Source of the DNA: Spirochaetales bacterium
GTDB taxonomy: Bacteria; Spirochaetota; Spirochaetia; SZUA-6; DRHE01
DNA length: 64,000 bases
Direction of reading: 5' to 3'
Assembly: GCA_030604195.1 (NCBI GenBank)
Contig: JAUVWI010000008.1
Span: 1-64,000 of the forward strand
Shown here piece by piece: positions 1 through 64,000 of this stretch. A program made the position numbers and the translations under genes. A model generated the notes under the pieces. It searched no databases and was not told where the DNA came from. It saw nothing but the letters and a program-made list of their open reading frames with translations. Each line of letters opens with the position of its first letter. Within the stretch, counting starts at the first letter, position 1.

Positions 1-303
1 CTCGGCGCTCGGTATCGCTGGGGAATCGAAGAAGATATTCTGGTTGAGAAACGCTGTGGATACAATTACGAGCACTGTTTCTCCTACAGCTGGAATGCCA
101 TGAAGGGTTATCACTATCTTATGCGAATTGGTCATCTGTTGAACGTGCTTGTGGCCTTTTCTGCCAAGCTCGTCAAAATTGTCAAAGAGAAAGGGCTCCA
201 AGGTTTCATCCGATTTATTCGGCAGACCTTGAGCGGCCGGTGGTTGGACGGCCCGGAGGTGCAGTGGCGTCTACGCCAACCATTCCAGCTACGGCTGTTG
301 TAA
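1..303 (+). CDS. Transposase, C-terminal part (runs off left edge)
   Basis: The reading frame is open from base 1 to a TAA at 301-303, so only the last 100 residues are inside the window. They contain a W-x-I-E-E segment followed by an EHCFSYSWNAMKGYHYLM stretch, the arrangement seen at the C-terminus of IS4-like DDE transposases, where the glutamate after W-x-I is the third acidic catalytic residue. The exact IS family cannot be fixed from this piece. The terminal inverted repeat should lie in the roughly 180 bases between the stop and the broken gene at 480-662. I see no ORF or clear repeat there. Confidence 0.6.
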   Translation, partial: LGARYRWGIEEDILVEKRCGYNYEHCFSYSWNAMKGYHYLMRIGHLLNVLVAFSAKLVKIVKEKGLQGFIRFIRQTLSGRWLDGPEVQWRLRQPFQLRLL

Positions 304-479
304 TTTTTTTCATCCAGGTTAAAAAATGGGATCTCTTATGGGATCAGTACGCCCGGCCGTCGGCGAAATCCATTCTTCCACGTCCAGCAGACCTGGATAA
401 AACCAATTGAGTAATTATTCCAGCCCGCACTGCAGCAAAAACCTATCCCAGCACTCCATAATTCTCCCTCCCGGCCCTA

Positions 480-662
480 TTAAAAGTAATGATGCGTCAG
501 TACTGGCCGGACACCGTCCTCCTTGACAACCAGGAGGTCAACCCCCTCCTCGTCAGGGCCGATCAACTCGACGGTTACCGACTTGATGTCCTCGTTCAAG
601 AGTCTGAGAAGCTGTTTGGCAACCCAGCGCCCTTCGTACCGGTTGCCAAGTTTGTCCGCCAT
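480..662 (-). pseudogene. Interrupted 5' remnant of a last gene of the R-M operon
   Basis: An ATG lies 10 bases beyond the hsdR stop on the same strand. The first ~52 codons read like a real protein N-terminus (ADKLGNRYEGRWVAKQLLRLL, then an acidic G-x-D-x-EGVD stretch) before the frame runs into a short tail and stop. Similar N-termini occur on large predicted ATPase/nuclease proteins of defence islands, but I recognise this only loosely. Its 3' side faces the transposase end at 1-303, so the simplest reading is that an IS inserted near base 500 and cut the gene. The missing part would lie left of the window. Confidence 0.45.
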
Positions 663-672
663 CGGGCCAGGC

Positions 673-3600
673 TCAAAGCCTATTTAGCGTTTTCTCCTTC
701 CGAATCTGCTCGTAGACCTCCCTGAGGAGGTGATGGCTTACAGCCTCCCGGAACTGGTCCTCGTTCATGAATTTCGCGGTAATTTCCTCATTTTGCTCCA
801 TGCGGTCGATGAAGAGGCACTCCAGAGCCTTGCGGAAGACATAGCCGAAGTTCTCCATTGTGTTGGCAAGCGCCGCTTGACGGAGGCTGCTATCGGCCAT
901 CGCATCTTCTCGTATCGCCTCGAAGAAAAGTTGATCGCCTGGTTTGAAATCTGTGCCGAACCGCTTGTTAAGGATATCGATCAGCCTGGACAGCTCAATT
1001 TCATCTCCCCGGGCGATGCCGGTGCCCACCGAGATTGGCCCGGATACCTCATAACGCGCGCCCGGTTCCATGATAATTGATCCCTCTCCTATCTTCTGCA
1101 AGCGGTAGTATTTGAGTACTACGTCGTCGTCGAAGTTGTAGATCGACCCCCGACCACCCCTTGGCAGTTTCGTAAGCAGGAATCGGATGTAAGAGTACAG
1201 CTTTTCCAAATCAGAATCCTGAAACGGGATCACCTGCGCCATAAATGAATAGAGATTCCGGAAGGCCACCAGCGTCTTGCGGAACTCATCTTGGACATCT
1301 TCTTCGAGTTCGTTGTATCGACCCACGGCCGGATCGATGCAGGCATTCATCCGTGCATGGTCGGCAGGTGTCTGATTGGGCTTTGGTTTGTAGAAGACTT
1401 TGCAAAACTCATGGACCTCGGCCTTGTAGTAGACCTGATGGAAATCCAGCTTGGCTTGAATTTCGTAGAGTTGCTGCGGTTCGGCGCGCTCGCCAATGAG
1501 TGTTTGCTCGTAGAACGGCTGAAAAGCCTTGAGAATCTCCTCGGGTTCATTCACAAAGTCGAGAACAAACGTGTCTTCCTTGCCCGGGTGCGTACGGTTG
1601 AGGCGGGAGAGGGTCTGGACCGCCTGGATACCCGCCAACCGCTTGTCCACATACATGGTGTGAAGCAGCGGCTGATCGAACCCGGTCTGATACTTTTCAG
1701 CCACAAGGAGCACCTGGTACTCTTCGGTTCCGAAGCGTTTGGGAAGCTCCTTCTCACGGATGCCCTTGTTCATGCCGACTTCGGTATACTCTACAGCCGG
1801 TGCGTCCGGGTCGATTACGGTACCGGAGAAGGCGACCAGGGTTTTAATGCCTGTGTATCCCTTGTCGGCAATGTACTTGTCGAATGCCTGCTTGTATTTT
1901 ACCGCGTGGAGGCGGCTGGAGGTAACGACCATCGCCTTGGCCTTACCACCCATCTTATGCATGGTGAAGCAGCGGAAGTGTTCAAGCATCACCTCGGTTT
2001 TCTGTGCAATGTTGTATGGGTGCAGGCTCATGAACCGCGCCAGAGCTCGGGCCGCCTTACGCTTGTCCACCCTGGGGTCGTCCTCGATGGACTTGATCAG
2101 CCGGTAGTATGTCTTGTACGTGGTGTAGTTCTGGAGCACATCGAGGATGAAACCCTCTTCGATGGCCTGTCGCATGCTGTAGAGATGAAATGGCCGAGGC
2201 TTACCATCCTCGTCCGGGGTACCGAAAACCTCCAGGGTCTTATACTTGGGTGTCGCAGTGAAGGCAAAGAAGCTGATGTTTGGCTGATGACCGCGTTTGG
2301 CCATGGTCTTGAGGATTTCCTCCTCGTAATCGGTTAGCCCTTCTTCCTCGGCCTTTGCCCTGGCCTCTTCCTTGATTGCTTCGCCAGCGAGCACGCCCTT
2401 GAGCTCGGTTGCCGTTTCGCCGCCTTGAGAACTGTGAGCCTCATCGACAATGACCGCATACCGGCGCATGGGCAGGTCACCCATTTTCTCGGTTACAAAA
2501 GGGAACTTCTGAAGAGTAGTGATAACAATGGGCACGCCCGAGCCGAGGGCCTCGGCAAGCTGGGTCGAGTTGATATCAATTTTCTGCACCACGCCATGCT
2601 TATGCTCAAACTGATAGATCGTGTTCTGGAGTTGCTGGTCGAGGACCACGCGGTCAGTGACCACGATAACCGATTCGAAAACCTTCTCATCTTTCTCGTC
2701 GTATAGCCTGGCCAGCCGGTGCGCCAGCCAGGCGATGGAGTTCGACTTGCCGCTCCCGGCTGAATGTTGGACGAGGTAGTTGTTTCCTGTGCCGCGCTCG
2801 CGCGCGTCAGCCACAAGCTTCCGCACGCAATCAAGCTGGTGATAACGCGGAAATATCATGGTCTCGCGCTTTACCTTCTTGCCCCCGAGTTTCTTCTCCT
2901 CGATTTGAAGGTGAATGAACCGCGCCAGTATATCGAGGAAACTGTGCCGTTCCAGGACCTCCTCCCACAGATAGGCTGTTTTGTAGCCGCCTGGGTTTTC
3001 CGAATTGCCTGCACCGCTTCCGCAGCCCCTGTTGAATGGCAGGAAATGGGTACTCCGGCCCGAGAGGTATGTGGTCATGTAGACCTCGTCCGTGTCCACG
3101 GCAAAATAGACCAGCGTGCGCTTCTTGAATTGGAAGACGAGCTCCGCCGGGTTACGATCGTTTTTGTACTGCGTGACCGCATTTCGCCAGGTCTGTGCGG
3201 TCATAGGATTCTTGAGCTCGACTGTAGCGACTGGGATACCGTTCAGCGCCAGCGTTACGTCCAGCGTGTTGCCGTGTTTAGCCGAGTAGCGAAGCTGGCG
3301 TGTAACGGTAAGGTGGTTGTCCGCGTAAAGTTTCTGCGTGTCAGGGTTCATACCGCTTGCAGGGGCGAAGTAGGCTGCCCGGAAGAGCTTGCCAAAACAC
3401 TTGAAGCCGTGCCGGAGGACAGAGAGACACCCCTCATGCTCAGAGTTGAGCGCCCGGCACAGGTCGTCCAACAACGTCTCCTCAGCTTTGTCTTTCTGGA
3501 TGCCCGCGAGGTACTCCCACTCCTTGGGCTGAGTTTCCCGGATGAATGCGAGCAAGTCCTGCGGGAATAGTCCTCGCTCCGGGTCGAAAGTGTCCCGATC

Positions 3601-3681
3601 GCCTTTCTCGTACCCGCCTGCCGCGGTCAGGTGGTGTTCAATGGCGGTCTCGAATGCTTTTTCGGTATATTGACCCGGCAT
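673..3681 (-). CDS. hsdR: Type I restriction endonuclease subunit R (HsdR)
   Basis: This is the motor and nuclease subunit of a type I restriction-modification complex, which translocates DNA with ATP and cleaves away from unmethylated sites. From the ATG at 3681 the protein has 1002 residues. A PD-(D/E)XK nuclease lies near the N-terminus (D141, E155-L-K157), followed by a SF2 helicase core with Walker A HSAGSGKS (about 306-313), DEAH (413-416), the FTATP motif and a QTLSRLNRTHPGK motif VI. I chose 3681 because its ATG shares one base with the darG stop (TAATG); an upstream in-frame start at 3783 would lie deep inside darG. The frame is intact. Confidence 0.95.
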   Translation of the reverse strand: MPGQYTEKAFETAIEHHLTAAGGYEKGDRDTFDPERGLFPQDLLAFIRETQPKEWEYLAGIQKDKAEETLLDDLCRALNSEHEGCLSVLRHGFKCFGKLFRAAYFAPASGMNPDTQKLYADNHLTVTRQLRYSAKHGNTLDVTLALNGIPVATVELKNPMTAQTWRNAVTQYKNDRNPAELVFQFKKRTLVYFAVDTDEVYMTTYLSGRSTHFLPFNRGCGSGAGNSENPGGYKTAYLWEEVLERHSFLDILARFIHLQIEEKKLGGKKVKRETMIFPRYHQLDCVRKLVADARERGTGNNYLVQHSAGSGKSNSIAWLAHRLARLYDEKDEKVFESVIVVTDRVVLDQQLQNTIYQFEHKHGVVQKIDINSTQLAEALGSGVPIVITTLQKFPFVTEKMGDLPMRRYAVIVDEAHSSQGGETATELKGVLAGEAIKEEARAKAEEEGLTDYEEEILKTMAKRGHQPNISFFAFTATPKYKTLEVFGTPDEDGKPRPFHLYSMRQAIEEGFILDVLQNYTTYKTYYRLIKSIEDDPRVDKRKAARALARFMSLHPYNIAQKTEVMLEHFRCFTMHKMGGKAKAMVVTSSRLHAVKYKQAFDKYIADKGYTGIKTLVAFSGTVIDPDAPAVEYTEVGMNKGIREKELPKRFGTEEYQVLLVAEKYQTGFDQPLLHTMYVDKRLAGIQAVQTLSRLNRTHPGKEDTFVLDFVNEPEEILKAFQPFYEQTLIGERAEPQQLYEIQAKLDFHQVYYKAEVHEFCKVFYKPKPNQTPADHARMNACIDPAVGRYNELEEDVQDEFRKTLVAFRNLYSFMAQVIPFQDSDLEKLYSYIRFLLTKLPRGGRGSIYNFDDDVVLKYYRLQKIGEGSIIMEPGARYEVSGPISVGTGIARGDEIELSRLIDILNKRFGTDFKPGDQLFFEAIREDAMADSSLRQAALANTMENFGYVFRKALECLFIDRMEQNEEITAKFMNEDQFREAVSHHLLREVYEQIRKEKTLNRL

Positions 3682-4733
3682 TAATTGTCTCCCGCCTGCG
3701 GCAACCAGCTGTTCTCCTCCAGTCGTTTCCATGCGATGTGAATGTGTTCGGCACGGAACATCCGTCGCTTCCGTTCGTTCCACTGGTGTATCTTCTTGAC
3801 TGCCTCATCGGCGTTCCGTGCAGGCTCTGCGTCATGGCACGTGACCCAATGGACCGATGAAAGCAGTTCCATTCCGTAAGGCGTCTCAAATCCCGCGATC
3901 AATTCCGCCACCTGTGCCAAACGGCCCAGGCTTTCTTTGTGCATTTCCAGGAACGTATTGGCTTTCTTGACTGCTCCAGGCAGGAGTTCGATCTCTACAT
4001 CTTGCTTCTGTGTGTCGCCATAGCCTCGGATGAAGTGACCCTCCAGAATCTCAAGCACCTTATTGAGATTGTATGCATAGGGTCCGTAAACATGCGCCTG
4101 ATAATTCAGTCGCAAAGGTTCGCCCGCTTCCTGAAGGAAATACGCCAGTTTCTGAATTTCCAACAGTGTCAGTCGGTAAGCCAACTCTGCATATTGGCGC
4201 ATGATCCTGATGAATAAGGCCCGGGCTACGGTCATACGTGTACGTTGCGTTCGCACCGACATGGCCTTGGCGTCTGGAGCTCCGGCAGGCTCGAATAAAA
4301 AGACCCTGACCTCTGGCAGTTCGGCGAACGTCTTCTCGATCATCGACCGGACTGTTCCCCAGTCCAGTCCACCGAGACCGCATCCAAGTGGAGGAACCGC
4401 CACGGATGAAATCTCCAGCTTCTGGACCTTTTCCACCAGGGCTTGCAAACCGACTTCGATGTCCTCCAACCGAGACTTGTCGCGCCAATGACGTTTGGTA
4501 GGAAAATTAATGATATACTTCGGGTTGAACATGGAGCATGTCTCAAAAACTAACATTCTTCCGGGACGGACATCCTTTGCCCTACAGGCACGCTCATAAC
4601 TATTAAAGTTTTCAGGAAAGGCCTTCTTGAATTGCAAGGCGATGCCTTTACCCATGTTACCAACACAATTTACCGTATTGACCAGGGCTTCAGCTTTCGC
4701 CTCAAGCAAATTGCCTCGGGTTATCTCTATCAT
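3681..4733 (-). CDS. darG: DarG antitoxin: macrodomain DNA ADP-ribosylglycohydrolase
   Basis: DarG removes the ADP-ribose that DarT puts on thymidines and also binds DarT. The first ~155 of 350 residues are a macrodomain: N-T-V-N-C-V-G-x-M-G-K-G-I-A (about 19-32) and a VPPLGCGLGGLDW loop (113-125). The C-terminal ~185 residues (LTLLEIQKLAYFLQE, then YQAHVYGPYAYNL) match the kind of C-terminal domain carried by DarG antitoxins and resemble DUF4065/SocA-type folds; that resemblance is inference. Start ATG 4733 has a GGGAGG site 7 bases upstream; an earlier in-frame start at 4760 overlaps darT and lacks a site. It sits between darT and hsdR in one transcription unit. Confidence 0.9.
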   Translation of the reverse strand: MIEITRGNLLEAKAEALVNTVNCVGNMGKGIALQFKKAFPENFNSYERACRAKDVRPGRMLVFETCSMFNPKYIINFPTKRHWRDKSRLEDIEVGLQALVEKVQKLEISSVAVPPLGCGLGGLDWGTVRSMIEKTFAELPEVRVFLFEPAGAPDAKAMSVRTQRTRMTVARALFIRIMRQYAELAYRLTLLEIQKLAYFLQEAGEPLRLNYQAHVYGPYAYNLNKVLEILEGHFIRGYGDTQKQDVEIELLPGAVKKANTFLEMHKESLGRLAQVAELIAGFETPYGMELLSSVHWVTCHDAEPARNADEAVKKIHQWNERKRRMFRAEHIHIAWKRLEENSWLPQAGDN

Positions 4734-4747
4734 GGTCGACCTCCCTA

Positions 4748-5392
4748 TTAGTAATACCAATCCGGTTTAATGCGCACGTCTCGTCGCTTATCCGCCGAAA
4801 AGCGGTTCATAATGTTTTCAACCCTCGTTTTCATTCGTGTGTTTACAACCGCAATCGATTCGATCAGCGACCAATCGCAGAATTCATGAATCATAAATTC
4901 TGCCTGTTTCCGCCGTTGTCGGTCCATTTCGTCCACGTTGTCGGCCCAGTAACGCTGGTAGACCATGTCCCAATCGACCTGATCCAACTCAGACAAATCA
5001 TCATACCAGTCAGTATACGCGGCAATACCGTGTCCGTTCGAGAAAACAAAATTTGTTCCACTACGTTCCACAGTTTGAGCGGTCGAGACCAAATAGATCA
5101 GCGGTTCCTGCCCTTCGTCATAGCCCTCCACACGTCCCGTCTTGAGTTGGAACATCATCGGAGAAAGATAGCCAAAATAGAAAGAAACATAGTCGTGGAT
5201 TACACCGTTCAGCCCGCATGGAATGCGTCTGATCCGGCGCACATTCTGTATATCCAGATTATGAATCGTCTTATATTTCAATCCGTCGTCAGGCGTATGT
5301 TTTGGCGCATGCAAGCCGCCACACAGCAAGCACACGTAGAGATTGTCCACGTGAATGAAGCGATAGATCGGCGTGGGATTCGGTACCGGCAT
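4748..5392 (-). CDS. darT: DarT toxin: single-stranded DNA thymidine ADP-ribosyltransferase
   Basis: DarT (DUF4433) transfers ADP-ribose from NAD+ to thymidine in single-stranded DNA, blocking replication; known DarTG systems act in phage defence. The 214 residues match the usual length. Visible signatures are the start IYRFIHVDNL, the NAD-contacting stretch RRIPCG followed by HDYVSFYF (about 55-73, containing the conserved arginine), and the QAEF segment, whose E165 fits the catalytic glutamate. The ATG overlaps the hsdS stop as ATGA, so translation is probably coupled to hsdS. No inactivating change is seen, which agrees with an intact darG just downstream. Confidence 0.9.
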   Translation of the reverse strand: MPVPNPTPIYRFIHVDNLYVCLLCGGLHAPKHTPDDGLKYKTIHNLDIQNVRRIRRIPCGLNGVIHDYVSFYFGYLSPMMFQLKTGRVEGYDEGQEPLIYLVSTAQTVERSGTNFVFSNGHGIAAYTDWYDDLSELDQVDWDMVYQRYWADNVDEMDRQRRKQAEFMIHEFCDWSLIESIAVVNTRMKTRVENIMNRFSADKRRDVRIKPDWYY

Positions 5393-6729
5393 CAGGCGCC
5401 ATCCTTGCGCACATCGATCTTGCCCGTCACTGCAGCCGAGATGATGGCTGTTCGGTACTCACGGAGCAAGTCGATGGATCTTTTGATCTTCTTAATAAGA
5501 GCGTCAATCCTTGCCGTTTCCCGGTCGAGAAACGAAGCGATGTTGCGCTGCTCATGTGACGGTGGAAGAATAAATTTGCAATCACCGAGTTCCTCTGCGT
5601 TGAGGTGCGGTTGAGCAGCGCGCATCTTGGCCAAATAGATTTGACCCTGAAGAACATACTTGCTAAGTAAAGCATAACCAATGAACTCTGGAATCGCCTT
5701 CTTAATGGTCAGCACAAGATCATAACCTGCGATAGAGCCGGCCCATTGTTCGGGTATGATCGCTGAATCACCGGTATAAGCGCCACTCCGGACAACTATG
5801 ATATCCCTCAGTTTAAGTTGAGGTGCTCGCGACCAAGGTATATCATCTGGATCGACACGCTGAATAGCTTCGGCGTTGATCTTTCCACGGTAGATGTCTG
5901 TAGCCCGGATTAAAGGCAATCCATCGTCCTTCTCTGCAGGTGGTTCTCCAAGGCCATACCGGATTTTCCCAAGGCGCTTCAGTCTGACTACTTCCCAATC
6001 CTCCGGAATCTCGCCCAGCCACTCGACGCCAGAGTCCTTCATCTTGACGTTGGGATTTAAACCCTTGGTTACGGCATGGCTGATGACAGCGGCGCGCTTT
6101 TCCTGAAGGAGTTCTATTTGCCGTTGCTTCTTCTCGATCAGCGTATCGATTCGCTTCGTCTCGCGATCCAGGAAGACCGCAATGGTGCGCTGCTCATCCT
6201 TGGGTGGAACGGGAAACAGACCATTGTCAATACAATACTTGCCCAGACCGTATCGCGTAATCCCCGTAGCGGCGACTCTGAACTGATCATTGATTCCTCG
6301 GGCGCAGAAGGAACGAAACAGGTACTTCCCGTCGACGCGACCTGGGTTGGGCCGAATCTGCGCAAGGTGGTATCCGCAGAGAATATCCCCCTGGGTTCCT
6401 TCAACGTATGCGGCAACCGCTATATCATCCCACGCTTCCGAATCCTTTGTTATCAGCACGTCACCATGGTGCAGTCCAAACTTGCGGATTTCCGCTGGGG
6501 TTGCCGTAGCTTCCATCAGAGAGAGATCAGCTGTGATGATATCCTTGTAGTACACATCGACATAGTTGCAGAGCCGTATTGGTTCCTCGCCATCGACCGT
6601 GTTCTTGTCGACGTTGCTGAACTGCGCGGATGAAATGTACTTCAGTTTCCGAACCTCCCAATGCTCGGGTACGTCACCCAACCACTTGACATCCGAAGGC
6701 TTGTATTCAGGATATGCTCGCCTGCTCAT
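5392..6729 (-). CDS. hsdS: Type I restriction-modification specificity subunit (HsdS)
   Basis: HsdS reads the split DNA target and holds HsdM and HsdR. The protein shows the expected two-fold layout: two target-recognition domains, each opening with a matching phrase (WLGDVPEHWEVRKLK and WLGEIPEDWEVVRLK), and two long helical spacers built on DRET-x-RID-x-LI. The two TRDs differ, so the target should be asymmetric and bipartite. The ATG at 6729 makes an ATGA overlap with the preceding nuclease gene and has GGAGG 11 bases upstream; a GTG at 6738 is too close to that site. The next gene, darT, also starts by ATGA overlap. Confidence 0.93.
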   Translation of the reverse strand: MSRRAYPEYKPSDVKWLGDVPEHWEVRKLKYISSAQFSNVDKNTVDGEEPIRLCNYVDVYYKDIITADLSLMEATATPAEIRKFGLHHGDVLITKDSEAWDDIAVAAYVEGTQGDILCGYHLAQIRPNPGRVDGKYLFRSFCARGINDQFRVAATGITRYGLGKYCIDNGLFPVPPKDEQRTIAVFLDRETKRIDTLIEKKQRQIELLQEKRAAVISHAVTKGLNPNVKMKDSGVEWLGEIPEDWEVVRLKRLGKIRYGLGEPPAEKDDGLPLIRATDIYRGKINAEAIQRVDPDDIPWSRAPQLKLRDIIVVRSGAYTGDSAIIPEQWAGSIAGYDLVLTIKKAIPEFIGYALLSKYVLQGQIYLAKMRAAQPHLNAEELGDCKFILPPSHEQRNIASFLDRETARIDALIKKIKRSIDLLREYRTAIISAAVTGKIDVRKDGA

Positions 6730-7790
6730 TTGCCGCACTTCCTCCCGATAGTCCCCATGATTGCCTCCGGTGCCTTCAGGTGGAATTCGACCTGGTAGAA
6801 CCGAAGCTCGACGTTCTGGACGGTGCTCAACGCGTAGCGAAGGGCGTCGTCCGCCTCGCGGCAGATGATCATCCCATGCACCTGCTCGTCATCTTCGGCG
6901 AGATGCCGCTTGACCCAACCGATGTAACGAAGGAGCTGACCGACGGTCTGGTCACTGGTTTGATTGCGTTTCAGCTCTATGACTAACCAGCGCGGTTCCT
7001 TGCGGTGCTTCGCCAAGAGGTCGATACGGCCCACATCGCATGGATACTCGTACCCGGCCTCATCGTCGCCAGGTTCCTGGTAGAGCCCCCATTCCCTGCC
7101 GAGTTCAATCTGATTCCAGTTGTCGCGCAGGAATTCATGAAGATGCCGTTCCAGGCCGAAGCGCTGTTCGGCAACTGGCGAAACGCCGCCGCTCGGCGGC
7201 AGGTCGCCCGATTCTTTCTGGTCCAAGTACCACCATAGTGCATCCAGCGTCCAGAAATCAATCTGGAGCGTGTCCCGAAGCTGAAGCAGCGTCTGGTTGA
7301 CCTTGATGTACCGCTTGCCGAACGATTCACCCCGGTTGAAATACGGCCAGATTCCGAGCCGCTTCATGTTCGCTTCGGAGCGGTTGTTCCACACGCCGTA
7401 CCGGTCGGGTTGTGTGACTATAAGGACCGCACTGGCCACATTCTTGCCCATGCCCGAAACCATCTCGGTGCTCTTGTCCAGCCGATCCGCTACGGATTGA
7501 GTTTCATCAACAAGCATTGCCAGCGCGTCGCGGAGTTTGTTCATGTCGGCGCACATGCGAGGCCCTTGCCGGTGGAGGCCGCTCCAGTGATGATTGTTCT
7601 CCAGAAGCAGGAAACTGCGGAACTCGTCGGCCGTGATCTCCGCCATATGATCGGGCGAAAAGACCGGTTGGAACCGGGCTATCACGGCATCCCGTGGCTC
7701 TACGATCTCCTTAAAGATGTGCGTGTTATTGAGGCTGGCAACAGCCTCCCGGAGTTTACCAATCACATCTGTAGGAACGGTTTCAGCCAT
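6726..7790 (-). CDS. NucS-like PD-(D/E)XK nuclease-domain protein inside the R-M operon
   Basis: I do not recognise the N-terminal ~210 of 354 residues. The C-terminal part is a RecB/NucS-like nuclease core: GRID with D257, then W-L-V-I-E-L-K with E272 and K274, then GQLLRYIGWVK (about 284-294), the usual Q-x3-Y helix of this fold. All the acidic and lysine residues are present, so it is predicted active. The gene starts 9 bases after hsdM and its stop overlaps the hsdS ATG, so it is made together with the methyltransferase and specificity subunits. It may be an accessory effector or a regulator of restriction. The fold call is good; the role is unknown. Confidence 0.75.
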   Translation of the reverse strand: MAETVPTDVIGKLREAVASLNNTHIFKEIVEPRDAVIARFQPVFSPDHMAEITADEFRSFLLLENNHHWSGLHRQGPRMCADMNKLRDALAMLVDETQSVADRLDKSTEMVSGMGKNVASAVLIVTQPDRYGVWNNRSEANMKRLGIWPYFNRGESFGKRYIKVNQTLLQLRDTLQIDFWTLDALWWYLDQKESGDLPPSGGVSPVAEQRFGLERHLHEFLRDNWNQIELGREWGLYQEPGDDEAGYEYPCDVGRIDLLAKHRKEPRWLVIELKRNQTSDQTVGQLLRYIGWVKRHLAEDDEQVHGMIICREADDALRYALSTVQNVELRFYQVEFHLKAPEAIMGTIGRKCGK

Positions 7791-7799
7791 TTGCGTACC

Positions 7800-9812
7800 T
7801 CACTTGGTAACCTCGGACAGCATGTCCGCGATATCTTTTTCGATCTGCTTAAGGTCGGCCTCTATCTCCTCCAGCGGCCTTGGTGGTGTGTACTGGTAGA
7901 AGTGGCGGTTGAAGTTGATCTCGTAACCGATTTTGGTTTTGCTGTGGTCAATCCAGGCATCCGGTACGTTAGGAAGGACCTCGCGCTTCATGTACTCGTC
8001 CACGTCCTCGTTAAGCGGTACGTTTTCGTAATCGCGCAACTCCGGATCGGGCTCCGGGTTTCCCTTGGCGTCTGTGCAGATGTCCGCCGTCTCGTCCCGC
8101 TCGGCTAGGGCCATGAGAATGGCTTTGAAGAACGAGGCAGGGAGCATAATCCTTGCTTGATTGAAAGCATTCTTCATCATCCCCTCGAATTCGTCACGGT
8201 TTTTTATAACGCCTTTTGGTGCAAGATTATACAATTCGGAGATGATCGCCTTCTGGAGTTTTATCCCCTCGGAAATCTCGGTCTGGGCGGCCTTGGAGTT
8301 TTTACGCTTCTTGCTGGCGGTCAGCTTGGTGAAGGTCCTGGTTTTTTCGAGGCGTGAGATTCGCTCCTTGTCTACGGCGAAATTGAGCCGCAAAGGGCGT
8401 TCTACTGTGATGCGCCGATAACCGAAATTCTCGTTGTCGAATAGACGCACGCACTCGCCGTCGACCAGGTTACCATAGAGTCGGGTGATCTCGTCGCGCT
8501 GGTCGTCGCATACCTCGTTGCGCTTGTTGCCTAGACTTTTACGCATCTTCTTGAAGAAGATCGTCCCGTCCACAAGCTGAATCTTTCCCTTGCGACACGG
8601 CTCCTTCCGGTTGGTGACGATCCAAAGATAGGTCGAGATGCCGGTATTGTAGAAAAGTTGATCCGGCAGGGCCACGATTGCTTCAAGCCAGTCGTTCTCG
8701 ATTATCCAGCGGCGGATTTCGCTCTCGCCAGAGCCGGCCGCGCCTGTAAAAAGAGGCGAGCCGTTGAAAACAATGGCCAGGCGTGTGCCGCCTTCCTTGG
8801 GATCCTTCATCTTACTGATCATGTGCTGGAGGAAGAGGAGGGAGCCATCGTTGATGCGTGGCAACCCCGCTCCAAAACGCCCGCCAAACCCCTGTTCCTC
8901 ATGCTCGCGTTTGATGAAGTCGGCCTCGGGTTTCCACTCCACTCCGAAGGGTGGATTAGCCAGCATGTAGTCGAACTTGTGGTGCGGGAACCGGTCGTCG
9001 GTGAAGCTGTCACCGTAGGCAATGTGCTCTATATCCTGCCCCTTGATCATCATATCGGACCCACAGATTGCATAGGCCTGCGAATTGTAATCCTGACCGA
9101 AGAATTCCAGGCTGGCGTCGGGGTTTAGTTCGCGTACATACTCCTCGGAAACGGACAACATACCGCCAGTTCCGCAGGCCGGGTCGTATAAAGTCTTGAC
9201 GATGCCCTTGGTGGTCAGTATTTCGCTGTCGGCAATGAAGATAAGGTTTACCATCAGGCGGATGACTTCGCGCGGGGTGAAGTGATCGCCTGCCTCTTCG
9301 TTCGACGCCTCGTTGAACCGCCGGATGAGCTCTTCGAAGATGTAACCCATCTCAATGTTCGACATGACGTCCGGGTGCATGTCAATCTCGCAGAATCTGG
9401 AGACCACAAGATACAGGCGGTCGGCCTTATCGAGCTTGACAATGTGTTCCTCGAAGCCAAAGTGCTCGATGATTTCCCTAGCACGACGTGAAAAACCCTT
9501 GATGTAGTTGATCAGGTTCGCGGCGATGTTATCTGGGTCTCCCTTGAGCTTCTCCAAGGTGTAGCGGCTGGTGTTGTATAAAGGCACCCCTGTTACGCGG
9601 CAAAGAATCGGTTCAACGTTTTTGACTTTACCGCCTTGGAGCTTCTTCAATCGTTCAAGCACCTTCTCTTTTGTGGGCTCCAGCACACAGTCAAGCCGTC
9701 GCAGAACGGTGAGTGGGAGCATGACGTCCTTGTACTGGTTCGGGCGGTATGGCCCGCGTAGAAGGTCCGCTACGGACCAGATGAAGCTGACTTTTTCTCC
9801 AAAATTGTTCAT
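7800..9812 (-). CDS. hsdM: Type I restriction-modification methyltransferase subunit (HsdM)
   Basis: HsdM methylates adenine in the target, using S-adenosylmethionine, and protects host DNA. The 670-residue protein has the HsdM N-terminal helical domain (NFGEKVSFIWSVADLLRGPY onward), SAM-binding motif I DPACGTGG (210-217) and the catalytic NPPF motif (286-289). A long helical C-terminal part would contact HsdS. It is the first gene of the operon, and a promoter with good -35 and -10 boxes lies about 110 bases upstream. TAGGA sits close before the ATG. The block reads more GC-rich than the chromosomal genes to the right, consistent with transfer. Confidence 0.95.
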   Translation of the reverse strand: MNNFGEKVSFIWSVADLLRGPYRPNQYKDVMLPLTVLRRLDCVLEPTKEKVLERLKKLQGGKVKNVEPILCRVTGVPLYNTSRYTLEKLKGDPDNIAANLINYIKGFSRRAREIIEHFGFEEHIVKLDKADRLYLVVSRFCEIDMHPDVMSNIEMGYIFEELIRRFNEASNEEAGDHFTPREVIRLMVNLIFIADSEILTTKGIVKTLYDPACGTGGMLSVSEEYVRELNPDASLEFFGQDYNSQAYAICGSDMMIKGQDIEHIAYGDSFTDDRFPHHKFDYMLANPPFGVEWKPEADFIKREHEEQGFGGRFGAGLPRINDGSLLFLQHMISKMKDPKEGGTRLAIVFNGSPLFTGAAGSGESEIRRWIIENDWLEAIVALPDQLFYNTGISTYLWIVTNRKEPCRKGKIQLVDGTIFFKKMRKSLGNKRNEVCDDQRDEITRLYGNLVDGECVRLFDNENFGYRRITVERPLRLNFAVDKERISRLEKTRTFTKLTASKKRKNSKAAQTEISEGIKLQKAIISELYNLAPKGVIKNRDEFEGMMKNAFNQARIMLPASFFKAILMALAERDETADICTDAKGNPEPDPELRDYENVPLNEDVDEYMKREVLPNVPDAWIDHSKTKIGYEINFNRHFYQYTPPRPLEEIEADLKQIEKDIADMLSEVTK

Positions 9813-9920
9813 ATCAAATCCTAATTGCGGATCTCCTTAACCAGCACCGGGAACTTAGTTCTTCTGTGTTCATTCTATATACCTCTTGTTTGGCGGCAGA
9901 CTATTGGCCCATGATTAAAT

Positions 9921-9948
9921 ATAATAGTGTATGTTATATCATTCGCAA
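9921..9948 (-). promoter_or_regulatory. Predicted sigma70 promoter of the hsdM operon
   Basis: On the minus strand a TTGCGA -35 (9948-9943) and a TATTAT -10 (9926-9921) are 16 bases apart. They lie between the displaced ssrA fragment and hsdM, leaving a leader of about 100 bases. No other pair of similar quality was seen in this gap. Confidence 0.5.
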
Positions 9949-9988
9949 GGCAAAAAGCAAGAAAAAATAGACTTAAGAAAATGGATAG

Positions 9989-10109
9989 TGGAGGTGGCGG
10001 GAGTCGAACCCGCGTCCTGAAGTGCGCTACAGAAACTTCTACAGGTATAGCTGCTTCTTATAAATTTTCAGAGCAAGGTTGGCGAAGCAGCATGGCCTTC
10101 TTGAAGCCT
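9989..10109 (-). repeat. Displaced 3' end of ssrA (att-like copy)
   Basis: This 121-bp segment matches the 3' end of the intact tmRNA gene (11820-11940) with 6 mismatches by eye. The terminal 38 bases, covering acceptor, T arm and adjoining sequence, are identical. No tmRNA 5' half or tag sequence lies upstream of it, so it is a fragment and not a second gene. Confidence 0.85.
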
Positions 10110-10115
10110 TCGTAT

Positions 10116-10535
10116 TTAAAGCCTTATCAAGCCTTTTTGATATAAGTAATAGCCATTACCGGTTGTAGTATAAGCAAGCACGATCAACCCTTTTAATATT
10201 TCATCTATTTCACTATTATTTTTTAGACAATCATATAATTTACTAATTAAAAGAAATAACTTATCGAAAATCTCTTTTGTTATATGGAGGGGAAAGGCTT
10301 TTTTATTTTTCATTGCATCATACCGAGCACTAAATGCAGCATGTGTAGTAGATAGTGCATGGTGCAAGAAAATTAGATCAGAATCAAACTCAATATTCAT
10401 AACACGATTGACTGCACCATGTAAGGCGCTAAGTAAATATAGTTTTTCTTCCATGCTTTCTGCCATTGCTATACTTTCAAGAACGTATTCGAATTCATCT
10501 AAGATTAGTTTTCTATTATTTTCAGTAATATTCAT
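10116..10535 (-). CDS. Uncharacterised helical protein of the ssrA islet
   Basis: I do not recognise this 139-residue protein. It is predicted soluble and mainly helical, with no signal peptide or membrane segment, and is rich in Leu, Glu, Asn and Ile. It has an AT-rich codon choice like the neighbouring antitoxin gene and unlike the GC-richer R-M operon. It lies 11 bases after the antitoxin gene on the same strand and is probably cotranscribed; its stop is only 6 bases from the displaced ssrA repeat, so it is the last gene before the island border. A third component of the toxin-antitoxin module or an unrelated cargo gene are both possible. Confidence 0.6.
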   Translation of the reverse strand: MNITENNRKLILDEFEYVLESIAMAESMEEKLYLLSALHGAVNRVMNIEFDSDLIFLHHALSTTHAAFSARYDAMKNKKAFPLHITKEIFDKLFLLISKLYDCLKNNSEIDEILKGLIVLAYTTTGNGYYLYQKGLIRL

Positions 10536-10546
10536 TTATTTTCTCC

Positions 10547-10963
10547 TTAAGATACTTTTGCAAAAGCGGGCAGCTTTCCTTCCTCGCACCCCAGTTTGGT
10601 ATCATTCGCATCATAAAGAGGATTCGGCTCGCTCTCTTCTTCGTCGAATGAAGCAAAAAGGAAATCTGTCATCTTTTGAGCGTAATCAATTTTCTGTAAG
10701 TCAATATCCGGTTTCATACCAAGAGCTTTTGCAATCTTACATATTGTCAGAATTGTCATGTTATTGCTGCCCTGTAAAATCTGGCTTATATATGATTTGC
10801 TAACGCCCAGGTTTTTTGCTAATTCCATTTTGGTAATATTTAGTTCTTTAATACGTTTGCCGATTTCCATCGCAATCTTAATTGCAAAGCATTCTGCCTG
10901 ATATTCCGGCGTTTCTTCGATTCCATCAGTTAATTCTTCCCACCATCCTTTTAGATTTGCCAT
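10547..10963 (-). CDS. XRE-family helix-turn-helix antitoxin (HigA-like)
   Basis: The 138-residue protein carries a Cro/C1-type helix-turn-helix in its middle: ITKMELAKNLGVSKSYISQILQG, with the recognition helix at SKSYISQIL, then a NMTILTICKIAKALGM tail. The N-terminal ~45 residues and acidic C-terminus are probably the toxin-binding and dimerising parts. I chose ATG 10963 because GGGAGGA lies 6 bases upstream; a longer frame begins at 10993 without such a site. It follows the RelE/HigB-like gene by 39 bases, the toxin-first order usual for HigBA. The protein should repress the pair through an operator such as the palindrome at 11383-11398. Confidence 0.82.
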   Translation of the reverse strand: MANLKGWWEELTDGIEETPEYQAECFAIKIAMEIGKRIKELNITKMELAKNLGVSKSYISQILQGSNNMTILTICKIAKALGMKPDIDLQKIDYAQKMTDFLFASFDEEESEPNPLYDANDTKLGCEEGKLPAFAKVS

Positions 10964-11002
10964 TTTAATCCTCCCACCTAGGATCTTTATCAAATTTTCG
11001 TT

Positions 11003-11362
11003 TCAAATTGACAGCACGTCTATATTGTTTTTTTCTTTCATTCTTTTTTTTCTGAATGAAGTTGCCAATAACAACCTATTGTCGTCATAATGAAAAAAAC
11101 TTATCCTATATCCATTACCTCTTTTAAATTCATAAAAAATCTCATTACCTTCTTTCCAGTGATCAACTTGGTCCGATGTAAAACCCTTTGTTCCTTCCTT
11201 GCCAGCTATTTCGAAATACCTTAAAAACCCATTTACTATGCCGCTTAACTTTTTGTTTCCTCGATTTTTATCAAGAAAATCCTTTACTTCCGATTCTCCT
11301 TTATTATCGACTAGTAAATATATTTGTTTATGACTGCCTTCAAGAAATAGTTTAGCCCGCAT
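11003..11362 (-). CDS. RelE/HigB-superfamily toxin (phage Gp49-like)
   Basis: The 119-residue protein has the plan of HigB/Gp49-like mRNA interferases: a strand ending in YLLVDNKGESEVKDFLDKN, a helical middle with KLSGIVNGFLRYFEIAG, then EFKRGNGYRISFFHYDDNRLLLATSFRKK, whose basic C-terminal strand pair matches the RNA-cleaving part of the fold. It is the first gene of a toxin-antitoxin pair, followed by the XRE gene. The ATG at 11362 has no clear ribosome site; a TTG at 11380 is in frame just upstream, so the exact start is open. Weak translation of the toxin would suit this kind of module. Confidence 0.75.
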   Translation of the reverse strand: MRAKLFLEGSHKQIYLLVDNKGESEVKDFLDKNRGNKKLSGIVNGFLRYFEIAGKEGTKGFTSDQVDHWKEGNEIFYEFKRGNGYRISFFHYDDNRLLLATSFRKKRMKEKNNIDVLSI

Positions 11363-11377
11363 GTATCCATTTGTCAA
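11349..11377 (-). promoter_or_regulatory. Consensus-like -35/-10 pair overlapping the toxin start
   Basis: On the minus strand TTGACA (11377-11372) and TAAACT (11354-11349) are exactly 17 bases apart. The start site would fall near 11342, downstream of the toxin ATG, so this promoter would serve the antitoxin alone unless the real toxin start is different. Internal antitoxin promoters are known in other modules; here it is only a sequence prediction. Confidence 0.35.
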
Positions 11378-11382
11378 CAAAG

Positions 11383-11398
11383 TTAAGTTTAAACTTAA
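11383..11398. promoter_or_regulatory. Perfect 16-bp palindrome upstream of the HigBA pair
   Basis: TTAAGTTTAAACTTAA is identical on both strands. It lies 20 bases before the toxin ATG and next to the TTGACA box, the place expected for the operator of an XRE antitoxin dimer. Confidence 0.5.
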
Positions 11399-11819
11399 TT
11401 TTTATTGGTCTCCTCTCCATTTTCATCCCTGCTTGTATAGTAGGTTTAGTGTATTGCATTGAAAGGTGAAATCAAGCAAATAAATGAGAAATCAGCTCTT
11501 CTCTGGCCTCCCTACACCTCATCCCCTCTCCCATGGACAGCGCAGGATTCCGCGTCAACAAATCGACGATACTCCATTTCAATTGAGACTTCGAGATACT
11601 CCGGCCACATCCGAGACAGCAAACCAGGGCTTGCCGGCAGACTGCGAATGTTGGCTGGATGAGCGTTGGAACAGACCATGACACATCTGAATTTGCAGTG
11701 GAAAGTATTAGGCACTGGTGGCACAAGATGGGGGATCGCGTTATACAAAGACCGCGAAGGGTTGAGTATCCAATCTGAACTGAATACGAACGAATACCAA
11801 AAGGGAAAGAAATAACTAA
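11399..11819. other. Gene-poor 420-bp stretch of the islet next to ssrA
   Basis: No convincing gene was found. Short frames exist on both strands but share no family signature and have no ribosome sites. The middle (about 11510-11700) is clearly more GC-rich than the toxin-antitoxin genes beside it, so it may be a remnant of another element, for example the lost integrase or attachment-region DNA. Confidence 0.4.
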
Positions 11820-11940
11820 TGGAGGTGGCGGGAGTCGAACCCGCGTCCTGAAGTGCGATACAGAAACTTCTACAGGTTTAGCTGCTTCTTATAAGTTTTC
11901 GGCGCAAGGTTGGCGAAGCAGCATGGCCTTCTTGACGCCT
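11820..11940 (-). repeat. ssrA 3' end, att-like copy within the intact gene
   Basis: This is the partner of the fragment at 9989-10109, with 115 of 121 bases identical by eye and the same orientation. It supplies the 3' acceptor and T-arm half of the working tmRNA gene. Confidence 0.85.
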
Positions 11941-12174
11941 GAGACTGCATTAATTTTCCCTGCTTTTCTGCAGACCTTTAAGCAGGTAAGTCCCGGTTTG
12001 TGACAGGCAGCACCGAATGCTCGGAACAGGGCTTCGGGTACCCGTGGCTGCAACTAAGCAGCCAGTGCTAATTCTGTATTATCAGCAGTTAAATGTTTTG
12101 CCGCTTTTAGGAGATCGGCGCTCCACCTGCAGTCCCTGTCTCAACGAGCCCCCAGTCGAGACCGTTGCACCCCC
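11820..12174 (-). ncRNA. ssrA: Transfer-messenger RNA (tmRNA)
   Basis: The gene reads 5'-GGGGGTGCAACGGTCTCGAC at its start and ends in TTCGACTCCCGCCACCTCCA. The ends pair as a 7-bp acceptor stem with one G-U pair, and no CCA is encoded. The tag frame (12101-12054) gives AKHLTADNTELALAA followed by TAG; the ALAA ending is the usual protease signal. With SmpB, tmRNA frees stalled ribosomes and tags the unfinished protein. smpB lies just upstream on the same strand. Its 3' end has served as an integration site, as the second 3' copy at 9989-10109 shows. Confidence 0.95.
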
Positions 12175-12231
12175 CTTATTTAAATTAACGGCAGATACGC
12201 TGACCCGTATAAGCAGGTCAGGGCGACAAGC

Positions 12232-12696
12232 TCAATAGCGTTGCCGCATCTCTCTTTCAGCCTCCCTCTTTATATCCTTGGCCTTGATAGCCTGCCGTTT
12301 ATCTACCGTTCTCTTTCCCCGGCAGATGCCCAGTTCAACTTTTACCAGGCCACCTTTAAGATAAAACTTCAAGGGAACTAATGTCAACCCTTTTTCATCT
12401 ACCTTACGTCTTAGCCGTTTTATCTCCTGGCTATGAGCTAAGAGTTTTCGCTTACGGTCGGGATCATGGTTGTGGATATTGCCGAAGGCGTAGGGGGTAA
12501 CATGGAGGCTGATAAGCCACAATTCATCATTTTCGATTTTAGCGTAGCTGTCGCGAAAGGAGAATTTGCTCTCTTTTATGGATTTGACTTCGGTTCCTTT
12601 GAGCGCAATTCCGCACTCCAGCTTATCTTCTACAGTGTAATTATAAAAAGCGCGGCGGTTGGAGGCCAGTATTTTGATTCCGCCGTCATTTTTCAT
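12232..12696 (-). CDS. smpB: SsrA-binding protein SmpB
   Basis: SmpB binds the tRNA-like part of tmRNA and brings it to stalled ribosomes. The 154 residues match the family: ASNRRAFYNYTVEDKLECGIALKGTEVKSI, the SFRDSYAKI strand, the NIHNHDPDRKRKLLAH segment, the LVPLKFYLKGG strand, and the basic tail GKRTVDKRQAIKAKDIKREAEREMRQRY that enters the decoding site. It lies 57 bases upstream of ssrA on the same strand, a common partner arrangement, and its start overlaps the end of the SUMF1-domain gene by 11 bases. A short inverted repeat (CTGACC/GGTCAG near 12200-12223) sits between smpB and ssrA but has no T run. Confidence 0.97.
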   Translation of the reverse strand: MKNDGGIKILASNRRAFYNYTVEDKLECGIALKGTEVKSIKESKFSFRDSYAKIENDELWLISLHVTPYAFGNIHNHDPDRKRKLLAHSQEIKRLRRKVDEKGLTLVPLKFYLKGGLVKVELGICRGKRTVDKRQAIKAKDIKREAEREMRQRY

Positions 12697-14320
12697 CTAA
12701 AACAACCCTGAAACCAAGGTATGGACTGCACCAGTCCGGAGGCTGCGAGCCACGGGTATACAGTTTCACCAGCTCTTTATCATTGGCCCAGGAGCCTCCT
12801 CTTACTGCTCTTTCCGCTCCTATTGCCGGTGAATGATAATCATCAATAATATTTAACTGCGGATACTGAGAAGTAAAGAAATAGCTGACCGGTGAAAACC
12901 AGTCCATGCACCACTCCCAGACATTTCCCGACATGTCATGTAAACCGTAACCATTGGGTGGGCCCTGAGCAACGCGGCGGGGACTTTGCGTATTATTATT
13001 CAAGAAGTTTTCGCCATCCGCACTGCGGCCGAGAGGGTAGGGTTTACCAACCAGGCCGCCCCGCCCAGCCCATTCCCATTCACTCTCATAGGGCAGACGC
13101 GCAGTAAGGCTGTATTTGGAGCTCAGCCAGTCACAGTAAGCGCTTGCCGCAGCAAAGGAAACATACACTACCGGGAAATCATCCCGGTCCCCAGGTATTT
13201 GATCCTCCTGCCACTCAGAAAGATAATCTTTGGTAACCAGCTTGTTTGCCAGCAGTTCGTCAAGGTTGTTTTTACTCCAGGCGGGGTTTTCTGAAATAAA
13301 GGTCTTAAACTGGCTGTTGGTAACCTCTGTTTGTGAAATATAAAATGAAGACACTGCTACCGGATGGGGAAGCAGCAAGTCGATCCTGTTGCCTAAAGAG
13401 GCTAAATCGTCATCCCGTCCCCGGATCAAGGTTCCCCCAGGGATTTTATTAAAAATGATGCCGGCTAGATTCAGATTATCCAGGGAAAAGAACGCAGCCG
13501 TATTGCCCTCAGTCGATAATTGAAGGGCTGCTATAGATTCAATTGTTTTTTGATGAAATTTGCTAAACCATTCGGAAGAGGTAAAGATTTCAGCCATATC
13601 TGAAGGCAATGACAACAGAAGCCAGTAAGGGAAGTTATGATACTTTTCTTTAACTTGTATTATATTTTTTACTATTCGCTGTAAAGAGCCTGGATTTAAG
13701 GCTAATGTACCGCTTTCAAAAGAAGCAACCGCCTGAAGAATATTCTTTAACTGGTAGGGTGAATTAATAAAATACTTTGCGTTGTCTAAAAATGAATACA
13801 TTTTCACTCTATTCTCAGGTGTAAGCCTGGCTGCTGCTTGAATAGTTTCGCTTAAAAGCTCCGGAATATGGTTATTGGCGGCAAAATCATAAAGCGCATT
13901 ATTCAAGAGAGCGTCAAGATCAGAGATTTCAAGATTGACCTCATATCTTTTCTTTACAGGAAAAAACAAAGTTGCAAAAATCCGGCCTCCTATATCTTCC
14001 TTAGATTTGAAAGTGCGGTAATAAGGTTTTTTTACCTCAATATTCTTATTCCCCGCTTCTATAAAAACCTTGCAGGGTGTAATTCCCAGAAACTTCCCGT
14101 CAACCATGACTGTAGCTTTTGAGGGAAAGCTGTGAAAAGTTGCATAGGTTCCTCTGTGGCGTATACCTGGATAGAAGAGCGCCATAAATAAGATCAAAAT
14201 AACTATAATGGAGTATAGAACCGTTAAGTAGGCGCCCGGCTGCATGCCGAGAAATGGTTTCAGCCTGACCTTTACCTCAGAGAAATCGGGTATCGGCTCC
14301 CTGTTTTTCTTTATTCGCAT
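12686..14320 (-). CDS. Membrane-anchored PEGA and SUMF1/FGE-domain protein
   Basis: The 544-residue protein has a short cytoplasmic N-terminus, one membrane helix (about 33-50), a PEGA-type domain just outside it (SFPSKATVMVDGKFLGITPCKVFI), a helical middle of ~150 residues that I do not recognise, and a C-terminal formylglycine-generating-enzyme fold: GTLIRG, FYISQTEVTNSQFKTF, YCDWL, RLPYESEWEWAGRGG, MSGNVWEWCMDWF, AVRGGSWA and LGFRVV. The usual active-site cysteine context is not evident, so a binding or envelope-modifying role is as likely as sulfatase activation. It overlaps smpB by 11 bases and diverges from lepB at 14397. Confidence 0.8.
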   Translation of the reverse strand: MRIKKNREPIPDFSEVKVRLKPFLGMQPGAYLTVLYSIIVILILFMALFYPGIRHRGTYATFHSFPSKATVMVDGKFLGITPCKVFIEAGNKNIEVKKPYYRTFKSKEDIGGRIFATLFFPVKKRYEVNLEISDLDALLNNALYDFAANNHIPELLSETIQAAARLTPENRVKMYSFLDNAKYFINSPYQLKNILQAVASFESGTLALNPGSLQRIVKNIIQVKEKYHNFPYWLLLSLPSDMAEIFTSSEWFSKFHQKTIESIAALQLSTEGNTAAFFSLDNLNLAGIIFNKIPGGTLIRGRDDDLASLGNRIDLLLPHPVAVSSFYISQTEVTNSQFKTFISENPAWSKNNLDELLANKLVTKDYLSEWQEDQIPGDRDDFPVVYVSFAAASAYCDWLSSKYSLTARLPYESEWEWAGRGGLVGKPYPLGRSADGENFLNNNTQSPRRVAQGPPNGYGLHDMSGNVWEWCMDWFSPVSYFFTSQYPQLNIIDDYHSPAIGAERAVRGGSWANDKELVKLYTRGSQPPDWCSPYLGFRVVLDEK

Positions 14321-14396
14321 GGGCAGATTATAGATTTCAGGCGATTACTTGTCAATGAGAGTAGAAACATGCTAATCTCCTCTGCGGAGAATAATA

Positions 14397-15419
14397 TTGA
14401 CCTGGTCTGAGTGGAGTACACAAATACAGAAAAAAACAGAGAGCTTTCTTACCTGGCGTAAGCGGCGCCATCTGGTAAAGAAAGAAAAACAGAAGCGCAA
14501 GAATCCGGTTCTGGATTGGGTGGACGCCATTATATCAGCGGTTTTTATTGTGCTGTTAATTAATCAATTTCTGCTCCAGGCCTATATGATTCCCTCCCAA
14601 TCAATGGTGCCTACCTTGAAAATTAGTGACCGGATTTTTGTAAATAAAATAATCTACGGCCCGGAGCTTCTGCCCGGGTTATTCAAGGTTAACAGCCCCA
14701 GAGAACCCAGAAGAGGAGAGGTGATTATCTTTGAGAACCCCTCCTATATACCTATTGGACCGGTCAAAGATATTTTACAGCGGGTGATCTATATGATTAC
14801 TCTCTCTTTGGTGGATATTGACCTTGACGAGTATGGCCGGCCCAAACATCACTTTTTAATAAAACGCGCCGTGGCTACGGCTGGTGACCGCATCAGGATG
14901 AATAAGGGAGAAGTGGAGATCATGTTGCCGGGTCAAAATTACTGGCATACTGAAGACGAAATTAAAGAGCGCTATAATCTCCAATATACCAGGCGCCGGA
15001 TCTTTTCACCTGACGAATATCCTTACTTTGAGAAAGCCGGAGAAGCGCTGGCTCTATTGGATGGCGGATTAACTCCGGATAACGATCAGAAAAATGCGGT
15101 TAACCGCTATTTTTATATTACCGACAGCACCGCCGGCGCATCTTCCTGGAGCCAGAAAGAATTGATCGATAATGCCAGTGTGCAGGAATCGCGGTATGCA
15201 GCTCTTTATGCGCTTAAACCCTACAGCCGGCTTTTCCGTGATCAATGGAGCATTCTGGAAAGAGGCTGGTACATCCCGGAGGGCAGGATATTTCCCATGG
15301 GGGACAATCGTGATGACTCCAGAGACGCCCGTTTCTTTGGGCCGGTGCGCCTGAAAAAAGTGCTGGGAATGGCCCTTTTCAAATACTGGCCTTTATCGCG
15401 ACTGGGAATAATCCGCTAA
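14397..15419 (+). CDS. lepB: Signal peptidase I, long form
   Basis: Type I signal peptidases cut signal peptides from exported proteins at the outer face of the inner membrane. The 340-residue protein has a basic N-terminus, one membrane helix (about 42-62), the serine box IPSQSMVPTL with nucleophile S69, the lysine box LIKRAVATAGD with K156, and the C-terminal GDNRDDSRDARFFGPV box. About 80 extra residues between the lysine box and the last box make it longer than the classic enzyme. Translation starts at TTG with GGAG 7 bases upstream. A second signal peptidase follows after one base, so the two are coupled. Confidence 0.93.
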   Translation: MTWSEWSTQIQKKTESFLTWRKRRHLVKKEKQKRKNPVLDWVDAIISAVFIVLLINQFLLQAYMIPSQSMVPTLKISDRIFVNKIIYGPELLPGLFKVNSPREPRRGEVIIFENPSYIPIGPVKDILQRVIYMITLSLVDIDLDEYGRPKHHFLIKRAVATAGDRIRMNKGEVEIMLPGQNYWHTEDEIKERYNLQYTRRRIFSPDEYPYFEKAGEALALLDGGLTPDNDQKNAVNRYFYITDSTAGASSWSQKELIDNASVQESRYAALYALKPYSRLFRDQWSILERGWYIPEGRIFPMGDNRDDSRDARFFGPVRLKKVLGMALFKYWPLSRLGIIR

Positions 15420-15420
15420 A

Positions 15421-16170
15421 ATGCAGCAGTATTATGAGAAATACAGCACAACCCCCCTGGTCTGGTTGGTAAGGGTCATCCTTAAACCCCTGCTGAAAGT
15501 TGTCATTCTATCCTTTCTGCTCTATTTGATAATTTCCACCTTTTTTTTAAAGACCTTCAGGGTTGAGTCTGATTCCATGCTTCCCGGCCTTGCCCGGATG
15601 AACCGGGTTCTGGCCACGCCTTTAAGTTATGGCAGCAAACTTCCTTTTCTCTCTTCCCGTCTTCCCGGCCTTGCCAAACCGCTGTATGGTGACCTGGTAA
15701 TCTGCACTCCGCCCTATTATCCAGCGGGTAATGGTCTGTTTAACACTTTCGAACCCCTGGTTCGTTTTCTTACCCTGCAGAAAGCTGCTCCCCGCAAAAA
15801 TCCAGGCAGAGCCGGCAATACCAGGTACATGATCAAGCGGATTATCGGACTTCCCGGAGACACGATCAAACTGGAGGCTTTTGCCGCGTATATCAAACCG
15901 CAGTCAAAGGATCGCTTCTATAGTGAAAAAGAGCTGATCCCCGCTGTTTATGAAATAAGGATTGAAGCCATGCCCGAAGCATGGCAGCCCCATTTCCCCT
16001 TAACAGGCAATATGGAAGAGATTACCCTGAAAGAGAATGAATATTTCCTGCTCGGTGACAACCGTATGAAATCCAACGATTCCCGCTCCTGGGGACCTCT
16101 ACTATTTTCCAGTATTGACAGCAGGGTATTCTATAGATACTGGCCTCTTAACCAGAGTGAAAAATTCTGA
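15421..16170 (+). CDS. lepB: Signal peptidase I, second copy
   Basis: This 249-residue S26 peptidase differs from its neighbour. It has one N-terminal membrane helix (about 24-42), the serine box VESDSMLPGL with S52, the lysine box MIKRIIGLPGDTIKL with K139, and GDNRMKSNDSRSWGPL near the end. All catalytic residues are present. The two tandem enzymes have different sizes and loops, which suggests a division of labour over substrates, for example general exports against large envelope proteins; that is inference. The ATG comes right after the TAA of the first copy. hemW follows and overlaps its end. Confidence 0.93.
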   Translation: MQQYYEKYSTTPLVWLVRVILKPLLKVVILSFLLYLIISTFFLKTFRVESDSMLPGLARMNRVLATPLSYGSKLPFLSSRLPGLAKPLYGDLVICTPPYYPAGNGLFNTFEPLVRFLTLQKAAPRKNPGRAGNTRYMIKRIIGLPGDTIKLEAFAAYIKPQSKDRFYSEKELIPAVYEIRIEAMPEAWQPHFPLTGNMEEITLKENEYFLLGDNRMKSNDSRSWGPLLFSSIDSRVFYRYWPLNQSEKF

Positions 16171-17410
16171 CATTACGCAACTGCTTTTTAAAAAAACTCC
16201 CTTTAAGCTCTCCCTCTATATCCACATACCCTTCTGCCGACGGAAGTGTTGCTACTGCGATTTTTATTCAATTTCCGGCTTCCTCGAATCAACAGAAAAA
16301 AAAGTAGTGCAGGAAATACTGAAACAAGCTGACCACTATCTGCAGACTATGGATAAAGCTTCAATCGAGAGCATTTTCATAGGCGGCGGTACCCCAAGCC
16401 TGTTAAAAGCTGAAAACCTCTCCCTGCTTCTCGGCGGTATAAACCGGTTGCTGGGCAGGCGGAATAGAGATCAAAGAGCCATAGAATGGACAATTGAAGC
16501 TAATCCGGAGTCTCTGGATAAAGAATTTCTGCAAATTTGTGCTGCCAATAGTGTAAACCGGTTAAGTGTCGGTATGCAGAGCTTTGATGATGATCTTCTC
16601 AATAAACTGGGCCGCCTGGGAAGCAGTAAGGATAATATGAGAGCCCTGGATCTGGTGGAAAAACATTGGTCCGGCAGAGTAAGCATTGATTTGCTGGCTG
16701 GAATTCCAGGACAGAAAGCAAAAAATCTGGTTGAAGAATTGAACAGATTGTGCTCTTTAAGCTTCATTAAACATATTTCATTATACACTCTCACGCCGCT
16801 TGAGGGTACTCTTCTTGATAAGCAGGTTAATAATCAGGATCAGGAAGAGGTATGGTTGCAGGGCTCTGCAGCATTAAGATCAAGGGGGTTTAACAATTAC
16901 GAGGTATCCAACTTTTGTCTGCCTGGTGAAGAATCTCTCCATAATCTGCGCTACTGGCATCTGGAGCCCTATCTCGGCCTGGGCCCGGCAGCGGTTTCTA
17001 CTCTGCCCGGTGAGCAGGGAGATGCCTTGAGGCTCTTTAATCCGGAGGATGTTAATCAGTTTCTCAGCGGAAATGAAGGTCAAAATGCAAATTTATGGGG
17101 AACAACTGTTGAAAGAGTGCCGATCAGGGATTTTTTATTTGAGACTCTTATGATGGGGCTACGCCTCAAGCGCGGGATTCCAATACCATTATTCAGCAAA
17201 CGCTTTGACCGATCTCCGGAAATCCTGATAGGCGGCCTCTTGCAGGAGTGGCGCCGGCGTAAACTGGCGCGGAGCAGTCATAATTACCTGGCCTTAAGCG
17301 CCAGGGGAAGATTACACCTCGACAGCCTGCTTGTAGAGCTCAGTGAATACCTGGATGCCCGGGCCCCCATTATTGACACCGCTTTAGCGGGTGTGTTACC
17401 TTTTATTTGA
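16157..17410 (+). CDS. hemW: Radical SAM haem chaperone HemW-like (HemN family)
   Basis: The protein opens with LSLYIHIPFC and a C-x3-C-x2-C radical SAM cluster motif (CRRKCCYC), then IFIGGGTPSLL and a SVGMQSFDDDLLNKLGR segment, the pattern of HemW, the haem-trafficking relative of oxygen-independent coproporphyrinogen oxidase. HemW proteins are often misnamed HemN; the absence of further haem genes here gives no support for porphyrin synthesis. Length (about 417 residues) fits. The start is unclear: a GTG at 16157 overlapping the end of the signal peptidase gene is my choice, and a TTG at 16115 is in frame too; neither has a good ribosome site. An intrinsic terminator follows. Confidence 0.88.
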   Translation: MKNSDITQLLFKKTPFKLSLYIHIPFCRRKCCYCDFYSISGFLESTEKKVVQEILKQADHYLQTMDKASIESIFIGGGTPSLLKAENLSLLLGGINRLLGRRNRDQRAIEWTIEANPESLDKEFLQICAANSVNRLSVGMQSFDDDLLNKLGRLGSSKDNMRALDLVEKHWSGRVSIDLLAGIPGQKAKNLVEELNRLCSLSFIKHISLYTLTPLEGTLLDKQVNNQDQEEVWLQGSAALRSRGFNNYEVSNFCLPGEESLHNLRYWHLEPYLGLGPAAVSTLPGEQGDALRLFNPEDVNQFLSGNEGQNANLWGTTVERVPIRDFLFETLMMGLRLKRGIPIPLFSKRFDRSPEILIGGLLQEWRRRKLARSSHNYLALSARGRLHLDSLLVELSEYLDARAPIIDTALAGVLPFI

Positions 17411-17416
17411 ATAAAA

Positions 17417-17439
17417 AGTCCCTTTCAGGGATTATTTTT
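17417..17439 (+). terminator. Intrinsic terminator after hemW
   Basis: AGTCCCT and AGGGATT form a 7-bp stem (one G-T pair) around a 3-base loop, followed by ATTTTTC. It separates hemW from yebC, whose own AAGGAG site lies just beyond. Confidence 0.55.
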
Positions 17440-17456
17440 CAATAAGGAGATAAGCC

Positions 17457-18200
17457 ATGTCCGGCCATAGCAAATGGGCTTCGATTAAACATAAAAAGGG
17501 CGCAGCTGATGCTAAAAGAGGAAAGATATTTACCAAGATCATCAAAGAGATCAGCGTTGCCGCCCGTATGGGGGGAGGGGATACTGAAGCCAATGCCAGG
17601 CTGCGCTCTGCAGTATTAAAGGCCAAGCTGGCCAATATGCCCAAGGACAATATTGAGAGAGCTATTAAAAAGGGGACAGGTGAAATGGAAGGGGTGGAAT
17701 ATACCGAGATGACCTACGAGGTCTACGCTCCGGGCGGAGCAGCCCTGCTTATTGATATTCTCACCGATAATAAAAACCGGACCGCTGCTGAGATCCGTCA
17801 TCTTCTATCTCGCGGCGGCGGCAACCTGGGCGATTCAGGATGTGTGTCCTATCTATTTAAACGTAAAGGGATTATCGCTTACAACACAGCAGAGTATTCC
17901 GAGGATGACATTTTTGCCGCGGCTTTGGAAGCCGGCGCCGACGATGTTACCAATGACGGCGAAAACATTGAGGTGGTAACCGTACCTGAAGATTTTGAAA
18001 GTGTGCTGGAAGTCCTTGAAAGCAAGAATTTCAAACATAGTAATGCTGAAGTTGTCATGGTGGCTGATAGCAGTATCACTCTGGATCATGATTCAACGCG
18101 AAAAACTCTCAAGCTGATTGAGAGTCTTGAAGACCATGATGACGTTCAGAGTGTAGCCACAAACCTGGAAATACCTGATGGTTTTCAATTTGATGAATGA
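17457..18200 (+). CDS. yebC: YebC/PmpR-family regulator
   Basis: The 247-residue protein starts with MSGHSKWASIKHKKGAADAK, the family hallmark, and has the three-domain YebC layout (NMPKDNIERAIKKGTG, then YEVYAPGGAALLID, then GNLGDSGCVSYLF). Family members are described as transcription regulators and, more recently, as translation factors easing passage through proline stretches. It heads a yebC-ruvC-ruvA-ruvB cluster, a common order across bacteria. A ribosome site AAGGAG stands 7 bases before the ATG, and the stop overlaps the ruvC ATG (ATGA). Confidence 0.95.
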   Translation: MSGHSKWASIKHKKGAADAKRGKIFTKIIKEISVAARMGGGDTEANARLRSAVLKAKLANMPKDNIERAIKKGTGEMEGVEYTEMTYEVYAPGGAALLIDILTDNKNRTAAEIRHLLSRGGGNLGDSGCVSYLFKRKGIIAYNTAEYSEDDIFAAALEAGADDVTNDGENIEVVTVPEDFESVLEVLESKNFKHSNAEVVMVADSSITLDHDSTRKTLKLIESLEDHDDVQSVATNLEIPDGFQFDE

Positions 18201-18706
18201 AAGTTATTCTCGGTATTGATCCCGGTTTAGCTGCAATAGGTTACGGTTTAATCGCTTTTGGCAACAACCGTTACCAGTATCTGGACCATGGTGTAATCCA
18301 CACGGAAGCGCATACGCCCATGGGAGATAGGCTGGTGCAGATACACCAGGGTATCAATGAACTGATAAAAAAGTATCAGCCCCACGAGGCGGCAATTGAG
18401 ACCCTTTATTTTGCCAGGAACAGAAAAAGCGCAATAGCGGTTGCTCAGGCCAGAGGAGTAATCCTTTTTACGTTAGCCCAGGCCGGTGTTACCTTTGGGG
18501 AATATACACCTCTGCAATTGAAACAGGCAGTGGTCGGACGAGGACGAGGACGCCCTGACAAGGCGCAGGTTCAGGAGATGATCCGCGTAATCCTGGGATT
18601 AGCTACTATTCCCACGCCTGATCACGGGGCCGATGCCCTGGCAGCGGCTATTTGTCACGCCGGCAGGAGTGATCTGGCGCAGATAATTTCTTTGGCTGAA
18701 AGGTAG
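18197..18706 (+). CDS. ruvC: Holliday junction resolvase RuvC
   Basis: RuvC nicks both strands of Holliday junctions moved by RuvAB. The 169 residues show the RNase H-like acidic set: LGIDPGLAAIGYG (first Asp), AIETLYFARN (Glu) and the closing DHGADALAAAICH (Asp pair). The length is normal. The ATG lies within the yebC stop as ATGA, and ruvA follows after two bases, so the resolvase and the branch-migration motor are made together. Confidence 0.96.
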   Translation: MKVILGIDPGLAAIGYGLIAFGNNRYQYLDHGVIHTEAHTPMGDRLVQIHQGINELIKKYQPHEAAIETLYFARNRKSAIAVAQARGVILFTLAQAGVTFGEYTPLQLKQAVVGRGRGRPDKAQVQEMIRVILGLATIPTPDHGADALAAAICHAGRSDLAQIISLAER

Positions 18707-18708
18707 AT

Positions 18709-19314
18709 ATGCTGAATAGTCTGAGCGGAAAAATCAGTTTTAAGGGAAAAGAGCGTATCTTCGTTCAAAGCGGAGATGTGGAGTGGGACCTGCTGGTTTC
18801 TACGAAATCTCTCGATAAACTGCCTGTAGAAGGTGAAAGAGTCAGGATTTTTGTTTATCTGCACCACCGTGAAGATCAACTTAAACTCTACGGCTTTGCC
18901 ACTATGGCTGAAAGGGAGCTTTTCCTCGATCTGCTTAAAGTCGAAGGTCTGGGCCCCAGGCTGGCATTAAAGGTACTCTCCGGAATAGAAGTGGAAGATT
19001 TGATTACCGCTTTGGATAACGATGACCTGGAGCATCTCACCGCCATTCCCGGTTTGGGGCGTAAAACCGCCCAGAAGATAATTCTGAAATTAAAGGGCAA
19101 ACTCACAACCCTGCCTGAAGAGGGCATGGACCTGGAAGGGGATATTATCAGTGCCCTGGCAGGCATGGGTTTTGACCGGCGCCTGGCCGCCCAGGCGGTA
19201 AAAGCCTGCCGTAAAGAGCTGCATGGAGAAGCTTCCGGGCTTACCCCGGAGCAACTGGAGCGGGAGCTCTTTAAAAGGGCAATAGCAGTAATAAACAGGG
19301 AGCGTTCCGGATAA
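18709..19314 (+). CDS. ruvA: Holliday junction DNA helicase subunit RuvA
   Basis: RuvA binds the four-way junction and loads RuvB rings. The 201-residue protein has the N-terminal OB domain (MLNSLSGKISFKGKERIFVQ), two helix-hairpin-helix motifs (VEGLGPRLALKVLSG and AIPGLGRKTAQKIILKLKGK) and a C-terminal RuvB-contacting domain (SALAGMGFDRRLAAQAVKA). Its TAA shares a base with the ruvB ATG (TAATG). Nothing unusual. Confidence 0.96.
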   Translation: MLNSLSGKISFKGKERIFVQSGDVEWDLLVSTKSLDKLPVEGERVRIFVYLHHREDQLKLYGFATMAERELFLDLLKVEGLGPRLALKVLSGIEVEDLITALDNDDLEHLTAIPGLGRKTAQKIILKLKGKLTTLPEEGMDLEGDIISALAGMGFDRRLAAQAVKACRKELHGEASGLTPEQLERELFKRAIAVINRERSG

Positions 19315-20336
19315 TGGCTGAACGGATCACTGCACCTTCCTACAATCAGGACCTGGACAGGGAAGAGGCGGGCTTGAGGCCTAAATATCTAAAGGATTTT
19401 CTGGGCCAGGTAAAACTTAAGGAGAATATCTCGGTTTTTATTCAGGCGGCGCGTAAAAGGGGCGAGAGCCTGGATCATGTGTTCTTCAGCGGTCCTCCCG
19501 GATTGGGTAAAACAACTTTAGCCGGGATTATCGCCCATGAACTGGGTGTGGAGTTTCGTTCGACCTCGGCGCCGGCTTTAGAGAAGCAGGGTGATCTGGC
19601 CGCAATTCTTACTACTGTGGGCGAAAAAAATGTCTTCTTTATCGATGAGATCCACCGGCTGAAACCGGTGATTGAGGAGATGCTCTATACGGCCATGGAA
19701 GATTTTGAAATTGATGTGGTTATGGGGCAGGGCCCCGGAGCGCGCACCATCAAGATACCCATACCACACTTTACCCTGGCCGGTGCCACAACCAAAGCCG
19801 GCCTGGTTTCCGCACCCCTCTATTCACGCTTTGGAATTACCGCCAGGCTCGATTTTTATACAAGAAAAGATATTCAGCAAATTCTATACCGCTCATCCAG
19901 GATTCTGGCAGTTGAACTGGCCCCAGAGGCAGCCCCGCTGCTGGCCCGCTGTGCAAGGGGAACCCCAAGGGTGGCAAACCGGCTGCTGCGCCGCATGCGG
20001 GATTTTGCCCAGGTGTGGGGCAATGGCATAGTTGATCTGGAAATTGTTCAAAAAGGCTTGAGTGCCCTGGAAATTGATAAAAAAGGTCTCGATAAACTGG
20101 ACCGGGAAATCCTCAATACCATTATCAAACGTTACCAGGGCGGTCCCGTAGGCTCAGACACCCTGGCTATTTCCATAGGCGAATCAGTAGATACACTGGA
20201 AGATGTCTATGAACCCTACCTGATCCAGAGCGGCTTTCTGCAGCGCACTTCAAGAGGACGGATGGTAACCCGGCTGGCCTATGAGCACCTCGGCCTGTCT
20301 CCAAATCAGAATGAAAACCAGAGAGATCTCTTTTAA
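19314..20336 (+). CDS. ruvB: Holliday junction branch-migration ATPase RuvB
   Basis: RuvB is the hexameric AAA+ motor of branch migration. The 340 residues include LRPKYLKDFLGQ, Walker A GPPGLGKTTLA, Walker B VFFIDEIHRL, the sensor stretch FTLAGATTKAGLVSAPLYSRFG, the arginine-finger region and the winged-helix C-terminus (QSGFLQRTSRGRMVTRLAYEHL). The length is typical. The 3' end overlaps queA by 26 bases, so queA is the last member of this coupled cluster. Confidence 0.97.
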   Translation: MAERITAPSYNQDLDREEAGLRPKYLKDFLGQVKLKENISVFIQAARKRGESLDHVFFSGPPGLGKTTLAGIIAHELGVEFRSTSAPALEKQGDLAAILTTVGEKNVFFIDEIHRLKPVIEEMLYTAMEDFEIDVVMGQGPGARTIKIPIPHFTLAGATTKAGLVSAPLYSRFGITARLDFYTRKDIQQILYRSSRILAVELAPEAAPLLARCARGTPRVANRLLRRMRDFAQVWGNGIVDLEIVQKGLSALEIDKKGLDKLDREILNTIIKRYQGGPVGSDTLAISIGESVDTLEDVYEPYLIQSGFLQRTSRGRMVTRLAYEHLGLSPNQNENQRDLF

Positions 20337-21363
20337 CCTGCCCCCGGAGCTTATCGCCCAGCGGCCATGTGCGGAACGGGGAAACTCCCGCATGATGGTG
20401 ATGGATCGAAAAAGCGGTAAGATCATTCATTCCGACATTGGGGAACTGGCCTCCATGCTCTCCCCGCCCACAATTGTAGTAATGAATGACTCACGGGTAA
20501 GGAAAGCGAGAATATTCGGCATATCCGAACCTGGCGGCGGCCGGGTGGAATTCCTGCTGCTTGAGGAGGTTAAACCGGGTCTCTGGCAGAGCCTTGCAGC
20601 AAAAGCTAAAAAACAGAAGCCCGGCAAATGCTATGAATTCCCCGGAGGAATCAGGGGCTGTATAGAGAGACCTGCAGACAACTCTGTGTTCTCCGCGCAT
20701 CCTGATCCTTCAGCCGTCAGATATATCCGCTTTGATCCGCCCCTGGATGAAGCTTACCTGGAAAAACATGGTCATATGCCCCTTCCTCCCTATATACGCC
20801 GCGCCGATACCGTAATGGATCATGAACGCTACCAGACAATTTATTCCCGCCTTATCGGTTCCACAGCCGCGCCTACCGCCGGACTTCATCTAACTGAAAC
20901 CATCTTGAAATCCCTCACTGCAAAAGGTATTGATCTTGCCTTTTTAACCCTTCATGTGGGGCTCGGAACCTTTCTTCCCATACGCAGTGAGAATATCGAG
21001 GAACATGTAATGCACAGGGAAAAATATGACATTCCTGTAGAAACTGCAGAACTGATCGAGAAAACCAGGTTGAAGGGAGGCAGGGTTCTGGCTGTGGGTA
21101 CTACAGTGGTACGCGCCCTGGAATCAGCTTGCCATCATAGCCAGGTATGGCCCGGCAAAGGAGAAACGGATATTTTTATTTATCCCGGTTACCATTTCCA
21201 GGTGATAGATCAGTTGCTCACCAACTTCCATACACCGGAATCCACGCTTCTGTTCTTAGTGGCGGCTTTTGCCGGAAAAGAGCAGATCCTGGGGGCTTAC
21301 CGGAAAGCTGTAGCCGCTGATTACCGTTTTTTTTCCTATGGGGATGCAATGCTGATTCAGTAG
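20311..21363 (+). CDS. queA: S-adenosylmethionine:tRNA ribosyltransferase-isomerase QueA
   Basis: QueA turns preQ1-tRNA into epoxyqueuosine-tRNA, using SAM as ribosyl donor. The 350 residues match: F-N-L-P-x-E-L-I-A-Q-R-P near the start, MNDSRV, GHMPLPPYIRR, the TAAPTAGLHLT block, LTLHVGLGTFLPI and LTNFHTPESTLLFLV. I chose ATG 20311, inside the ruvB end, because the family begins with this segment; a longer frame from 20281 adds ten unrelated residues. The tgt gene for the earlier queuosine step is in the same window at 61079. The stop overlaps the convergent gene at 21357 by seven bases. Confidence 0.95.
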   Translation: MKTREISFNLPPELIAQRPCAERGNSRMMVMDRKSGKIIHSDIGELASMLSPPTIVVMNDSRVRKARIFGISEPGGGRVEFLLLEEVKPGLWQSLAAKAKKQKPGKCYEFPGGIRGCIERPADNSVFSAHPDPSAVRYIRFDPPLDEAYLEKHGHMPLPPYIRRADTVMDHERYQTIYSRLIGSTAAPTAGLHLTETILKSLTAKGIDLAFLTLHVGLGTFLPIRSENIEEHVMHREKYDIPVETAELIEKTRLKGGRVLAVGTTVVRALESACHHSQVWPGKGETDIFIYPGYHFQVIDQLLTNFHTPESTLLFLVAAFAGKEQILGAYRKAVAADYRFFSYGDAMLIQ

Positions 21364-21962
21364 GTATTTTTATCCATAGCCAGAAAATCCCGGCGGACTT
21401 TCTGCAGCCTCTGCAGATGGCTTTTAATAATCTCTCCGTAATCAAGATCACCATTTTGTATGCGGTAGCGCTCATCTTCCCACTTCTGCACCTGGTCGAG
21501 GCATAAGAATGAATAGCCTGCTTTTCGCGACCAGGTTTTCGCCTCTTTCCAGTAGGCAATTGCTGTATTATAAACCTGTTCGGCAATTTCCAGGCTCTTC
21601 AGGTTGTCCTGCTTCCAGGGCTCATTGTAGAAAAAAGCCTGCATTTTATCATATTTACTTCCCAGGGTCAGATAGAGATCGATCAGCCGTAGATTTACAT
21701 GCATCCGGAAGAGATTACGGTATCTTTCCCATTCTTTTTTATTCTCTATCCGTGACAGGGCGTAAAGAGGATTACAGAAATCCGCTTTAAGGGCCTCTTC
21801 CAGGTAATAGATATTTTCCATGGTGTCGTCGGGATATTGGTAGAAGTGCAGGTGATACAGACGGTAGTACTGTTCCGCATAGAGAATACGGTAGGAAAAA
21901 CCACTGGTTAAAGGCAGGAGCAGCAGGAGCAGCAGGAGCAGCAGTAAAATTGTTTTTTTCAC
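21357..21962 (-). CDS. Secreted or membrane-anchored helical protein, unknown function
   Basis: Reading from the GTG at 21962, which overlaps the tmk stop (TAGTG), the protein begins with KK and a run of eleven leucines in a 20-residue hydrophobic segment: a signal peptide or membrane anchor. The remaining ~180 residues are rich in Tyr, Trp, Leu and charged residues and look like helical repeats of TPR type (YYLEEALKADFCNPLYALSRI, VYNTAIAYWKEAKTW), but no firm family is recognised. A longer start at 21998 would place charged residues before the leader and is less likely. The leucine run is encoded by a 9-base repeat, near 21916-21945. It is cotranscribed with tmk. Confidence 0.65.
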   Translation of the reverse strand: MKKTILLLLLLLLLLLPLTSGFSYRILYAEQYYRLYHLHFYQYPDDTMENIYYLEEALKADFCNPLYALSRIENKKEWERYRNLFRMHVNLRLIDLYLTLGSKYDKMQAFFYNEPWKQDNLKSLEIAEQVYNTAIAYWKEAKTWSRKAGYSFLCLDQVQKWEDERYRIQNGDLDYGEIIKSHLQRLQKVRRDFLAMDKNTY

Positions 21963-22603
21963 TATTTTACTATCGGCAATGAAGCGATTATTGACCACAG
22001 CTCCTTAAAAATTACATCAGGTTTGCGGGAGCCTTTTATCCGGTGGAGTTCCATACCCAGGTTTTCATAGAGCTTGAAAGATTTCAGATAGCCCGCCAGA
22101 ACCTGCGGCTGCAAATTCCGGGGATCGAAGAGCTCCCGTTTTTTTCGTTTACCAAGGCGCTGCTGGCTGAGAGCTATGGGCGTGTCCAGAAAAATCAAAT
22201 GGCGGGGCAGGGGAAAGTTGTTATTCAGGGATAAGACACGGTCAAAATCACAGATAGAGCCCTGGTAGGCAAGACTGGAGAAAAGGTAACGATCACAGAC
22301 AACAACTCGCCCGCGGGCAAGATTGGCAACCAGCCCTTCTTCCGGATTATAGATGTGCTCATGACGGTCAGCGGCAAAAAGCAGGGCTATAGTTTCAGCT
22401 TGCGCTCCAATTTTGCCTTTGAGAATGGAACGTATTACCTGGCCTATAACCCAATCAGTAGGCTCAAAGGTGCAGAGATGGGGTATGGAAAGATCTGTCA
22501 ATTTTTCCTCTATCAGCTGCAGCTGAGTGGTGGTGCCGGCGCCGTCCAGCCCCTCGAGAACCACAAAATTATCCAATACCTGCTTTTCACTCTTATTAAC
22601 CAT
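21962..22603 (-). CDS. tmk: Thymidylate kinase (dTMP kinase)
   Basis: The enzyme phosphorylates dTMP to dTDP for DNA synthesis. The 213-residue protein has the P-loop GLDGAGTTTQ near residue 18, where T replaces the more usual K before TTQ; this variant occurs in some lineages. It also has the DRYLFSSLAYQ motif (the DR-Y/H region) and a short lid with RLGKRKKRELFD. The start ATG is preceded by no strong ribosome site. It is divergent from the barrel-protein gene at 22669. The missing P-loop lysine deserves a check against related tmk sequences. Confidence 0.85.
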   Translation of the reverse strand: MVNKSEKQVLDNFVVLEGLDGAGTTTQLQLIEEKLTDLSIPHLCTFEPTDWVIGQVIRSILKGKIGAQAETIALLFAADRHEHIYNPEEGLVANLARGRVVVCDRYLFSSLAYQGSICDFDRVLSLNNNFPLPRHLIFLDTPIALSQQRLGKRKKRELFDPRNLQPQVLAGYLKSFKLYENLGMELHRIKGSRKPDVIFKELWSIIASLPIVK

Positions 22604-22621
22604 TTAAATACATTATCCCGG

Positions 22622-22651
22622 TTGAAAAAAAAGGTTTAATCAGCATAATCT
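22622..22651 (+). promoter_or_regulatory. Predicted promoter of the envelope operon
   Basis: TTGAAA (22622-22627) and TAATCT (22646-22651) are 18 bases apart, leaving a leader of only about 11 bases before the ATG at 22669. It is the best pair in the 65-base divergent gap with tmk. Confidence 0.45.
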
Positions 22652-22668
22652 AAACCTGAAGATTTGTC

Positions 22669-24237
22669 ATGGTGTTGTTGTTTTTTTATCTGATCAGCCT
22701 CTTTTCTCCCCTTCCCATTCCGGCTCAGCAGGAAGGTAAAACAATAGAGACAATTGATATTTACCTCTTTGCCAGAGATTCAAACTTTCTAAAAGCCCCT
22801 CCACCCGGCATGGAAGAGGATATTCTGCTTCCGGCAGTTGATAACCGTCAAATCTACCGGTGGAAAAGTGAAAAACCCGCGGTAACTGAAAAGGCGGCGC
22901 CACATACTTTAAAGCTCTATCTGACCGGGAAGCTGCCCGGTCAGCCGCCCGGTATGCTTCCCGGCCGGGAGGCGCTGCTAAGCTCAGCACGGCCTGGAGA
23001 ATTTTTAAGCCGGATACTCTACCTGCCCGGCAGCCATATTGAAGCTGAGTACCTATATCAGTCCAGTATGCCATCCTGGAGCACTTCCCTTGGGTTAAAG
23101 GGCGGTCTTACCGAGAGCCGGCTTAACTATCGGCACACCAGGGCTGATTATGCATTCCTGGTCCTGGAGGCTGCAAATATCCCTGGTATTGATGGAAAAA
23201 TCAATCCCCTATTTCATACCTGGCGGTTGAATACCGGCTTTTCATTGCCGCCTGATGGCGGGTCTCTTTTTTTAGCCACCCTGGAAAAGAAGCTAAAAAG
23301 AGAGAGCTCCAGCCTCTCCATAAAGGAGAGCACCTTCTTTTCCGTCTCCGGCAGAGCAGAAAAATTACCTGTATTACTCTGGGAAGAAGTCTCAGCCATA
23401 CTGCCTGGAACATTTTACGGGGGTTATATATCCGCGTCAGGCGGCTTTTTTAATACACTGGAAAATGAGTATGGAATTGCTGCGCGCACTGCTCTGGGCG
23501 GGCAGATCAACTTTACCAATCTGCCGCTGCTGCTTAAGGGGGGCGGGGCAGCTATCATCAATAAAGATTCTCTGCATCTATACCCTGAGGCTGAAATGGA
23601 GATCTCTTTTTCTGCTAATCTTCGCTGGCGCTCAAGCCTTCAATCTTTTCTATCTCTGCCGGTGGGTATTGATCTCCACCTGCTGCAGATGAACCCGCAA
23701 TTTGAGGGATTACAGCCTCAAAATGGTTTTTTCATTAAATCCGGACTTACCTATGAGTATTCCCCGTTAGATCTGATTGCCCTCCAGCTTCAGTATATCA
23801 AGGGCGATCTCTTTACCCTCTCTTCAGAATTATTTACCCTTTTCCCGGTGCAGGAGCTGGATCTACAGATCGATATCTCCCGTAAATTCAACCGAAACCT
23901 GCTCTTTTACTGTTCATATATCTATGGTATTGCTCTGCCTGCAGCAGAGAGTCTTTCAATAAGCGCCAACACTCTTATAGCAGGAGTGCAGACAGGCTTT
24001 ATTAATCTCCCTTTGGGGTTTATAATAGAGACTCAATGGGCCGAATTCCCGATAAGCGGAATAGGACCTGTTAGATTTGAAAGCATGGAAAACATTCCAG
24101 GGGGAAAGGGTACTCTCCAGGCATTATGGACTGTAAAAAGGGGCCATCTTTTTTCAATAGGCACGCAAATTCTCTACCGTATTTCTTTAAAACCGGAAGA
24201 TTTCCGGCTGCTGCTCTCATATCAAATCAAGGGGTAA
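22669..24237 (+). CDS. Exported protein, probable outer-membrane beta-barrel
   Basis: I do not recognise a named family. The 522-residue protein has a clear signal peptide (VLLFFYLISLFSPLPIPAQQ) and then long stretches alternating polar and hydrophobic residues with many Gly, Ser, Tyr and Phe, for example GFFIKSGLTYEYSPLDLIALQLQY and LLFYCSYIYGIAL. It ends in FRLLLSYQIKG. This pattern suits a beta-barrel of the outer membrane. It opens the run leading to exbB, exbD and tonB, so it could be a client of that energising system; that link is inference from position only. Confidence 0.6.
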   Translation: MVLLFFYLISLFSPLPIPAQQEGKTIETIDIYLFARDSNFLKAPPPGMEEDILLPAVDNRQIYRWKSEKPAVTEKAAPHTLKLYLTGKLPGQPPGMLPGREALLSSARPGEFLSRILYLPGSHIEAEYLYQSSMPSWSTSLGLKGGLTESRLNYRHTRADYAFLVLEAANIPGIDGKINPLFHTWRLNTGFSLPPDGGSLFLATLEKKLKRESSSLSIKESTFFSVSGRAEKLPVLLWEEVSAILPGTFYGGYISASGGFFNTLENEYGIAARTALGGQINFTNLPLLLKGGGAAIINKDSLHLYPEAEMEISFSANLRWRSSLQSFLSLPVGIDLHLLQMNPQFEGLQPQNGFFIKSGLTYEYSPLDLIALQLQYIKGDLFTLSSELFTLFPVQELDLQIDISRKFNRNLLFYCSYIYGIALPAAESLSISANTLIAGVQTGFINLPLGFIIETQWAEFPISGIGPVRFESMENIPGGKGTLQALWTVKRGHLFSIGTQILYRISLKPEDFRLLLSYQIKG

Positions 24238-24249
24238 AAGGAGGCTGTT

Positions 24250-24858
24250 TTGATCAGTTTTCTTCTTAAGGGAGGAGTAGTGCTTCTACCCATTCTAATC
24301 CTCTCAATAGCGGCTTTAGCTATAATAATTGAGCGCTCAATAAAATATACAACCATGCGGGAAAATGCTCCGGATCTGGGGCGTCACATTATTGCTCATC
24401 TTAAAGAAAGGGAAATAGACGAAGTGGAGCAGGAGCTGGAAGCAAGGTACTCGCCCGAGGCATTGGTGCTGTATGCCGGTTTTAAGGTTAGAAATGGTAC
24501 CCTTGAGAATATTGACCGGCAAATGGAATCACAGGCCTTGAGATGTACCGCTGAGCTGGAGAAAAATATTCCTCACCTTTCAAGTATTGCCAACCTGGCA
24601 ACACTTCTGGGGCTCTTGGGAACTGTCACCGGAATGATCATCTCTTTTATGAATATGCAGACTTCCGGTATTTCCGATCCTGCAGTTTTGGCCGGGGGTA
24701 TTTCACAGGCTTTAATTACAACTGCTGCCGGACTGAGTGTTGCTATTCCCAGTTTGCTTTTTTATAATCTCTTCAATCAAGCTGTTAACCGCGCAATCTC
24801 CCGTATGGAAATCGCCGCTGCCGAACTTACTTCTTTTTTTTCAGGTGAAAAGCATTAA
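24250..24858 (+). CDS. exbB: MotA/TolQ/ExbB proton channel family protein
   Basis: ExbB/TolQ proteins form the inner-membrane proton channel that powers TonB or TolA. The 202 residues show three membrane segments (about 6-24, 112-134, 148-172), with the family stretch HLSSIANLATLLGLLGTVTGMIISF and GGISQALITTAAGLSVAIPSLLFYN. Translation starts at TTG with GGAGG five bases upstream. exbD and a tonB-like gene follow, but only after two DUF21/CBS genes, an unusual order. ExbB is more likely than TolQ because the partner has a TonB-type C-terminus; no tolA, tolB or pal is near. Confidence 0.88.
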   Translation: MISFLLKGGVVLLPILILSIAALAIIIERSIKYTTMRENAPDLGRHIIAHLKEREIDEVEQELEARYSPEALVLYAGFKVRNGTLENIDRQMESQALRCTAELEKNIPHLSSIANLATLLGLLGTVTGMIISFMNMQTSGISDPAVLAGGISQALITTAAGLSVAIPSLLFYNLFNQAVNRAISRMEIAAAELTSFFSGEKH

Positions 24859-24861
24859 ACA

Positions 24862-26115
24862 ATGAGTGAGGAGAGTATATTACAAATTATCATTTTAGGC
24901 CTGCTAATGCTCTGCTCTGCCTTTTTTTCAGGTTCTGAAACCGCTTTTTTTTCATTAAGCAGGCTGGAACAGGATTCTCTCAAGAAGCGGTCATCATCTC
25001 TACTGAAAAAAATCCTGCCTCGATTAACCGCCGTTCCTGATGCCCTGCTTATTACTATATTGACCGGTAATATGGTGGTAAATGTTTTCGCTTCGACTAT
25101 GGCAGAGATAATGGGAGACAAAATGCTTGGTCATGGATCAGAGCTTCTTTCAATTATCTCCATGACCCTGATAATTCTGCTTTTTGGCGAGATGACACCA
25201 AAAAATCTGGCTGTACGTCATTCCCTGGCGTTTTCACGCTTTTCCACTCTGCCCCTCTATTGTCTTCATATCTTCTTTGCCCCCGTACGCCGGGTATTTC
25301 ATGGTATCTCCGATTGGATAATCTCACTTTTTCCAGGCGAATATTTACAGAGAAAAGAAAAAAAAGACACTCTGATCCTTTCAGCGGTTCAACAGGGATT
25401 CAGACGCGGTATTTTAAATTCATCAGAGCTTTCTCTATTTGAATCCTTTTTTAATTTTAAAGAAAAGCTGGCTTCAGATGTAATGCTGCCAAGGACAGCT
25501 TTAAAAGGGGTCAATATCAACTCCACTACCGAAGATTTACTTCAGGGTTTAACCAGGAAACAGGTGCCAATGATCGATTCCTACATAATCAGCTATGAAA
25601 AAGATATGGACCATCTGCAGGGTTATATTGATATGAAAGAGCTTTTGAACTTCAAATACAGCCTGAAAGGACATACAGGGCTGAAAGAGATAGTAAAACC
25701 CCTTTACACTATCCCTGAATCTAAGGATCTTCCTGAATTAATGATGGAAATGAGAAATACTAATGCGGAAATTGCCCAGGTAGTTGATGAGTATGGCGGA
25801 ATTGCTGGAATCATTACTTTTCAGATTATGGTGGAAAGCCTGCTCGGTCATTTCTATCGGGATGAAGAGGAAAGCATAAAACAGATCGGGCCGCTCCACT
25901 ATATTGTTCCGGCGGATATGGAAATTGAAGCGCTGGAGAGGCTGTTTAACATTGAACTGGAGGCAGATGTTCGCACTGTAGCCGGATTAATCTTTCTTGA
26001 GCTTGGTGAAATTCCTGAACAGGGCAAAAGGGTTGAATATAACAAACTGGCTTTTACCATCCACACTATAGCCAGGAATAAAATCCTGCAAGTGGAGGTG
26101 AAGCTTAAAAGCTGA
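24862..26115 (+). CDS. DUF21/CNNM-CBS domain membrane protein (HlyC/CorC family), copy 1
   Basis: This 417-residue protein has the DUF21 (CNNM) transmembrane domain (LCSAFFSGSETAFFSLSRLEQ, then LITILTGNMVVNVFAS and LLFGEMTPKNLAVRHS), a pair of CBS domains (DVMLPRTAL, then VPMIDSYIISYEKDMDHLQGYIDMKELL and AQVVDEYGGIAGIITFQ) and a C-terminal CorC/HlyC domain. Relatives are tied to magnesium or other metal transport and were once called haemolysins. The ATG follows exbB by three bases. Its position between exbB and exbD makes cotranslation with the energising channel likely. The substrate cannot be told from sequence. Confidence 0.88.
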   Translation: MSEESILQIIILGLLMLCSAFFSGSETAFFSLSRLEQDSLKKRSSSLLKKILPRLTAVPDALLITILTGNMVVNVFASTMAEIMGDKMLGHGSELLSIISMTLIILLFGEMTPKNLAVRHSLAFSRFSTLPLYCLHIFFAPVRRVFHGISDWIISLFPGEYLQRKEKKDTLILSAVQQGFRRGILNSSELSLFESFFNFKEKLASDVMLPRTALKGVNINSTTEDLLQGLTRKQVPMIDSYIISYEKDMDHLQGYIDMKELLNFKYSLKGHTGLKEIVKPLYTIPESKDLPELMMEMRNTNAEIAQVVDEYGGIAGIITFQIMVESLLGHFYRDEEESIKQIGPLHYIVPADMEIEALERLFNIELEADVRTVAGLIFLELGEIPEQGKRVEYNKLAFTIHTIARNKILQVEVKLKS

Positions 26116-26117
26116 AA

Positions 26118-27341
26118 ATGATTTTTCCTGAACTTCTTTCCTGTCTATTATTCTCCGCATTCTTTTCCGGCCTGGAAACCGGGCTGTTGTCTGCTGACCA
26201 GCTGGTTATCTATTCGCTGAAAGAACGGGGTGTGCTGGCAGCTAAAGCCGCTGATTTCCTGCTTAAGAAACCGGAAAGATTACTGGGAACAACCCTTATA
26301 GGTACCAACATTGCGGTAGTAACGGCAGCTGTTCTGCTAAGCAGTTTTCTGCGGCAAAGAGGACCCTACTGGGGCGTATGGTCCGGCAGCCTTGTTTTAA
26401 GTCTTATTCTACTCATCTTTTCTGAGATCATACCCAAATCATTCTTCCGGCAGAGATCAGAAACCATTAGCATCAAACTGTCTCCAATTCTGCTTTTTTT
26501 CTACTTTCTATTTCTGCCTCTCACTTTTTTGCTTAATCGAATCGTAAATCTACTGCTCTTTATTATGGGACGGAATAAATTACATTCCAAACTGCCACAG
26601 TCAAGAGAGGATTTACGGTTATTGGTGCGCTTAAGCAGCCGTGAAGCCGGGTTAGATCCTTCCGATTACAACCTGTTTATCAATATCTTTAATTTTCGCA
26701 ATACCATGGCCAGAGAGGCCGCTATACCGCTGCATGAATACCCGGTTTGCCGAATTGACTGCAAGCCGGCTGAATTGGCTGAGATCTCGCTTCGCACCGG
26801 TTATCGCTTTATTCCCGTTTATCAGGAGCGTACGGATAACCTGATGGGATATGTGGATACCGAAGAAATGCTTTATCAAAATACTCATTCAATCAGAGAC
26901 ATCATGAAAAAGGCTAAGTTCTATCCTGATACCAAAAAACTTCCTGATCTTCTGCTTGAGATGAATCGAAAAAAAATAAAGGTTGTATTTCTCTCAGATG
27001 AATATGGAGCTGTTTCCGGATTAATTACTCCCAAACAGATTGCCTCTGAGATTGTGGGCTTTATCCCGGGCAAGGAAATTGTTAAGAAGGAAATAATTCA
27101 TAAACTATCCCCCGGTCATTTTCATGTTTCCGGCACAACCGACCTGGAGGATCTTCATAAGGAAACCGGAATACCCTTTATCAGGGGGAACTACGATACA
27201 ATCGGCGGTTTTATTTGTGAAAGAATGGGAGAAATACCAAAAATTGGTGCTACCTTTGAAGAGGGCGGAGTTTTATACAGAGTGATCGATCGGGACGCGC
27301 GTCGTATTAAGAAACTGGAGATAATCAGGAAAAAGCGATGA
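26118..27341 (+). CDS. DUF21/CNNM-CBS domain membrane protein (HlyC/CorC family), copy 2
   Basis: A 407-residue paralogue of the preceding protein, with the same order: DUF21 membrane domain (LLFSAFFSGLETGLLSADQLVIYSL, LIGTNIAVVTAAVLLS, LIFSEIIPKSFFRQRS), CBS pair (VCRIDCKPAELAEISLRTG, VVFLSDEYGAVSGLITPKQ) and the CorC/HlyC domain ending in RIKKLEIIRKKR. The first CBS repeat looks less conserved than in copy 1. The two copies probably work as a heteromer or with different ligands. Its stop overlaps the exbD ATG (ATGA), so both copies sit between two halves of the ExbBD complex. Confidence 0.87.
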   Translation: MIFPELLSCLLFSAFFSGLETGLLSADQLVIYSLKERGVLAAKAADFLLKKPERLLGTTLIGTNIAVVTAAVLLSSFLRQRGPYWGVWSGSLVLSLILLIFSEIIPKSFFRQRSETISIKLSPILLFFYFLFLPLTFLLNRIVNLLLFIMGRNKLHSKLPQSREDLRLLVRLSSREAGLDPSDYNLFINIFNFRNTMAREAAIPLHEYPVCRIDCKPAELAEISLRTGYRFIPVYQERTDNLMGYVDTEEMLYQNTHSIRDIMKKAKFYPDTKKLPDLLLEMNRKKIKVVFLSDEYGAVSGLITPKQIASEIVGFIPGKEIVKKEIIHKLSPGHFHVSGTTDLEDLHKETGIPFIRGNYDTIGGFICERMGEIPKIGATFEEGGVLYRVIDRDARRIKKLEIIRKKR

Positions 27342-27748
27342 AGCTGATTAGAAAAGAAAAGAGCCGGGACGGATTACTTATTACCCCGCTTATTGATATA
27401 ATTTTCCTGGTGGTAATTTTTTTCATGATCAATGCCTCACTCTCACTGAATCCGGCTATCGAAATAGATCTGCCGCCGGCTTATACTTCACAGGCGGTTC
27501 TGGAAGAAGAGATTATAGTAACCGTGGATAAAGGCGGAACAATCTTTTTAGGCAAAAATGAAGTAACAATAGAGCGTTTTCCTGCAGAGCTAAAAAAGGA
27601 AATGGCTAAACTGCAGCGAAAACGGATATTCCTGCAGGCTGATGAAGCTCTTCCTTACCGGAACCTGGTAGAAATTATGGATATAGCACGCCTGACCGGA
27701 GTGGAGAGCATAGGCCTGGTTACTTCACTGAAGGGGCTGCCCAGATGA
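27338..27748 (+). CDS. exbD: ExbD/TolR family energiser protein
   Basis: The 136-residue protein has the ExbD pattern: a short cytoplasmic start, LLITPLIDIIFLVVIFFMINASL with the conserved membrane aspartate that carries protons, and a periplasmic domain ending with the family-type segment LVEIMDIARLTGVESIGLVT. It overlaps the preceding DUF21/CBS gene by four bases and the tonB-like gene follows with a four-base overlap, so stoichiometric coupling is likely. With ExbB (24250) it would use the proton gradient to drive TonB-dependent outer-membrane uptake. Confidence 0.93.
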   Translation: MKLIRKEKSRDGLLITPLIDIIFLVVIFFMINASLSLNPAIEIDLPPAYTSQAVLEEEIIVTVDKGGTIFLGKNEVTIERFPAELKKEMAKLQRKRIFLQADEALPYRNLVEIMDIARLTGVESIGLVTSLKGLPR

Positions 27749-28437
27749 TAAGCAGGAGTTTTTCTTACCTGGGACTATCCGTAGCGGTTCATGGATTGCT
27801 GCTGCTTTTTATTTCCCGCTGGGAACTGCCCTTTGCCCAACCCTTTTCCCGCCGCCGGGTAATACTTAATTTCGTTTCACCATTGGAGCTGCCAGAGGCG
27901 GTAAGCAGGGAGAAGAGCAGGGAAAGCCGGGATTTTCCTGTGGATACCGCCAGGCTGCCCCCGCCGCAGCAAGCGGCTGAAAGCGCTCTTCTGCCGGTGC
28001 TGCCGGCAAAAAGGGCTGACCTGAAGCAGACTGAGAATAGAGCAGTTCAAAAGAGAACCGCAGAAATCCCTCAACCCGATTTCCTGGACATACTCAATCA
28101 GGTCACCAGCAGTCAGGAAAGAGCAGTAGCAAGTCCGGGTGCAATTGTTTCACAAAAAGAGATCGACTGGTCAACAGGACAGAGGCAACTCCTGAAAAGA
28201 AGCCTGCCTTCTTTTCCCAATCGTCTTATCCTGGCGGGATTGGAAGTCGATGTAGAGGCTCTTATTACTGTCAGCCCCGCCGGATATGTTACCGGAGTGG
28301 AAATTACCCGCAGTTCAGGATATACCCTTGTTGATAATGCAGTAACCACTGCTTTAAGGGATTATCTGTTTGAAAAATCAGAAGCAAGAGAAAGTGATAC
28401 CGGTTTAATCCGTTTTCACTTTCGCCTGGAGCGATGA
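27745..28437 (+). CDS. tonB: TonB-like energy transducer
   Basis: The 230-residue protein has one N-terminal membrane helix (SYLGLSVAVHGLLLLFIS, with the H that is typical of TonB anchors), a Pro/Glu/Arg-rich middle that would span the periplasm, and a C-terminal TonB domain (about 150-230: LEVDVEALITVSPAGYVTGV, EITRSSGYTLVDNAVTTALRDY). It closes the exbB-exbD set, and tamB follows after one base. The domain would contact TonB boxes of outer-membrane transporters; no such transporter is recognisable in this window, apart from the possible barrel protein at 22669. Confidence 0.85.
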   Translation: MISRSFSYLGLSVAVHGLLLLFISRWELPFAQPFSRRRVILNFVSPLELPEAVSREKSRESRDFPVDTARLPPPQQAAESALLPVLPAKRADLKQTENRAVQKRTAEIPQPDFLDILNQVTSSQERAVASPGAIVSQKEIDWSTGQRQLLKRSLPSFPNRLILAGLEVDVEALITVSPAGYVTGVEITRSSGYTLVDNAVTTALRDYLFEKSEARESDTGLIRFHFRLER

Positions 28438-28438
28438 G

Positions 28439-31400
28439 TTGAGCAATCCCTTCAGCAAATGGACCGTTAAACCAGTTGAGCTGCTCTTTATTTTTATCCT
28501 GATCACCCTGGTTGTGCTCTCTGTTCAACTACTCGACAGTCAGCTTGACCATAAGATGAATTTGCTTAAAGAGGAGGCAATCAATCTTTTAGAAAAAAGG
28601 CTTGGAAGAGAGATTACCTATCAAAGTATTTCACCTTCAATTCTGGGCTTTCTGGCTATACGGGAGCTGAATATCTACAGCTCTGCTCCTGAAGGTTCAG
28701 TTCTACTGCGAATAAACCGGTTGAAGATCAAATATAATATTTTTAAATTAATTTTTAAAAGGGATATTGCCGGCTCTCTGTCAGAAATAAATATTTCCAA
28801 CTCAAATTTTGATTTTGATGCTCAAAGGGACCGGGAGTTATTAGAGCTCATGCGGGATTTGACAACTGGTCAGAAAGAGGAGGGGCAGACAATTGCCCTT
28901 AAACTAAGCGGTAGAAGCATTAATGTCAGATTTCGCTCAGGGATTCGTGAATTTAGATTATCAAAGCTCTTCTTTACCCTGACAGCGCAAAAAGATTACC
29001 TGAAGCTCACTTTCCGCTGTTTTGCAGAAGTGAATACCAGCTCAGATGTAAACAGTGGCTTGCAAATTACTTCACGGGTAAAGCTGAATGGAAAATTAGA
29101 TCCTGCTCTGTCATGGGCGGATATGTCAGTGCGCATCTATTCACTTAACACCCCGGATTTCACACTGGGACGGCAAACCTTTCAGCTCACTTACCAGGAA
29201 AAGATACTGGAAGTCAGGAAAATAGAGGATAGGGCGCCAATTGACCTGTGGTTGATCTTTGATGTTGAGCAACAAGAACTGGTTTTCAAATTTAACAGCG
29301 ATAAATTTACCCCCGCATCAATGCTCCAATTTGCCGGCCGGCTTGACCATTTTAACCGCTTCCTCAACAGCTCATTAACGGCTACCGGTTCAATAGAGTA
29401 TAACCTGGAGAATGGAAAAGTCAGTTATCTTCTCGATCTGCAGATGTATTTGCAGGAAGGAATTTTACCCGGCGAGATTTTGGGTGAAATCAATATAGTA
29501 ACTCATCTGAATGGAAATGAGCGGATTATCTATCTAAAACCCCTGCTGCTGCACTCAAGGCTTGGTTCCATGGAGTTTTTCGGCAATATACTGCTGCAAA
29601 ATATGTATCCGGCAGGACTCCTGCATCTGATAAATGTTCGCACCCTTTCAGGAGAAAGCCTGAATGCCGCGCTCCAGCTGGTAAGAGAAAGCCGGAGTCT
29701 TACCATTAACGGTCACAAGTTAACTGTGGGGTCGAATCATTTCAGTGAGTTTGAGCTTAAGCTCAAACCCCTTTTGAACAGTATCCTCTTTGACCTGACC
29801 ACCAGCCTGGCAAACAGCATTAAAAAAAATTGGATTAAGAGTCATGGAGAGCTCATAATCAAACCGGAGTTCTCCCTGAAATCGAGTATTTCCATCAAAA
29901 ACATACCAACCTTTACAATATACCAGCTTTTTTTCAAAGATTTTTCAATTCCGCCGCCATTCAAGCGGATAGCATCGGAGTTGAGCCTCACCACCGATCT
30001 GACACTGGCTACTGATTTTAAAGAGGCAATTCTAATTTCCGAAACTTTCCACCTTGAAGATTCTCACAATCAGGATAATTCAATCGACCTGAGCTTTAAA
30101 GCGGATAACCGTGGAATTAATATTCCGGATTTCCGGATTTACTGGAGTGATTATAAGGTGCAGGGAGATTTTCTTTCAGAGAGGGAGCCTTCAGGTATCA
30201 GTACGATAAAGTCAACCTTCCAGGCAGAGGAAATACCATATTCATTCGAAGCTCTCCACATACCGGGGGAACGGCTGGAAATAAAGGGATCATACAATCT
30301 CAAGGCTTTTCTGAACCTGGCTGAAAGTTTTCCTCCCAGCAGCGCTTCAACTCTGCTGAAGGGTCGCAGTTTAGGGATATCCATGGATAGACTGCCCATC
30401 CCGATTAAAAGGCAAAACCAGGTAATGTATTGCAATCTTGATCTTCACGGGGTAATGACCACCCTTGGCCGGGTATATTTGGAACCATCAACCCTTGAGC
30501 TCTTTGATTTGCCCCTTGGTGAGTCCAGAGAGAATAAATTGAAAATCGCTTTTTCTCTCCAGGGAGACAGTCTGGAACTGGAGCAGATAGTCTATGATGA
30601 CGCTATCTCTATGCTGCAGGGAAGGGGAAACTGTAAAATTATTTCAGCCGCTGATATTTCCGGAATTATCCGGCTGCAGGGGCCAAACGGTGCTGAGAAT
30701 TATACATTGGCAATAGGCCTTAACCAGGGAGTACTGAACAGCGCCCTTACCTTTAATCAGGCGCCCCTGCATAGATTCGGTCATTTTATTATCAGCGGTG
30801 AACTAACGGGGGATATTCTTTTTACCGGCACTCTCCGCTACCCGGAAGCGGCAGGTAAGCTAAACTTGAGCGAAGCCAGGCTTAATACCGACCCGATAAG
30901 TTTTGATATGGATTTTAAATACACACCGGCATCATTCAGCCTGCAATCCTTTAATTTTGCCTACCTGAACCATCGTTTTCTCGATGGGAGCGGGGTTTTT
31001 AATTTAATAGATGGTACTTTCAATTACGGCTCCAGCTACCGGGCGGTACAGTTTAAGAAGAGGGTGGATCTGGATATTGATTTCAAGGGAAAAGCAGAGA
31101 CCCCGGCAAAACAATTTGACCTTGCCTCTCTATTCGAAAGAAATTTTTCCAGCCGTCTCACATTGACCAATATTGTAGTGGAAAAAGAGCCTTATGAGGA
31201 CTGGATCCTGGATTTTACCACCAAAGACAGAAAGCTCTATATTGACGGCGGGCCCGAAGACGCTATACATGCTCTGGTAAGTAAGGATGGTTCTTTTGAG
31301 ATTAAACTGCTGGAGCCTCTGCCAATTCAGGGTATAGCTGAGGGTATTATCTCAGAGCGGGATATAGAAGCCCTCTTTACAGTTTCACATTTGGATATGG

Positions 31401-32803
31401 ATGTTATTAATCTTCTCACCGGCAATGAGATCATAAAATTTACCGCCGGTTCAGCCAAAGGGCGTTTGCGCATTACCGGCCCATTTAATGATCCAGATTA
31501 CCTGGGGCAGTTGAGTGCAAGTGATACAGTTATATATTTTGCCCTTTCTCCCAGTGTTACAGATAAGACTAACGGCTTGCTGGTCTTCCGCGGCAAGAGT
31601 TTTACTTTAGAGCCGGTCAGTACGAAAGCAGGGGGAGCGCTTGTCTCGGCAGAAGGAATTTTCTATATTGATCACTGGCTTCCCAATGCCTTTGAGCTTT
31701 CTTTCGATGTCAGCGGCCGCGCATTTGATGATCAGCGCCTTAAAACACCTCCGGGGCTATGGATCAAATATCGTTTCGGACCTGTTCTCACCGACGGCTT
31801 TGCCAGAGGCAGGCTTGATCTCCATGTTTCCCCCCAGATGGTTCGCCTGGAGGGTGATATACTCATAGACAGCTGCCGGGTTGCAGTTGATCAGAGCCGT
31901 ACCGAAGAGGCGGTTGAGATTCCAATTTCAGTAGATCTCAACCTTAAGACAGGCAAGAGGGTGGAGTTTTTTTGGCCCTCCATTAATTTTCCCGTAATCC
32001 GCACCTACGCCAAACAGGGTTACATAATGACGGTGTCTACTGATCGGGAGAGAAATGATTTCAGCCTGGCCGGAAAAATTGACATTCGAGGCGGAGAAAT
32101 ATTCTATTTCGACCGCAGCTTTTATTTAAAGGAGGGTAATATTACCTTTGTCGAAAGTTATGAAGAATTTGATCCGCGGATCAAGGCTTTAGCTGAAATC
32201 AGAGAGCGGGATCAGAATAATGAAGAGATAAAGATCTATCTGCAGGCGGATAATCGGCTAAGCCAATTCTCGCCCCGTTTTTTCTCTGAGCCATCCCGCC
32301 CGGATACCGAAATATTAAGCCTTATCGGCGGCTCAATAGCAAGCCGTTTTCAGGAAAGTGGTTTCGGTGTTTCCGCAGTTTACCTGACAAGTGATGTAGT
32401 AAGCCAGTTTGGAATTCTGCGTCCATTTGAGCGGGCAGTAAGGGATGTATTAAAACTTGATCTATTTACTATTCGTACACAACTTGTACAAAATGTATTA
32501 ATAGATAAAATACTTAGTGAAAAAACAATCGGCAATATGGTCAACCCACTTGACAATACCACCCTCTCTCTTGGAAAGTATCTTGGTACGGACCTCTTCC
32601 TGGAGATGGTGGTTAGATTTCAGGCGGCCGATGTGACCGAAAGCGGATTATATGAGGAGAGTGGAGTGCAGACTGAAGGAGAGATAAACTTTGAATGGTC
32701 AACGCCTTTTTTTCTTCTGGAGTGGTCCTTCGCTCCCAAACATCCGGAAGACCTTTTTCTCACTGATAATTCCCTGGGATTGCGGTGGTCATATTCCTAT
32801 TAA
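28439..32803 (+). CDS. tamB: TamB/AsmA-like translocation and assembly protein (DUF490)
   Basis: At 1454 residues this is the largest gene here. One N-terminal membrane anchor (LLFIFILITLVVLSVQLL) is followed by a very long repetitive beta-rich part, as in AsmA-like bridge proteins that carry lipid or help barrel assembly across the periplasm. The C-terminal ~300 residues form the DUF490 domain (FSLAGKIDIRGGEIFYFDRSF, LSLIGGSIASRF, TTLSLGKYLGTDLFLEMVVRF). Translation starts at TTG with GGAG upstream, one base after the tonB-like gene. bamA follows, the usual pairing in bacteria without a separate tamA. Confidence 0.9.
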   Translation: MSNPFSKWTVKPVELLFIFILITLVVLSVQLLDSQLDHKMNLLKEEAINLLEKRLGREITYQSISPSILGFLAIRELNIYSSAPEGSVLLRINRLKIKYNIFKLIFKRDIAGSLSEINISNSNFDFDAQRDRELLELMRDLTTGQKEEGQTIALKLSGRSINVRFRSGIREFRLSKLFFTLTAQKDYLKLTFRCFAEVNTSSDVNSGLQITSRVKLNGKLDPALSWADMSVRIYSLNTPDFTLGRQTFQLTYQEKILEVRKIEDRAPIDLWLIFDVEQQELVFKFNSDKFTPASMLQFAGRLDHFNRFLNSSLTATGSIEYNLENGKVSYLLDLQMYLQEGILPGEILGEINIVTHLNGNERIIYLKPLLLHSRLGSMEFFGNILLQNMYPAGLLHLINVRTLSGESLNAALQLVRESRSLTINGHKLTVGSNHFSEFELKLKPLLNSILFDLTTSLANSIKKNWIKSHGELIIKPEFSLKSSISIKNIPTFTIYQLFFKDFSIPPPFKRIASELSLTTDLTLATDFKEAILISETFHLEDSHNQDNSIDLSFKADNRGINIPDFRIYWSDYKVQGDFLSEREPSGISTIKSTFQAEEIPYSFEALHIPGERLEIKGSYNLKAFLNLAESFPPSSASTLLKGRSLGISMDRLPIPIKRQNQVMYCNLDLHGVMTTLGRVYLEPSTLELFDLPLGESRENKLKIAFSLQGDSLELEQIVYDDAISMLQGRGNCKIISAADISGIIRLQGPNGAENYTLAIGLNQGVLNSALTFNQAPLHRFGHFIISGELTGDILFTGTLRYPEAAGKLNLSEARLNTDPISFDMDFKYTPASFSLQSFNFAYLNHRFLDGSGVFNLIDGTFNYGSSYRAVQFKKRVDLDIDFKGKAETPAKQFDLASLFERNFSSRLTLTNIVVEKEPYEDWILDFTTKDRKLYIDGGPEDAIHALVSKDGSFEIKLLEPLPIQGIAEGIISERDIEALFTVSHLDMDVINLLTGNEIIKFTAGSAKGRLRITGPFNDPDYLGQLSASDTVIYFALSPSVTDKTNGLLVFRGKSFTLEPVSTKAGGALVSAEGIFYIDHWLPNAFELSFDVSGRAFDDQRLKTPPGLWIKYRFGPVLTDGFARGRLDLHVSPQMVRLEGDILIDSCRVAVDQSRTEEAVEIPISVDLNLKTGKRVEFFWPSINFPVIRTYAKQGYIMTVSTDRERNDFSLAGKIDIRGGEIFYFDRSFYLKEGNITFVESYEEFDPRIKALAEIRERDQNNEEIKIYLQADNRLSQFSPRFFSEPSRPDTEILSLIGGSIASRFQESGFGVSAVYLTSDVVSQFGILRPFERAVRDVLKLDLFTIRTQLVQNVLIDKILSEKTIGNMVNPLDNTTLSLGKYLGTDLFLEMVVRFQAADVTESGLYEESGVQTEGEINFEWSTPFFLLEWSFAPKHPEDLFLTDNSLGLRWSYSY

Positions 32804-32860
32804 AAGGAAACCGGAGAATATAGAACAACACAAATAGCTGAATTTGATTAAGGAGACCTT

Positions 32861-35347
32861 ATGCCGAAGCTGTTATTGATTATTTTTCTACTTTTATTAC
32901 CCTTTTATATGCTTTTTGCTCAGGAGGAAGAAGAGTGGTATCTTGGTAAACCTATTGCTGATATAAAGATTTCCGGATTAGATACTGTATCGGAAAGTGA
33001 ATTACTGCCCCTGGTGCGCCCATATATAGGTGAAAACTTCGATCTGGATATTTTCTGGGAAATGCAGGGCAGGTTGTACGCATTGGATTATTTTGAGGAA
33101 ATTGAATCTAATGCTCTGCCCGGTGATGAAGAAAAAACAAGTGTAATTATTGAATTCCTGATTACCGAAAAACCTACCGTCTCTAAAATTGTAATTGAGG
33201 GCGCTCACCATCTGCGCAAAGGTGAGATTCTGGATACTATTCTCCTGAAAAAAGGAGATATGGTAAGTCAGGCCAAGGTGGATTTGGATTCAGACGCAAT
33301 AAATGAGCTTTATATACAGAAGGGTTTTATGTCTGCCCAGGTTTCCGGTAAGGTTGAAATGGTTGATGAGGATAATACGGTAAGAGTAAGCTTTGAAATC
33401 ATAGAAGGATCGCAGACCACAATAAAGGAAATTTCCTTTTCAGGCAATTCCTTCGCCTCTGACAGCACCCTGCGGAAGGAAATGAAAACCAAAGCCCAGG
33501 CTCTTTTTTCCAAGGGCATCTTCCAGCAAAGCAAGCTGGAAGAGGATATATTAATGATCCAGGATTATTATGGTGAAAATGGTTTTATTGATGCCAGGGT
33601 GGTAAAGGTAGACCGAACCGAGGAAAAAGATCCGGAAAAGGATAAAAACTACCTGCTGCTCACTCTTTTTATTGAAGAGGGTGAGCAATATACCTATGGC
33701 GGTATGAAATTTGAGGGAAATAATATTTTTTCTGATGAGGAGCTGAATAAGCTGGTTCGTCAGAAAGAGGGGAGTATACTTAATAAATTGAAGCTCGAAG
33801 CTGATTTCCAGCGGACAACTGACCTCTATTATGAAAATGGATATATATTCAACATAATTGACCGGCAGGAACTACGGGATGAAATAAAAAAAGACATTGT
33901 TTACCTGGTGCGTATTATTGAGAAAGACCGCGCTCATATTGAAAATATAATCCTGAAAGGCAATGAAAAAACAAAGGATTTTGTAATTTACCGCGAACTG
34001 CCCTTTGAGGTAGGCGATATATTTAATAAAGCCAAGATCATTCAGGGATTGAGAAACCTTTACAATCTGCAGTACTTTACCGCCATTACCCCGGAAACCC
34101 CGCAGGGGAGCATAGAGGGGCTGATGGACCTGGTAATAAATATTGAAGAGGGAAGCACGGCCAGTATAAACTTTGGCATTATGTTTTCCGGTGGTGATTA
34201 CCCGATAAACGGAATGATCAAATGGACAGAGAGCAACTGGCGGGGCAGGGGACAGACCTTCGGTCTGGAAATGGAACTTTCTACATTAAGGCAAATGGGA
34301 TCTGTAACCTTCAGAGAACCCTGGATGTTCGGGACCCGTTGGTCAGGAGGCCTCAATTTCTCTCTTGAACATGCTATGGTTCCCAATATCTACCAGGATA
34401 TTCTACCGCCTATTTTTACCGGTTATGAAGATGAGGCCTTTCCTGATCCCTATGAATCCTGGGAAGAATACCAGGAGGCCTTAGCCAATGGCGAAACTCC
34501 TCCCTATCAGTATAACATGGAGTATACCAGCTGGAAGGTATCAACCGGAATTAATACCGGCTATCGCTATTACACACCCCTGGGCTGGCTGGGTATACGC
34601 TCGGGATTGAGCACCAGCCTGGAGCTGCTGACCTATGATGAAACCCTTTACCGGCCCTTTGATCCGGAGGTGCGGGCCGGTCTGGACAACTGGAGTATAG
34701 TAAACAAGCTGGGAAATACACTCTACTGGGATAAACGGGATTACTTCCTTAATCCCACAAAAGGCTTTTACCTGGCTCAGGGGCTCTCCTTTACCGGCGG
34801 TTTTTTATTTGGCGATCGCCACTATATACGCACGGACAGCACGGCAGAGGGCTTTATGACCCTTCTGGATCTGCCCCTTTTTACCAACTGGAACCTTAAA
34901 GTAGTCCTGGCAGCCCATACGTCGCTCTCTGTAATTCTGCCCCAGTTCGGCGAGGAGGATCCGATAACCGTGCCAACCGATCTACTCTATATTGACGGCA
35001 TGAATATTGCCCGTGGATGGCCTCTGCTCAAGGAGCAGGAAGCAGTATGGGACAATCGCCTTGAGCTGCGCATACCCATAGCGGAGCAATTTCTCTGGTG
35101 GACATTTTTCTTTGATGCAGCCACCTCCTGGGAAAAACCGGAGTTTATGTCAGACACTTCAATTGAAAATTTCTACTTCAGCCTGGGCGGGGGTATCCGT
35201 TTTACAATTCCCCAATTTCCAATACGCCTGTACATGGCACAGCGCTTTCAGATAGAGGATGGCAAATGGCAATGGATTGACGGCAATATGCCCTTTTTTG
35301 GGCTGCGGCTGGACTTTGTAATTTCGCTGGGCGGCGATACTTTCTAG
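32861..35347 (+). CDS. bamA: Outer membrane protein assembly factor BamA (Omp85)
   Basis: BamA inserts beta-barrel proteins into the outer membrane. The 828-residue protein has a signal peptide (PKLLLIIFLLLLPFYMLFAQ), about five POTRA domains, recognisable by phrases such as VSKIVIEGAHHLRKGEIL, IKEISFSGNSFASDSTL and IENIILKGNEKTKDFVIYREL, and a C-terminal barrel (GTRWSGGLNFSLEHAM to the closing FGLRLDFVISLGGDTF, which ends in the expected phenylalanine). AAGGAG lies six bases before the ATG. It sits between tamB and skp, forming an outer-membrane biogenesis cluster. Confidence 0.95.
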   Translation: MPKLLLIIFLLLLPFYMLFAQEEEEWYLGKPIADIKISGLDTVSESELLPLVRPYIGENFDLDIFWEMQGRLYALDYFEEIESNALPGDEEKTSVIIEFLITEKPTVSKIVIEGAHHLRKGEILDTILLKKGDMVSQAKVDLDSDAINELYIQKGFMSAQVSGKVEMVDEDNTVRVSFEIIEGSQTTIKEISFSGNSFASDSTLRKEMKTKAQALFSKGIFQQSKLEEDILMIQDYYGENGFIDARVVKVDRTEEKDPEKDKNYLLLTLFIEEGEQYTYGGMKFEGNNIFSDEELNKLVRQKEGSILNKLKLEADFQRTTDLYYENGYIFNIIDRQELRDEIKKDIVYLVRIIEKDRAHIENIILKGNEKTKDFVIYRELPFEVGDIFNKAKIIQGLRNLYNLQYFTAITPETPQGSIEGLMDLVINIEEGSTASINFGIMFSGGDYPINGMIKWTESNWRGRGQTFGLEMELSTLRQMGSVTFREPWMFGTRWSGGLNFSLEHAMVPNIYQDILPPIFTGYEDEAFPDPYESWEEYQEALANGETPPYQYNMEYTSWKVSTGINTGYRYYTPLGWLGIRSGLSTSLELLTYDETLYRPFDPEVRAGLDNWSIVNKLGNTLYWDKRDYFLNPTKGFYLAQGLSFTGGFLFGDRHYIRTDSTAEGFMTLLDLPLFTNWNLKVVLAAHTSLSVILPQFGEEDPITVPTDLLYIDGMNIARGWPLLKEQEAVWDNRLELRIPIAEQFLWWTFFFDAATSWEKPEFMSDTSIENFYFSLGGGIRFTIPQFPIRLYMAQRFQIEDGKWQWIDGNMPFFGLRLDFVISLGGDTF

Positions 35348-35357
35348 GAGGAAAATA

Positions 35358-35912
35358 TTGAAAAGGGTAAATAAAATTATCTTGCTTTCCGCACTTCTCT
35401 TTCCGGTTTCCTCGATTCTTTTCTCCGAACAGTTGACCAGGATTGGAATTATCGACATTGAAAAGGTCTACTCCGTCTATTTCCGGGAATCCAGGACAGT
35501 TATGGATCTGCAGGAAAAGCAGAATGTAATTCTCAGGGAGATCCGGCGAATAGACGACCAGATATTGACTCTGGAGAATAAAAAACTGGAAGCGGAGATG
35601 CGCGGCGACCAGGAGAATGCTCTAAAGCTTGACAGGGAAATCTTTGACAGGAAACAATACCTTGAAGATTACAAGCGCATCAAAATGCAGCAGCTTAAAA
35701 AATTATCAGAAAATCTCTATCAGTCCGATGAATTCCTGGACGAATTGCTGGAAGCAATCAACTTCGTTGCCGAAAGCGAGGGTTTTTCCATTATCCTGAA
35801 TAACAGCAAACAATTTAAGCAATTTTTCTTTTATTACACCAAAGAAGTGGATATTACAGATAAAGTTATTCAGGAATTGATGAGCCGCGCAGGCAGAAGC
35901 ATAAGTCAATAG
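35358..35912 (+). CDS. skp: OmpH/Skp-like periplasmic chaperone
   Basis: Skp holds unfolded outer-membrane proteins in the periplasm and hands them to BamA. The 184-residue protein has a signal peptide (IILLSALLFPVSSILFSEQ), the family start RIGIIDIEKVYSVYFRES, a long charged coiled coil (about 50-125) and the closing GFSIILNNS segment typical of OmpH proteins. Translation starts at TTG with a strong AGGAGG six bases upstream, ten bases after bamA. The order bamA-skp is common in diderms. Confidence 0.9.
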   Translation: MKRVNKIILLSALLFPVSSILFSEQLTRIGIIDIEKVYSVYFRESRTVMDLQEKQNVILREIRRIDDQILTLENKKLEAEMRGDQENALKLDREIFDRKQYLEDYKRIKMQQLKKLSENLYQSDEFLDELLEAINFVAESEGFSIILNNSKQFKQFFFYYTKEVDITDKVIQELMSRAGRSISQ

Positions 35913-35916
35913 GCTA

Positions 35917-36330
35917 TTGAAGAGATTATTAGGTATTGACCTGGGCAGCCGCCGGGTGGGACTTGCACTCTCAGATCCCATGAAACTTTTTGCATCTCCT
36001 TTTTTAACCCTGAACTTCACCGGTATGAAAAAATTGATAGCTGAGCTGCTCGTGATAATCGAGAAACAGGATATTGAAAAGGTTATCATCGGCTATCCCT
36101 TGAATGAAAATGGGACCAAAAGCCACGGATGCCGGCGCTCTGAAGATCTTGCCCGGCAGCTTACAGCCAGGGGCATCAAGACTGAGCTCTGGGATGAACG
36201 CTACACCAGCATAGGGGCTGAAAATATTTTAAAAGAATCCGGTCTTAACTGGAAAAAAGCGGCTGACAAAATCGATAAAATCGCCGCCTCATTAATTCTT
36301 GAAGACTATATAAAAACAAAGGAAGGATAA
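35917..36330 (+). CDS. ruvX: RuvX/YqgF-family Holliday junction resolvase-like nuclease
   Basis: The 137-residue protein has the RNase H-like fold of YqgF: LLGIDLGSRRVGLALSD near the start, VIIGYPLNENG in the middle, WDERYTSIGAE, and a closing DKIDKIAASLILEDYI with the last Asp. Relatives resolve Holliday junctions and take part in 16S rRNA 5' end processing. It starts with TTG, four bases after skp, and iorA follows immediately, so it is transcribed with the envelope operon although its role is unrelated. Confidence 0.92.
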   Translation: MKRLLGIDLGSRRVGLALSDPMKLFASPFLTLNFTGMKKLIAELLVIIEKQDIEKVIIGYPLNENGTKSHGCRRSEDLARQLTARGIKTELWDERYTSIGAENILKESGLNWKKAADKIDKIAASLILEDYIKTKEG

Positions 36331-36331
36331 T

Positions 36332-38092
36332 ATGAAAAAACTGCTTTCCGGAAATGAAGCAATTGCCCGCGGCGCTTTTGAAGCGGGAGCTGAAGCGGCT
36401 TTTGCCTATCCGGGCACACCAAGCACTGAAATTATTCAGTATATTGCCTCCGAGTTTTCTGAAATATATTCAGAATGGGCTCCTAATGAAAAAGTCTCTT
36501 TGGAATCGGCAATCGGCGCTTCACTATATGGCGCCCGTACCCTGGTTGCCATGAAGCATGTAGGCATGAATGTAGCTGCCGACCCTCTTTTTTCCCTCTC
36601 CTACATGGGGGTAAATGGCGGTATGGTAATTGTAACTGCGGATGAGCCTTCCATGTTCTCTTCGCAAAATGAACAGGATAACCGCTGGTACGGCATATTC
36701 GCCAAGATTCCAGTGGTTGAACCTTCAGACAGCCAGGAAGCAAAAGAGCTGGTAAAAGAGGGTTTTAAACTTTCTGAAAAATATGATACGCCGGTAATCC
36801 TGCGGATTACCACCAGGATCGCCCATTCAAAGACCGTCGTGACCCTGGAAAATCGTGAGACACCGCGTTCCGGCTTTTCATACAAGAAAGACTTCAGAAA
36901 AAATATCCTGATGCCCATGAATGCCCGGATTAAACATAGAATAGTTGAGGAGAGAATGGAAAATCTTGAAGCATTTTCCGAAGATTTTTCCTTCAATCGC
37001 CATTTTCCGGGAAAGGGAAGAGCAATAATTACTTCGGGGATTGATTTCCAATATGTACGCGAGGCTTTTCCGGATGCGGATATACTGAAAATTACCCTGT
37101 CCAACCCCCTGCCGAAACAGCTGATCAGCGATTTTATCGATAGACATCAGGGCAGGGTTTCAGTAATCGAGAGTCTGGATCCGGTTATGGAAAGTCGCAT
37201 AAAGAGCTGGGGCTACAGTCGGATTAATGGCAAGGATAAAACCGGACTGCTTTACGAGCTTTCACCGGAAAAATTGCAGAAAGTATTCAGCGAAGAGCAG
37301 GAAACAAGGGAAACCAACGGAACCGATACCAGTCTGCCTGCCAGACCGCCGGTGCTCTGTGCCGGCTGTCCTCACCGGGGCATTTACCATAGCCTGCGAA
37401 AACAGAAGGCAATAGTACACGGCGATATCGGCTGTTATACCCTGGGGGCTTTGCCGCCTTTGGAGGCCATGGATACCTGTGTATGTATGGGCGCTTCAAT
37501 TTCCATGGCCAACGGCATGACTGCCATGGTGGCGCGCAATGGAGAGACTTCACCACCCATCTTTGCCACAATCGGTGATTCGACATTTATTCATTCCGGG
37601 ATTCAGCCCTTAATCGATGCTGTTTATAATCAAATTCCCACCCATGTTATCATCCTGGATAACCGGATCACCGCCATGACCGGTCACCAGGTGAACCCGG
37701 TAACCGGTCTGAACATTAAAGGGGAAGAGGCTCCGATACTGGACCTGGAAAAATTATGCCTGGCTATTGGCATAAAAGAGGTGGATACGGTTGATCCCTG
37801 GGATTTAAAAGAGATAACAGAAAAGCTGAACAAACACAAAACGCTCAATGAACCCTCAGTTATCATCAGCAAGGGTCCCTGTGCCCTTATACCATTCTAC
37901 CAGGCCTCTGCTCCATACCGGGTGGATACAGATAAGTGCACTCTCTGTAAGGCGTGTATCCGTACCGGCTGCCCGGCGATAAGTGTAGAGAATGATAAAT
38001 CCCATATTGATATGAACAGCTGCACCGGCTGCGGGGTTTGCTTTCAGGTCTGCAAGTTTGAGGCTATCCATCAGATAAAGGAGAATGAATAA
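36332..38092 (+). CDS. iorA: Indolepyruvate:ferredoxin oxidoreductase alpha subunit (IorA)
   Basis: IorAB oxidatively decarboxylates aryl pyruvates from aromatic amino acids, reducing ferredoxin, and is typical of anaerobes that ferment amino acids. The 586-residue subunit has the pyrimidine-binding domain (LLSGNEAIARGAFEAGAEAA, YPGTPSTEI), the thiamine-diphosphate domain (GDIGCYTLGALPPLEAMDT, GDSTFIHSG) and a C-terminal ferredoxin part with two 4Fe-4S motifs (CTLCKACIRTGCP and CTGCGVCFQVC). The length is normal and all cluster cysteines are present. The beta subunit follows after two bases. Confidence 0.95.
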   Translation: MKKLLSGNEAIARGAFEAGAEAAFAYPGTPSTEIIQYIASEFSEIYSEWAPNEKVSLESAIGASLYGARTLVAMKHVGMNVAADPLFSLSYMGVNGGMVIVTADEPSMFSSQNEQDNRWYGIFAKIPVVEPSDSQEAKELVKEGFKLSEKYDTPVILRITTRIAHSKTVVTLENRETPRSGFSYKKDFRKNILMPMNARIKHRIVEERMENLEAFSEDFSFNRHFPGKGRAIITSGIDFQYVREAFPDADILKITLSNPLPKQLISDFIDRHQGRVSVIESLDPVMESRIKSWGYSRINGKDKTGLLYELSPEKLQKVFSEEQETRETNGTDTSLPARPPVLCAGCPHRGIYHSLRKQKAIVHGDIGCYTLGALPPLEAMDTCVCMGASISMANGMTAMVARNGETSPPIFATIGDSTFIHSGIQPLIDAVYNQIPTHVIILDNRITAMTGHQVNPVTGLNIKGEEAPILDLEKLCLAIGIKEVDTVDPWDLKEITEKLNKHKTLNEPSVIISKGPCALIPFYQASAPYRVDTDKCTLCKACIRTGCPAISVENDKSHIDMNSCTGCGVCFQVCKFEAIHQIKENE

Positions 38093-38094
38093 TT

Positions 38095-38676
38095 ATGGAA
38101 ACAAAGGTTACCAATATTCTGCTCAGCGGCGTTGGCGGCCAGGGAATACTATTAGCCTCAGAACTGATCTGTTCTGTTTTCATTGCCCAGGGGCTGGATG
38201 TTAAGAAAAATGAAATTCACGGTATGAGCCAACGCGGCGGCAGTGTGACCAGCCATATACGTTTCGGCGCTCAGGTTGCCTCACCGGTCATTCCTGAGGG
38301 CGAGGCCGATTTTCTGGTTGGTTTTGAAAAACTCGAGGGTTACCGCTATCTCTATATGCTTAAAAATAGCGGTCAATTTTTCATTAATGATTATCAAATT
38401 GTTCCCGGCAGTATGCTCTTAAAGAAAATATCAGACTATCCCGGAGATATCAAAGAAAGAATTAAGAATTCAGGGAAGAAAACCCTCTGGATCGATGCTC
38501 AGAACATGGCTGAAAAACTGGGCAATCTAAAGGTGGTTAATTTAATCCTGCTTGGCAGCCTGGCCCGGCATCTGGGTACAGCGCCGGAATTATGGCTGGA
38601 TGCTATCGAAGAGAAGGTAAAGAAGAGATTTCTAGAGATAAACAAGACTGCCTTTAAGCAGGGCTACAGTCTGTAG
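38095..38676 (+). CDS. iorB: Indolepyruvate:ferredoxin oxidoreductase beta subunit (IorB)
   Basis: The 193-residue protein is the gamma-type domain partner of IorA: ILLSGVGGQGILLASELIC (glycine-rich start), HGMSQRGGSVTSHIRFG and ADFLVGFEKLEGYRY. It completes the enzyme. It is the last plus-strand gene of the run starting at 22669; a possible hairpin follows. Presence of IorAB suggests that the host uses amino or aryl-keto acids with low-potential ferredoxin, as in anaerobic fermenters. Confidence 0.95.
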   Translation: METKVTNILLSGVGGQGILLASELICSVFIAQGLDVKKNEIHGMSQRGGSVTSHIRFGAQVASPVIPEGEADFLVGFEKLEGYRYLYMLKNSGQFFINDYQIVPGSMLLKKISDYPGDIKERIKNSGKKTLWIDAQNMAEKLGNLKVVNLILLGSLARHLGTAPELWLDAIEEKVKKRFLEINKTAFKQGYSL

Positions 38677-38729
38677 GGCTGCCGGCTATAGAAGGTATAG
38701 GTCAGGTACTGATCTGACAGCCCCCTTAT
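38676..38729. terminator. Possible terminator-like hairpin between iorB and the small minus-strand gene
   Basis: GGGCTG (38676-38681) can pair with CAGCCC (38718-38723), and GTCAG (38701-38705) with CTGAC just inside; the two pairings share one base. CCTTATTT follows. The loop is long and the T run poor, so this is a weak call that might serve both convergent genes. Confidence 0.25.
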
Positions 38730-38730
38730 T

Positions 38731-38880
38731 TCAAGCGAATAGATCAACCTGTCTTTCCGCTTCTTCCTCGACTACAGGAGCAGGTGGAGTTTCTTCGGGC
38801 GTTGGCTCCACTTTTTCTGCGGGAGTAGGAGAAATATTCTCCGGCGGTAAGTTCAGGGGGTCAGGGCTTTGAATTTCCAT
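38731..38880 (-). CDS. Small Pro/Glu-rich protein (49 residues)
   Basis: An ATG at 38880 with AGGAGAGGA five bases upstream opens a 49-codon frame with TGA at 38731. The protein is almost all Pro, Glu, Thr, Ala and Val (ENISPTPAEKVEPTPEETPP, then VVEEEAERQVDLFA), without hydrophobic segments, so it is likely disordered and acidic. AT-rich TATATTATAA just upstream could serve as a -10. It lies alone between iorB and the divergent mutS. I know no family for it. The strong ribosome site and clean frame are the grounds for calling it a gene. Confidence 0.55.
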   Translation of the reverse strand: MEIQSPDPLNLPPENISPTPAEKVEPTPEETPPAPVVEEEAERQVDLFA

Positions 38881-38918
38881 ATTGTCCTCTCCTATTACTT
38901 ATAATATAATCCACTTGA

Positions 38919-41537
38919 ATGCACAATACAACCCCGATGATGCTCCAGTATAAGAAAATAAAGAATGAACACCGTAACTCCATTCTTTTTTTCCGCCTTG
39001 GCGATTTCTATGAAATGTTTGAACAGGATGCTTTTGAAGTATCCAAACTTCTGGATATTACCCTTACCAGGAGAAATGGCGTGCCCATGTGCGGTATACC
39101 GTATCATGCAGCTCCCAATTACATTACCCGACTGCTCAAAGCAGGCAGGAAGATTGCCATTTGTGAACAAACCCAGCTGCCTGCTGATGGAAAGGGAATA
39201 GCCAAACGAGAGGTAACCGAGGTAATAACACCGGGCACCGCTGTAGAGGAGGGTTTCTTAGATAGAAACAGCAACAATTACCTGGCGGCCATCGGGCGGT
39301 TGAATGAATTTATTTCATTCGCCTATATTGATCTTTCCACCGGTGAATTTCTGGCCACGCGTATTAAATACATGGATAGAGCATCAGGATTGCGGAAAGA
39401 GTTTTTCCGCCTCTCTCCCAGGGAAATATTGATCCAGGAAACTCTGTTAAAAGATGATAAGGCTATCTGCGCATTAATACAGGAACGTGAAGGATTGGTC
39501 ATAAACCGCTATCCAGACTGGAATTTTGACCTGGATTTGAACCGGCGTCTTTTGGAAAAACAGCTGAAGGTTGTCAATTTAAAGGGATTCGGCCTCGAAG
39601 GGGAGGCGCCGGAAATATTATCTGCCGGTGTCATACTTGATTATATTAATGATACATCCAGGGGCCTGCTCACCCATATCCGGAATTTAACCATCTATTC
39701 AGAAAATACCTTTGTCGGTCTTGATGAAACCAGTCAGAGAAATCTGGAGCTGGTTCAGAATATGCAGGACCGCAGCCGCAGGCACACGCTGCTCGAGGTG
39801 CTCGATCAGAGCCGTACCTCCATGGGTTCCCGCAGACTGAAAAAGGTTATTCTCCAGCCTTTGAAGAATAAAGATCAGATTGAAAAGAGGCTGGATATTG
39901 TCGATAGTTTTTATCACCATCAAATTCTGCTCTCCCAGGTAAGAGAAAATTTTAAAAACTTCTTTGATCTGGAGCGTCTTATATCCAGGGTGGCTATGGA
40001 AAAAGCACACGCTAAAGATCTTCTGGCCATAAAATCTTCCCTGGCAGTTATACTCTCTTTAGAAGAACTGCTGAAAAGCTATCCGGACCTGGAGCAGGAG
40101 ACAGCTCGTCTTACAAAATATAAAAATGAGGTAGAAGAGCTGAAAGGTTTATTGGAGGAATCAATACTGGAAGAGCCATCCCTGCTCCTTTCCGAGGGAA
40201 ATCTTATAAAAACCGGATACAACACCGATCTGGACAGGCTGCAGATATTGCGGAAAAATGCCCGCAGTATATTGGAAGATTATCTGAACCGGGAAAGAGA
40301 AGAATGCGGCATATCCTCCTTAAAGCTCAAATACAACCGTATTTTAGGCTATTTTTTTGAGGTTACCAAAGCTAATCTCAATCTGGTTCCCGACCATTTT
40401 ATTCGCCGCCAAACCCTGGTTAACGGCGAACGTTTTACTACTGAGACATTAACTGAAAAGGAAATCGAAATTAATAATGCTTCGGAAAAAATTGTAGAAC
40501 TGGAGAGAGAGCTATTCTTAAAAATACGTTCCAGAGTAGGCGAAGCAACCGGTATTATCCTGGACCTTTGCGAAGTCATAGCTGATCTTGATGTACTGCA
40601 ATCCTTTGCCTTTGCCGCCACCCTGCAGGGTTACATTCGCCCGAAAATCAATTCCCGCGGTCTTTTAAAGATTGAAGAGGGACGCCACCCGGTAGTTGAA
40701 GCCAACCTTCCACCCGGTTCATTTATTCCCAACAATTTGAATCTTATCAGCTCCGGTAATTTTTTTGTTCTCCTAACCGGACCCAATATGGCCGGCAAAT
40801 CCACATTCTTAAGGCAAACTGCATTAATCATACTAATGGCTCAAATAGGATGCTTTGTGCCGGCCTCTGAGGCAAATATAAGCATAACCGATAATATTTT
40901 CTGCAGAGTGGGGGCAACGGACAACCTGGCCAGGGGGGAATCGACCTTCCTGGTGGAAATGAATGAGACTGCCAATATACTCCGTTCCGCCACGGACAAG
41001 AGTCTGATCATTATGGATGAAATAGGAAGGGGCACCGGCACTAATGACGGTCTTTCAATTGCCTGGGCAGTGAGCGAATACCTGTTGAATTATGTAAGAG
41101 CAAAGACCCTTTTTGCCACCCATTTTCACGAATTAACCGATCTAAAGCATAAACATCTGGTTAACCTTTCAATGGATGTTTTAGAGAAAGATGGTGAAAT
41201 AGTCTTTCTTAAGAAAGTAAGGTCCGGGCCTTCGGACAACTCTTACGGAATCCATGTTGCCAAACTCGCCGGTGTACCTGAAAAAGTAATAACTGAGGCA
41301 GCGAAAATGCTCTGGCATCTCAGCACCCGGGAAAAAACTCCCCGATCCCTAAAAAGCCGGCAGCAATCAGCTGACAGGGATAATCTGAAAGAGGCTCCGA
41401 GTGAGCAGCCCCTCCTGTTTTCAGCCGCCCAGGTAATTCAGGAAGAAATACTTAATATCAAACTGGACAGCACTACTCCACTTGAAGCTCTGAACCGCCT
41501 GGCACACTGGCAGAACGAAATTAAAAAGCAGGTGTGA
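38919..41537 (+). CDS. mutS: DNA mismatch repair protein MutS
   Basis: MutS finds mismatches and starts repair. The 872-residue protein has the mismatch-reading N-terminus (LFFRLGDFYEMFEQDA, with the F-x-E motif), connector, lever and clamp domains, and the ABC-type ATPase core: Walker A GPNMAGKSTFLRQ, LARGESTFLVEM signature, Walker B LIIMDEIGRGTGTNDG and ATHFHELTDL. No mutL is in view. Two TATAAT-like boxes lie only 10-19 bases before the first ATG at 38919 and no ribosome site is seen; the double ATG at 38937-38942 is an alternative start closer to the family's usual beginning. Confidence 0.96.
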   Translation: MHNTTPMMLQYKKIKNEHRNSILFFRLGDFYEMFEQDAFEVSKLLDITLTRRNGVPMCGIPYHAAPNYITRLLKAGRKIAICEQTQLPADGKGIAKREVTEVITPGTAVEEGFLDRNSNNYLAAIGRLNEFISFAYIDLSTGEFLATRIKYMDRASGLRKEFFRLSPREILIQETLLKDDKAICALIQEREGLVINRYPDWNFDLDLNRRLLEKQLKVVNLKGFGLEGEAPEILSAGVILDYINDTSRGLLTHIRNLTIYSENTFVGLDETSQRNLELVQNMQDRSRRHTLLEVLDQSRTSMGSRRLKKVILQPLKNKDQIEKRLDIVDSFYHHQILLSQVRENFKNFFDLERLISRVAMEKAHAKDLLAIKSSLAVILSLEELLKSYPDLEQETARLTKYKNEVEELKGLLEESILEEPSLLLSEGNLIKTGYNTDLDRLQILRKNARSILEDYLNREREECGISSLKLKYNRILGYFFEVTKANLNLVPDHFIRRQTLVNGERFTTETLTEKEIEINNASEKIVELERELFLKIRSRVGEATGIILDLCEVIADLDVLQSFAFAATLQGYIRPKINSRGLLKIEEGRHPVVEANLPPGSFIPNNLNLISSGNFFVLLTGPNMAGKSTFLRQTALIILMAQIGCFVPASEANISITDNIFCRVGATDNLARGESTFLVEMNETANILRSATDKSLIIMDEIGRGTGTNDGLSIAWAVSEYLLNYVRAKTLFATHFHELTDLKHKHLVNLSMDVLEKDGEIVFLKKVRSGPSDNSYGIHVAKLAGVPEKVITEAAKMLWHLSTREKTPRSLKSRQQSADRDNLKEAPSEQPLLFSAAQVIQEEILNIKLDSTTPLEALNRLAHWQNEIKKQV

Positions 41538-41572
41538 CTCAATGCGCAGAGCTCGCATGGCTCGCATGCAGA

Positions 41573-42115
41573 TCAGGAGAGCAGATCTAAAACATTCTCC
41601 GCTTTAATCTTGAGCTTAATATCACCATTTGCTTTTAAGGCGACTACAGTTTTCTTGAGCATTTCTTCGGCGTGGTCCTTATGGGTCAGTGAATGTAAAT
41701 TCTGTTCCTTAATCTCAAATTGACTTAAAGCAATTGATTGCTCTTTGATTTGATCATGCAATTCCTGAATTATGCTTTTTAGAACAGACGGATCCTTTAA
41801 GGTGACCGGATCAGCACCACCCCTGCCGGCAAGCTCCGTAGACAGACTTTCAACCTCGGCAGAATCCATTCCCCTGTTAAGGAAACCGGCCAATTGTTCG
41901 TATTTTTTCAGAGCGTTCTGAGCGTTGGTGATTGAGCGCTGCATCTGAATAATCTGCGAATGTACCGGAGAAATCGCTAAAACATCTCTCTGCCGGTTGG
42001 AAATCGCCGAACTATTAAAAGTACCTTTTTTGACATCCGCAGATCTCTCGCCGCGTTCCTGTTTACCCAGGTTACCGCTTTTTTCCGGCGGTATCCTGCT
42101 TTCAACTATTTTCAT
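41573..42115 (-). CDS. Uncharacterised coiled-coil protein
   Basis: I do not recognise this 180-residue protein. It has no signal peptide. The first ~50 residues look disordered and basic (PPEKSGNLGKQERGERSADV), and the middle (about 50-150) is strongly helical with heptad-like spacing (IIQMQRSITNAQNALKKYEQL, IIQELHDQIKEQSIALSQFEI). The C-terminus (ALKANGDIKLKIKAENVLDLL) could be a small strand-helix tail. It is convergent with mutS, 35 bases away, and divergent from comF, so it forms its own unit. A structural or cytoskeletal role would be guesswork. Confidence 0.6.
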   Translation of the reverse strand: MKIVESRIPPEKSGNLGKQERGERSADVKKGTFNSSAISNRQRDVLAISPVHSQIIQMQRSITNAQNALKKYEQLAGFLNRGMDSAEVESLSTELAGRGGADPVTLKDPSVLKSIIQELHDQIKEQSIALSQFEIKEQNLHSLTHKDHAEEMLKKTVVALKANGDIKLKIKAENVLDLLS

Positions 42116-42277
42116 TTCCCCTCCCCCCGGTCAGTATTTTACCTTGAAATCGGGCAGCTGTCAAATATTTGTATTGCAGCCAAGACTGCCACGGGATATA
42201 CTTCTTTTATCAAAAAGGAATACATAAATACGTTTCTGGAAATCTTTTTCCCGGGGAAATGCCTGCTCTGCGGTGAA

Positions 42278-42916
42278 ATGCTCCTGGGCAGGAGCCAATC
42301 CCTTAAACCAGTCTGCCTGTCATGTCTGCAAGGGCTTAAACCAATAGCAGGCAGGCGCTGTTCTGTCTGCAGCAGAGCGCTGATCTCTGAAAAGGATATC
42401 TGCACTGCCTGCAGGCAGAGAGAATACAACTTTAATACAAACTATTCCATTTTTGAGTACAGCGGCGTAATCAAGGAATTGATCTATCAATATAAATTCA
42501 GGAGAAGAAAGAGAGTAGCCCTGATTTTTGCCGGGTTCCTGGCTGAAGCTCTTAAGCGCCTCTATCCCCGATCAATAGTCATACCTGTGCCGCCGCGAAA
42601 ACAGCCATGGGGGCAAAGGGACTGGGAGCATGTTGATCTTATTACCCGCTGCCTTGAAGGATTCTATGGAATAACAACGGCAAGGATATTGAAACGCAGT
42701 GGGAAAAAAGCGCAGAAGTCCATGGATTTCCTGCAGCGAGCGGAAAATATACGAAATACCATAAGCCTAAAAGGTGATTTGCCAAATACTTCTATCGACG
42801 TAGTATTGCTCGACGACATCTTTACCACCGGGGCAACAGGCAATGAGTGCGCCCGGGTACTCCGAGCGGCAGGCTGCCGATCCGTTAACCTGGTAACCCT
42901 GGCTTTAGATTATTAA
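42278..42916 (+). CDS. comF: ComF-family phosphoribosyltransferase-like protein
   Basis: ComF proteins combine an N-terminal zinc-binding part with a phosphoribosyltransferase domain and are linked to DNA uptake or DNA metabolism. Visible are the second C-x2-C pairs (CLSC, CSVC, CTAC), the Y-S-G-V-I-K-E-L-I-Y-Q-Y-K-F-R motif, VIPVPPRK and the PRPP loop VVLLDDIFTTGATGNEC. The first ATG is at 42278, but the same open frame upstream encodes FLEIFFPGKCLLCGE (42233-42277), which is the family's true N-terminus with the first zinc pair. No ATG, GTG or TTG exists there, so the real start is probably non-canonical, near ATA 42224 after AAGGA. Confidence 0.85.
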   Translation: MLLGRSQSLKPVCLSCLQGLKPIAGRRCSVCSRALISEKDICTACRQREYNFNTNYSIFEYSGVIKELIYQYKFRRRKRVALIFAGFLAEALKRLYPRSIVIPVPPRKQPWGQRDWEHVDLITRCLEGFYGITTARILKRSGKKAQKSMDFLQRAENIRNTISLKGDLPNTSIDVVLLDDIFTTGATGNECARVLRAAGCRSVNLVTLALDY

Positions 42917-42973
42917 AACAGTATTTGTGGAAGTGGAGGGATAACTGGAGTGGAAGATACAGGGTTCTGAAGG

Positions 42974-42987
42974 CTAAATAGAGTTTC
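42974..42987 (+). repeat. 14-bp direct repeat, left copy
   Basis: CTAAATAGAGTTTC occurs here and again at 44081-44094 in the same orientation. The two copies bracket the AbiEii-type gene pair. Confidence 0.5.
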
Positions 42988-43005
42988 TGATATTGTTCTG
43001 AAATT

Positions 43006-43269
43006 TTAAGATCCTGTCATTTTAAAAATAATTTCTTCCCAGGTTTCCGATTCGGCGATATAAGGAGAAATCAGACGGATAAATCGTTTCCTCTTATCAC
43101 TTGTCCTTAGAGAGTCAACATCGATTGAATCTAAGTAGATTTTCAACTTGTCCGGAGGATATCTTATCAAGTCAGGAAAGGAGGCATACTCAATGATCCG
43201 CCTTAATTTGAACCCCTCGGATAAATTTTCCGTACCATCCCAAAAATATTTTTTAAGAGGATCGTGCAT
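43006..43269 (-). CDS. Small partner of the AbiEii-type gene (DUF6922-like)
   Basis: This 87-residue protein begins LKKYFWDGTENLSEGFKLRRIIEYASFPDLIRY. That phrase, a W-D near the start followed by an I-I-E-Y-x-S/D-x-x-D helix, resembles the small DUF6922-type proteins often paired with AbiEii nucleotidyltransferases; the match is from memory and not firm. It overlaps the AbiEii gene by 17 bases and is thus cotranslated with it, here downstream of the toxin candidate, while the antitoxin more often comes first. Probable role: antitoxin or regulator of the pair. Confidence 0.55.
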   Translation of the reverse strand: MHDPLKKYFWDGTENLSEGFKLRRIIEYASFPDLIRYPPDKLKIYLDSIDVDSLRTSDKRKRFIRLISPYIAESETWEEIIFKMTGS

Positions 43270-43945
43270 TGCTTATCAAATCTCCTATCAGACCATGAGC
43301 GAATTGGTTCATTGCGTCAGGTGACATATTTTTTTTCAATAATGCCGTGCCTTCTATTTTGCTATTTGAAAGAGCAATAATTGTACCCTCATAATCCAGA
43401 GGAACAACCTTATACTTTGCCCATTCTGTAAGCAGTGACAAATCCATATCTTGCAGTAGATAATAAAGATCTACGAAATCCTTGGCAGTTTTACGGTCAT
43501 AAATTGCGGTAATTTTATTAGTTCCAATATTTTCTTTACTATCGATTATAATACCTGTATTTTCATGAAATTCCCCAATATGTGGATAATTTTCATAGAT
43601 GAATTCTATTTTGAGCTCAATCTTGTTTGACTGGATAAAGCCGCGTTTAAAGAATTCTCCGTTTAAAGTTATTTCAATCTCATATTGTTTTTGCAATCTA
43701 TTGATTATATTTCTGGATTCGACTTCGAATTCCTCTTTTAGATATTGGCTGCCGTTGAAAATAAAATCCAGATCTTCTGAATAACGATGATAATAATAAA
43801 ACCTGGACAGACAGGTGCCGCCGCTTAAATAAAAACGATCTGTCTGTAACATTGTAAATACAGCATCCTGTAATGGATACAGGTTGTTTTCGTAGAAATT
43901 AATTTCCTCTGGCCCTGCCGGACGAATATTATCAGTAGTAAACAT
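43253..43945 (-). CDS. AbiEii/AbiGii-family nucleotidyltransferase (toxin)
   Basis: AbiEii-type toxins are nucleotidyltransferases that modify tRNA or other targets and give phage abortive infection or plasmid stability. The 230-residue protein shows the family phrase YLSGGTCLSRFYYYHRYSED followed by LDFIFN: a GG-T/S start and an acidic S-E-D-L-D pair for metal binding. A later ITAIYDRKTAKDFVDLYYLL matches the R-x-x-x-K/R-D-x-x-D-L-Y-x-L segment. Key residues are intact, so it is predicted active. The strongly AT-rich coding differs from comF and rimP on either side, a sign of transfer. Confidence 0.82.
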   Translation of the reverse strand: MFTTDNIRPAGPEEINFYENNLYPLQDAVFTMLQTDRFYLSGGTCLSRFYYYHRYSEDLDFIFNGSQYLKEEFEVESRNIINRLQKQYEIEITLNGEFFKRGFIQSNKIELKIEFIYENYPHIGEFHENTGIIIDSKENIGTNKITAIYDRKTAKDFVDLYYLLQDMDLSLLTEWAKYKVVPLDYEGTIIALSNSKIEGTALLKKNMSPDAMNQFAHGLIGDLISNARSS

Positions 43946-44080
43946 TTCAACTATTTACAAGCAATACTCAAATTTGTTCATAGTATCAATTTATACTTCC
44001 CTTAGCAATATAAGAATAAATAGGGGATAAAGGCACTCAATTCGTAAGCTACGATGAAAATGACGCTCTTTTTCTAAAGA

Positions 44081-44094
44081 CTAAATAGAGTTTC
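44081..44094 (+). repeat. 14-bp direct repeat, right copy
   Basis: Identical to 42974-42987 over CTAAATAGAGTTTC. The interval between the copies, about 1.1 kb, holds only the AbiEii-type gene and its partner. Confidence 0.5.
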
Positions 44095-44120
44095 ATAAGT
44101 AAAAATCTTTAAAAAGGTTC

Positions 44121-44140
44121 ATTTGCCAGTCTCGGCAAAT
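44121..44140. terminator. Short inverted repeat, possible terminator
   Basis: ATTTGCC and GGCAAAT form a perfect 7-bp stem around a six-base loop. On the plus strand TGTGTTTTCTC follows, so it could act as a weak terminator, but no plus-strand gene ends just before it. It may insulate the mazEF-like promoter downstream. Confidence 0.3.
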
Positions 44141-44157
44141 TGTGTTTTCTCAATCTA

Positions 44158-44186
44158 TTGACTGAAATATGGTAATGATGTATATT
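44158..44186 (+). promoter_or_regulatory. Predicted promoter of the RHH/MazF pair
   Basis: TTGACT (44158-44163) and TATATT (44181-44186) are exactly 17 bases apart. A 10-bp direct repeat AATGATGTAT (44174-44183 and 44200-44209) overlaps the -10 box and the start region and may be the operator bound by the ribbon-helix-helix antitoxin. Confidence 0.6.
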
Positions 44187-44225
44187 TAGTATGTAATTCA
44201 ATGATGTATTTGCTTGGAGGCACAA

Positions 44226-44465
44226 ATGGTACGTGCACAAATAATCCTGAGGGAAGAACAGCGTAAAGTATTGGCTGAAATTGCAAAACAGGAAAATCGA
44301 AGTATCTCAAATCTTATTCGTGGATTTTTAGATGAGCAAATTCGTGTGCACGAAGAGCGTCAAATGTTTAAAGCAGCAGAACTGCTTAAGGAAGACTACA
44401 TGAACGACCAGGAGCTTACTGTATTTACAGCGTTGGACATCGAGGAATTTCATGAAGAGGGGTGA
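44226..44465 (+). CDS. Ribbon-helix-helix antitoxin of a MazEF-type pair
   Basis: The 79-residue protein begins MVRAQIILREEQRKVLAEIAKQENRSISNLIRGFLDEQI, a strand followed by two helices with the S-x-S-x-L-I-R turn of CopG/Arc-type DNA-binding proteins. The rest is acidic (ELTVFTALDIEEFHEEG) and would thread onto the toxin. ATG 44226 is chosen because GGAGG lies five bases upstream; the in-frame ATG 44214 lies before that site. Its end overlaps the toxin start by 14 bases, typical of cotranslated pairs in which the antitoxin is made first and in excess. Confidence 0.85.
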   Translation: MVRAQIILREEQRKVLAEIAKQENRSISNLIRGFLDEQIRVHEERQMFKAAELLKEDYMNDQELTVFTALDIEEFHEEG

Positions 44466-44811
44466 AGTCTGGCTTATTAATCTTGATCCAACAATTGGTG
44501 GGGAAATCAGGAAAAAAAGACCTGCTGTTATAGTTAATGTTGATTCAATAGGGATCCTTCCACTTAAAGTTATCGTGCCAATTACACAGTGGAAGGAACA
44601 TTACAAACAAGCGCCGTGGATGGTTCTTTTAAATCCGAATTCAGAGAATAATTTAGATAAACCTTCGTGTGCAGATACATTTCAGATTAGATCGGTTTCT
44701 CATAGGAGATTTATTGAGCGACTTGGTAAAGTTAATTTAGATAATATGAAGGAAATCGAGTTAGCCCTGTTAAGGGTTTTGGGGATTCTAAATAAAGCCA
44801 GGAAAGCATAA
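44452..44811 (+). CDS. mazF: MazF/PemK-family mRNA interferase toxin
   Basis: MazF cuts single-stranded RNA at short sequences and stops growth. The 119-residue protein has the family start MKRGEVWLINLDPTIGGEIRKKRPAVIVN, followed by LKVIVPIT and a LDKPSCADTFQIRSVSHRRF segment, in which the conserved R (RGEVW) and the S/T of the catalytic pair are kept. The length is normal. It overlaps the RHH antitoxin gene. Its end lies about 10 bases from the cut CsgG-like gene on the other strand, so it marks the right end of the inserted DNA. Confidence 0.92.
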   Translation: MKRGEVWLINLDPTIGGEIRKKRPAVIVNVDSIGILPLKVIVPITQWKEHYKQAPWMVLLNPNSENNLDKPSCADTFQIRSVSHRRFIERLGKVNLDNMKEIELALLRVLGILNKARKA

Positions 44812-45091
44812 GGCTGTGCCTGATATTGCCGGCCTGTGCTGCGCTTGCCGTGCTGGTAATTCCGGAGAGCTGGAGCTCCTGCTCCTCTAAAAGCGCATCG
44901 AGCCTTTCCCCCTCTACAAGCTGGAAAATGGGGATCTTAGATAGCTCTGTCTGCAGATGCTCCTCCACAAGGCGGGCGGTGTCCCTGTCGACACCAATTG
45001 GCTCAACCTGGGTAACAGCAAGGCTTAATCTCTGGCCTGAGAGACTGTAAATGCATAGAAAGCAGATGAGAATCAGAAAAGATTTTTTCAT
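44732..45091 (-). pseudogene. Truncated CsgG-like secreted protein, 5' remnant
   Basis: The first ~90 codons (45091 back to about 44822) encode a signal peptide (KKSFLILICFLCIYSLSG) and the start of a CsgG/LpoB-type domain: LAVTQVEPIGVDRDTARLVE, LVEGERLDALLEEQELQLSG and SAAQAGNI. After GNI the family would go on with a nucleotide-binding-like strand, but the frame here runs into unrelated sequence that is the antisense of the mazF end. The gene has therefore lost its 3' two thirds where the toxin-antitoxin DNA begins. No 3' piece was found on the left side of the patch near comF. Confidence 0.65.
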
Positions 45092-45185
45092 ACTTCACTC
45101 CAAAAATAGGAGATTAAATAAAAAGAATTAGATGACAATTAAAGTTTAATAGCAAATAAATATATCGGGGAAGAAATTCCTTCTC

Positions 45186-45214
45186 TTGACAATTCGCTCC
45201 CTTACTGTTATCCT
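45186..45214 (+). promoter_or_regulatory. Near-consensus promoter of the rimP-nusA-infB operon
   Basis: TTGACA (45186-45191) and TATCCT (45209-45214) are 17 bases apart. Transcription should start near 45221, giving a leader of about 60 bases that contains the hairpin at 45249-45274. Confidence 0.65.
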
Positions 45215-45248
45215 TTCACCAGACTTAAAATTATATTTAGCAGCATGA

Positions 45249-45274
45249 AGAGTCGGTAAAGCGGCTCTTTTTTT
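45249..45274 (+). terminator. Intrinsic terminator in the rimP leader (possible attenuator)
   Basis: AGAGTCG and CGGCTCT form a 7-bp stem with a 6-base loop (GTAAAG), followed directly by a run of seven T (one in the stem end). It lies between the predicted promoter and the rimP start, so it would stop most transcripts of the operon unless read through. The stop could be regulated, for instance by NusA, which is encoded by the second gene. Confidence 0.65.
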
Positions 45275-45281
45275 ATGGGTG

Positions 45282-45743
45282 ATGGAGGTGAATGACTTAG
45301 AAGAAACTATATATAATGAGATTGAAGAGGTTATTGCCGGAATGGGTTTTTCTATAGTGGAATGCAAGCTGGGCAAAAGCAAGCAGCTCAACCACATTTC
45401 CATTGTAGTATTCAGCAAAGAAGGGGTTGGCAGTAATGACTGTGCAGCAATTTCGCGTAATATTTACCCCCGATTAGAAATGATTCCCGGTTTACACGAC
45501 ATAGCACTTCAAGTTTCTTCACCTGGGATCAACAGAAAGATTAAAAGTCCCAGGGAATACTCGATATTCAAGGGGCGGGGAATAACGCTGCTTACGGAAG
45601 CCGGGTCTGATTGGATAAGAGGAATAATTGTAGATTTTAAGGAAAATATATTAACACTCGAGCAGGAGCAGGGTAGCTTGAAAATAGAACTTAAGAATAT
45701 TCGAAAAGCAAGATTGGACTACACACAGGAGGTGGGAAAATAA
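45282..45743 (+). CDS. rimP: Ribosome maturation factor RimP
   Basis: RimP helps to mature the 30S subunit. The 153-residue protein has the two-domain plan: an N-terminal alpha/beta domain (IEEVIAGMGFSIVECKLG, then the ISRNIYPRLEMIPGLHDIALQVSSPGINRKI block, with the G-x-x-R-x-L/I signature in SSPGINRKIKSP) and a C-terminal SH3-like domain (GRGITLLTEAG, then ILTLEQEQGSLKIELKNIRKARL). The start is uncertain among GTG 45279, ATG 45282 and GTG 45288; none has a separate ribosome site. nusA follows after three bases. Confidence 0.92.
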   Translation: MEVNDLEETIYNEIEEVIAGMGFSIVECKLGKSKQLNHISIVVFSKEGVGSNDCAAISRNIYPRLEMIPGLHDIALQVSSPGINRKIKSPREYSIFKGRGITLLTEAGSDWIRGIIVDFKENILTLEQEQGSLKIELKNIRKARLDYTQEVGK

Positions 45744-45746
45744 AAA

Positions 45747-47300
45747 ATGTCTTCGAAAATGGCTGATGCTATTAAACAGCTTATTCAGGATCGGGGTATC
45801 TCCATTGACCTGGTTATGAGGACAATCGAGGATTCACTTCTTGCCGCTTACAAGAAAAAATACGGAGTAGTGGATAATGCTGTTGTTCGTTTCAATGAGG
45901 AGGTCTCTGAAGTTTCAGTATTCGCTCAAAAGAAAATTGTTGAAGAAGTGGAAGATCCTGTTCAGGAGATCTCATTGAGCGAGGCTTTGCTGCTTAATGA
46001 AGAATGCGAAATCGGCGATGAACTGTTAATTGAGATTGATCCGAAGGAGTTTGACCGTGGCTCAGTGCAGAGCGCTAAGCAGAAGGCTAAACAGAGCTTA
46101 AGAGATATCCAAAAAAACACTCTTTACTCAGAATATCAGGAAAAGATAGGCGAGATGATTATAGGTTACTATCAGCGGGAACGGAATGGCAATATTTATG
46201 CTGATCTGGGCAAAACCGAAGGTATTTTGCCTAAGAAATACCAATCGCCGCGCGAAGTATATCATCCCAATGATCGTATCAGAGCCATGATTTATGAAGT
46301 TACCAAAACCCCAACCGGTCTTCAGATAATCCTGTCGCGTACTCATACCGATTTTGTCAAGAAAGTATTTGAACTGGAAGTTCCTGAGATTTACGACAGG
46401 ACCATTGAAATATTTAAAATCGTACGTGAGCCGGGATACCGAACCAAACTCGCTGTCTATTCCAATCGTGAAGATGTAGATCCCGTAGGAGCTTGCGTAG
46501 GCTTGAAAGGTGTCCGTATTCAGGCAGTGGTAAGAGAACTTGAAGGTGAAAAAATCGATGTACTCAAGTATGATCCAGACCCCAGAATCTTTATAAAGAA
46601 TGCTCTTTCACCGGCCGAGGTGAGCCAGGTGATTATTCTCGATGAAGCTAAGAAACAAACTATGGTTGTCGTGCCGGACAATCAATTCTCCCTGGCAATT
46701 GGTAAACAGGGATTGAATGTCAGGCTGGCCAATCGACTGGTGGACTGGAATATTGATGTAAAATCTGAATCACAATTCTCTGAAATGGACCTTTCAGCAG
46801 AAACCAAAAAAGCTGTATCAGCACTCTTTGGCGAAGTTGAGGAGGAAATTGTACGTATTAGCGAATTACCGGGTCTCTCTGAAGCCCTGGCCGCCAAACT
46901 GGCCCTCAACAACATCAAAAACATAGAAGACCTGGTAATATTGAGTGAAACAGAAATAGCTTCTCTGAATGGAATATCTGCCGAAGACGCAAAAACAATA
47001 AAGCAGATACTTGATGAAAATGTCGAGATCGTTGAAGAAGAACAAACCGCTCAAATCGAAGAGGCGGAACCGAGCGTAGCGAGCGAACCGAGCACAGCAA
47101 GCGTAGCGAGCGGAGTTGAACCAGCAGCAGCAGCAGAAGAAGAAGAAGAGATCCCAATTGAGGAAACTTATGAATGCCCCGAATGCGGGCATACAATAAC
47201 TGTAGATATGACCTCTTGCCCAAAATGCGGAGTAGGGTTAAGCTTTGAGGACTCCGATGACTCCGATAAGGGGGAAACAGAAGAGGAAATTGACCAGTAG
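45747..47300 (+). CDS. nusA: Transcription termination/antitermination factor NusA with C-terminal zinc ribbon
   Basis: NusA binds RNA polymerase and nascent RNA. The 517 residues hold the N-terminal polymerase-binding domain (MADAIKQLIQDRGISIDLVMRTIEDSLLAAYKKKYG), an S1 domain (about 135-200), two KH domains (GACVGLKGVRIQAVVREL and VPDNQFSLAIGKQGLNVRLANRL) and a helix-hairpin-helix-like region (about 370-430). Then come a low-complexity Glu/Ala/Ser linker and an added zinc-ribbon tail with C477-x2-C480 and C491-x2-C494. The tail is not part of the usual NusA. The linker DNA contains imperfect repeats of GCGTAGCGAGCG. GGAGG lies about 16 bases before the ATG. Confidence 0.95.
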   Translation: MSSKMADAIKQLIQDRGISIDLVMRTIEDSLLAAYKKKYGVVDNAVVRFNEEVSEVSVFAQKKIVEEVEDPVQEISLSEALLLNEECEIGDELLIEIDPKEFDRGSVQSAKQKAKQSLRDIQKNTLYSEYQEKIGEMIIGYYQRERNGNIYADLGKTEGILPKKYQSPREVYHPNDRIRAMIYEVTKTPTGLQIILSRTHTDFVKKVFELEVPEIYDRTIEIFKIVREPGYRTKLAVYSNREDVDPVGACVGLKGVRIQAVVRELEGEKIDVLKYDPDPRIFIKNALSPAEVSQVIILDEAKKQTMVVVPDNQFSLAIGKQGLNVRLANRLVDWNIDVKSESQFSEMDLSAETKKAVSALFGEVEEEIVRISELPGLSEALAAKLALNNIKNIEDLVILSETEIASLNGISAEDAKTIKQILDENVEIVEEEQTAQIEEAEPSVASEPSTASVASGVEPAAAAEEEEEIPIEETYECPECGHTITVDMTSCPKCGVGLSFEDSDDSDKGETEEEIDQ

Positions 47301-47347
47301 CTATAAGATTATTTTAGCTTAATAGAGGTCAGCGAAAAAGGTGATTT

Positions 47348-49759
47348 ATGCCGGAAGAACAGAAAAAAAAAGAAGAACAGGAAGAACAGAAAAAACCAAA
47401 AGCAACTCTTATAAAGCATAGAAACGCCCAACCACTTCCTTCTACTGAAGAAAAAAGTCGGAATGTTGAGAAAAAGAAGGTTGTTGTTATTAAGAAAAAG
47501 GTTGTCTTTCTTAAAAAAGGTATAGCCAAAGGTATGCCCAAAGGCATAATCCAAACTGATAAAAAAACTCCTGAACTGCAAAAAGAAATTCCCAAAGTAA
47601 GAAACGTTATTTCCCAGCAGAAAAAAACATTCGACAGAAAACCGCCCCTGGTAAGGATGAAAGGTAGAGCTCCCGATCGCTTCCCAAGCCGAAGCGGTTC
47701 ACAGATAACAGCACCGCCCAGAGGACCCACTTCCCGGCTTCAAAAGGTTGACGGAAAAAGTGGCAGACCAGGCTTTTCAGGCTCAAGACAACCTGGATTC
47801 AAACCGTCGCAATCAAGACCTACGGATCAACGTCCGGTAGATATTAAAAAAAGCCCGGGAAAGAAGTTTTTCAAGGCTAAGAAAAAGGGCGCTTACATAA
47901 GGAAAAGTAAACAGGAATATCATGAAAAGCTGATACCGGTGAAGAAAAAAGCAATTCATCGGGCCAATCCCATACCAAAAGAGATATCGATTATGGAGGT
48001 AATAACAGTATCTGATCTGGCCAGGAAGATGAACCTCAAGGCATCTGAATTAATCTCCAAACTCATGGGTATGGGAATGATGGCAACTATAAACCAGCAG
48101 ATAGATGCCGAAACTGCTACAATCCTTTCCGATGAATATAACTGTAAAGTAAATATTGTTTCCCTTTATGATGAAACTGTAATTGAAACTGAAAAAGACA
48201 GGGAAGAGGAAATGCAGTCCAGACCCCCGATAATAACGGTAATGGGTCATGTGGATCACGGAAAAACCAAGCTCCTTGATACTATCAGATCGGCTAACGT
48301 GGTTGATACGGAATTCGGCGGCATTACCCAGCACATCGGTGCATATGTTGTTGAGCTTCCACAGGGCCGGTTGGTCTTTCTGGACACACCGGGCCACGAA
48401 GCATTTACCACAATGAGGGCACGCGGTGCTCAAATTACTGATTTTGTAGTACTTGTTGTAGCTGCAAATGACGGTGTAATGCCGCAGACAGTAGAGGCAG
48501 TAAATCATGCCAAAGCGGCCGGTGTGCCGATTATTGTAGCTATCAATAAAATCGACTTACCTGAAGCTAATTCTGAGCGTATCAAACAGCAGCTCTCTGA
48601 ATATGAATTGGTACCCGAAGAGTGGGGAGGGCACACAATTTACTGTGAAATTTCTGCATTAAAGAAAATCGGTATAGATAACCTCCTGGAAAACATTTTG
48701 CTGCAGTCGGAAATGCTTGAGTTGAGCGCAAGTTATAACTGCCGCGCAGAGGGACATGTTATTGAATCAAAAATCGATCTTGGCCGCGGAATAGTGTCAA
48801 CAGTGCTTGTGCAGAGGGGCACTCTTAATGTGGGTGACTCCTATGTGGCCGGGATCTTTCCGGGCAAAGTCAGGGCTATGTTTAATGATAGAGGCGATCG
48901 GATTGAGAAAGCAACACCCTCCATGCCGGTTGAAATTCTTGGTTTTACCGGGATTCCCAATGCAGGTGATCCTTTCCAGGTTACAGACTCTGAAAAATCA
49001 GCGCGGCAGATCGGCATAAAACGCCAGGAACTGAAAAAACGCGAGCAATCCAGGAATTTGAAAAAAATTACCCTTGATAACCTCTATGAACAGATAAAAG
49101 AAGGAGAACTAAAGGAACTTAACGTAATAATCAAGGGTGATGTGCATGGCTCAGTTGAAGCCTTGCAGAATGCCCTTGAAAAATTGAGCACTTCTGAGAT
49201 TAAACTGGTCACCAGACATGCCTCGGCCGGAACTATCAATGAAAATGATGTAATGCTGGCCTCAGCTTCGAATGCAATTATTATCGGCTTTAATGTCCGT
49301 CCAAGCAGCAATACTCAGACTCTGGCAGATCAGGAAAAAGTAGAGATACGTAAGTATAATATTATCTATGAAGCCATTGAAGACATCAAATCAGCTATGG
49401 AAGGATTGTTGTCTCCGGAACTCAAAGAACAGACCCTGGGCGTTGCTGAAGTACGTAATATTTTCAAGGTTCCTAAAATCGGGACAATTGCCGGCTGTTA
49501 TGTAACTTCCGGTAAGATCCGTAGGGGAGCAGATGTTCAATTATTCCGGGATGGTGTCGGCATCTATAGAGGCAAAATATCATCCCTTAAACGATTTAAA
49601 GATGATGCCCGTGAGGTGGAAACAGGCTTTGAATGCGGTATCGGTATTGATAATTTCAACGATATCAAAATAGGCGACTTAATAGAAGCCTATGAGATCA
49701 TCGAACTGGCCAAAAAACTGGAAGGCGGAGATGGGAGAGATCAGGCTAAAAAAAGTTAA
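47348..49759 (+). CDS. infB: Translation initiation factor IF-2
   Basis: IF-2 brings initiator tRNA to the ribosome using GTP. The 803-residue protein has a long basic, Lys/Pro/Arg-rich N-terminal extension (about 1-200), the IF2-N domain (EISIMEVITVSDLARKMNLKA), the GTPase domain with GHVDHGKT, DTPGHEAF and NKID motifs, domain II and the C-terminal domains (VIKGDVHGSVEALQNAL, then RNIFKVPKIGTIAGCYVTSGKI). GGTG stands eight bases upstream of the ATG. Its end overlaps rbfA by 29 bases. All motifs are intact. Confidence 0.97.
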   Translation: MPEEQKKKEEQEEQKKPKATLIKHRNAQPLPSTEEKSRNVEKKKVVVIKKKVVFLKKGIAKGMPKGIIQTDKKTPELQKEIPKVRNVISQQKKTFDRKPPLVRMKGRAPDRFPSRSGSQITAPPRGPTSRLQKVDGKSGRPGFSGSRQPGFKPSQSRPTDQRPVDIKKSPGKKFFKAKKKGAYIRKSKQEYHEKLIPVKKKAIHRANPIPKEISIMEVITVSDLARKMNLKASELISKLMGMGMMATINQQIDAETATILSDEYNCKVNIVSLYDETVIETEKDREEEMQSRPPIITVMGHVDHGKTKLLDTIRSANVVDTEFGGITQHIGAYVVELPQGRLVFLDTPGHEAFTTMRARGAQITDFVVLVVAANDGVMPQTVEAVNHAKAAGVPIIVAINKIDLPEANSERIKQQLSEYELVPEEWGGHTIYCEISALKKIGIDNLLENILLQSEMLELSASYNCRAEGHVIESKIDLGRGIVSTVLVQRGTLNVGDSYVAGIFPGKVRAMFNDRGDRIEKATPSMPVEILGFTGIPNAGDPFQVTDSEKSARQIGIKRQELKKREQSRNLKKITLDNLYEQIKEGELKELNVIIKGDVHGSVEALQNALEKLSTSEIKLVTRHASAGTINENDVMLASASNAIIIGFNVRPSSNTQTLADQEKVEIRKYNIIYEAIEDIKSAMEGLLSPELKEQTLGVAEVRNIFKVPKIGTIAGCYVTSGKIRRGADVQLFRDGVGIYRGKISSLKRFKDDAREVETGFECGIGIDNFNDIKIGDLIEAYEIIELAKKLEGGDGRDQAKKS

Positions 49760-50072
49760 AAGCCTGCTGAGAGAAGAAATCAGTTCATTGATCAGCAAAA
49801 AAGAACTTAAAGACCCGCGCATAGATCCCTTGAGCAGGATATCGGATATCTCATTATCAAAGGATTTGAAATATGCGGTTGTTTATATTTCCTACTTTGG
49901 TGAACACGATATTTGTGAACTGACAGTAAAGGCTTTAAACCATTCTGCAGGATTTATACAGGGAACCCTGGGGCGCCGGCTTCACCTGAGGGCAATCCCC
50001 AGATTGACATTTAAATCTGATCAGTCAATCGAACGGGGATTCAAAATGGACGAATTACTTAAGAGTTTATAG
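49731..50072 (+). CDS. rbfA: Ribosome-binding factor A
   Basis: RbfA is needed for late 30S maturation and cold adaptation. From ATG 49731 the protein has 113 residues with the KH-type family pattern: IRLKKVKSLLREEISSLISKKELKDPRI, LSKDLKYAVVYISYFG and RRLHLRAIPRLTFKSDQSIERGFKMDELL. I chose this ATG because AAGG and GGAG lie just upstream and the family begins with this segment; a longer frame from 49692 adds thirteen residues read out of infB. It overlaps the infB end, so the pair is translationally coupled. Confidence 0.93.
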   Translation: MGEIRLKKVKSLLREEISSLISKKELKDPRIDPLSRISDISLSKDLKYAVVYISYFGEHDICELTVKALNHSAGFIQGTLGRRLHLRAIPRLTFKSDQSIERGFKMDELLKSL

Positions 50073-50085
50073 GTTGAATTGTATT

Positions 50086-50964
50086 ATGGATGGGCTTGTG
50101 CTGCTTGCCAAGCCTGAGGGAATTACCTCTTTTCAGACACTGGGAACTTTAAAGCAGAAACTGCATACCGGAAAAATCGGCCATACAGGTACTCTGGATA
50201 AATTTGCTGAAGGTCTTTTACTTGTGCTTACCGGCAGGACGACCAGGCTCTCTCCGCTGTTTTTGTCATTAGATAAGACCTATCGCGCTGTAATTATCTT
50301 TGGTAAAGAAACTGATACCTTAGACCCGGAGGGAGAAATCACTCTTGAAAGAGAGATACCCGGCTTGAAAGCTGTTGAACAGGCAATAGAAAGGCAGATT
50401 GGACAGATAGAGCAAATTCCTCCGGTTTATTCAGCGATCCATATTAACGGCAGCAGAGCCTACCAACTCGTCCGCTCCGGCAACACCCCGCAATTGGAGC
50501 CCCGTAAGGTGAGAATAGATTATATCAGGCTTATCGCTTATAAACCGCCGGAACTTTCAGTTGAGGTAAAATGCTCTAAAGGAACCTATATACGCTCTCT
50601 GGCGCGGGATCTGGGGCGTCTGGCCTCTTCCTGCGCTCATGTCAGCCGTCTCCAGCGTACTTCAGTCGGTAATTTTCACCTTAAAAATGCAGTTACACCC
50701 GAGAGTTTTAACCCGGAAAGTGATATTATTCCGCCGGTAAAATTCCTGAAGATATTTCCTGATATAAGGAAAATAACCGTTTCTAATCTATTGAGCAGTA
50801 AAATTATAAATGGTCAAAGCCTGAGCGATAAGCAACTGTCTGCATCCATGCAGCTCTCCGATGGATTATACGCTCTCTTTGGCGAAAATGAACAAATGCT
50901 GGCTGTTGCTTCAAGAAAAAACGGAAAATACAGCTATCAAGGGGTTTTTGGTATAAAGTCGTGA
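50086..50964 (+). CDS. truB: tRNA pseudouridine-55 synthase TruB
   Basis: TruB makes pseudouridine 55 in the T loop of tRNAs. The 292-residue protein opens MDGLVLLAKPEGITSFQTL and has the catalytic GHTGTLDKFAEGLLLVLTG, whose Asp is the nucleophile, IEQIPPVYSAIHINGSRAY and the VKCSKGTYIRSLARDLG segment. I took ATG 50086, the usual family start; a TTG at 50074 is in frame but touches AGG directly. The C-terminal PUA-like part is present but short. The stop overlaps the ribF start (GTGA). Confidence 0.94.
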   Translation: MDGLVLLAKPEGITSFQTLGTLKQKLHTGKIGHTGTLDKFAEGLLLVLTGRTTRLSPLFLSLDKTYRAVIIFGKETDTLDPEGEITLEREIPGLKAVEQAIERQIGQIEQIPPVYSAIHINGSRAYQLVRSGNTPQLEPRKVRIDYIRLIAYKPPELSVEVKCSKGTYIRSLARDLGRLASSCAHVSRLQRTSVGNFHLKNAVTPESFNPESDIIPPVKFLKIFPDIRKITVSNLLSSKIINGQSLSDKQLSASMQLSDGLYALFGENEQMLAVASRKNGKYSYQGVFGIKS

Positions 50965-51743
50965 AGATCATCAGCTGGGAAGATATCAGTATTGTTAAAT
51001 CGCAGATAACCGGACCGGTTGCCATTTCAATTGGTGTATTTGATGGTCTGCATATCGGCCATCAGCAGCTCGTAAAAACAGTTGTGCACAACCCGGATAA
51101 AGCCCTGCCTCTTATTTTTACCTTTACCAACAATCCGGCCCAGGTTCTTAAACATCGGGAAATTGAAGGAAAAATACTATCCTTGAAGCAGAAAATAGAT
51201 AAACTTAAAAGCATGGGAGTTGCCTGGACCGTGCTGATTGACTTTTCCTTTGAATTCAGTAAACTGGCAGGGAGTGATTTTATTAATACGCTGCAGAGCC
51301 TTTTTGATATAAGCAGAATTGTTGTGGGTTATAATTTTGCAATTGGTTATCGGAAGGATACGCAGATAGACGAATTAAGGGAAGCCTTTATAGGAAGTTC
51401 CACTAATATTCAGGTTATTGGTCCAACCACCTACGGAGGCAGGATAGTAAGCAGTTCGCGTATCCGTAAGGAAATAAAGCGGGCCAGATTCTTCGAGGTC
51501 CGGCAGATGCTTGGCCAGGATTATTTTCTTGACCTTTCATCATTTGAGTCCTTCCAGAAAGATGAAGGGTGGATTTCTTTAAGAAGGAAGGAACTGGCTC
51601 AAATGCTCCCGGATGAAGGCCTTTTCCGGGTATTCTTTGATACTGATAAAGGTAAAACTGAAGGGGAAGTGATTATCGACAGGGAAGCAATTAAATGGAA
51701 ATTATCCAGCGCTGCTGAGGTAAAGAAAATATATTTTGTTTAA
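50961..51743 (+). CDS. ribF: RibF-like FAD synthetase with shortened flavokinase part
   Basis: RibF normally joins an FMN adenylyltransferase and a riboflavin kinase. The first ~185 residues are the adenylyltransferase: AISIGVFDGLHIGHQQLV (HxGH-type motif), VVGYNFAIGYRKDTQIDEL and IVSSSRIRKEIKRARFFE. The remaining ~75 residues are much shorter than a kinase domain and lack the G-R-x-L-G-F-P-T-A-N motif; only a strand pattern (MLPDEGLFRVFFD) recalls it. At 260 residues the protein is about 50 shorter than usual. It may be only a FAD synthetase, with kinase activity elsewhere or FMN imported. It starts with GTG within the truB stop. Confidence 0.85.
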   Translation: MKIISWEDISIVKSQITGPVAISIGVFDGLHIGHQQLVKTVVHNPDKALPLIFTFTNNPAQVLKHREIEGKILSLKQKIDKLKSMGVAWTVLIDFSFEFSKLAGSDFINTLQSLFDISRIVVGYNFAIGYRKDTQIDELREAFIGSSTNIQVIGPTTYGGRIVSSSRIRKEIKRARFFEVRQMLGQDYFLDLSSFESFQKDEGWISLRRKELAQMLPDEGLFRVFFDTDKGKTEGEVIIDREAIKWKLSSAAEVKKIYFV

Positions 51744-51768
51744 TTAAGATTAGATTAGGAGGATAGAA

Positions 51769-52038
51769 ATGGCACTTACCAAAGAAAAAAAAATTGTAAT
51801 AATAAAAGATTTTGGTCTTCATGAAAAGGATTCCGGATCAGCTGAAGTACAAATTGCCCTTTTGACCAAAAGAATTACCGAACTTACCGAACATTTCAAG
51901 GTGTTTAAAAAGGATCATAATTCCAGACGGGGTCTGCTGAAGCTGGTAGGTCAAAGAAGAAAACTATTAAAGTATTTAAAGAGAAAGAACGTGGATAAAT
52001 ACCGGGAAATTCTCAAGCGTCTCTCTCTACGCAAGTAA
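51769..52038 (+). CDS. rpsO: 30S ribosomal protein S15
   Basis: S15 is a primary 16S rRNA-binding protein of the central domain. The 89 residues match the family throughout: [50 protein letters not shown] and [25 protein letters not shown] strong AGGAGG lies seven bases before the ATG. The rpsO-pnp order is widely kept; the 32-base gap to pnp shows no clear hairpin. Confidence 0.98.
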
Positions 52039-52070
52039 TCAAAACAGAAATAAAATGATAAGGAAAAATA

Positions 52071-54248
52071 ATGATACATAATGTTAAATTAAAAATAGGA
52101 CAGGATGAACTGGTTCTTGAGACCGGACGCATGGCAAAACAGGCGAATGGCGCCGTCTATGCCAGATATTCAGGCTCCGCGGTTCTGGCTACCATCTGCT
52201 GCTCGGATAAGGAAAGGGAAGAATTGGATTTTATTCCTTTATCCGTTGAATATAATGAGAAATATTACGCTGCCGGTAAAATACCCGGCGGTTTTCTGAA
52301 GAGAGAAGCAAGACCCAAGGATAAGGAAATACTGGTTTCACGGCTGATAGATCGAGCAATGCGCCCTCTTTTTTCTAAATTATTTAAAAGGGAGATCCAG
52401 ATAGTACCCACGACTATTTCCGCCGATCAGGTTAATCCGCCGGATGTAATAGCAATGGTAGCAGCTTCGGCAGCGGTGGTGATATCCGATATACCCTTTG
52501 CCGGACCTATCGGAGCGGTGCGCATCTGCAGCATGAATGATACTTTTATCGTAAACCCTACCTTTGACCAGATCGAAGAGAGTGACCTGGAAATACTGGT
52601 GGCCGGCACTGAGGAAGGCATAACCATGGTTGAAGGCGGGGCCAGTGAGATCCCGGAAGAACTGATGACCCGGGCAATTTCAACCGCTCATGAAACAATT
52701 AAAGAGATCTGCCGTATTCAGCGCCAACTTGCCGAGTTAGCCGGTAAGACCAAACTCCCGCTCAAAGATGAGGAAGAAGGGCTAACACCGGAGCTGAAAA
52801 GTGAAATTATTAACTCCGCCACTGCCGGAATGGAAAAGGCCTGTTTTGTTAAAGGCAAAGAGAATCGTTATGCAGCTATCAGACAGATAGTTGAAGAGAC
52901 AGTGGAAAGCTTTACTGAAAAGGTTCCTGAGGAACAGACAGCTCTGATTCATAAGATCCTCGAAGAGCTGGAATCTGATATTGTACGTAAATCAATTATC
53001 AAAAATAAGATCCGTACCGACGGCCGCGGGCCGGAGGATATTCGCCAGATTACCTGTGAGATCGATGTACTGCCCCGTACTCACGGCTCAGCCCTATTTA
53101 CTCGGGGCGAGACCCAGGCCCTGGCTGTTACCACCCTCGGCACAATCCGTGATGAACAGATTATGGATGACCTCGAGGGAGATAACAGAAAATCATTTAT
53201 GCTGCATTATAACTTTCCTCCCTTTTCAGTGGGCGAGGTTAAACGTCTATTTACCGGCCGTAGGGAGATCGGTCATGGTCGTCTGGCAGAAAGGGCTCTG
53301 CAACAAGTTCTGCCGGCTAATGCAGATTTCCCCTACACTATCCGCGTGGTCTCGGATGTTCTGGAATCAAATGGCTCCTCATCTATGGCAACTGTCTGCG
53401 GCAGCACCCTCAGTTTGCTCAATGCCGGGGTACCCATAAGCGCGCCTGTAGCCGGGATTGCCATGGGATTGGTCAAAGACGAGAGCGATTATGTAATATT
53501 AAGTGATATTCTCGGAGAAGAAGACCATCTGGGCGATATGGACTTTAAGGTTGCCGGAACCGCCAAAGGCATAACCGCTTTTCAGATGGATATAAAAATC
53601 GGCGGAGTCGAGGGTTCTCTTCTCAGTCAGGCTTTGGATCAGGCCCGAACCGGCCGCTTGCATATACTGGATATAATGAATAAGACTATTGAAAAACCGA
53701 GGGACTCTATTTCGGATTACGCACCGAAGATTATGACCTTTCAGATAGATGAAGACAAAATTGGCATGGTAATAGGTCCTGGTGGTAAGATGATAAAGAG
53801 TATTACCGCAAAAACCGAAGCCACGGTTAATATCGAAGATAGCGGCCAGGTAACAATTTACTGCAAGGAAAAAGAAGGGGCTGAAAAAGCGCGCGCCATG
53901 ATCGAAAGTATAATCGAAGAACCGGAAGTGGGAAAATGGTATACAGGCACTGTCAAACGAATCACTGATTTCGGCGCTTTTATTGAGTTTCTGCCAGGCA
54001 AAGAGGGGCTCTGTCATATTTCCAAATTATCCACTGAACATGTAAGATCTGTCTCTGATGTTCTAAAAGAAGGACAGGAGGTCAAGGTAAAGCTTTTTGA
54101 GATTGACAGAATGGGCAGAATAAATCTGAGTTTAATAGAGGAAACAGGCAAGCCAAACCGGAGCGGTCCTCCCCCCCGTGAGGGCGGCGACAATTACCGC
54201 TCAGGCTCATCAAATAGAGGTGGTCAGCACGGCAACCGGCGGAGATAA
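52071..54248 (+). CDS. pnp: Polyribonucleotide nucleotidyltransferase (PNPase)
   Basis: PNPase degrades RNA from the 3' end by phosphorolysis. The 725 residues contain two RNase PH domains ([19 protein letters not shown], then [32 protein letters not shown] and [40 protein letters not shown]), the linking helical domain, a KH domain ([17 protein letters not shown]), an S1 domain ([21 protein letters not shown]) and a short Arg/Gly-rich tail ([18 protein letters not shown]). The catalytic acidic residues are present. It is followed after three bases by the protease gene. Confidence 0.97.
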
Positions 54249-54251
54249 CTA

Positions 54252-55514
54252 TTGATCCATTTCCGGCAACTGAAGAATGGCAGCAGCGCCATCCTGGAAA
54301 CTGTAGAAAATACTGATATTGTTTCCATCGGCTTCTGGTACCGGCATGGTTCCAGGGATGAAACAGCGAGTGAAGAGGGTTTCGCTCATTTCCTGGAGCA
54401 TATGCTCTTCAAGGGTACTGAAAAAAGAACCGCCTTTCAGATTGCCCAAGCTATTGATCGGGTAGGTGGATTTTTAAATGCCTTTACAGAAAAAGAGCTT
54501 ACCTGTCTTTACTGCACTCTACCCAGAGAATATATAAAGCTGGCGATAGATGTAATCACCGATATGGTTAACAACTCTGTTCTGAGTACTGAGGATATCG
54601 AAAAAGAAAAGCTGGTAGTCATTAGTGAAATACAATCTATCGAGGATAATCCCGAGGAAAAGGCTTATGAGCTCTATCTTGAAACAATGTGGAAGGATCA
54701 CTCTCTATCCAGACGAATTACCGGCGAGTGTAAGAATATAAAAACGATAAACAGAGAAAATCTCTACGCTTTCTATAAAAAATGCTTTGTTCCCTCAAAT
54801 TCTGTTGTTACAGTTGCAGGCAAAGTCGATCCTGAAGCAGTGTTTGATCTTTTAGAAAAGTATCAGAATAACTCCACCATTAACCGGTTGGAACAAATCC
54901 GTACGCCGCCGGTTAATGAAACAACCTGGAAATTTAAAAAGAATAATTCCCAGCAACTACATATCTATACCGGTTTATGCACTGCTCCCCCCAATAAATT
55001 TGTGGATTATTATAAGATACTTGTTTTCAGCACCCTATTCGGTGAATCCATGAGCTCTCGTCTCTTTCAACAGCTGCGCGAGAAAGAGGGATTATGTTAT
55101 TCGATTTTTTCCTTTAGAACCTATTACTCAGATATCAACCTGTGGAGTATTTATGCCAATACGCCACCTGATTTTGCTTCCAGGGTTATTAAATCCATAA
55201 ACCACGAATTGAAAAGACTGCACAGCGAGCCTCCCACTAAAAAAGAAGTATCCGATGCCAGGGGCCAGCTGCGAGGCAATCTTATTCTCTCCAAAGAGGA
55301 TATGGAAAGCCGCATGAAACGCCTGCTGCGGCAGTACCTTATAACCGGTAATGTATTGGAGTATGAAGAATCCTTAAGCTTATTGAAAAAAATCACAACC
55401 GTTGATGTACAGGAAATAGTAACAGAATTTATCAAACCTGATCATTTTAACATGCTGGCTTATGGGAGTAAACGGTTGAAAAACTTTTCACCAGGCGGTT
55501 ATAATTTTGGCTAA
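54252..55514 (+). CDS. M16-family zinc peptidase (processing protease-like)
   Basis: The 420-residue protein has the inverted zinc motif H-x2-E-H ([14 protein letters not shown], about 47-51) and the further conserved glutamate region ([22 protein letters not shown]), as in pitrilysin and mitochondrial processing peptidase. No signal peptide, so it is likely cytoplasmic. The second half ([14 protein letters not shown]) is the usual inactive M16 domain. It starts with TTG three bases after pnp, an order (pnp-M16-dut) kept in many bacteria. The frame overlaps dut by eight bases. Confidence 0.93.
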
Positions 55515-55947
55515 AAAAATTGATCTTCCCTGTGTATCTACATCAGGTTTTTTTCCCCGTTATCAATCAAAGTACGCTGCAGGCGCTGACCTGCAGGCTG
55601 CCGTTGAAGAGAATCTGGTGCTTAAGCCCGGACAGAGAGAATTGATTCCAACGGGTTTGATAATAGAGCTCCCGGAAGGATTTGAAGCCCAGATAAGGCC
55701 GCGCTCCGGACTCGCTGTAAAAGAGGGCATTACAATTTTAAATACTCCCGGCACTATCGATTCCGATTACCGCGGTGAGATCAAGGTTTTATTAATTAAC
55801 CTGGGACATTCTGATTACACAATAAAACGGGGCGATCGAATAGCCCAGATAGTTATCTGTCCGGTGGTCACAGCTAATTTTATTATCCAGGAGTCTCTAA
55901 ATGAAACCTTCAGGGGTAGGGGAGGTTTTGGCTCAACGGGCAAATAG
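55507..55947 (+). CDS. dut: Deoxyuridine 5'-triphosphate nucleotidohydrolase
   Basis: dUTPase removes dUTP and supplies dUMP for thymidylate synthesis. The 146-residue trimeric-type enzyme shows the five motifs: AGADLQAA (I), [10 protein letters not shown] (II), [17 protein letters not shown] (III), GDRIAQIVI (IV) and [11 protein letters not shown] (V). It starts with TTG, overlapping the protease gene, and its own end is overlapped by the lipoprotein gene. The window also holds tmk, another step of thymidylate supply, but far away. Confidence 0.97.
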
Positions 55948-57427
55948 GAGGGCAATCTTCCCCCTTATAACCTTACTTATTCTCTCCTGCGCCGGTAGAT
56001 CAGTTAAAGAAAACCTGGTTTCCCAAATCATACCGGAAAACCCGTCAGAGAGAGCCCGTTACATCATTGCAAATCCAGCTGCGTCTTTTACCGCAGATAC
56101 CCGATATTCAGCTAAAGTCCGAGAAGCTTTAGCAGATAAGGATCAGGAAAAGACTCAATATTATCTTATACAGCTCTTAGCAGAAGAAACCGAGCCGCAT
56201 ATGCGCCTGGAGGCTTCCCTGCTGCTTGCTGATATCTATTATTTAAAGCGCCGCTATGAAGATGCCTTCCAGCTATATACCCGGGTCCTTCCTTTTCTCG
56301 ATGGTTATCTGCCTGTTGCTGAAGAAGATTATACTAAGGCTATATTGCGGCTGGCCGAAATTTCACTATTTAACAGGAAAGATGAAGAGTTGGCTCAAGA
56401 GTATTACTCAAAACTGAATTCCAATGCGCTTGCGCATATTGATAATGAACGCGGCAAATACCTGGAGAGAAAGCTGCTGCTCAAGGAAATATCACCGGCT
56501 CTCCTTGGTTTATCGGACAATAACATTTCCGCAATAGAGGTTGATGGGGACGACCTCTGGGTAGGAACCTGGAATGGCGGATTGGCGCGCTATTCACTCA
56601 GCAACAAAGAGACCAGGGTATTCAGCGATGGAGGAAAGAGCCTGACCCCTAATTCTGTACGCAGTATAGAGATTACTCCGGACAGGGTATGGATAGGATC
56701 TTATCAGGAACTGCGGGTTTACTCAAAAGTTGATTCCTCCTGGAAGATAATCCCCGAGTTCAGCGCTGCTAATTCAACACGTATCGAAACAATCAAAGCC
56801 ATAGATGATACTCTTTATATTGGCACCCTGGGCCGTGGTTTATGGCGGTTAAGAAATAACAGCTGGGAGCGGCTCAATAGCGGACCTTTACCGGGTGATT
56901 TTATCAATTGCCTGGAAAATATCGGTTCATTACTCTATATTGGAACCATGAATCTCGGCGTTGTCTTGTTAGATATAGAGCCTATAGAGACAGGTTCAGA
57001 AACAGGTTCCTTTTCCACCTTTGACAGGATTAATCCCGGTGTTGAAGCCAGAAATATTACCATGCTTCTATCTCAAGGTATGGACACACTCTGGATTGGC
57101 ACCTATGGCAAGGGTTTGTACAACTGGCAGGAAAAGAGCAATAAGCTGGTGCATTACTGCAAAAGCTCCGGACAAATAGCTGATGACTGGGTCTTAAGCG
57201 GTGTAAAAACAGAGCGGGCGCTTTATTTCGGCACATTTGGCGGCGGCATATCTTTTATTTTTCTTAACAGCAGCAGTAAATGGCAAAGAATCGGCCTTAA
57301 CCAGGGTTTGCCTTCATTGGATATAAGCGTTCTTGCCTACCTTCCCTCACCGGTTGGATCTCTATTTGCAGGAACCCTTGGCGGCGGTGTAGTTGAATTG
57401 AATGAAGCCCTATTGAATGAAAACTAA
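55901..57427 (+). CDS. Lipoprotein with TPR-like region and beta-propeller repeats
   Basis: The 508-residue protein has a hydrophobic leader with lipobox LILSCAG (cysteine about residue 30), a helical TPR-like part (about 60-190: [22 protein letters not shown]) and a C-terminal propeller of repeats resembling those of two-component regulator propellers, each with a D[11 protein letters not shown] or [11 protein letters not shown] type core. It is probably anchored in the periplasm, where propellers bind ligands or partners. Start ATG 55901 overlaps dut by 47 bases; an in-frame TTG at 55928 would give a shorter leader. lptF follows with an overlap, so an envelope role is likely. Confidence 0.7.
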
Positions 57428-58682
57428 TTACTCTATAATTTATTCATACATAATAAAGGAGTTTCTGCTTTCCTTTGCAGTTGCCTTTTTATTCTTCTTT
57501 TTTATTTTCTTTATTAATCAACTTCTGCTTATGGCTGAAGAGATATTCTCTAAACGGGTGCCATTTGGAGATGTCGTACTATTTATTCTTTTTTCATTTC
57601 CAGCTATTGTGGCTATAGCTTTTCCCTTTGCTTCACTGGTTGGTTCCCTGATGTCCATCGGACGTCTTTCGGCTGACAATGAAATCATGGCTTTAAAAGC
57701 TCTAGGAATTCCTGTATTCAGGGTTTTTGCACCATTACTATTTGTGGGCATTATCTTTTCCCTGGTATCATTTATTACTAATGACTATTTTTTACCTTTA
57801 GGTAATATTCGATTGGGCAATATATACCGGAAAATACTTTACTCAAATCCGGCAATTGAACTTGAGCCATACTCGGTTAATAGATACGAGAATACAACAA
57901 TTATCACCGGTCATATAGAGCAGCAGCTGATTAGTGATATTGTGATTATTGATAAAACGCCGCAGAATAATAAAAGAATCATCTCAGCAAAACAAGCGGC
58001 CCTGCTGAAAAGCGAGGAACAGAAAGGCGTTGTATCTCTACGCCTTGAGAATGTTTTCAGCCAGATTTCCTTAAGTGCCCGTAAGGGTCAATATGAATAC
58101 ACAACCTCAAAAGTCATGATCTATAATATACTCCTTAAAGATATAAGCTTCTCTTTAATGAATCCCGGGCCCAGAGAGATGAGCTCAGTTGATGTCTGGC
58201 GGGAAATCCTGAAAAAGAGGGAGGCCCTGGGAAAAAAGAAGAAACTACGCGAAGAGGAAATCAGAGGGGAGCTCTATTCCCTGATCATGGAATTGAGGTA
58301 TTCTAATGAACATCCCGATGAGGAAAGAATGGCCGAAATCAGACAGGTTTATCAACAATTGCAGAAAAAGAAAAATCTTCCGGTAAAAGACCGCAGTCTG
58401 CAGGTTTTTGAATTGGAGTTTAATAAGAAATTTTCTTTTCCCCTGTCCTGCCTGATCTTTATTTTCTTTGCCTTTCCTGTAGGACTCTATACCAGGAAGA
58501 GCGGCAGAACAGTGGGATTCGGCCTGGGACTGGTAATGACCAGCTTTTACTGGGGGCTCTTATTTTTGGGTCACACTTTAGGCACCAGGCTTGAGTTTCC
58601 CCCCTTTCTATCCATGTGGTTTCCTAATATTTTTGTACTGACCGTTGCAGTAATCCTTTTATTAATTCGAGCAAACAGATGA
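57417..58682 (+). CDS. lptF: LptF/LptG-family permease, first copy (LptF-like)
   Basis: LptF and LptG form the membrane part of the LptBFG transporter that extracts lipopolysaccharide or related glycolipid from the inner membrane. The 421-residue protein begins with a membrane helix (LLSFAVAFLFFFFIFFINQLLL), has the FPAIVAIAFPFASLVGSLMSIGRLSADNEIMALKALG segment typical of the YjgP/YjgQ family, a large periplasmic domain and three C-terminal helices (FPLSCLIFIFFAFPVGLYTRKSG). The ATG overlaps the lipoprotein gene by 11 bases and the stop overlaps lptG (ATGA). No lptB or lptC lies nearby. Confidence 0.9.
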   Translation: MKTNYSIIYSYIIKEFLLSFAVAFLFFFFIFFINQLLLMAEEIFSKRVPFGDVVLFILFSFPAIVAIAFPFASLVGSLMSIGRLSADNEIMALKALGIPVFRVFAPLLFVGIIFSLVSFITNDYFLPLGNIRLGNIYRKILYSNPAIELEPYSVNRYENTTIITGHIEQQLISDIVIIDKTPQNNKRIISAKQAALLKSEEQKGVVSLRLENVFSQISLSARKGQYEYTTSKVMIYNILLKDISFSLMNPGPREMSSVDVWREILKKREALGKKKKLREEEIRGELYSLIMELRYSNEHPDEERMAEIRQVYQQLQKKKNLPVKDRSLQVFELEFNKKFSFPLSCLIFIFFAFPVGLYTRKSGRTVGFGLGLVMTSFYWGLLFLGHTLGTRLEFPPFLSMWFPNIFVLTVAVILLLIRANR

Positions 58683-59758
58683 AAATATTTTTTACCATGC
58701 TATTACTGGCTTTTATTCCTGTTTTTATCACTTCACTTTTATTCTTTGTCTTCATACTTGAATTAATGGATCTTTTTTCCAATCTATGGCGTTATCTGGC
58801 CCACGATGCCACCATTCCGAGCATTCTTACCGTGAGTTTACTTTACCTGCCCAAATGCATTTCCTATGCTCTGCCAATTTCTCTTCTATTTTCTGTTTCC
58901 TTTACCCTTGGCAATCTCTATATGAATAATGAATTAATTGCCATGTTTGCTGCGGGTGTAAGCTTATACCGCCTGGTAATACCTTTTCTGCTCATTGGCC
59001 TGATAAGCAGTATAGCTATTTTTTTCTTCGACAACTCAGTAGTGATTGACACCTTGCGTCAGAAAAATCAACTCTTCAGGACTCTGGTTCACATGAGTGT
59101 TTCCTATAGCAACACCAATGTCACTGTAATAAGTTCAGATACCCGGGTCATTTACCAGAGCGATTATTATAATGATAAAAAAGAAACCCTTACCAAAGTA
59201 ACCCTGATTATCAGGGATGAGGATTTTAATTTCAAATCACGCATTGACGCTGATTGGGCGCAGTGGCAGCAGAATAGCTGGGTGTTCCATAACTGCCGGA
59301 TAATCGAGTGGAACTCCACAGATACGCAACTAATTCACAGGCAGGTCAAACGGTTGGATTCACCGGAGCTGAATGAAAAACCTTCAACATTCCGGAAAAC
59401 AACCCGCCGGATAGAAGAGATGAAGCAAAATGAGGCGCTCAAATGGGTTCAATCCTTAAAACAAGCAGGGCTTCCATATCGTCATGCCCTTACTGAATAT
59501 TATAAGAAATTCTTTCTGGCACTGAATCCCTTTATTGTAACCCTGATTTCAGCAGGGATCGGCAGCGCCTTTAAGAAAAACATTCTGCTGATGCACCTTC
59601 TCACCGCTTTGATTTTAAGCGTGATTTATTATGTCGCCCAGATGATCACTGTAATCCTTTCAAAGGGGGGCTATATCCCCCCCCTGGCCGGAGCAGGAAG
59701 CTCCTTTATTCTATTTTTGGCAGCCGGGATATATATGTTACGAAGAGCGAGAACTTAA
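58679..59758 (+). CDS. lptG: LptF/LptG-family permease, second copy (LptG-like)
   Basis: The 359-residue partner has the same layout: N-terminal helix (MLLLAFIPVFITSLLFFVFI), the YLPKCISYALPISLLFSVSFTLGNLYMNNELIAMFAAGV stretch, a periplasmic domain and closing helices (HALTEYYKKFFLALNPFIVTL, LLTALILSVIYYVAQMITVI). The pair shows that the host exports a glycolipid to its outer membrane, which is notable if it is a spirochaete, as not all of these make LPS. hexokinase follows after six bases. Confidence 0.9.
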   Translation: MKIFFTMLLLAFIPVFITSLLFFVFILELMDLFSNLWRYLAHDATIPSILTVSLLYLPKCISYALPISLLFSVSFTLGNLYMNNELIAMFAAGVSLYRLVIPFLLIGLISSIAIFFFDNSVVIDTLRQKNQLFRTLVHMSVSYSNTNVTVISSDTRVIYQSDYYNDKKETLTKVTLIIRDEDFNFKSRIDADWAQWQQNSWVFHNCRIIEWNSTDTQLIHRQVKRLDSPELNEKPSTFRKTTRRIEEMKQNEALKWVQSLKQAGLPYRHALTEYYKKFFLALNPFIVTLISAGIGSAFKKNILLMHLLTALILSVIYYVAQMITVILSKGGYIPPLAGAGSSFILFLAAGIYMLRRART

Positions 59759-59764
59759 CAGCTT

Positions 59765-61078
59765 ATGAAAACAGCCAGACAGAGAGTAAATGATTTTTTA
59801 AAAACTATGGGTATGGATTTTAGAGAAATAGATATGGACAAATATTCCCGCCTCTTTGCACGGGAAATGGTGACAGGTCTACAGGGTAAAGAGAGCAGTT
59901 TAAAGATGATCCCCACCTATATTGAGATGAAAAAAGAAATCCCCTGCAGGGAACCCGTTATTGTCCTGGATGCCGGGGGAACCAATTTAAGAGCCGCAGT
60001 GGTCCGGTTTACCAGTGAAGGGAAAGCTCTCATAAGCAATTTTGCCAGGTATCCTATGCCCGGAATCGGAGGGGAGGTGACTAAAAAAGTATTTTTTGGA
60101 ACTATAGCCGGATATCTGCATCCACTTTTAAATGCCAGTGAGAAAATCGGCTTCTCTTTTTCCTATCCAACTGAAATGATGCCCAATAAAGATGGAAAGC
60201 TGATAACCTTCAACAAAGAGGTTAAGGCCGGAGAAGTTGTGGGGGAACTTATAGGTCAGGGTCTGCTTGCAGCTATAAAATCGGCAGGGTATAAAGCATA
60301 TAAGCATGTTGTTCTGTTAAATGACACTGTTTCAACCATGCTGGCTGCACAGGCAGCAACCCCCGGGCATTTATATAGTGAATACATCGGCTTTGTGCTT
60401 GGGACAGGTACTAATTCCTGCTACCTGGAAAGTAACCGCAATATAACCAAGAATAGAGAGCTCATTCCCGATAATTACCAGATAATAAATATCGAGTCCG
60501 GGAATTTCGATAAAGTGCCCGGAGGCATTATTGACCGGCAATTAGACAATGTAACAATTGATCCGGCACGGCATACCTTTGAAAAAATGATCTCCGGCGC
60601 CTACCTGGGGCCGCTATGCGCGAAAACCATTGAAAAAGCGACTGATGATAATCTTCTTTCAAGCGCGTTTAATAAAAAGATGGTAAATTTGCAATCCCTG
60701 GATACCAGAGATATCAATTCATATTTATTCGATCCGCATAACCAGGCTAATACCCTGAGCAGCAATCTGCACGGTTGCCATGAAGATGATTATAGTACCA
60801 TTTATTACATCATTGAGAGTTTAGTCGAAAGGGCTGCAAAATTAGCAGCAATTAACCTGGCTTCAGTTGCGCTCAAAACCGGTGGAGGCCAAAATCCTGA
60901 CAGGCCCCTCTGCATTAGCGCTGAAGGAACAACATTCTATAAAGTGAAATCCCTTCAGACCAGGATCAAATACTATCTTGACGACTACCTGATGAAAAAA
61001 AACAAATGCTGTTATAAAATTATAAATGTAAAAGACTCATCCCTGATAGGCGCAGCAATAGCGGGTTTAACTAATTAA
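59765..61078 (+). CDS. Hexokinase (eukaryote-type fold)
   Basis: The 437-residue protein matches hexokinases of the eukaryotic type: phosphate 1 loop LDAGGTNLRAAVVRF, SFSYPTEM near the sugar site, the catalytic LLNDTVSTMLAA with Asp, and GFVLGTGTNSCYLE (phosphate 2). It phosphorylates glucose to glucose 6-phosphate in the cytoplasm. Such enzymes are found in spirochaetes and a few other bacteria, where most bacteria use ROK or Glk kinases, and this is one of the arguments for the host group. It lies between lptG and tgt and may be transcribed with them. Confidence 0.9.
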   Translation: MKTARQRVNDFLKTMGMDFREIDMDKYSRLFAREMVTGLQGKESSLKMIPTYIEMKKEIPCREPVIVLDAGGTNLRAAVVRFTSEGKALISNFARYPMPGIGGEVTKKVFFGTIAGYLHPLLNASEKIGFSFSYPTEMMPNKDGKLITFNKEVKAGEVVGELIGQGLLAAIKSAGYKAYKHVVLLNDTVSTMLAAQAATPGHLYSEYIGFVLGTGTNSCYLESNRNITKNRELIPDNYQIINIESGNFDKVPGGIIDRQLDNVTIDPARHTFEKMISGAYLGPLCAKTIEKATDDNLLSSAFNKKMVNLQSLDTRDINSYLFDPHNQANTLSSNLHGCHEDDYSTIYYIIESLVERAAKLAAINLASVALKTGGGQNPDRPLCISAEGTTFYKVKSLQTRIKYYLDDYLMKKNKCCYKIINVKDSSLIGAAIAGLTN

Positions 61079-62200
61079 ATGTTTTTTAAACTGCTGCATC
61101 AGGATGGTAAATGCCACGCCCGTACAGGTCGTCTGGAATTAGACCATGGCCCTGTGCAGACTCCCGCGTTTATGCCGGTAGGCACTAATGCTACTGTAAA
61201 GGCCGTTAATCTCGCTGACCTGGAAGGTATGGGCATCAATCTGATTTTAAGCAATACTTATCACCTCTATTTAAGGCCCGGTATTGATGTAATCGCCAAT
61301 TCAGGCGGCCTGCACCGGTTTATGGCCTGGCCGCATAATATACTTACCGATTCCGGCGGTTTTCAGATATTTTCACTCACCAGTTTCTTAAAAGTTGAAG
61401 AGCAGGGGGTTGCTTTTCGTTCCCATATTGATGGATCGAGTCATAAACTAACCCCGGAAAAAATAATTGATCTGCAGAGAACATTCGGCAGTGATATACT
61501 CATGCCTATAGATATCTGTACACCTCCGCAAATTACCAGGGAAAAGGCTCTCATCGCATTGGAGTTAACCAGCCGTTGGGCTGAGCGAAGCCTTAAGCAT
61601 TGGCAGGAACATCCCGATTCAGGCAGGCTTTTCGGTATTATCCAGGGAAATTTTTTTGAAGATCTCCGCCGGCGTAGCGCTGAAGAATTACTGGCTCTGG
61701 ACTTTCCGGGATATGCCATAGGAGGGCTCTCGGTCGGTGAGCCCTTCACTCAATTCAAAGATCTGCTCGAGTTTACCGCCGGCTTAATACCTGAAAAATA
61801 TCCCCGCTACGTAATGGGTATCGGAACCCCGGAATATATTCTGGAAGCGGTTGAAAAGGGAATCGATATATTTGACTGTGTATTCCCCACCAGGACTGCC
61901 CGGAATGCCCAGGCCTTTACCAGGCTGGGGCCTCTTTCCTTAAAAAAGGAAACAAACAGGCTGGATAACCGGCCCATTGACCCCGACTGCAGCTGCTCTA
62001 CCTGCCGCAAATATACCCGCGCCTACCTGAGACATCTATTCAAGGCAAAAGAGATCCTGGCCGCTATGCTGACAACTCACCATAACCTGTACTTCCTGAA
62101 CAACCTGCTCCTGTTGATCAGGGAATCAATAGAAAAAGATAACTTCAGGGAATTCAAAAAGGATTTTTTAAACACTTACACCAGCAAGGAGAAACCATGA
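61079..62200 (+). CDS. tgt: Queuine tRNA-ribosyltransferase (TGT)
   Basis: TGT swaps guanine 34 for preQ1 in tRNAs with GUN anticodons. The 373-residue protein shows TPAFMPVGTNATVKAV, LSNTYHLYLRPG, the catalytic LTDSGGFQIFSL, GGLSVGEP, the second aspartate in IFDCVFPTRTARN and the zinc site C-S-C-S-T-C-R with a later His (CSCSTCRKYTRAYLRH). It starts at the base after the hexokinase stop. queA, for the next step, is at 20311. The order lptG-hexokinase-tgt may be lineage specific. Confidence 0.97.
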   Translation: MFFKLLHQDGKCHARTGRLELDHGPVQTPAFMPVGTNATVKAVNLADLEGMGINLILSNTYHLYLRPGIDVIANSGGLHRFMAWPHNILTDSGGFQIFSLTSFLKVEEQGVAFRSHIDGSSHKLTPEKIIDLQRTFGSDILMPIDICTPPQITREKALIALELTSRWAERSLKHWQEHPDSGRLFGIIQGNFFEDLRRRSAEELLALDFPGYAIGGLSVGEPFTQFKDLLEFTAGLIPEKYPRYVMGIGTPEYILEAVEKGIDIFDCVFPTRTARNAQAFTRLGPLSLKKETNRLDNRPIDPDCSCSTCRKYTRAYLRHLFKAKEILAAMLTTHHNLYFLNNLLLLIRESIEKDNFREFKKDFLNTYTSKEKP

Positions 62201-62709
62201 TACATAAAATAGGAGAAAAAGTGCCTGACACAAAAAAATCATTATTTATAGCCTGGAATGCTGAAATAGCCGGAGATGTTAAGCTCGACGCAGAGACCTC
62301 GATCTGGTTCAGCGCTGTTCTTCGCGGAGATATTGCCGCCATCCGGGTGGGAAGAGGCTCGAATGTTCAGGATGGTGCGGTTTTACATGTTGATTCCGAT
62401 GTCCCAAACATAGTTGGTGAATACGTGACCATTGGACATGGAGCCATTATTCATGGCTGTACAATTCATGACCGGTGTATAATCGGAATGGGAGCTATTA
62501 TTCTAAGCGGTGCGGAAATTCCTTCTGATTGTATTGTAGGGGCGGGGGCCTTAGTTCCCGCCAGCAGGAGCTATGCGGAGGGAAGCCTGATTATCGGTTC
62601 ACCGGCCCGGGCCATACGCAAATTATCAGCCGGGGAGGTAGAAAAAATCATTCTAAATGCCGAAAGCTATATTAAGGAGGGGAGGGTTGCTCAAGAGAGC
62701 TACTCTTAA
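62197..62709 (+). CDS. Gamma-carbonic anhydrase-like left-handed beta-helix protein
   Basis: The 170-residue protein is a hexapeptide-repeat beta-helix (EIAGDVKLDAETSIWFSAVLRG, DIAAIRVGRGSNVQDGAVLH). Three histidines sit where the gamma-class puts its metal ligands: VLHVD, TIGHGAIIHGC. Close relatives are annotated as carbonic anhydrases, PaaY- or YrdA-like acyltransferase-fold proteins; enzyme activity cannot be judged from sequence. The ATG overlaps the tgt stop (ATGA), so it is made with TGT, without an obvious functional link. Confidence 0.88.
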   Translation: MIHKIGEKVPDTKKSLFIAWNAEIAGDVKLDAETSIWFSAVLRGDIAAIRVGRGSNVQDGAVLHVDSDVPNIVGEYVTIGHGAIIHGCTIHDRCIIGMGAIILSGAEIPSDCIVGAGALVPASRSYAEGSLIIGSPARAIRKLSAGEVEKIILNAESYIKEGRVAQESYS

Positions 62710-62736
62710 AGATTCTAAATAATCAGGAGTAATAAA

Positions 62737-63486
62737 ATGATTCGATCGTTTTGCCTCTCTATATTGCTTTCAACAATTTTTTTAAACACCCTTGGGGCTC
62801 TAAATAAACCGCTTTTTGTGCGTGAGCGCATTATCAATGAGGCTTTTGCTTATTTAGATACTCCTTACCTTTACGGGGGCTCAGACAGCAAAGGAGTAGA
62901 CTGTTCAGGCCTGGTATTCACGGTTTTTAAAAATGCTGTAGATAAAATACTTCCCAGAAGAGTGACCGATCTTTACTATCAGGGGGAAGAGATAGTGGAT
63001 GTGCTGCTTCCCGGTGATCTGCTCTTTTTTGATACCACCGGCGGACCCTCCCACGTGGGCATATATATTGGTGAGCAGCGCTTTATTCATGCAGCCTCTG
63101 CCGGGACAAAAACAGGAGTAATAATATCCTCTCTGGCTGAAACATATTATTCTGCGCGAATGCTGGGCGCACGACGCCTGGTACATCTCAATTTCCCTGA
63201 AATAACCTTACTGCTCAATGGCCGGGAGCAAGCGGAAAAAGTTGCTCTTCTCCTTACCCCGGGTCTGCCGGTTAATTTCATACTCTCAAAGGGCAGTGGC
63301 TTAATTTCATTCAAGGCATATAAAGATGATCAGGAGTATTTCAGCCGGCTTGTCAAATTAGCGAATGAAGATGATTTCTCTATTCTCTGGTTTACACCTT
63401 CGGAAGGCAGGTGGACAATCAGAGCAGAGGACCAAAGGGGTATAATACTGGCTGTTTTTAATTTCAAAGCCGGAAGGGAAGGATAG
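62737..63486 (+). CDS. Secreted NlpC/P60-family cell-wall hydrolase
   Basis: NlpC/P60 enzymes cut peptide bonds in peptidoglycan stems. The 249-residue protein has a signal peptide (SFCLSILLSTIFLNTLGAL) and a papain-like domain (about 30-145) with the catalytic cysteine in GVDCSGLVFTVF, the histidine in GPSHVGIYIG and a polar third residue in FIHAAS. The last ~90 residues are a beta-rich domain that I do not recognise (FILSKGSGLISFKAYKDD). AGGAG stands seven bases upstream. murJ follows, so peptidoglycan synthesis and trimming lie side by side. Confidence 0.9.
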   Translation: MIRSFCLSILLSTIFLNTLGALNKPLFVRERIINEAFAYLDTPYLYGGSDSKGVDCSGLVFTVFKNAVDKILPRRVTDLYYQGEEIVDVLLPGDLLFFDTTGGPSHVGIYIGEQRFIHAASAGTKTGVIISSLAETYYSARMLGARRLVHLNFPEITLLLNGREQAEKVALLLTPGLPVNFILSKGSGLISFKAYKDDQEYFSRLVKLANEDDFSILWFTPSEGRWTIRAEDQRGIILAVFNFKAGREG

Positions 63487-63531
63487 TCTATTAACAGTAT
63501 AAACCGGGAAACAAACATCAACAGGAGTGGG

Positions 63532-64000
63532 ATGGTATCGCTTTTGGTTATGCTCTGCACACTCAGTTCCAGGCTTTTAGGCTTTGTGCGCATTGCTGTT
63601 ATAGGAGCTCTATTCGGCGCTTCCGGTACTGCGGATGTCTGGAACGCGGTATTTACTATTCCCAATAACTTCAGGAAGCTGCTGGCCGAAGGGGCATTCT
63701 CTTCAGCATTTATCCCAGCCCTATCGATGAGTCTGATAAAAAACCCCGGAGGAGAAACTTCTAGAAAAATTACCCGCAATGTAATCACTTTTCAACTGCT
63801 TATCCTTTTTCCATTCATCATGCTTGCTCTATTCTTTGCGCGACCCATTATTGGTGTTCTTCTTTCCTTTCCGGAAGCAGAGAAGATGGAGCTATCCACG
63901 CTTCTTTTTCGCTGGATATTCGGCTATCTGGCTTTTATCAGTGTCAGCGCCGTTCTGGTTGCTGTGCTTAATTCCCATAATATCTTCATTGTTCCCGCGT
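63532..64000 (+). CDS. murJ: Lipid II flippase MurJ, N-terminal part (cut by right edge)
   Basis: The open frame runs to the window end. It reads MVSLLVMLCTLSSRLLGFVR, then VWNAVFTIPNNFRKLLAEGAFSSAFIPAL, the hallmark N-terminal part of MurJ/MviN with its conserved arginine and the F-R-x-L-x-A-E-G-A segment. MurJ flips lipid II across the inner membrane for wall synthesis. AGGAG precedes ATG 63532 closely; the frame is also open upstream (INRSG), so a non-ATG start a few codons earlier is possible. About 156 of an expected ~500 residues are visible. Confidence 0.92.
   Translation, partial: MVSLLVMLCTLSSRLLGFVRIAVIGALFGASGTADVWNAVFTIPNNFRKLLAEGAFSSAFIPALSMSLIKNPGGETSRKITRNVITFQLLILFPFIMLALFFARPIIGVLLSFPEAEKMELSTLLFRWIFGYLAFISVSAVLVAVLNSHNIFIVPA

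Follow-up and report, generated by a model that had tools for sequence, protein, structure and literature searches.

How did two toxin-antitoxin pairs and the 5' end of a CsgG-like gene come to lie between comF and rimP in this spirochaete? A first-pass annotation of the window, the 64,000-nt stretch of DNA analysed here, had noted an AbiEii-type pair and an RHH/MazF pair in AT-rich DNA at this position. It had proposed that they arrived as one patch, spanning 42950–44821, which replaced the 3' part of a resident CsgG-like gene. The source is a fragmented Spirochaetales assembly, probably a MAG, that is 97% complete; the same-genus comparison was made with a single other genome (G001, 73% complete), referred to below as the sister.

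In a blastn comparison with the corresponding sister locus (L066), homology ended at 42918, in the comF stop region, and restarted at 45169, just before the rimP promoter, with no DNA homology at E 1e-5 across the variable interval in between (42919..45168). The conserved left border is comF (42278..42916, + strand), whose protein is 91% identical to that of the sister and 35–50% identical to those encoded at the eight other comF places found. On the right, a conserved element (45186..45273, +) contains a promoter-like site (45186–45214) and a leader hairpin with a T-run (from 45247), followed by rimP (45279..45743, +; PF02576/PF17384), the first gene of rimP-nusA-infB, which is 95% identical at the amino acid level in the two genomes. 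The sister's gap holds 1434 nt unlike the window's, consisting of a Phd/PIN toxin-antitoxin pair and debris of an FGE-domain gene. The comF-rimP distance, 2363 nt in the window, is 85–425 nt in 23 of the 27 genomes in which comF was located; of the 25 gaps measured beyond window and sister, 23 are short and two contain an ORF that looked methyltransferase-like by eye. GC content is 0.35 (42919–43999) and 0.36 (44000–44811) in the interval, compared with 0.45 (40000–42918) and 0.43 (45169–49000) on either side, bearing out the AT-rich character noted before; in sliding windows, the rimP leader (45000–45499) is also low, at 0.378. An Rfam scan of 42900–45400 returned nothing except one match far under its cut-off.

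Given that the sister's gap carries a different toxin-antitoxin pair and different scraps, this gap looks like a collector of mobile genes rather than the site of a single split gene. We suggest, with a probability of roughly 70%, that it is a permissive gap in which, within this genus, small mobile genes have come to land and decay; this hot-spot reading draws on two genomes, since only one other genome of the genus was available, and that one is 73% complete. In the window, the gap would hold at least three pieces of separate origin, namely AbiEii with its partner, the RHH/MazF pair, and the 5' end of a gene for a CsgG-like lipoprotein.

The CsgG-like piece (44822..45091, –) starts at 45091 and comprises the first 90 codons, from a signal peptide (by eye) through AAQAGNI; the 3' part is missing. 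It is 61% identical, over residues 4–90, to a full-length relative of 688 aa in G016, and it matches PF03783 at 20.9 bits (cut-off 20.8) over profile positions 40–88 of 210, which is only part of the CsgG domain. As had been claimed, the gene is cut right at the mazF end: the blastn match to the full-length relative ends at 44823, and the break at 44822 lies 11 nt after the mazF stop codon. The missing part was not found in the window's own assembly, where the relative's remaining 599 aa as query gave only two local matches, of 48 and 35 residues (E 2.2e-5 and 0.17, respectively). These results, together with a reading frame uninterrupted between the start codon and the border with mazF and a plausible ribosome-binding site (GGAG ahead of the ATG, by eye), would fit an ancestor of the species that had a complete CsgG-like gene between comF and rimP and lost its 3' part when the toxin-antitoxin genes arrived. 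We nevertheless consider such a history rather unlikely. Sister homology resumes only at 45169, upstream of the whole fragment, and the fragment thus lies inside the variable stretch; judged by this alignment, it is itself part of the lineage-specific content. Moreover, only 77 nt separate it from the sister border, so that its own upstream neighbourhood is missing too. The comparison of comF-rimP intervals that had been proposed revealed no uninterrupted CsgG-like gene, with a CsgG-like match in none of the 25 other measured gaps (E up to 0.001) and none in the sister; the same short CsgG gene in company with no toxin-antitoxin genes was likewise not seen in the relatives examined. Of the single patch envisaged at first, the association of both toxin-antitoxin pairs with a cut CsgG gene and the right edge at about 44822 stand; the left edge is better placed at 42918/42919, where sister homology ends, and the AbiEii, RHH/MazF and CsgG pieces look like separate arrivals rather than one event.

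The left part of the interval is occupied by an AbiEii/DUF1814 nucleotidyltransferase gene (43253–43945, –; 230 aa), a putative toxin gene whose product matches PF08843 well above the cut-off (E 1.5e-16; 61.5 bits vs 22.5). Nucleotidyltransferase motifs I–IV (GG; R and DxD; K/R; D), assigned by eye in an alignment with two full-length relatives and following the definitions in PMC3985639, are all present as LSGGT, HRYSEDLD, NKITAIYDRKT and KDFVDL, with GGT, R/DLD, K..A..DRK and D conserved. Downstream, as the second gene and overlapping the toxin gene by 17 nt, lies the gene for an 87-aa partner (43006–43269, –), a putative antitoxin. Searches at E up to 1 yielded no Pfam or PADLOC match for the partner, and NCBIfam gave a chance match only (E 0.16); its predicted model is all-helical (mean pLDDT 81.6) and had no credible PDB match. 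The pair is a toxin-first AbiEii variant with an unnamed partner. Toxin-first AbiEii genes with a partner of this type also occur in a distant spirochaete and in two Deltaproteobacteria-type MAGs, and one further lineage carries this pair between full-length valS and nadK (ORFs identified by eye). Within the phylum, the partner was matched at E up to 0.001 in four of 392 genomes, a sample that does not include G003 (see below): the window's own genome, G144 (E 5.2e-29), where an AbiEii gene precedes it, and two genomes near the threshold (G217, E 7e-4; G137, E 9e-4), the G137 match being full of stop codons. Among plasmids, AbiEii had two distant matches (Campylobacter, 31–32%) and the partner none; among viral contigs, no relative of MazF, AbiEii or the 87-aa partner was found at the sensitivity used.

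We also compared the partner with the upstream partners of three other AbiEii loci (G000 C82, G004 and G024). In hhalign, P was 0.012 with two sequences and 0.0074 with three, at probabilities of only 3.5% and 5%. When the three upstream partners were searched with hmmsearch together with 900 shuffled and three reversed controls, two came out 6th and 12th, under several shuffles, and the third was absent among the 14 matches listed; the sequences thus do not demonstrate kinship, and we do not claim it. In the predicted models, compared without superposition, three helical stretches of the two kinds of partner correspond at a constant 28-residue offset (18–28/46–56, 31–46/59–74 and 58–71/86–99), which the last helix breaks (77–85/111–121). 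The upstream-partner model had no credible PDB match either.

The AbiEii unit (42970..44016, –) is shared with G003, a member of another genus, at 94% DNA identity over 42970–43452 and 87% over 43764–44016. By contrast, protein identity between G003 and the window is only 50% for comF, 52% for rimP and 70% for nusA, and the unit has therefore moved between genera. In G003, the toxin gene has lost 108 codons through a 324-bp deletion, the partner gene is still open, and the unit adjoins a fragment of a DDE transposase gene.

Scraps of an outer-membrane-protein (OMP) gene border the unit, a feature absent from the first-pass annotation. One is a 3'-end remnant (GDKGTQFVSYDENDALFLKTK*SF; 44022..44094, +) with 85% identity to three G003 loci and 78% to a locus elsewhere in the window's genome (G000 C6). 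Within it, the stretch 44072..44094 (+) forms a direct repeat with 42965..42987 (+), which likewise represents the last OMP codons (..KAK*SF*). The two copies, found in a repeat search, flank the AbiEii pair at a spacing of 1107; they are 23 nt long and 91% identical (21/23; the best of 200 shuffles reached 19/23). In both, a Tyr codon has become TAG, and copy 1 keeps the stop codon. As this TAG is absent from the five other OMP ends compared, one of the two copies was probably derived from the other. When up to three mismatches to the 23-nt form were allowed, the genome had one further site, with three mismatches, inside an ORF identified by eye as murJ; we put it down to chance. In the window as in G003, the AbiEii pair lies directly against the OMP 3' end, and we suggest that AbiEii and its partner moved together with an OMP gene tail that already adjoined them elsewhere. 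The OMP gene was found at 22 places, and its neighbours were viewed at nine (the window; C1, C32, C63 and C107 of G003; G000 C6; L095, L096 and L100). Toxin-antitoxin genes adjoin it at three of the nine (the window, C32 and C63), and the OMP copy is broken in all three; at the other six, none were recognised by eye among the neighbours, the L100 contig ending about 190 nt on. Nine of 22 places are too few for us to claim a preference of toxin-antitoxin genes for this gene.

The arrangement of repeat copy 1, stop codon, AbiEii pair, left part of the OMP end and repeat copy 2 is the order expected if a circle of OMP end plus AbiEii pair had opened at the repeat. The unit might accordingly have been a discrete circular cassette of about 1.1 kb that integrated at the 23-nt site and left direct repeats, the rest of the interval having arrived separately. 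The TAG common to both copies would agree with this, as would the 14-nt core of the repeat, which occurs twice in the genome, both times within the window. However, a tandem duplication followed by deletions yields the same order, the DNA shown for the G003 copy contains no second repeat, the repeated sequence consists of the final codons of a gene and is no known recombination site, and no recombinase is encoded nearby; we thus regard the cassette as quite improbable. It would be compatible with a permissive landing site, supplying a mechanism for one of the pieces. The broader idea that some toxin-antitoxin pairs spread as enzyme-less circles of about 1 kb, recombining into 3' ends that are repeated among paralogous OMP genes, is more doubtful still; along with it would come a toxin-first class of AbiEii modules that have an unnamed small antitoxin. 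If true, such circles would carry the OMP gene tail with them as a portable landing site, and the 23-nt direct repeat with its circularly permuted order would be the trace of one landing in the window.

At the window site, we found neither a recombinase nor an IS, and no plasmid copy. Neither an integrase nor a transposase was detected among the five interval ORFs scanned, and beyond the two copies of the 14-nt core there are no recurrent recombination sites of the kind expected for integron cassettes. Eight inverted-repeat pairs are present in 42100–45300; an 11-nt pair among them reaches the right border with one arm (45168–45178), but its other arm (43030–43040) lies inside the partner gene rather than at the left border. 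Within this scope, a transposase with terminal inverted repeats, as in a composite transposon or IS, was not seen at the patch. An assembly or binning artefact that wrongly joined the toxin-antitoxin and CsgG pieces to the contig is highly improbable: although the window and sister assemblies are fragmented (145 and 470 contigs), G000 has 5.86% contamination and the GC of the patch differs, both flanks on the 75.7-kb contig match the same sister (comF at 93% DNA identity, rimP onwards at 91% over 9 kb), the sister has an expanded interval of its own, and the repeats are only 23 nt long.

Between the OMP remnant and the CsgG fragment lies the RHH/MazF pair. The MazF/PemK-family protein (44452–44811, +; 119 aa), a putative toxin, covers positions 1–108 of 109 of PF02452 (E 1.2e-25) and is thus a full-length domain. 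Its gene is overlapped by 14 nt by that for an RHH-like putative antitoxin (44226–44465, +; 79 aa), which scores below the Pfam cut-offs (RHH_5, 18.3 bits vs 26; DUF6290, 19.4 vs 27). A relative of the RHH-like protein adjoins MazF in G059, and the G059 MazF is 67% identical to the window's; plasmids yielded 64 MazF records, all at <60% identity. A promoter-like site precedes the RHH-like gene (44158–44186); promoter-like sites are no commoner than in shuffles and are therefore no evidence by themselves.

We infer that both pairs act as toxin-antitoxin modules of the ordinary type. AbiEii would add nucleotides to an RNA, for instance tRNA, with the small partner neutralising it, and MazF would be an RNA-cutting toxin that the RHH protein neutralises. 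The pairs may be retained because losing the antitoxin first is costly, and the DNA around them, lacking such protection, would decay to scraps. An insertion between the comF stop and the rimP promoter would persist only where it left comF, that promoter and the leader hairpin intact, and this need would explain how the borders can agree in both genomes with no site-specific enzyme involved. The break in the CsgG gene lies at its junction with mazF, and the 3' part was lost either here or before arrival. The pieces, their borders, the differing sister content, the near-identical AbiEii unit elsewhere and the shared OMP-AbiEii junction can be read directly from the DNA; the order of events cannot.

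Compared with known systems, the AbiEii pair resembles the type IV AbiE/MenAT modules in its PF08843 toxin, its two overlapping genes and its occurrence in distant bacteria. In the AbiE system of PMC3985639, mutation of the nucleotidyltransferase motifs abolishes toxicity, and the window's AbiEii keeps these motifs; solved relatives picked up by profile (PDB 4o8s and 4ok0) are deposited as "Putative". However, the AbiE families covered by that paper have the regulator gene in front, whereas in the window the toxin gene is first and the downstream 87-aa partner has no AbiEi-type (COG5340) match among Pfam, PADLOC and NCBIfam profiles. MenT1 also has a small antitoxin, MenA1 (68 aa), but of the 21 cases given in PMC10435456, 15 had menA1 upstream of a menT-like gene. 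Should the partner turn out to be an antitoxin, toxin-first AbiEii pairs would be a subtype missed by searching for AbiEi-like regulators upstream of the toxin. The RHH/MazF pair shares with type II modules the full-length PemK/MazF domain, the small overlapping upstream gene and the two-gene layout seen in G059, with no notable difference apart from its RHH score. Relative to the CsgG-PEGA proteins of related spirochaetes (e.g. L072 8374–10440; 688 codons, CsgG and PEGA domains), what the window keeps, in only 90 codons, is the signal peptide and an initial portion of the CsgG domain. As a toxin-antitoxin hot spot by itself, the locus is of an ordinary kind; its history is unusually readable, offering a legible case of a small module changing address: at both sites, one in each genus, the unit has the same neighbour-gene scrap attached. 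The mobile two-gene modules inserted at syntenic sites that Makarova et al. (2009, PMC2701414) describe are similar in being present in one genome but not in its close relative, with synteny otherwise kept at the site; the window differs from those described there in that the whole gap content differs between the two relatives and that scraps record the earlier place of one unit.

The interval between comF (42278-42916, forward strand) and the rimP-nusA-infB operon (45279 onwards, forward) carries two toxin-antitoxin (TA) pairs and a gene fragment. On the reverse strand lies an AbiEii pair, with the toxin (43253-43945) as first gene and an 87-aa partner (43006-43269) as second. It is followed on the forward strand by an RHH-like gene (44226-44465) and, downstream of it, MazF (44452-44811), and on the reverse strand by a CsgG-like 5' fragment (44822-45091) recognized by a profile and by relatives. 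GC content is 0.35-0.36 across both pairs versus 0.45 and 0.43 on the flanks, in agreement with the first-pass annotation, which had placed two TA pairs in AT-rich DNA here. The contig (C87, 75.7 kb) comes from a 3.83 Mb assembly of 145 contigs with 97% completeness and 5.86% contamination. The AbiEii toxin has the motifs essential in the published system and MazF is full-length; from family and layout, we infer that both pairs are putative working toxins with neutralising partners. The genome is TA-rich: PIN domains score above the Pfam cut-off at 30 places, of which one contains an internal stop and a few are partial. A palindromic hairpin at 44121-44140, terminator-like on both strands, has an outer-membrane-protein (OMP) gene remnant on one side and a promoter-like site of the RHH-like gene on the other.

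We compared the interval with that of G001 (73% complete), the sample's sole other genome from this genus. DNA identity at comF is 93% up to 42918 and identity returns at 45169; no match was found across the intervening 2250 nt of the window and 1434 nt of G001. The G001 gap (1598-3031 of its stretch L066) is occupied by a Phd/YefM-PIN pair and by a broken gene, in which an apparent signal peptide, read by eye, precedes an FGE-sulfatase piece. On the far side of comF, the mutS-comF neighbourhood (38919-42195) is not retained in G001 (L066 1-874), where another protein's gene precedes comF, and homology starts abruptly at 42196. Of 60 rimP matches, 30 were examined with their surroundings, and comF was located in 27 of these, window and G001 included (two of the other three lie at a contig end). 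In 23 of the 27, comF and rimP lie 85-425 nt apart; the long gaps are those of the window (2363 nt), of G001 (1550 nt) and, at about 1.39 kb each, of G008 and G018, which both have a methyltransferase-like ORF and partial comF matches.

The CsgG-like fragment is most similar to long open frames, about 670-700 codons in length, located elsewhere in other genomes. The closest, a protein with CsgG and PEGA domains in G016 (contig C19), shares 61% identity across residues 4-90. The match stops at 44823 and MazF ends at 44811, bearing out a gene cut at the mazF end. With the other 599 aa of this protein as query, the window's own genome gave only two local matches; judged from this comparison, the truncation with loss is therefore real. 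That a single TA patch took the place of a resident gene's 3' half is not supported, since the fragment falls entirely within the variable stretch and none of the other surveyed gaps has a CsgG-like match (E up to 0.001), let alone an uninterrupted gene. The history is better described as that of a gap taking in TA pairs and gene scraps. The mazF-CsgG junction may have formed within this gap, or the CsgG piece may already have been short on arrival.

For the AbiEii unit, a previous address can be read. A copy in G003, of the same family but another genus, shows 94% DNA identity over 42970-43452 and 87% over 43764-44016, while the comF, rimP and nusA proteins of the two genomes are 50%, 52% and 70% identical; by these identities, the unit is foreign in the window. 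In G003 the pair adjoins an OMP 3' end (KAKYSF, then stop), and the window retains this junction, its copy at 42965-42987 reading KAK-stop-SF-stop. The second OMP scrap (44022-44094) shares with it a 23-nt direct repeat (second copy 44072-44094) with 21 matches, against a maximum of 19 in 200 dinucleotide-preserving shuffles. Five other OMP ends were compared, and all have TAC or TAT at the codon where the two copies in the window carry TAG, so one copy probably derives from the other within this lineage. OMP sequence extends to the left of the second copy only, and the first copy alone runs on to the right, through the stop codon and into the AbiEii unit. Such an order would arise if a circle had opened at the repeat, or if a tandem duplication had been trimmed on either side. 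Elsewhere in G003 (C32; L091 1325-2031 and 2172-3341), an MNT/HEPN pair lies in convergent orientation to a broken copy of this OMP gene.

Compared with the window copy, the G003 toxin gene (C63; L090 3681-4296) is shorter by 324 bp (108 codons), with the frame kept; in the longer window gene, the ends of the missing part are marked by two 13-nt stretches differing at one position. Its partner gene retains an open frame with 91% identity to the window's, and a DDE transposase fragment adjoins the locus. This one assembly fits a toxin that decays first while its partner is retained.

Hot spots of this kind are already known and the interval is of modest interest as such; its AbiEii gene order is uncommon, and it preserves a legible record of where one unit had been before. 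Upstream of rimP, 29 of 30 spirochaete loci have a hairpin with a run of at least six T after it (from 45247 in the window), and 22 of these 29 carry GAGTCG on the 5' arm. Rfam did not recognize the window's hairpin, and the spirochaete motif differs from the GGGc...gCCC of known rimP-leader attenuators (PMC2965389).

The same two AbiEii genes, with the toxin gene in front and an overlap of 17-20 nt, occur in the window, G003, the distant spirochaete G144 and two MAGs (labelled Deltaproteobacteria and Desulfuromonadales). This order holds in five of five loci, each of them found by searching with either the toxin or the partner. The pair in one of these MAGs is flanked by ORFs that look by eye like valS and nadK. 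Three other AbiEii loci in the same bacterial order have a longer partner gene first. One is the second pair of the window's own genome (C82; L092 2012-3164), whose partner frame starts with an apparent internal valyl-tRNA synthetase piece (valS by eye; weak PF00133 match below cut-off, residues 6-32). The 87-aa partner has no credible relative in Pfam, NCBIfam, PADLOC or the PDB. For MenA1, a small antitoxin of 68 aa, the gene is reported to precede a menT-like gene in 15 of 21 cases (PMC10435456). Limited search terms in open papers returned no toxin-first AbiEii pair, which is not proof that none has been described. In the AbiE families described in PMC3985639, the regulator gene lies ahead of the nucleotidyltransferase gene, whereas in the window pair the toxin comes first.
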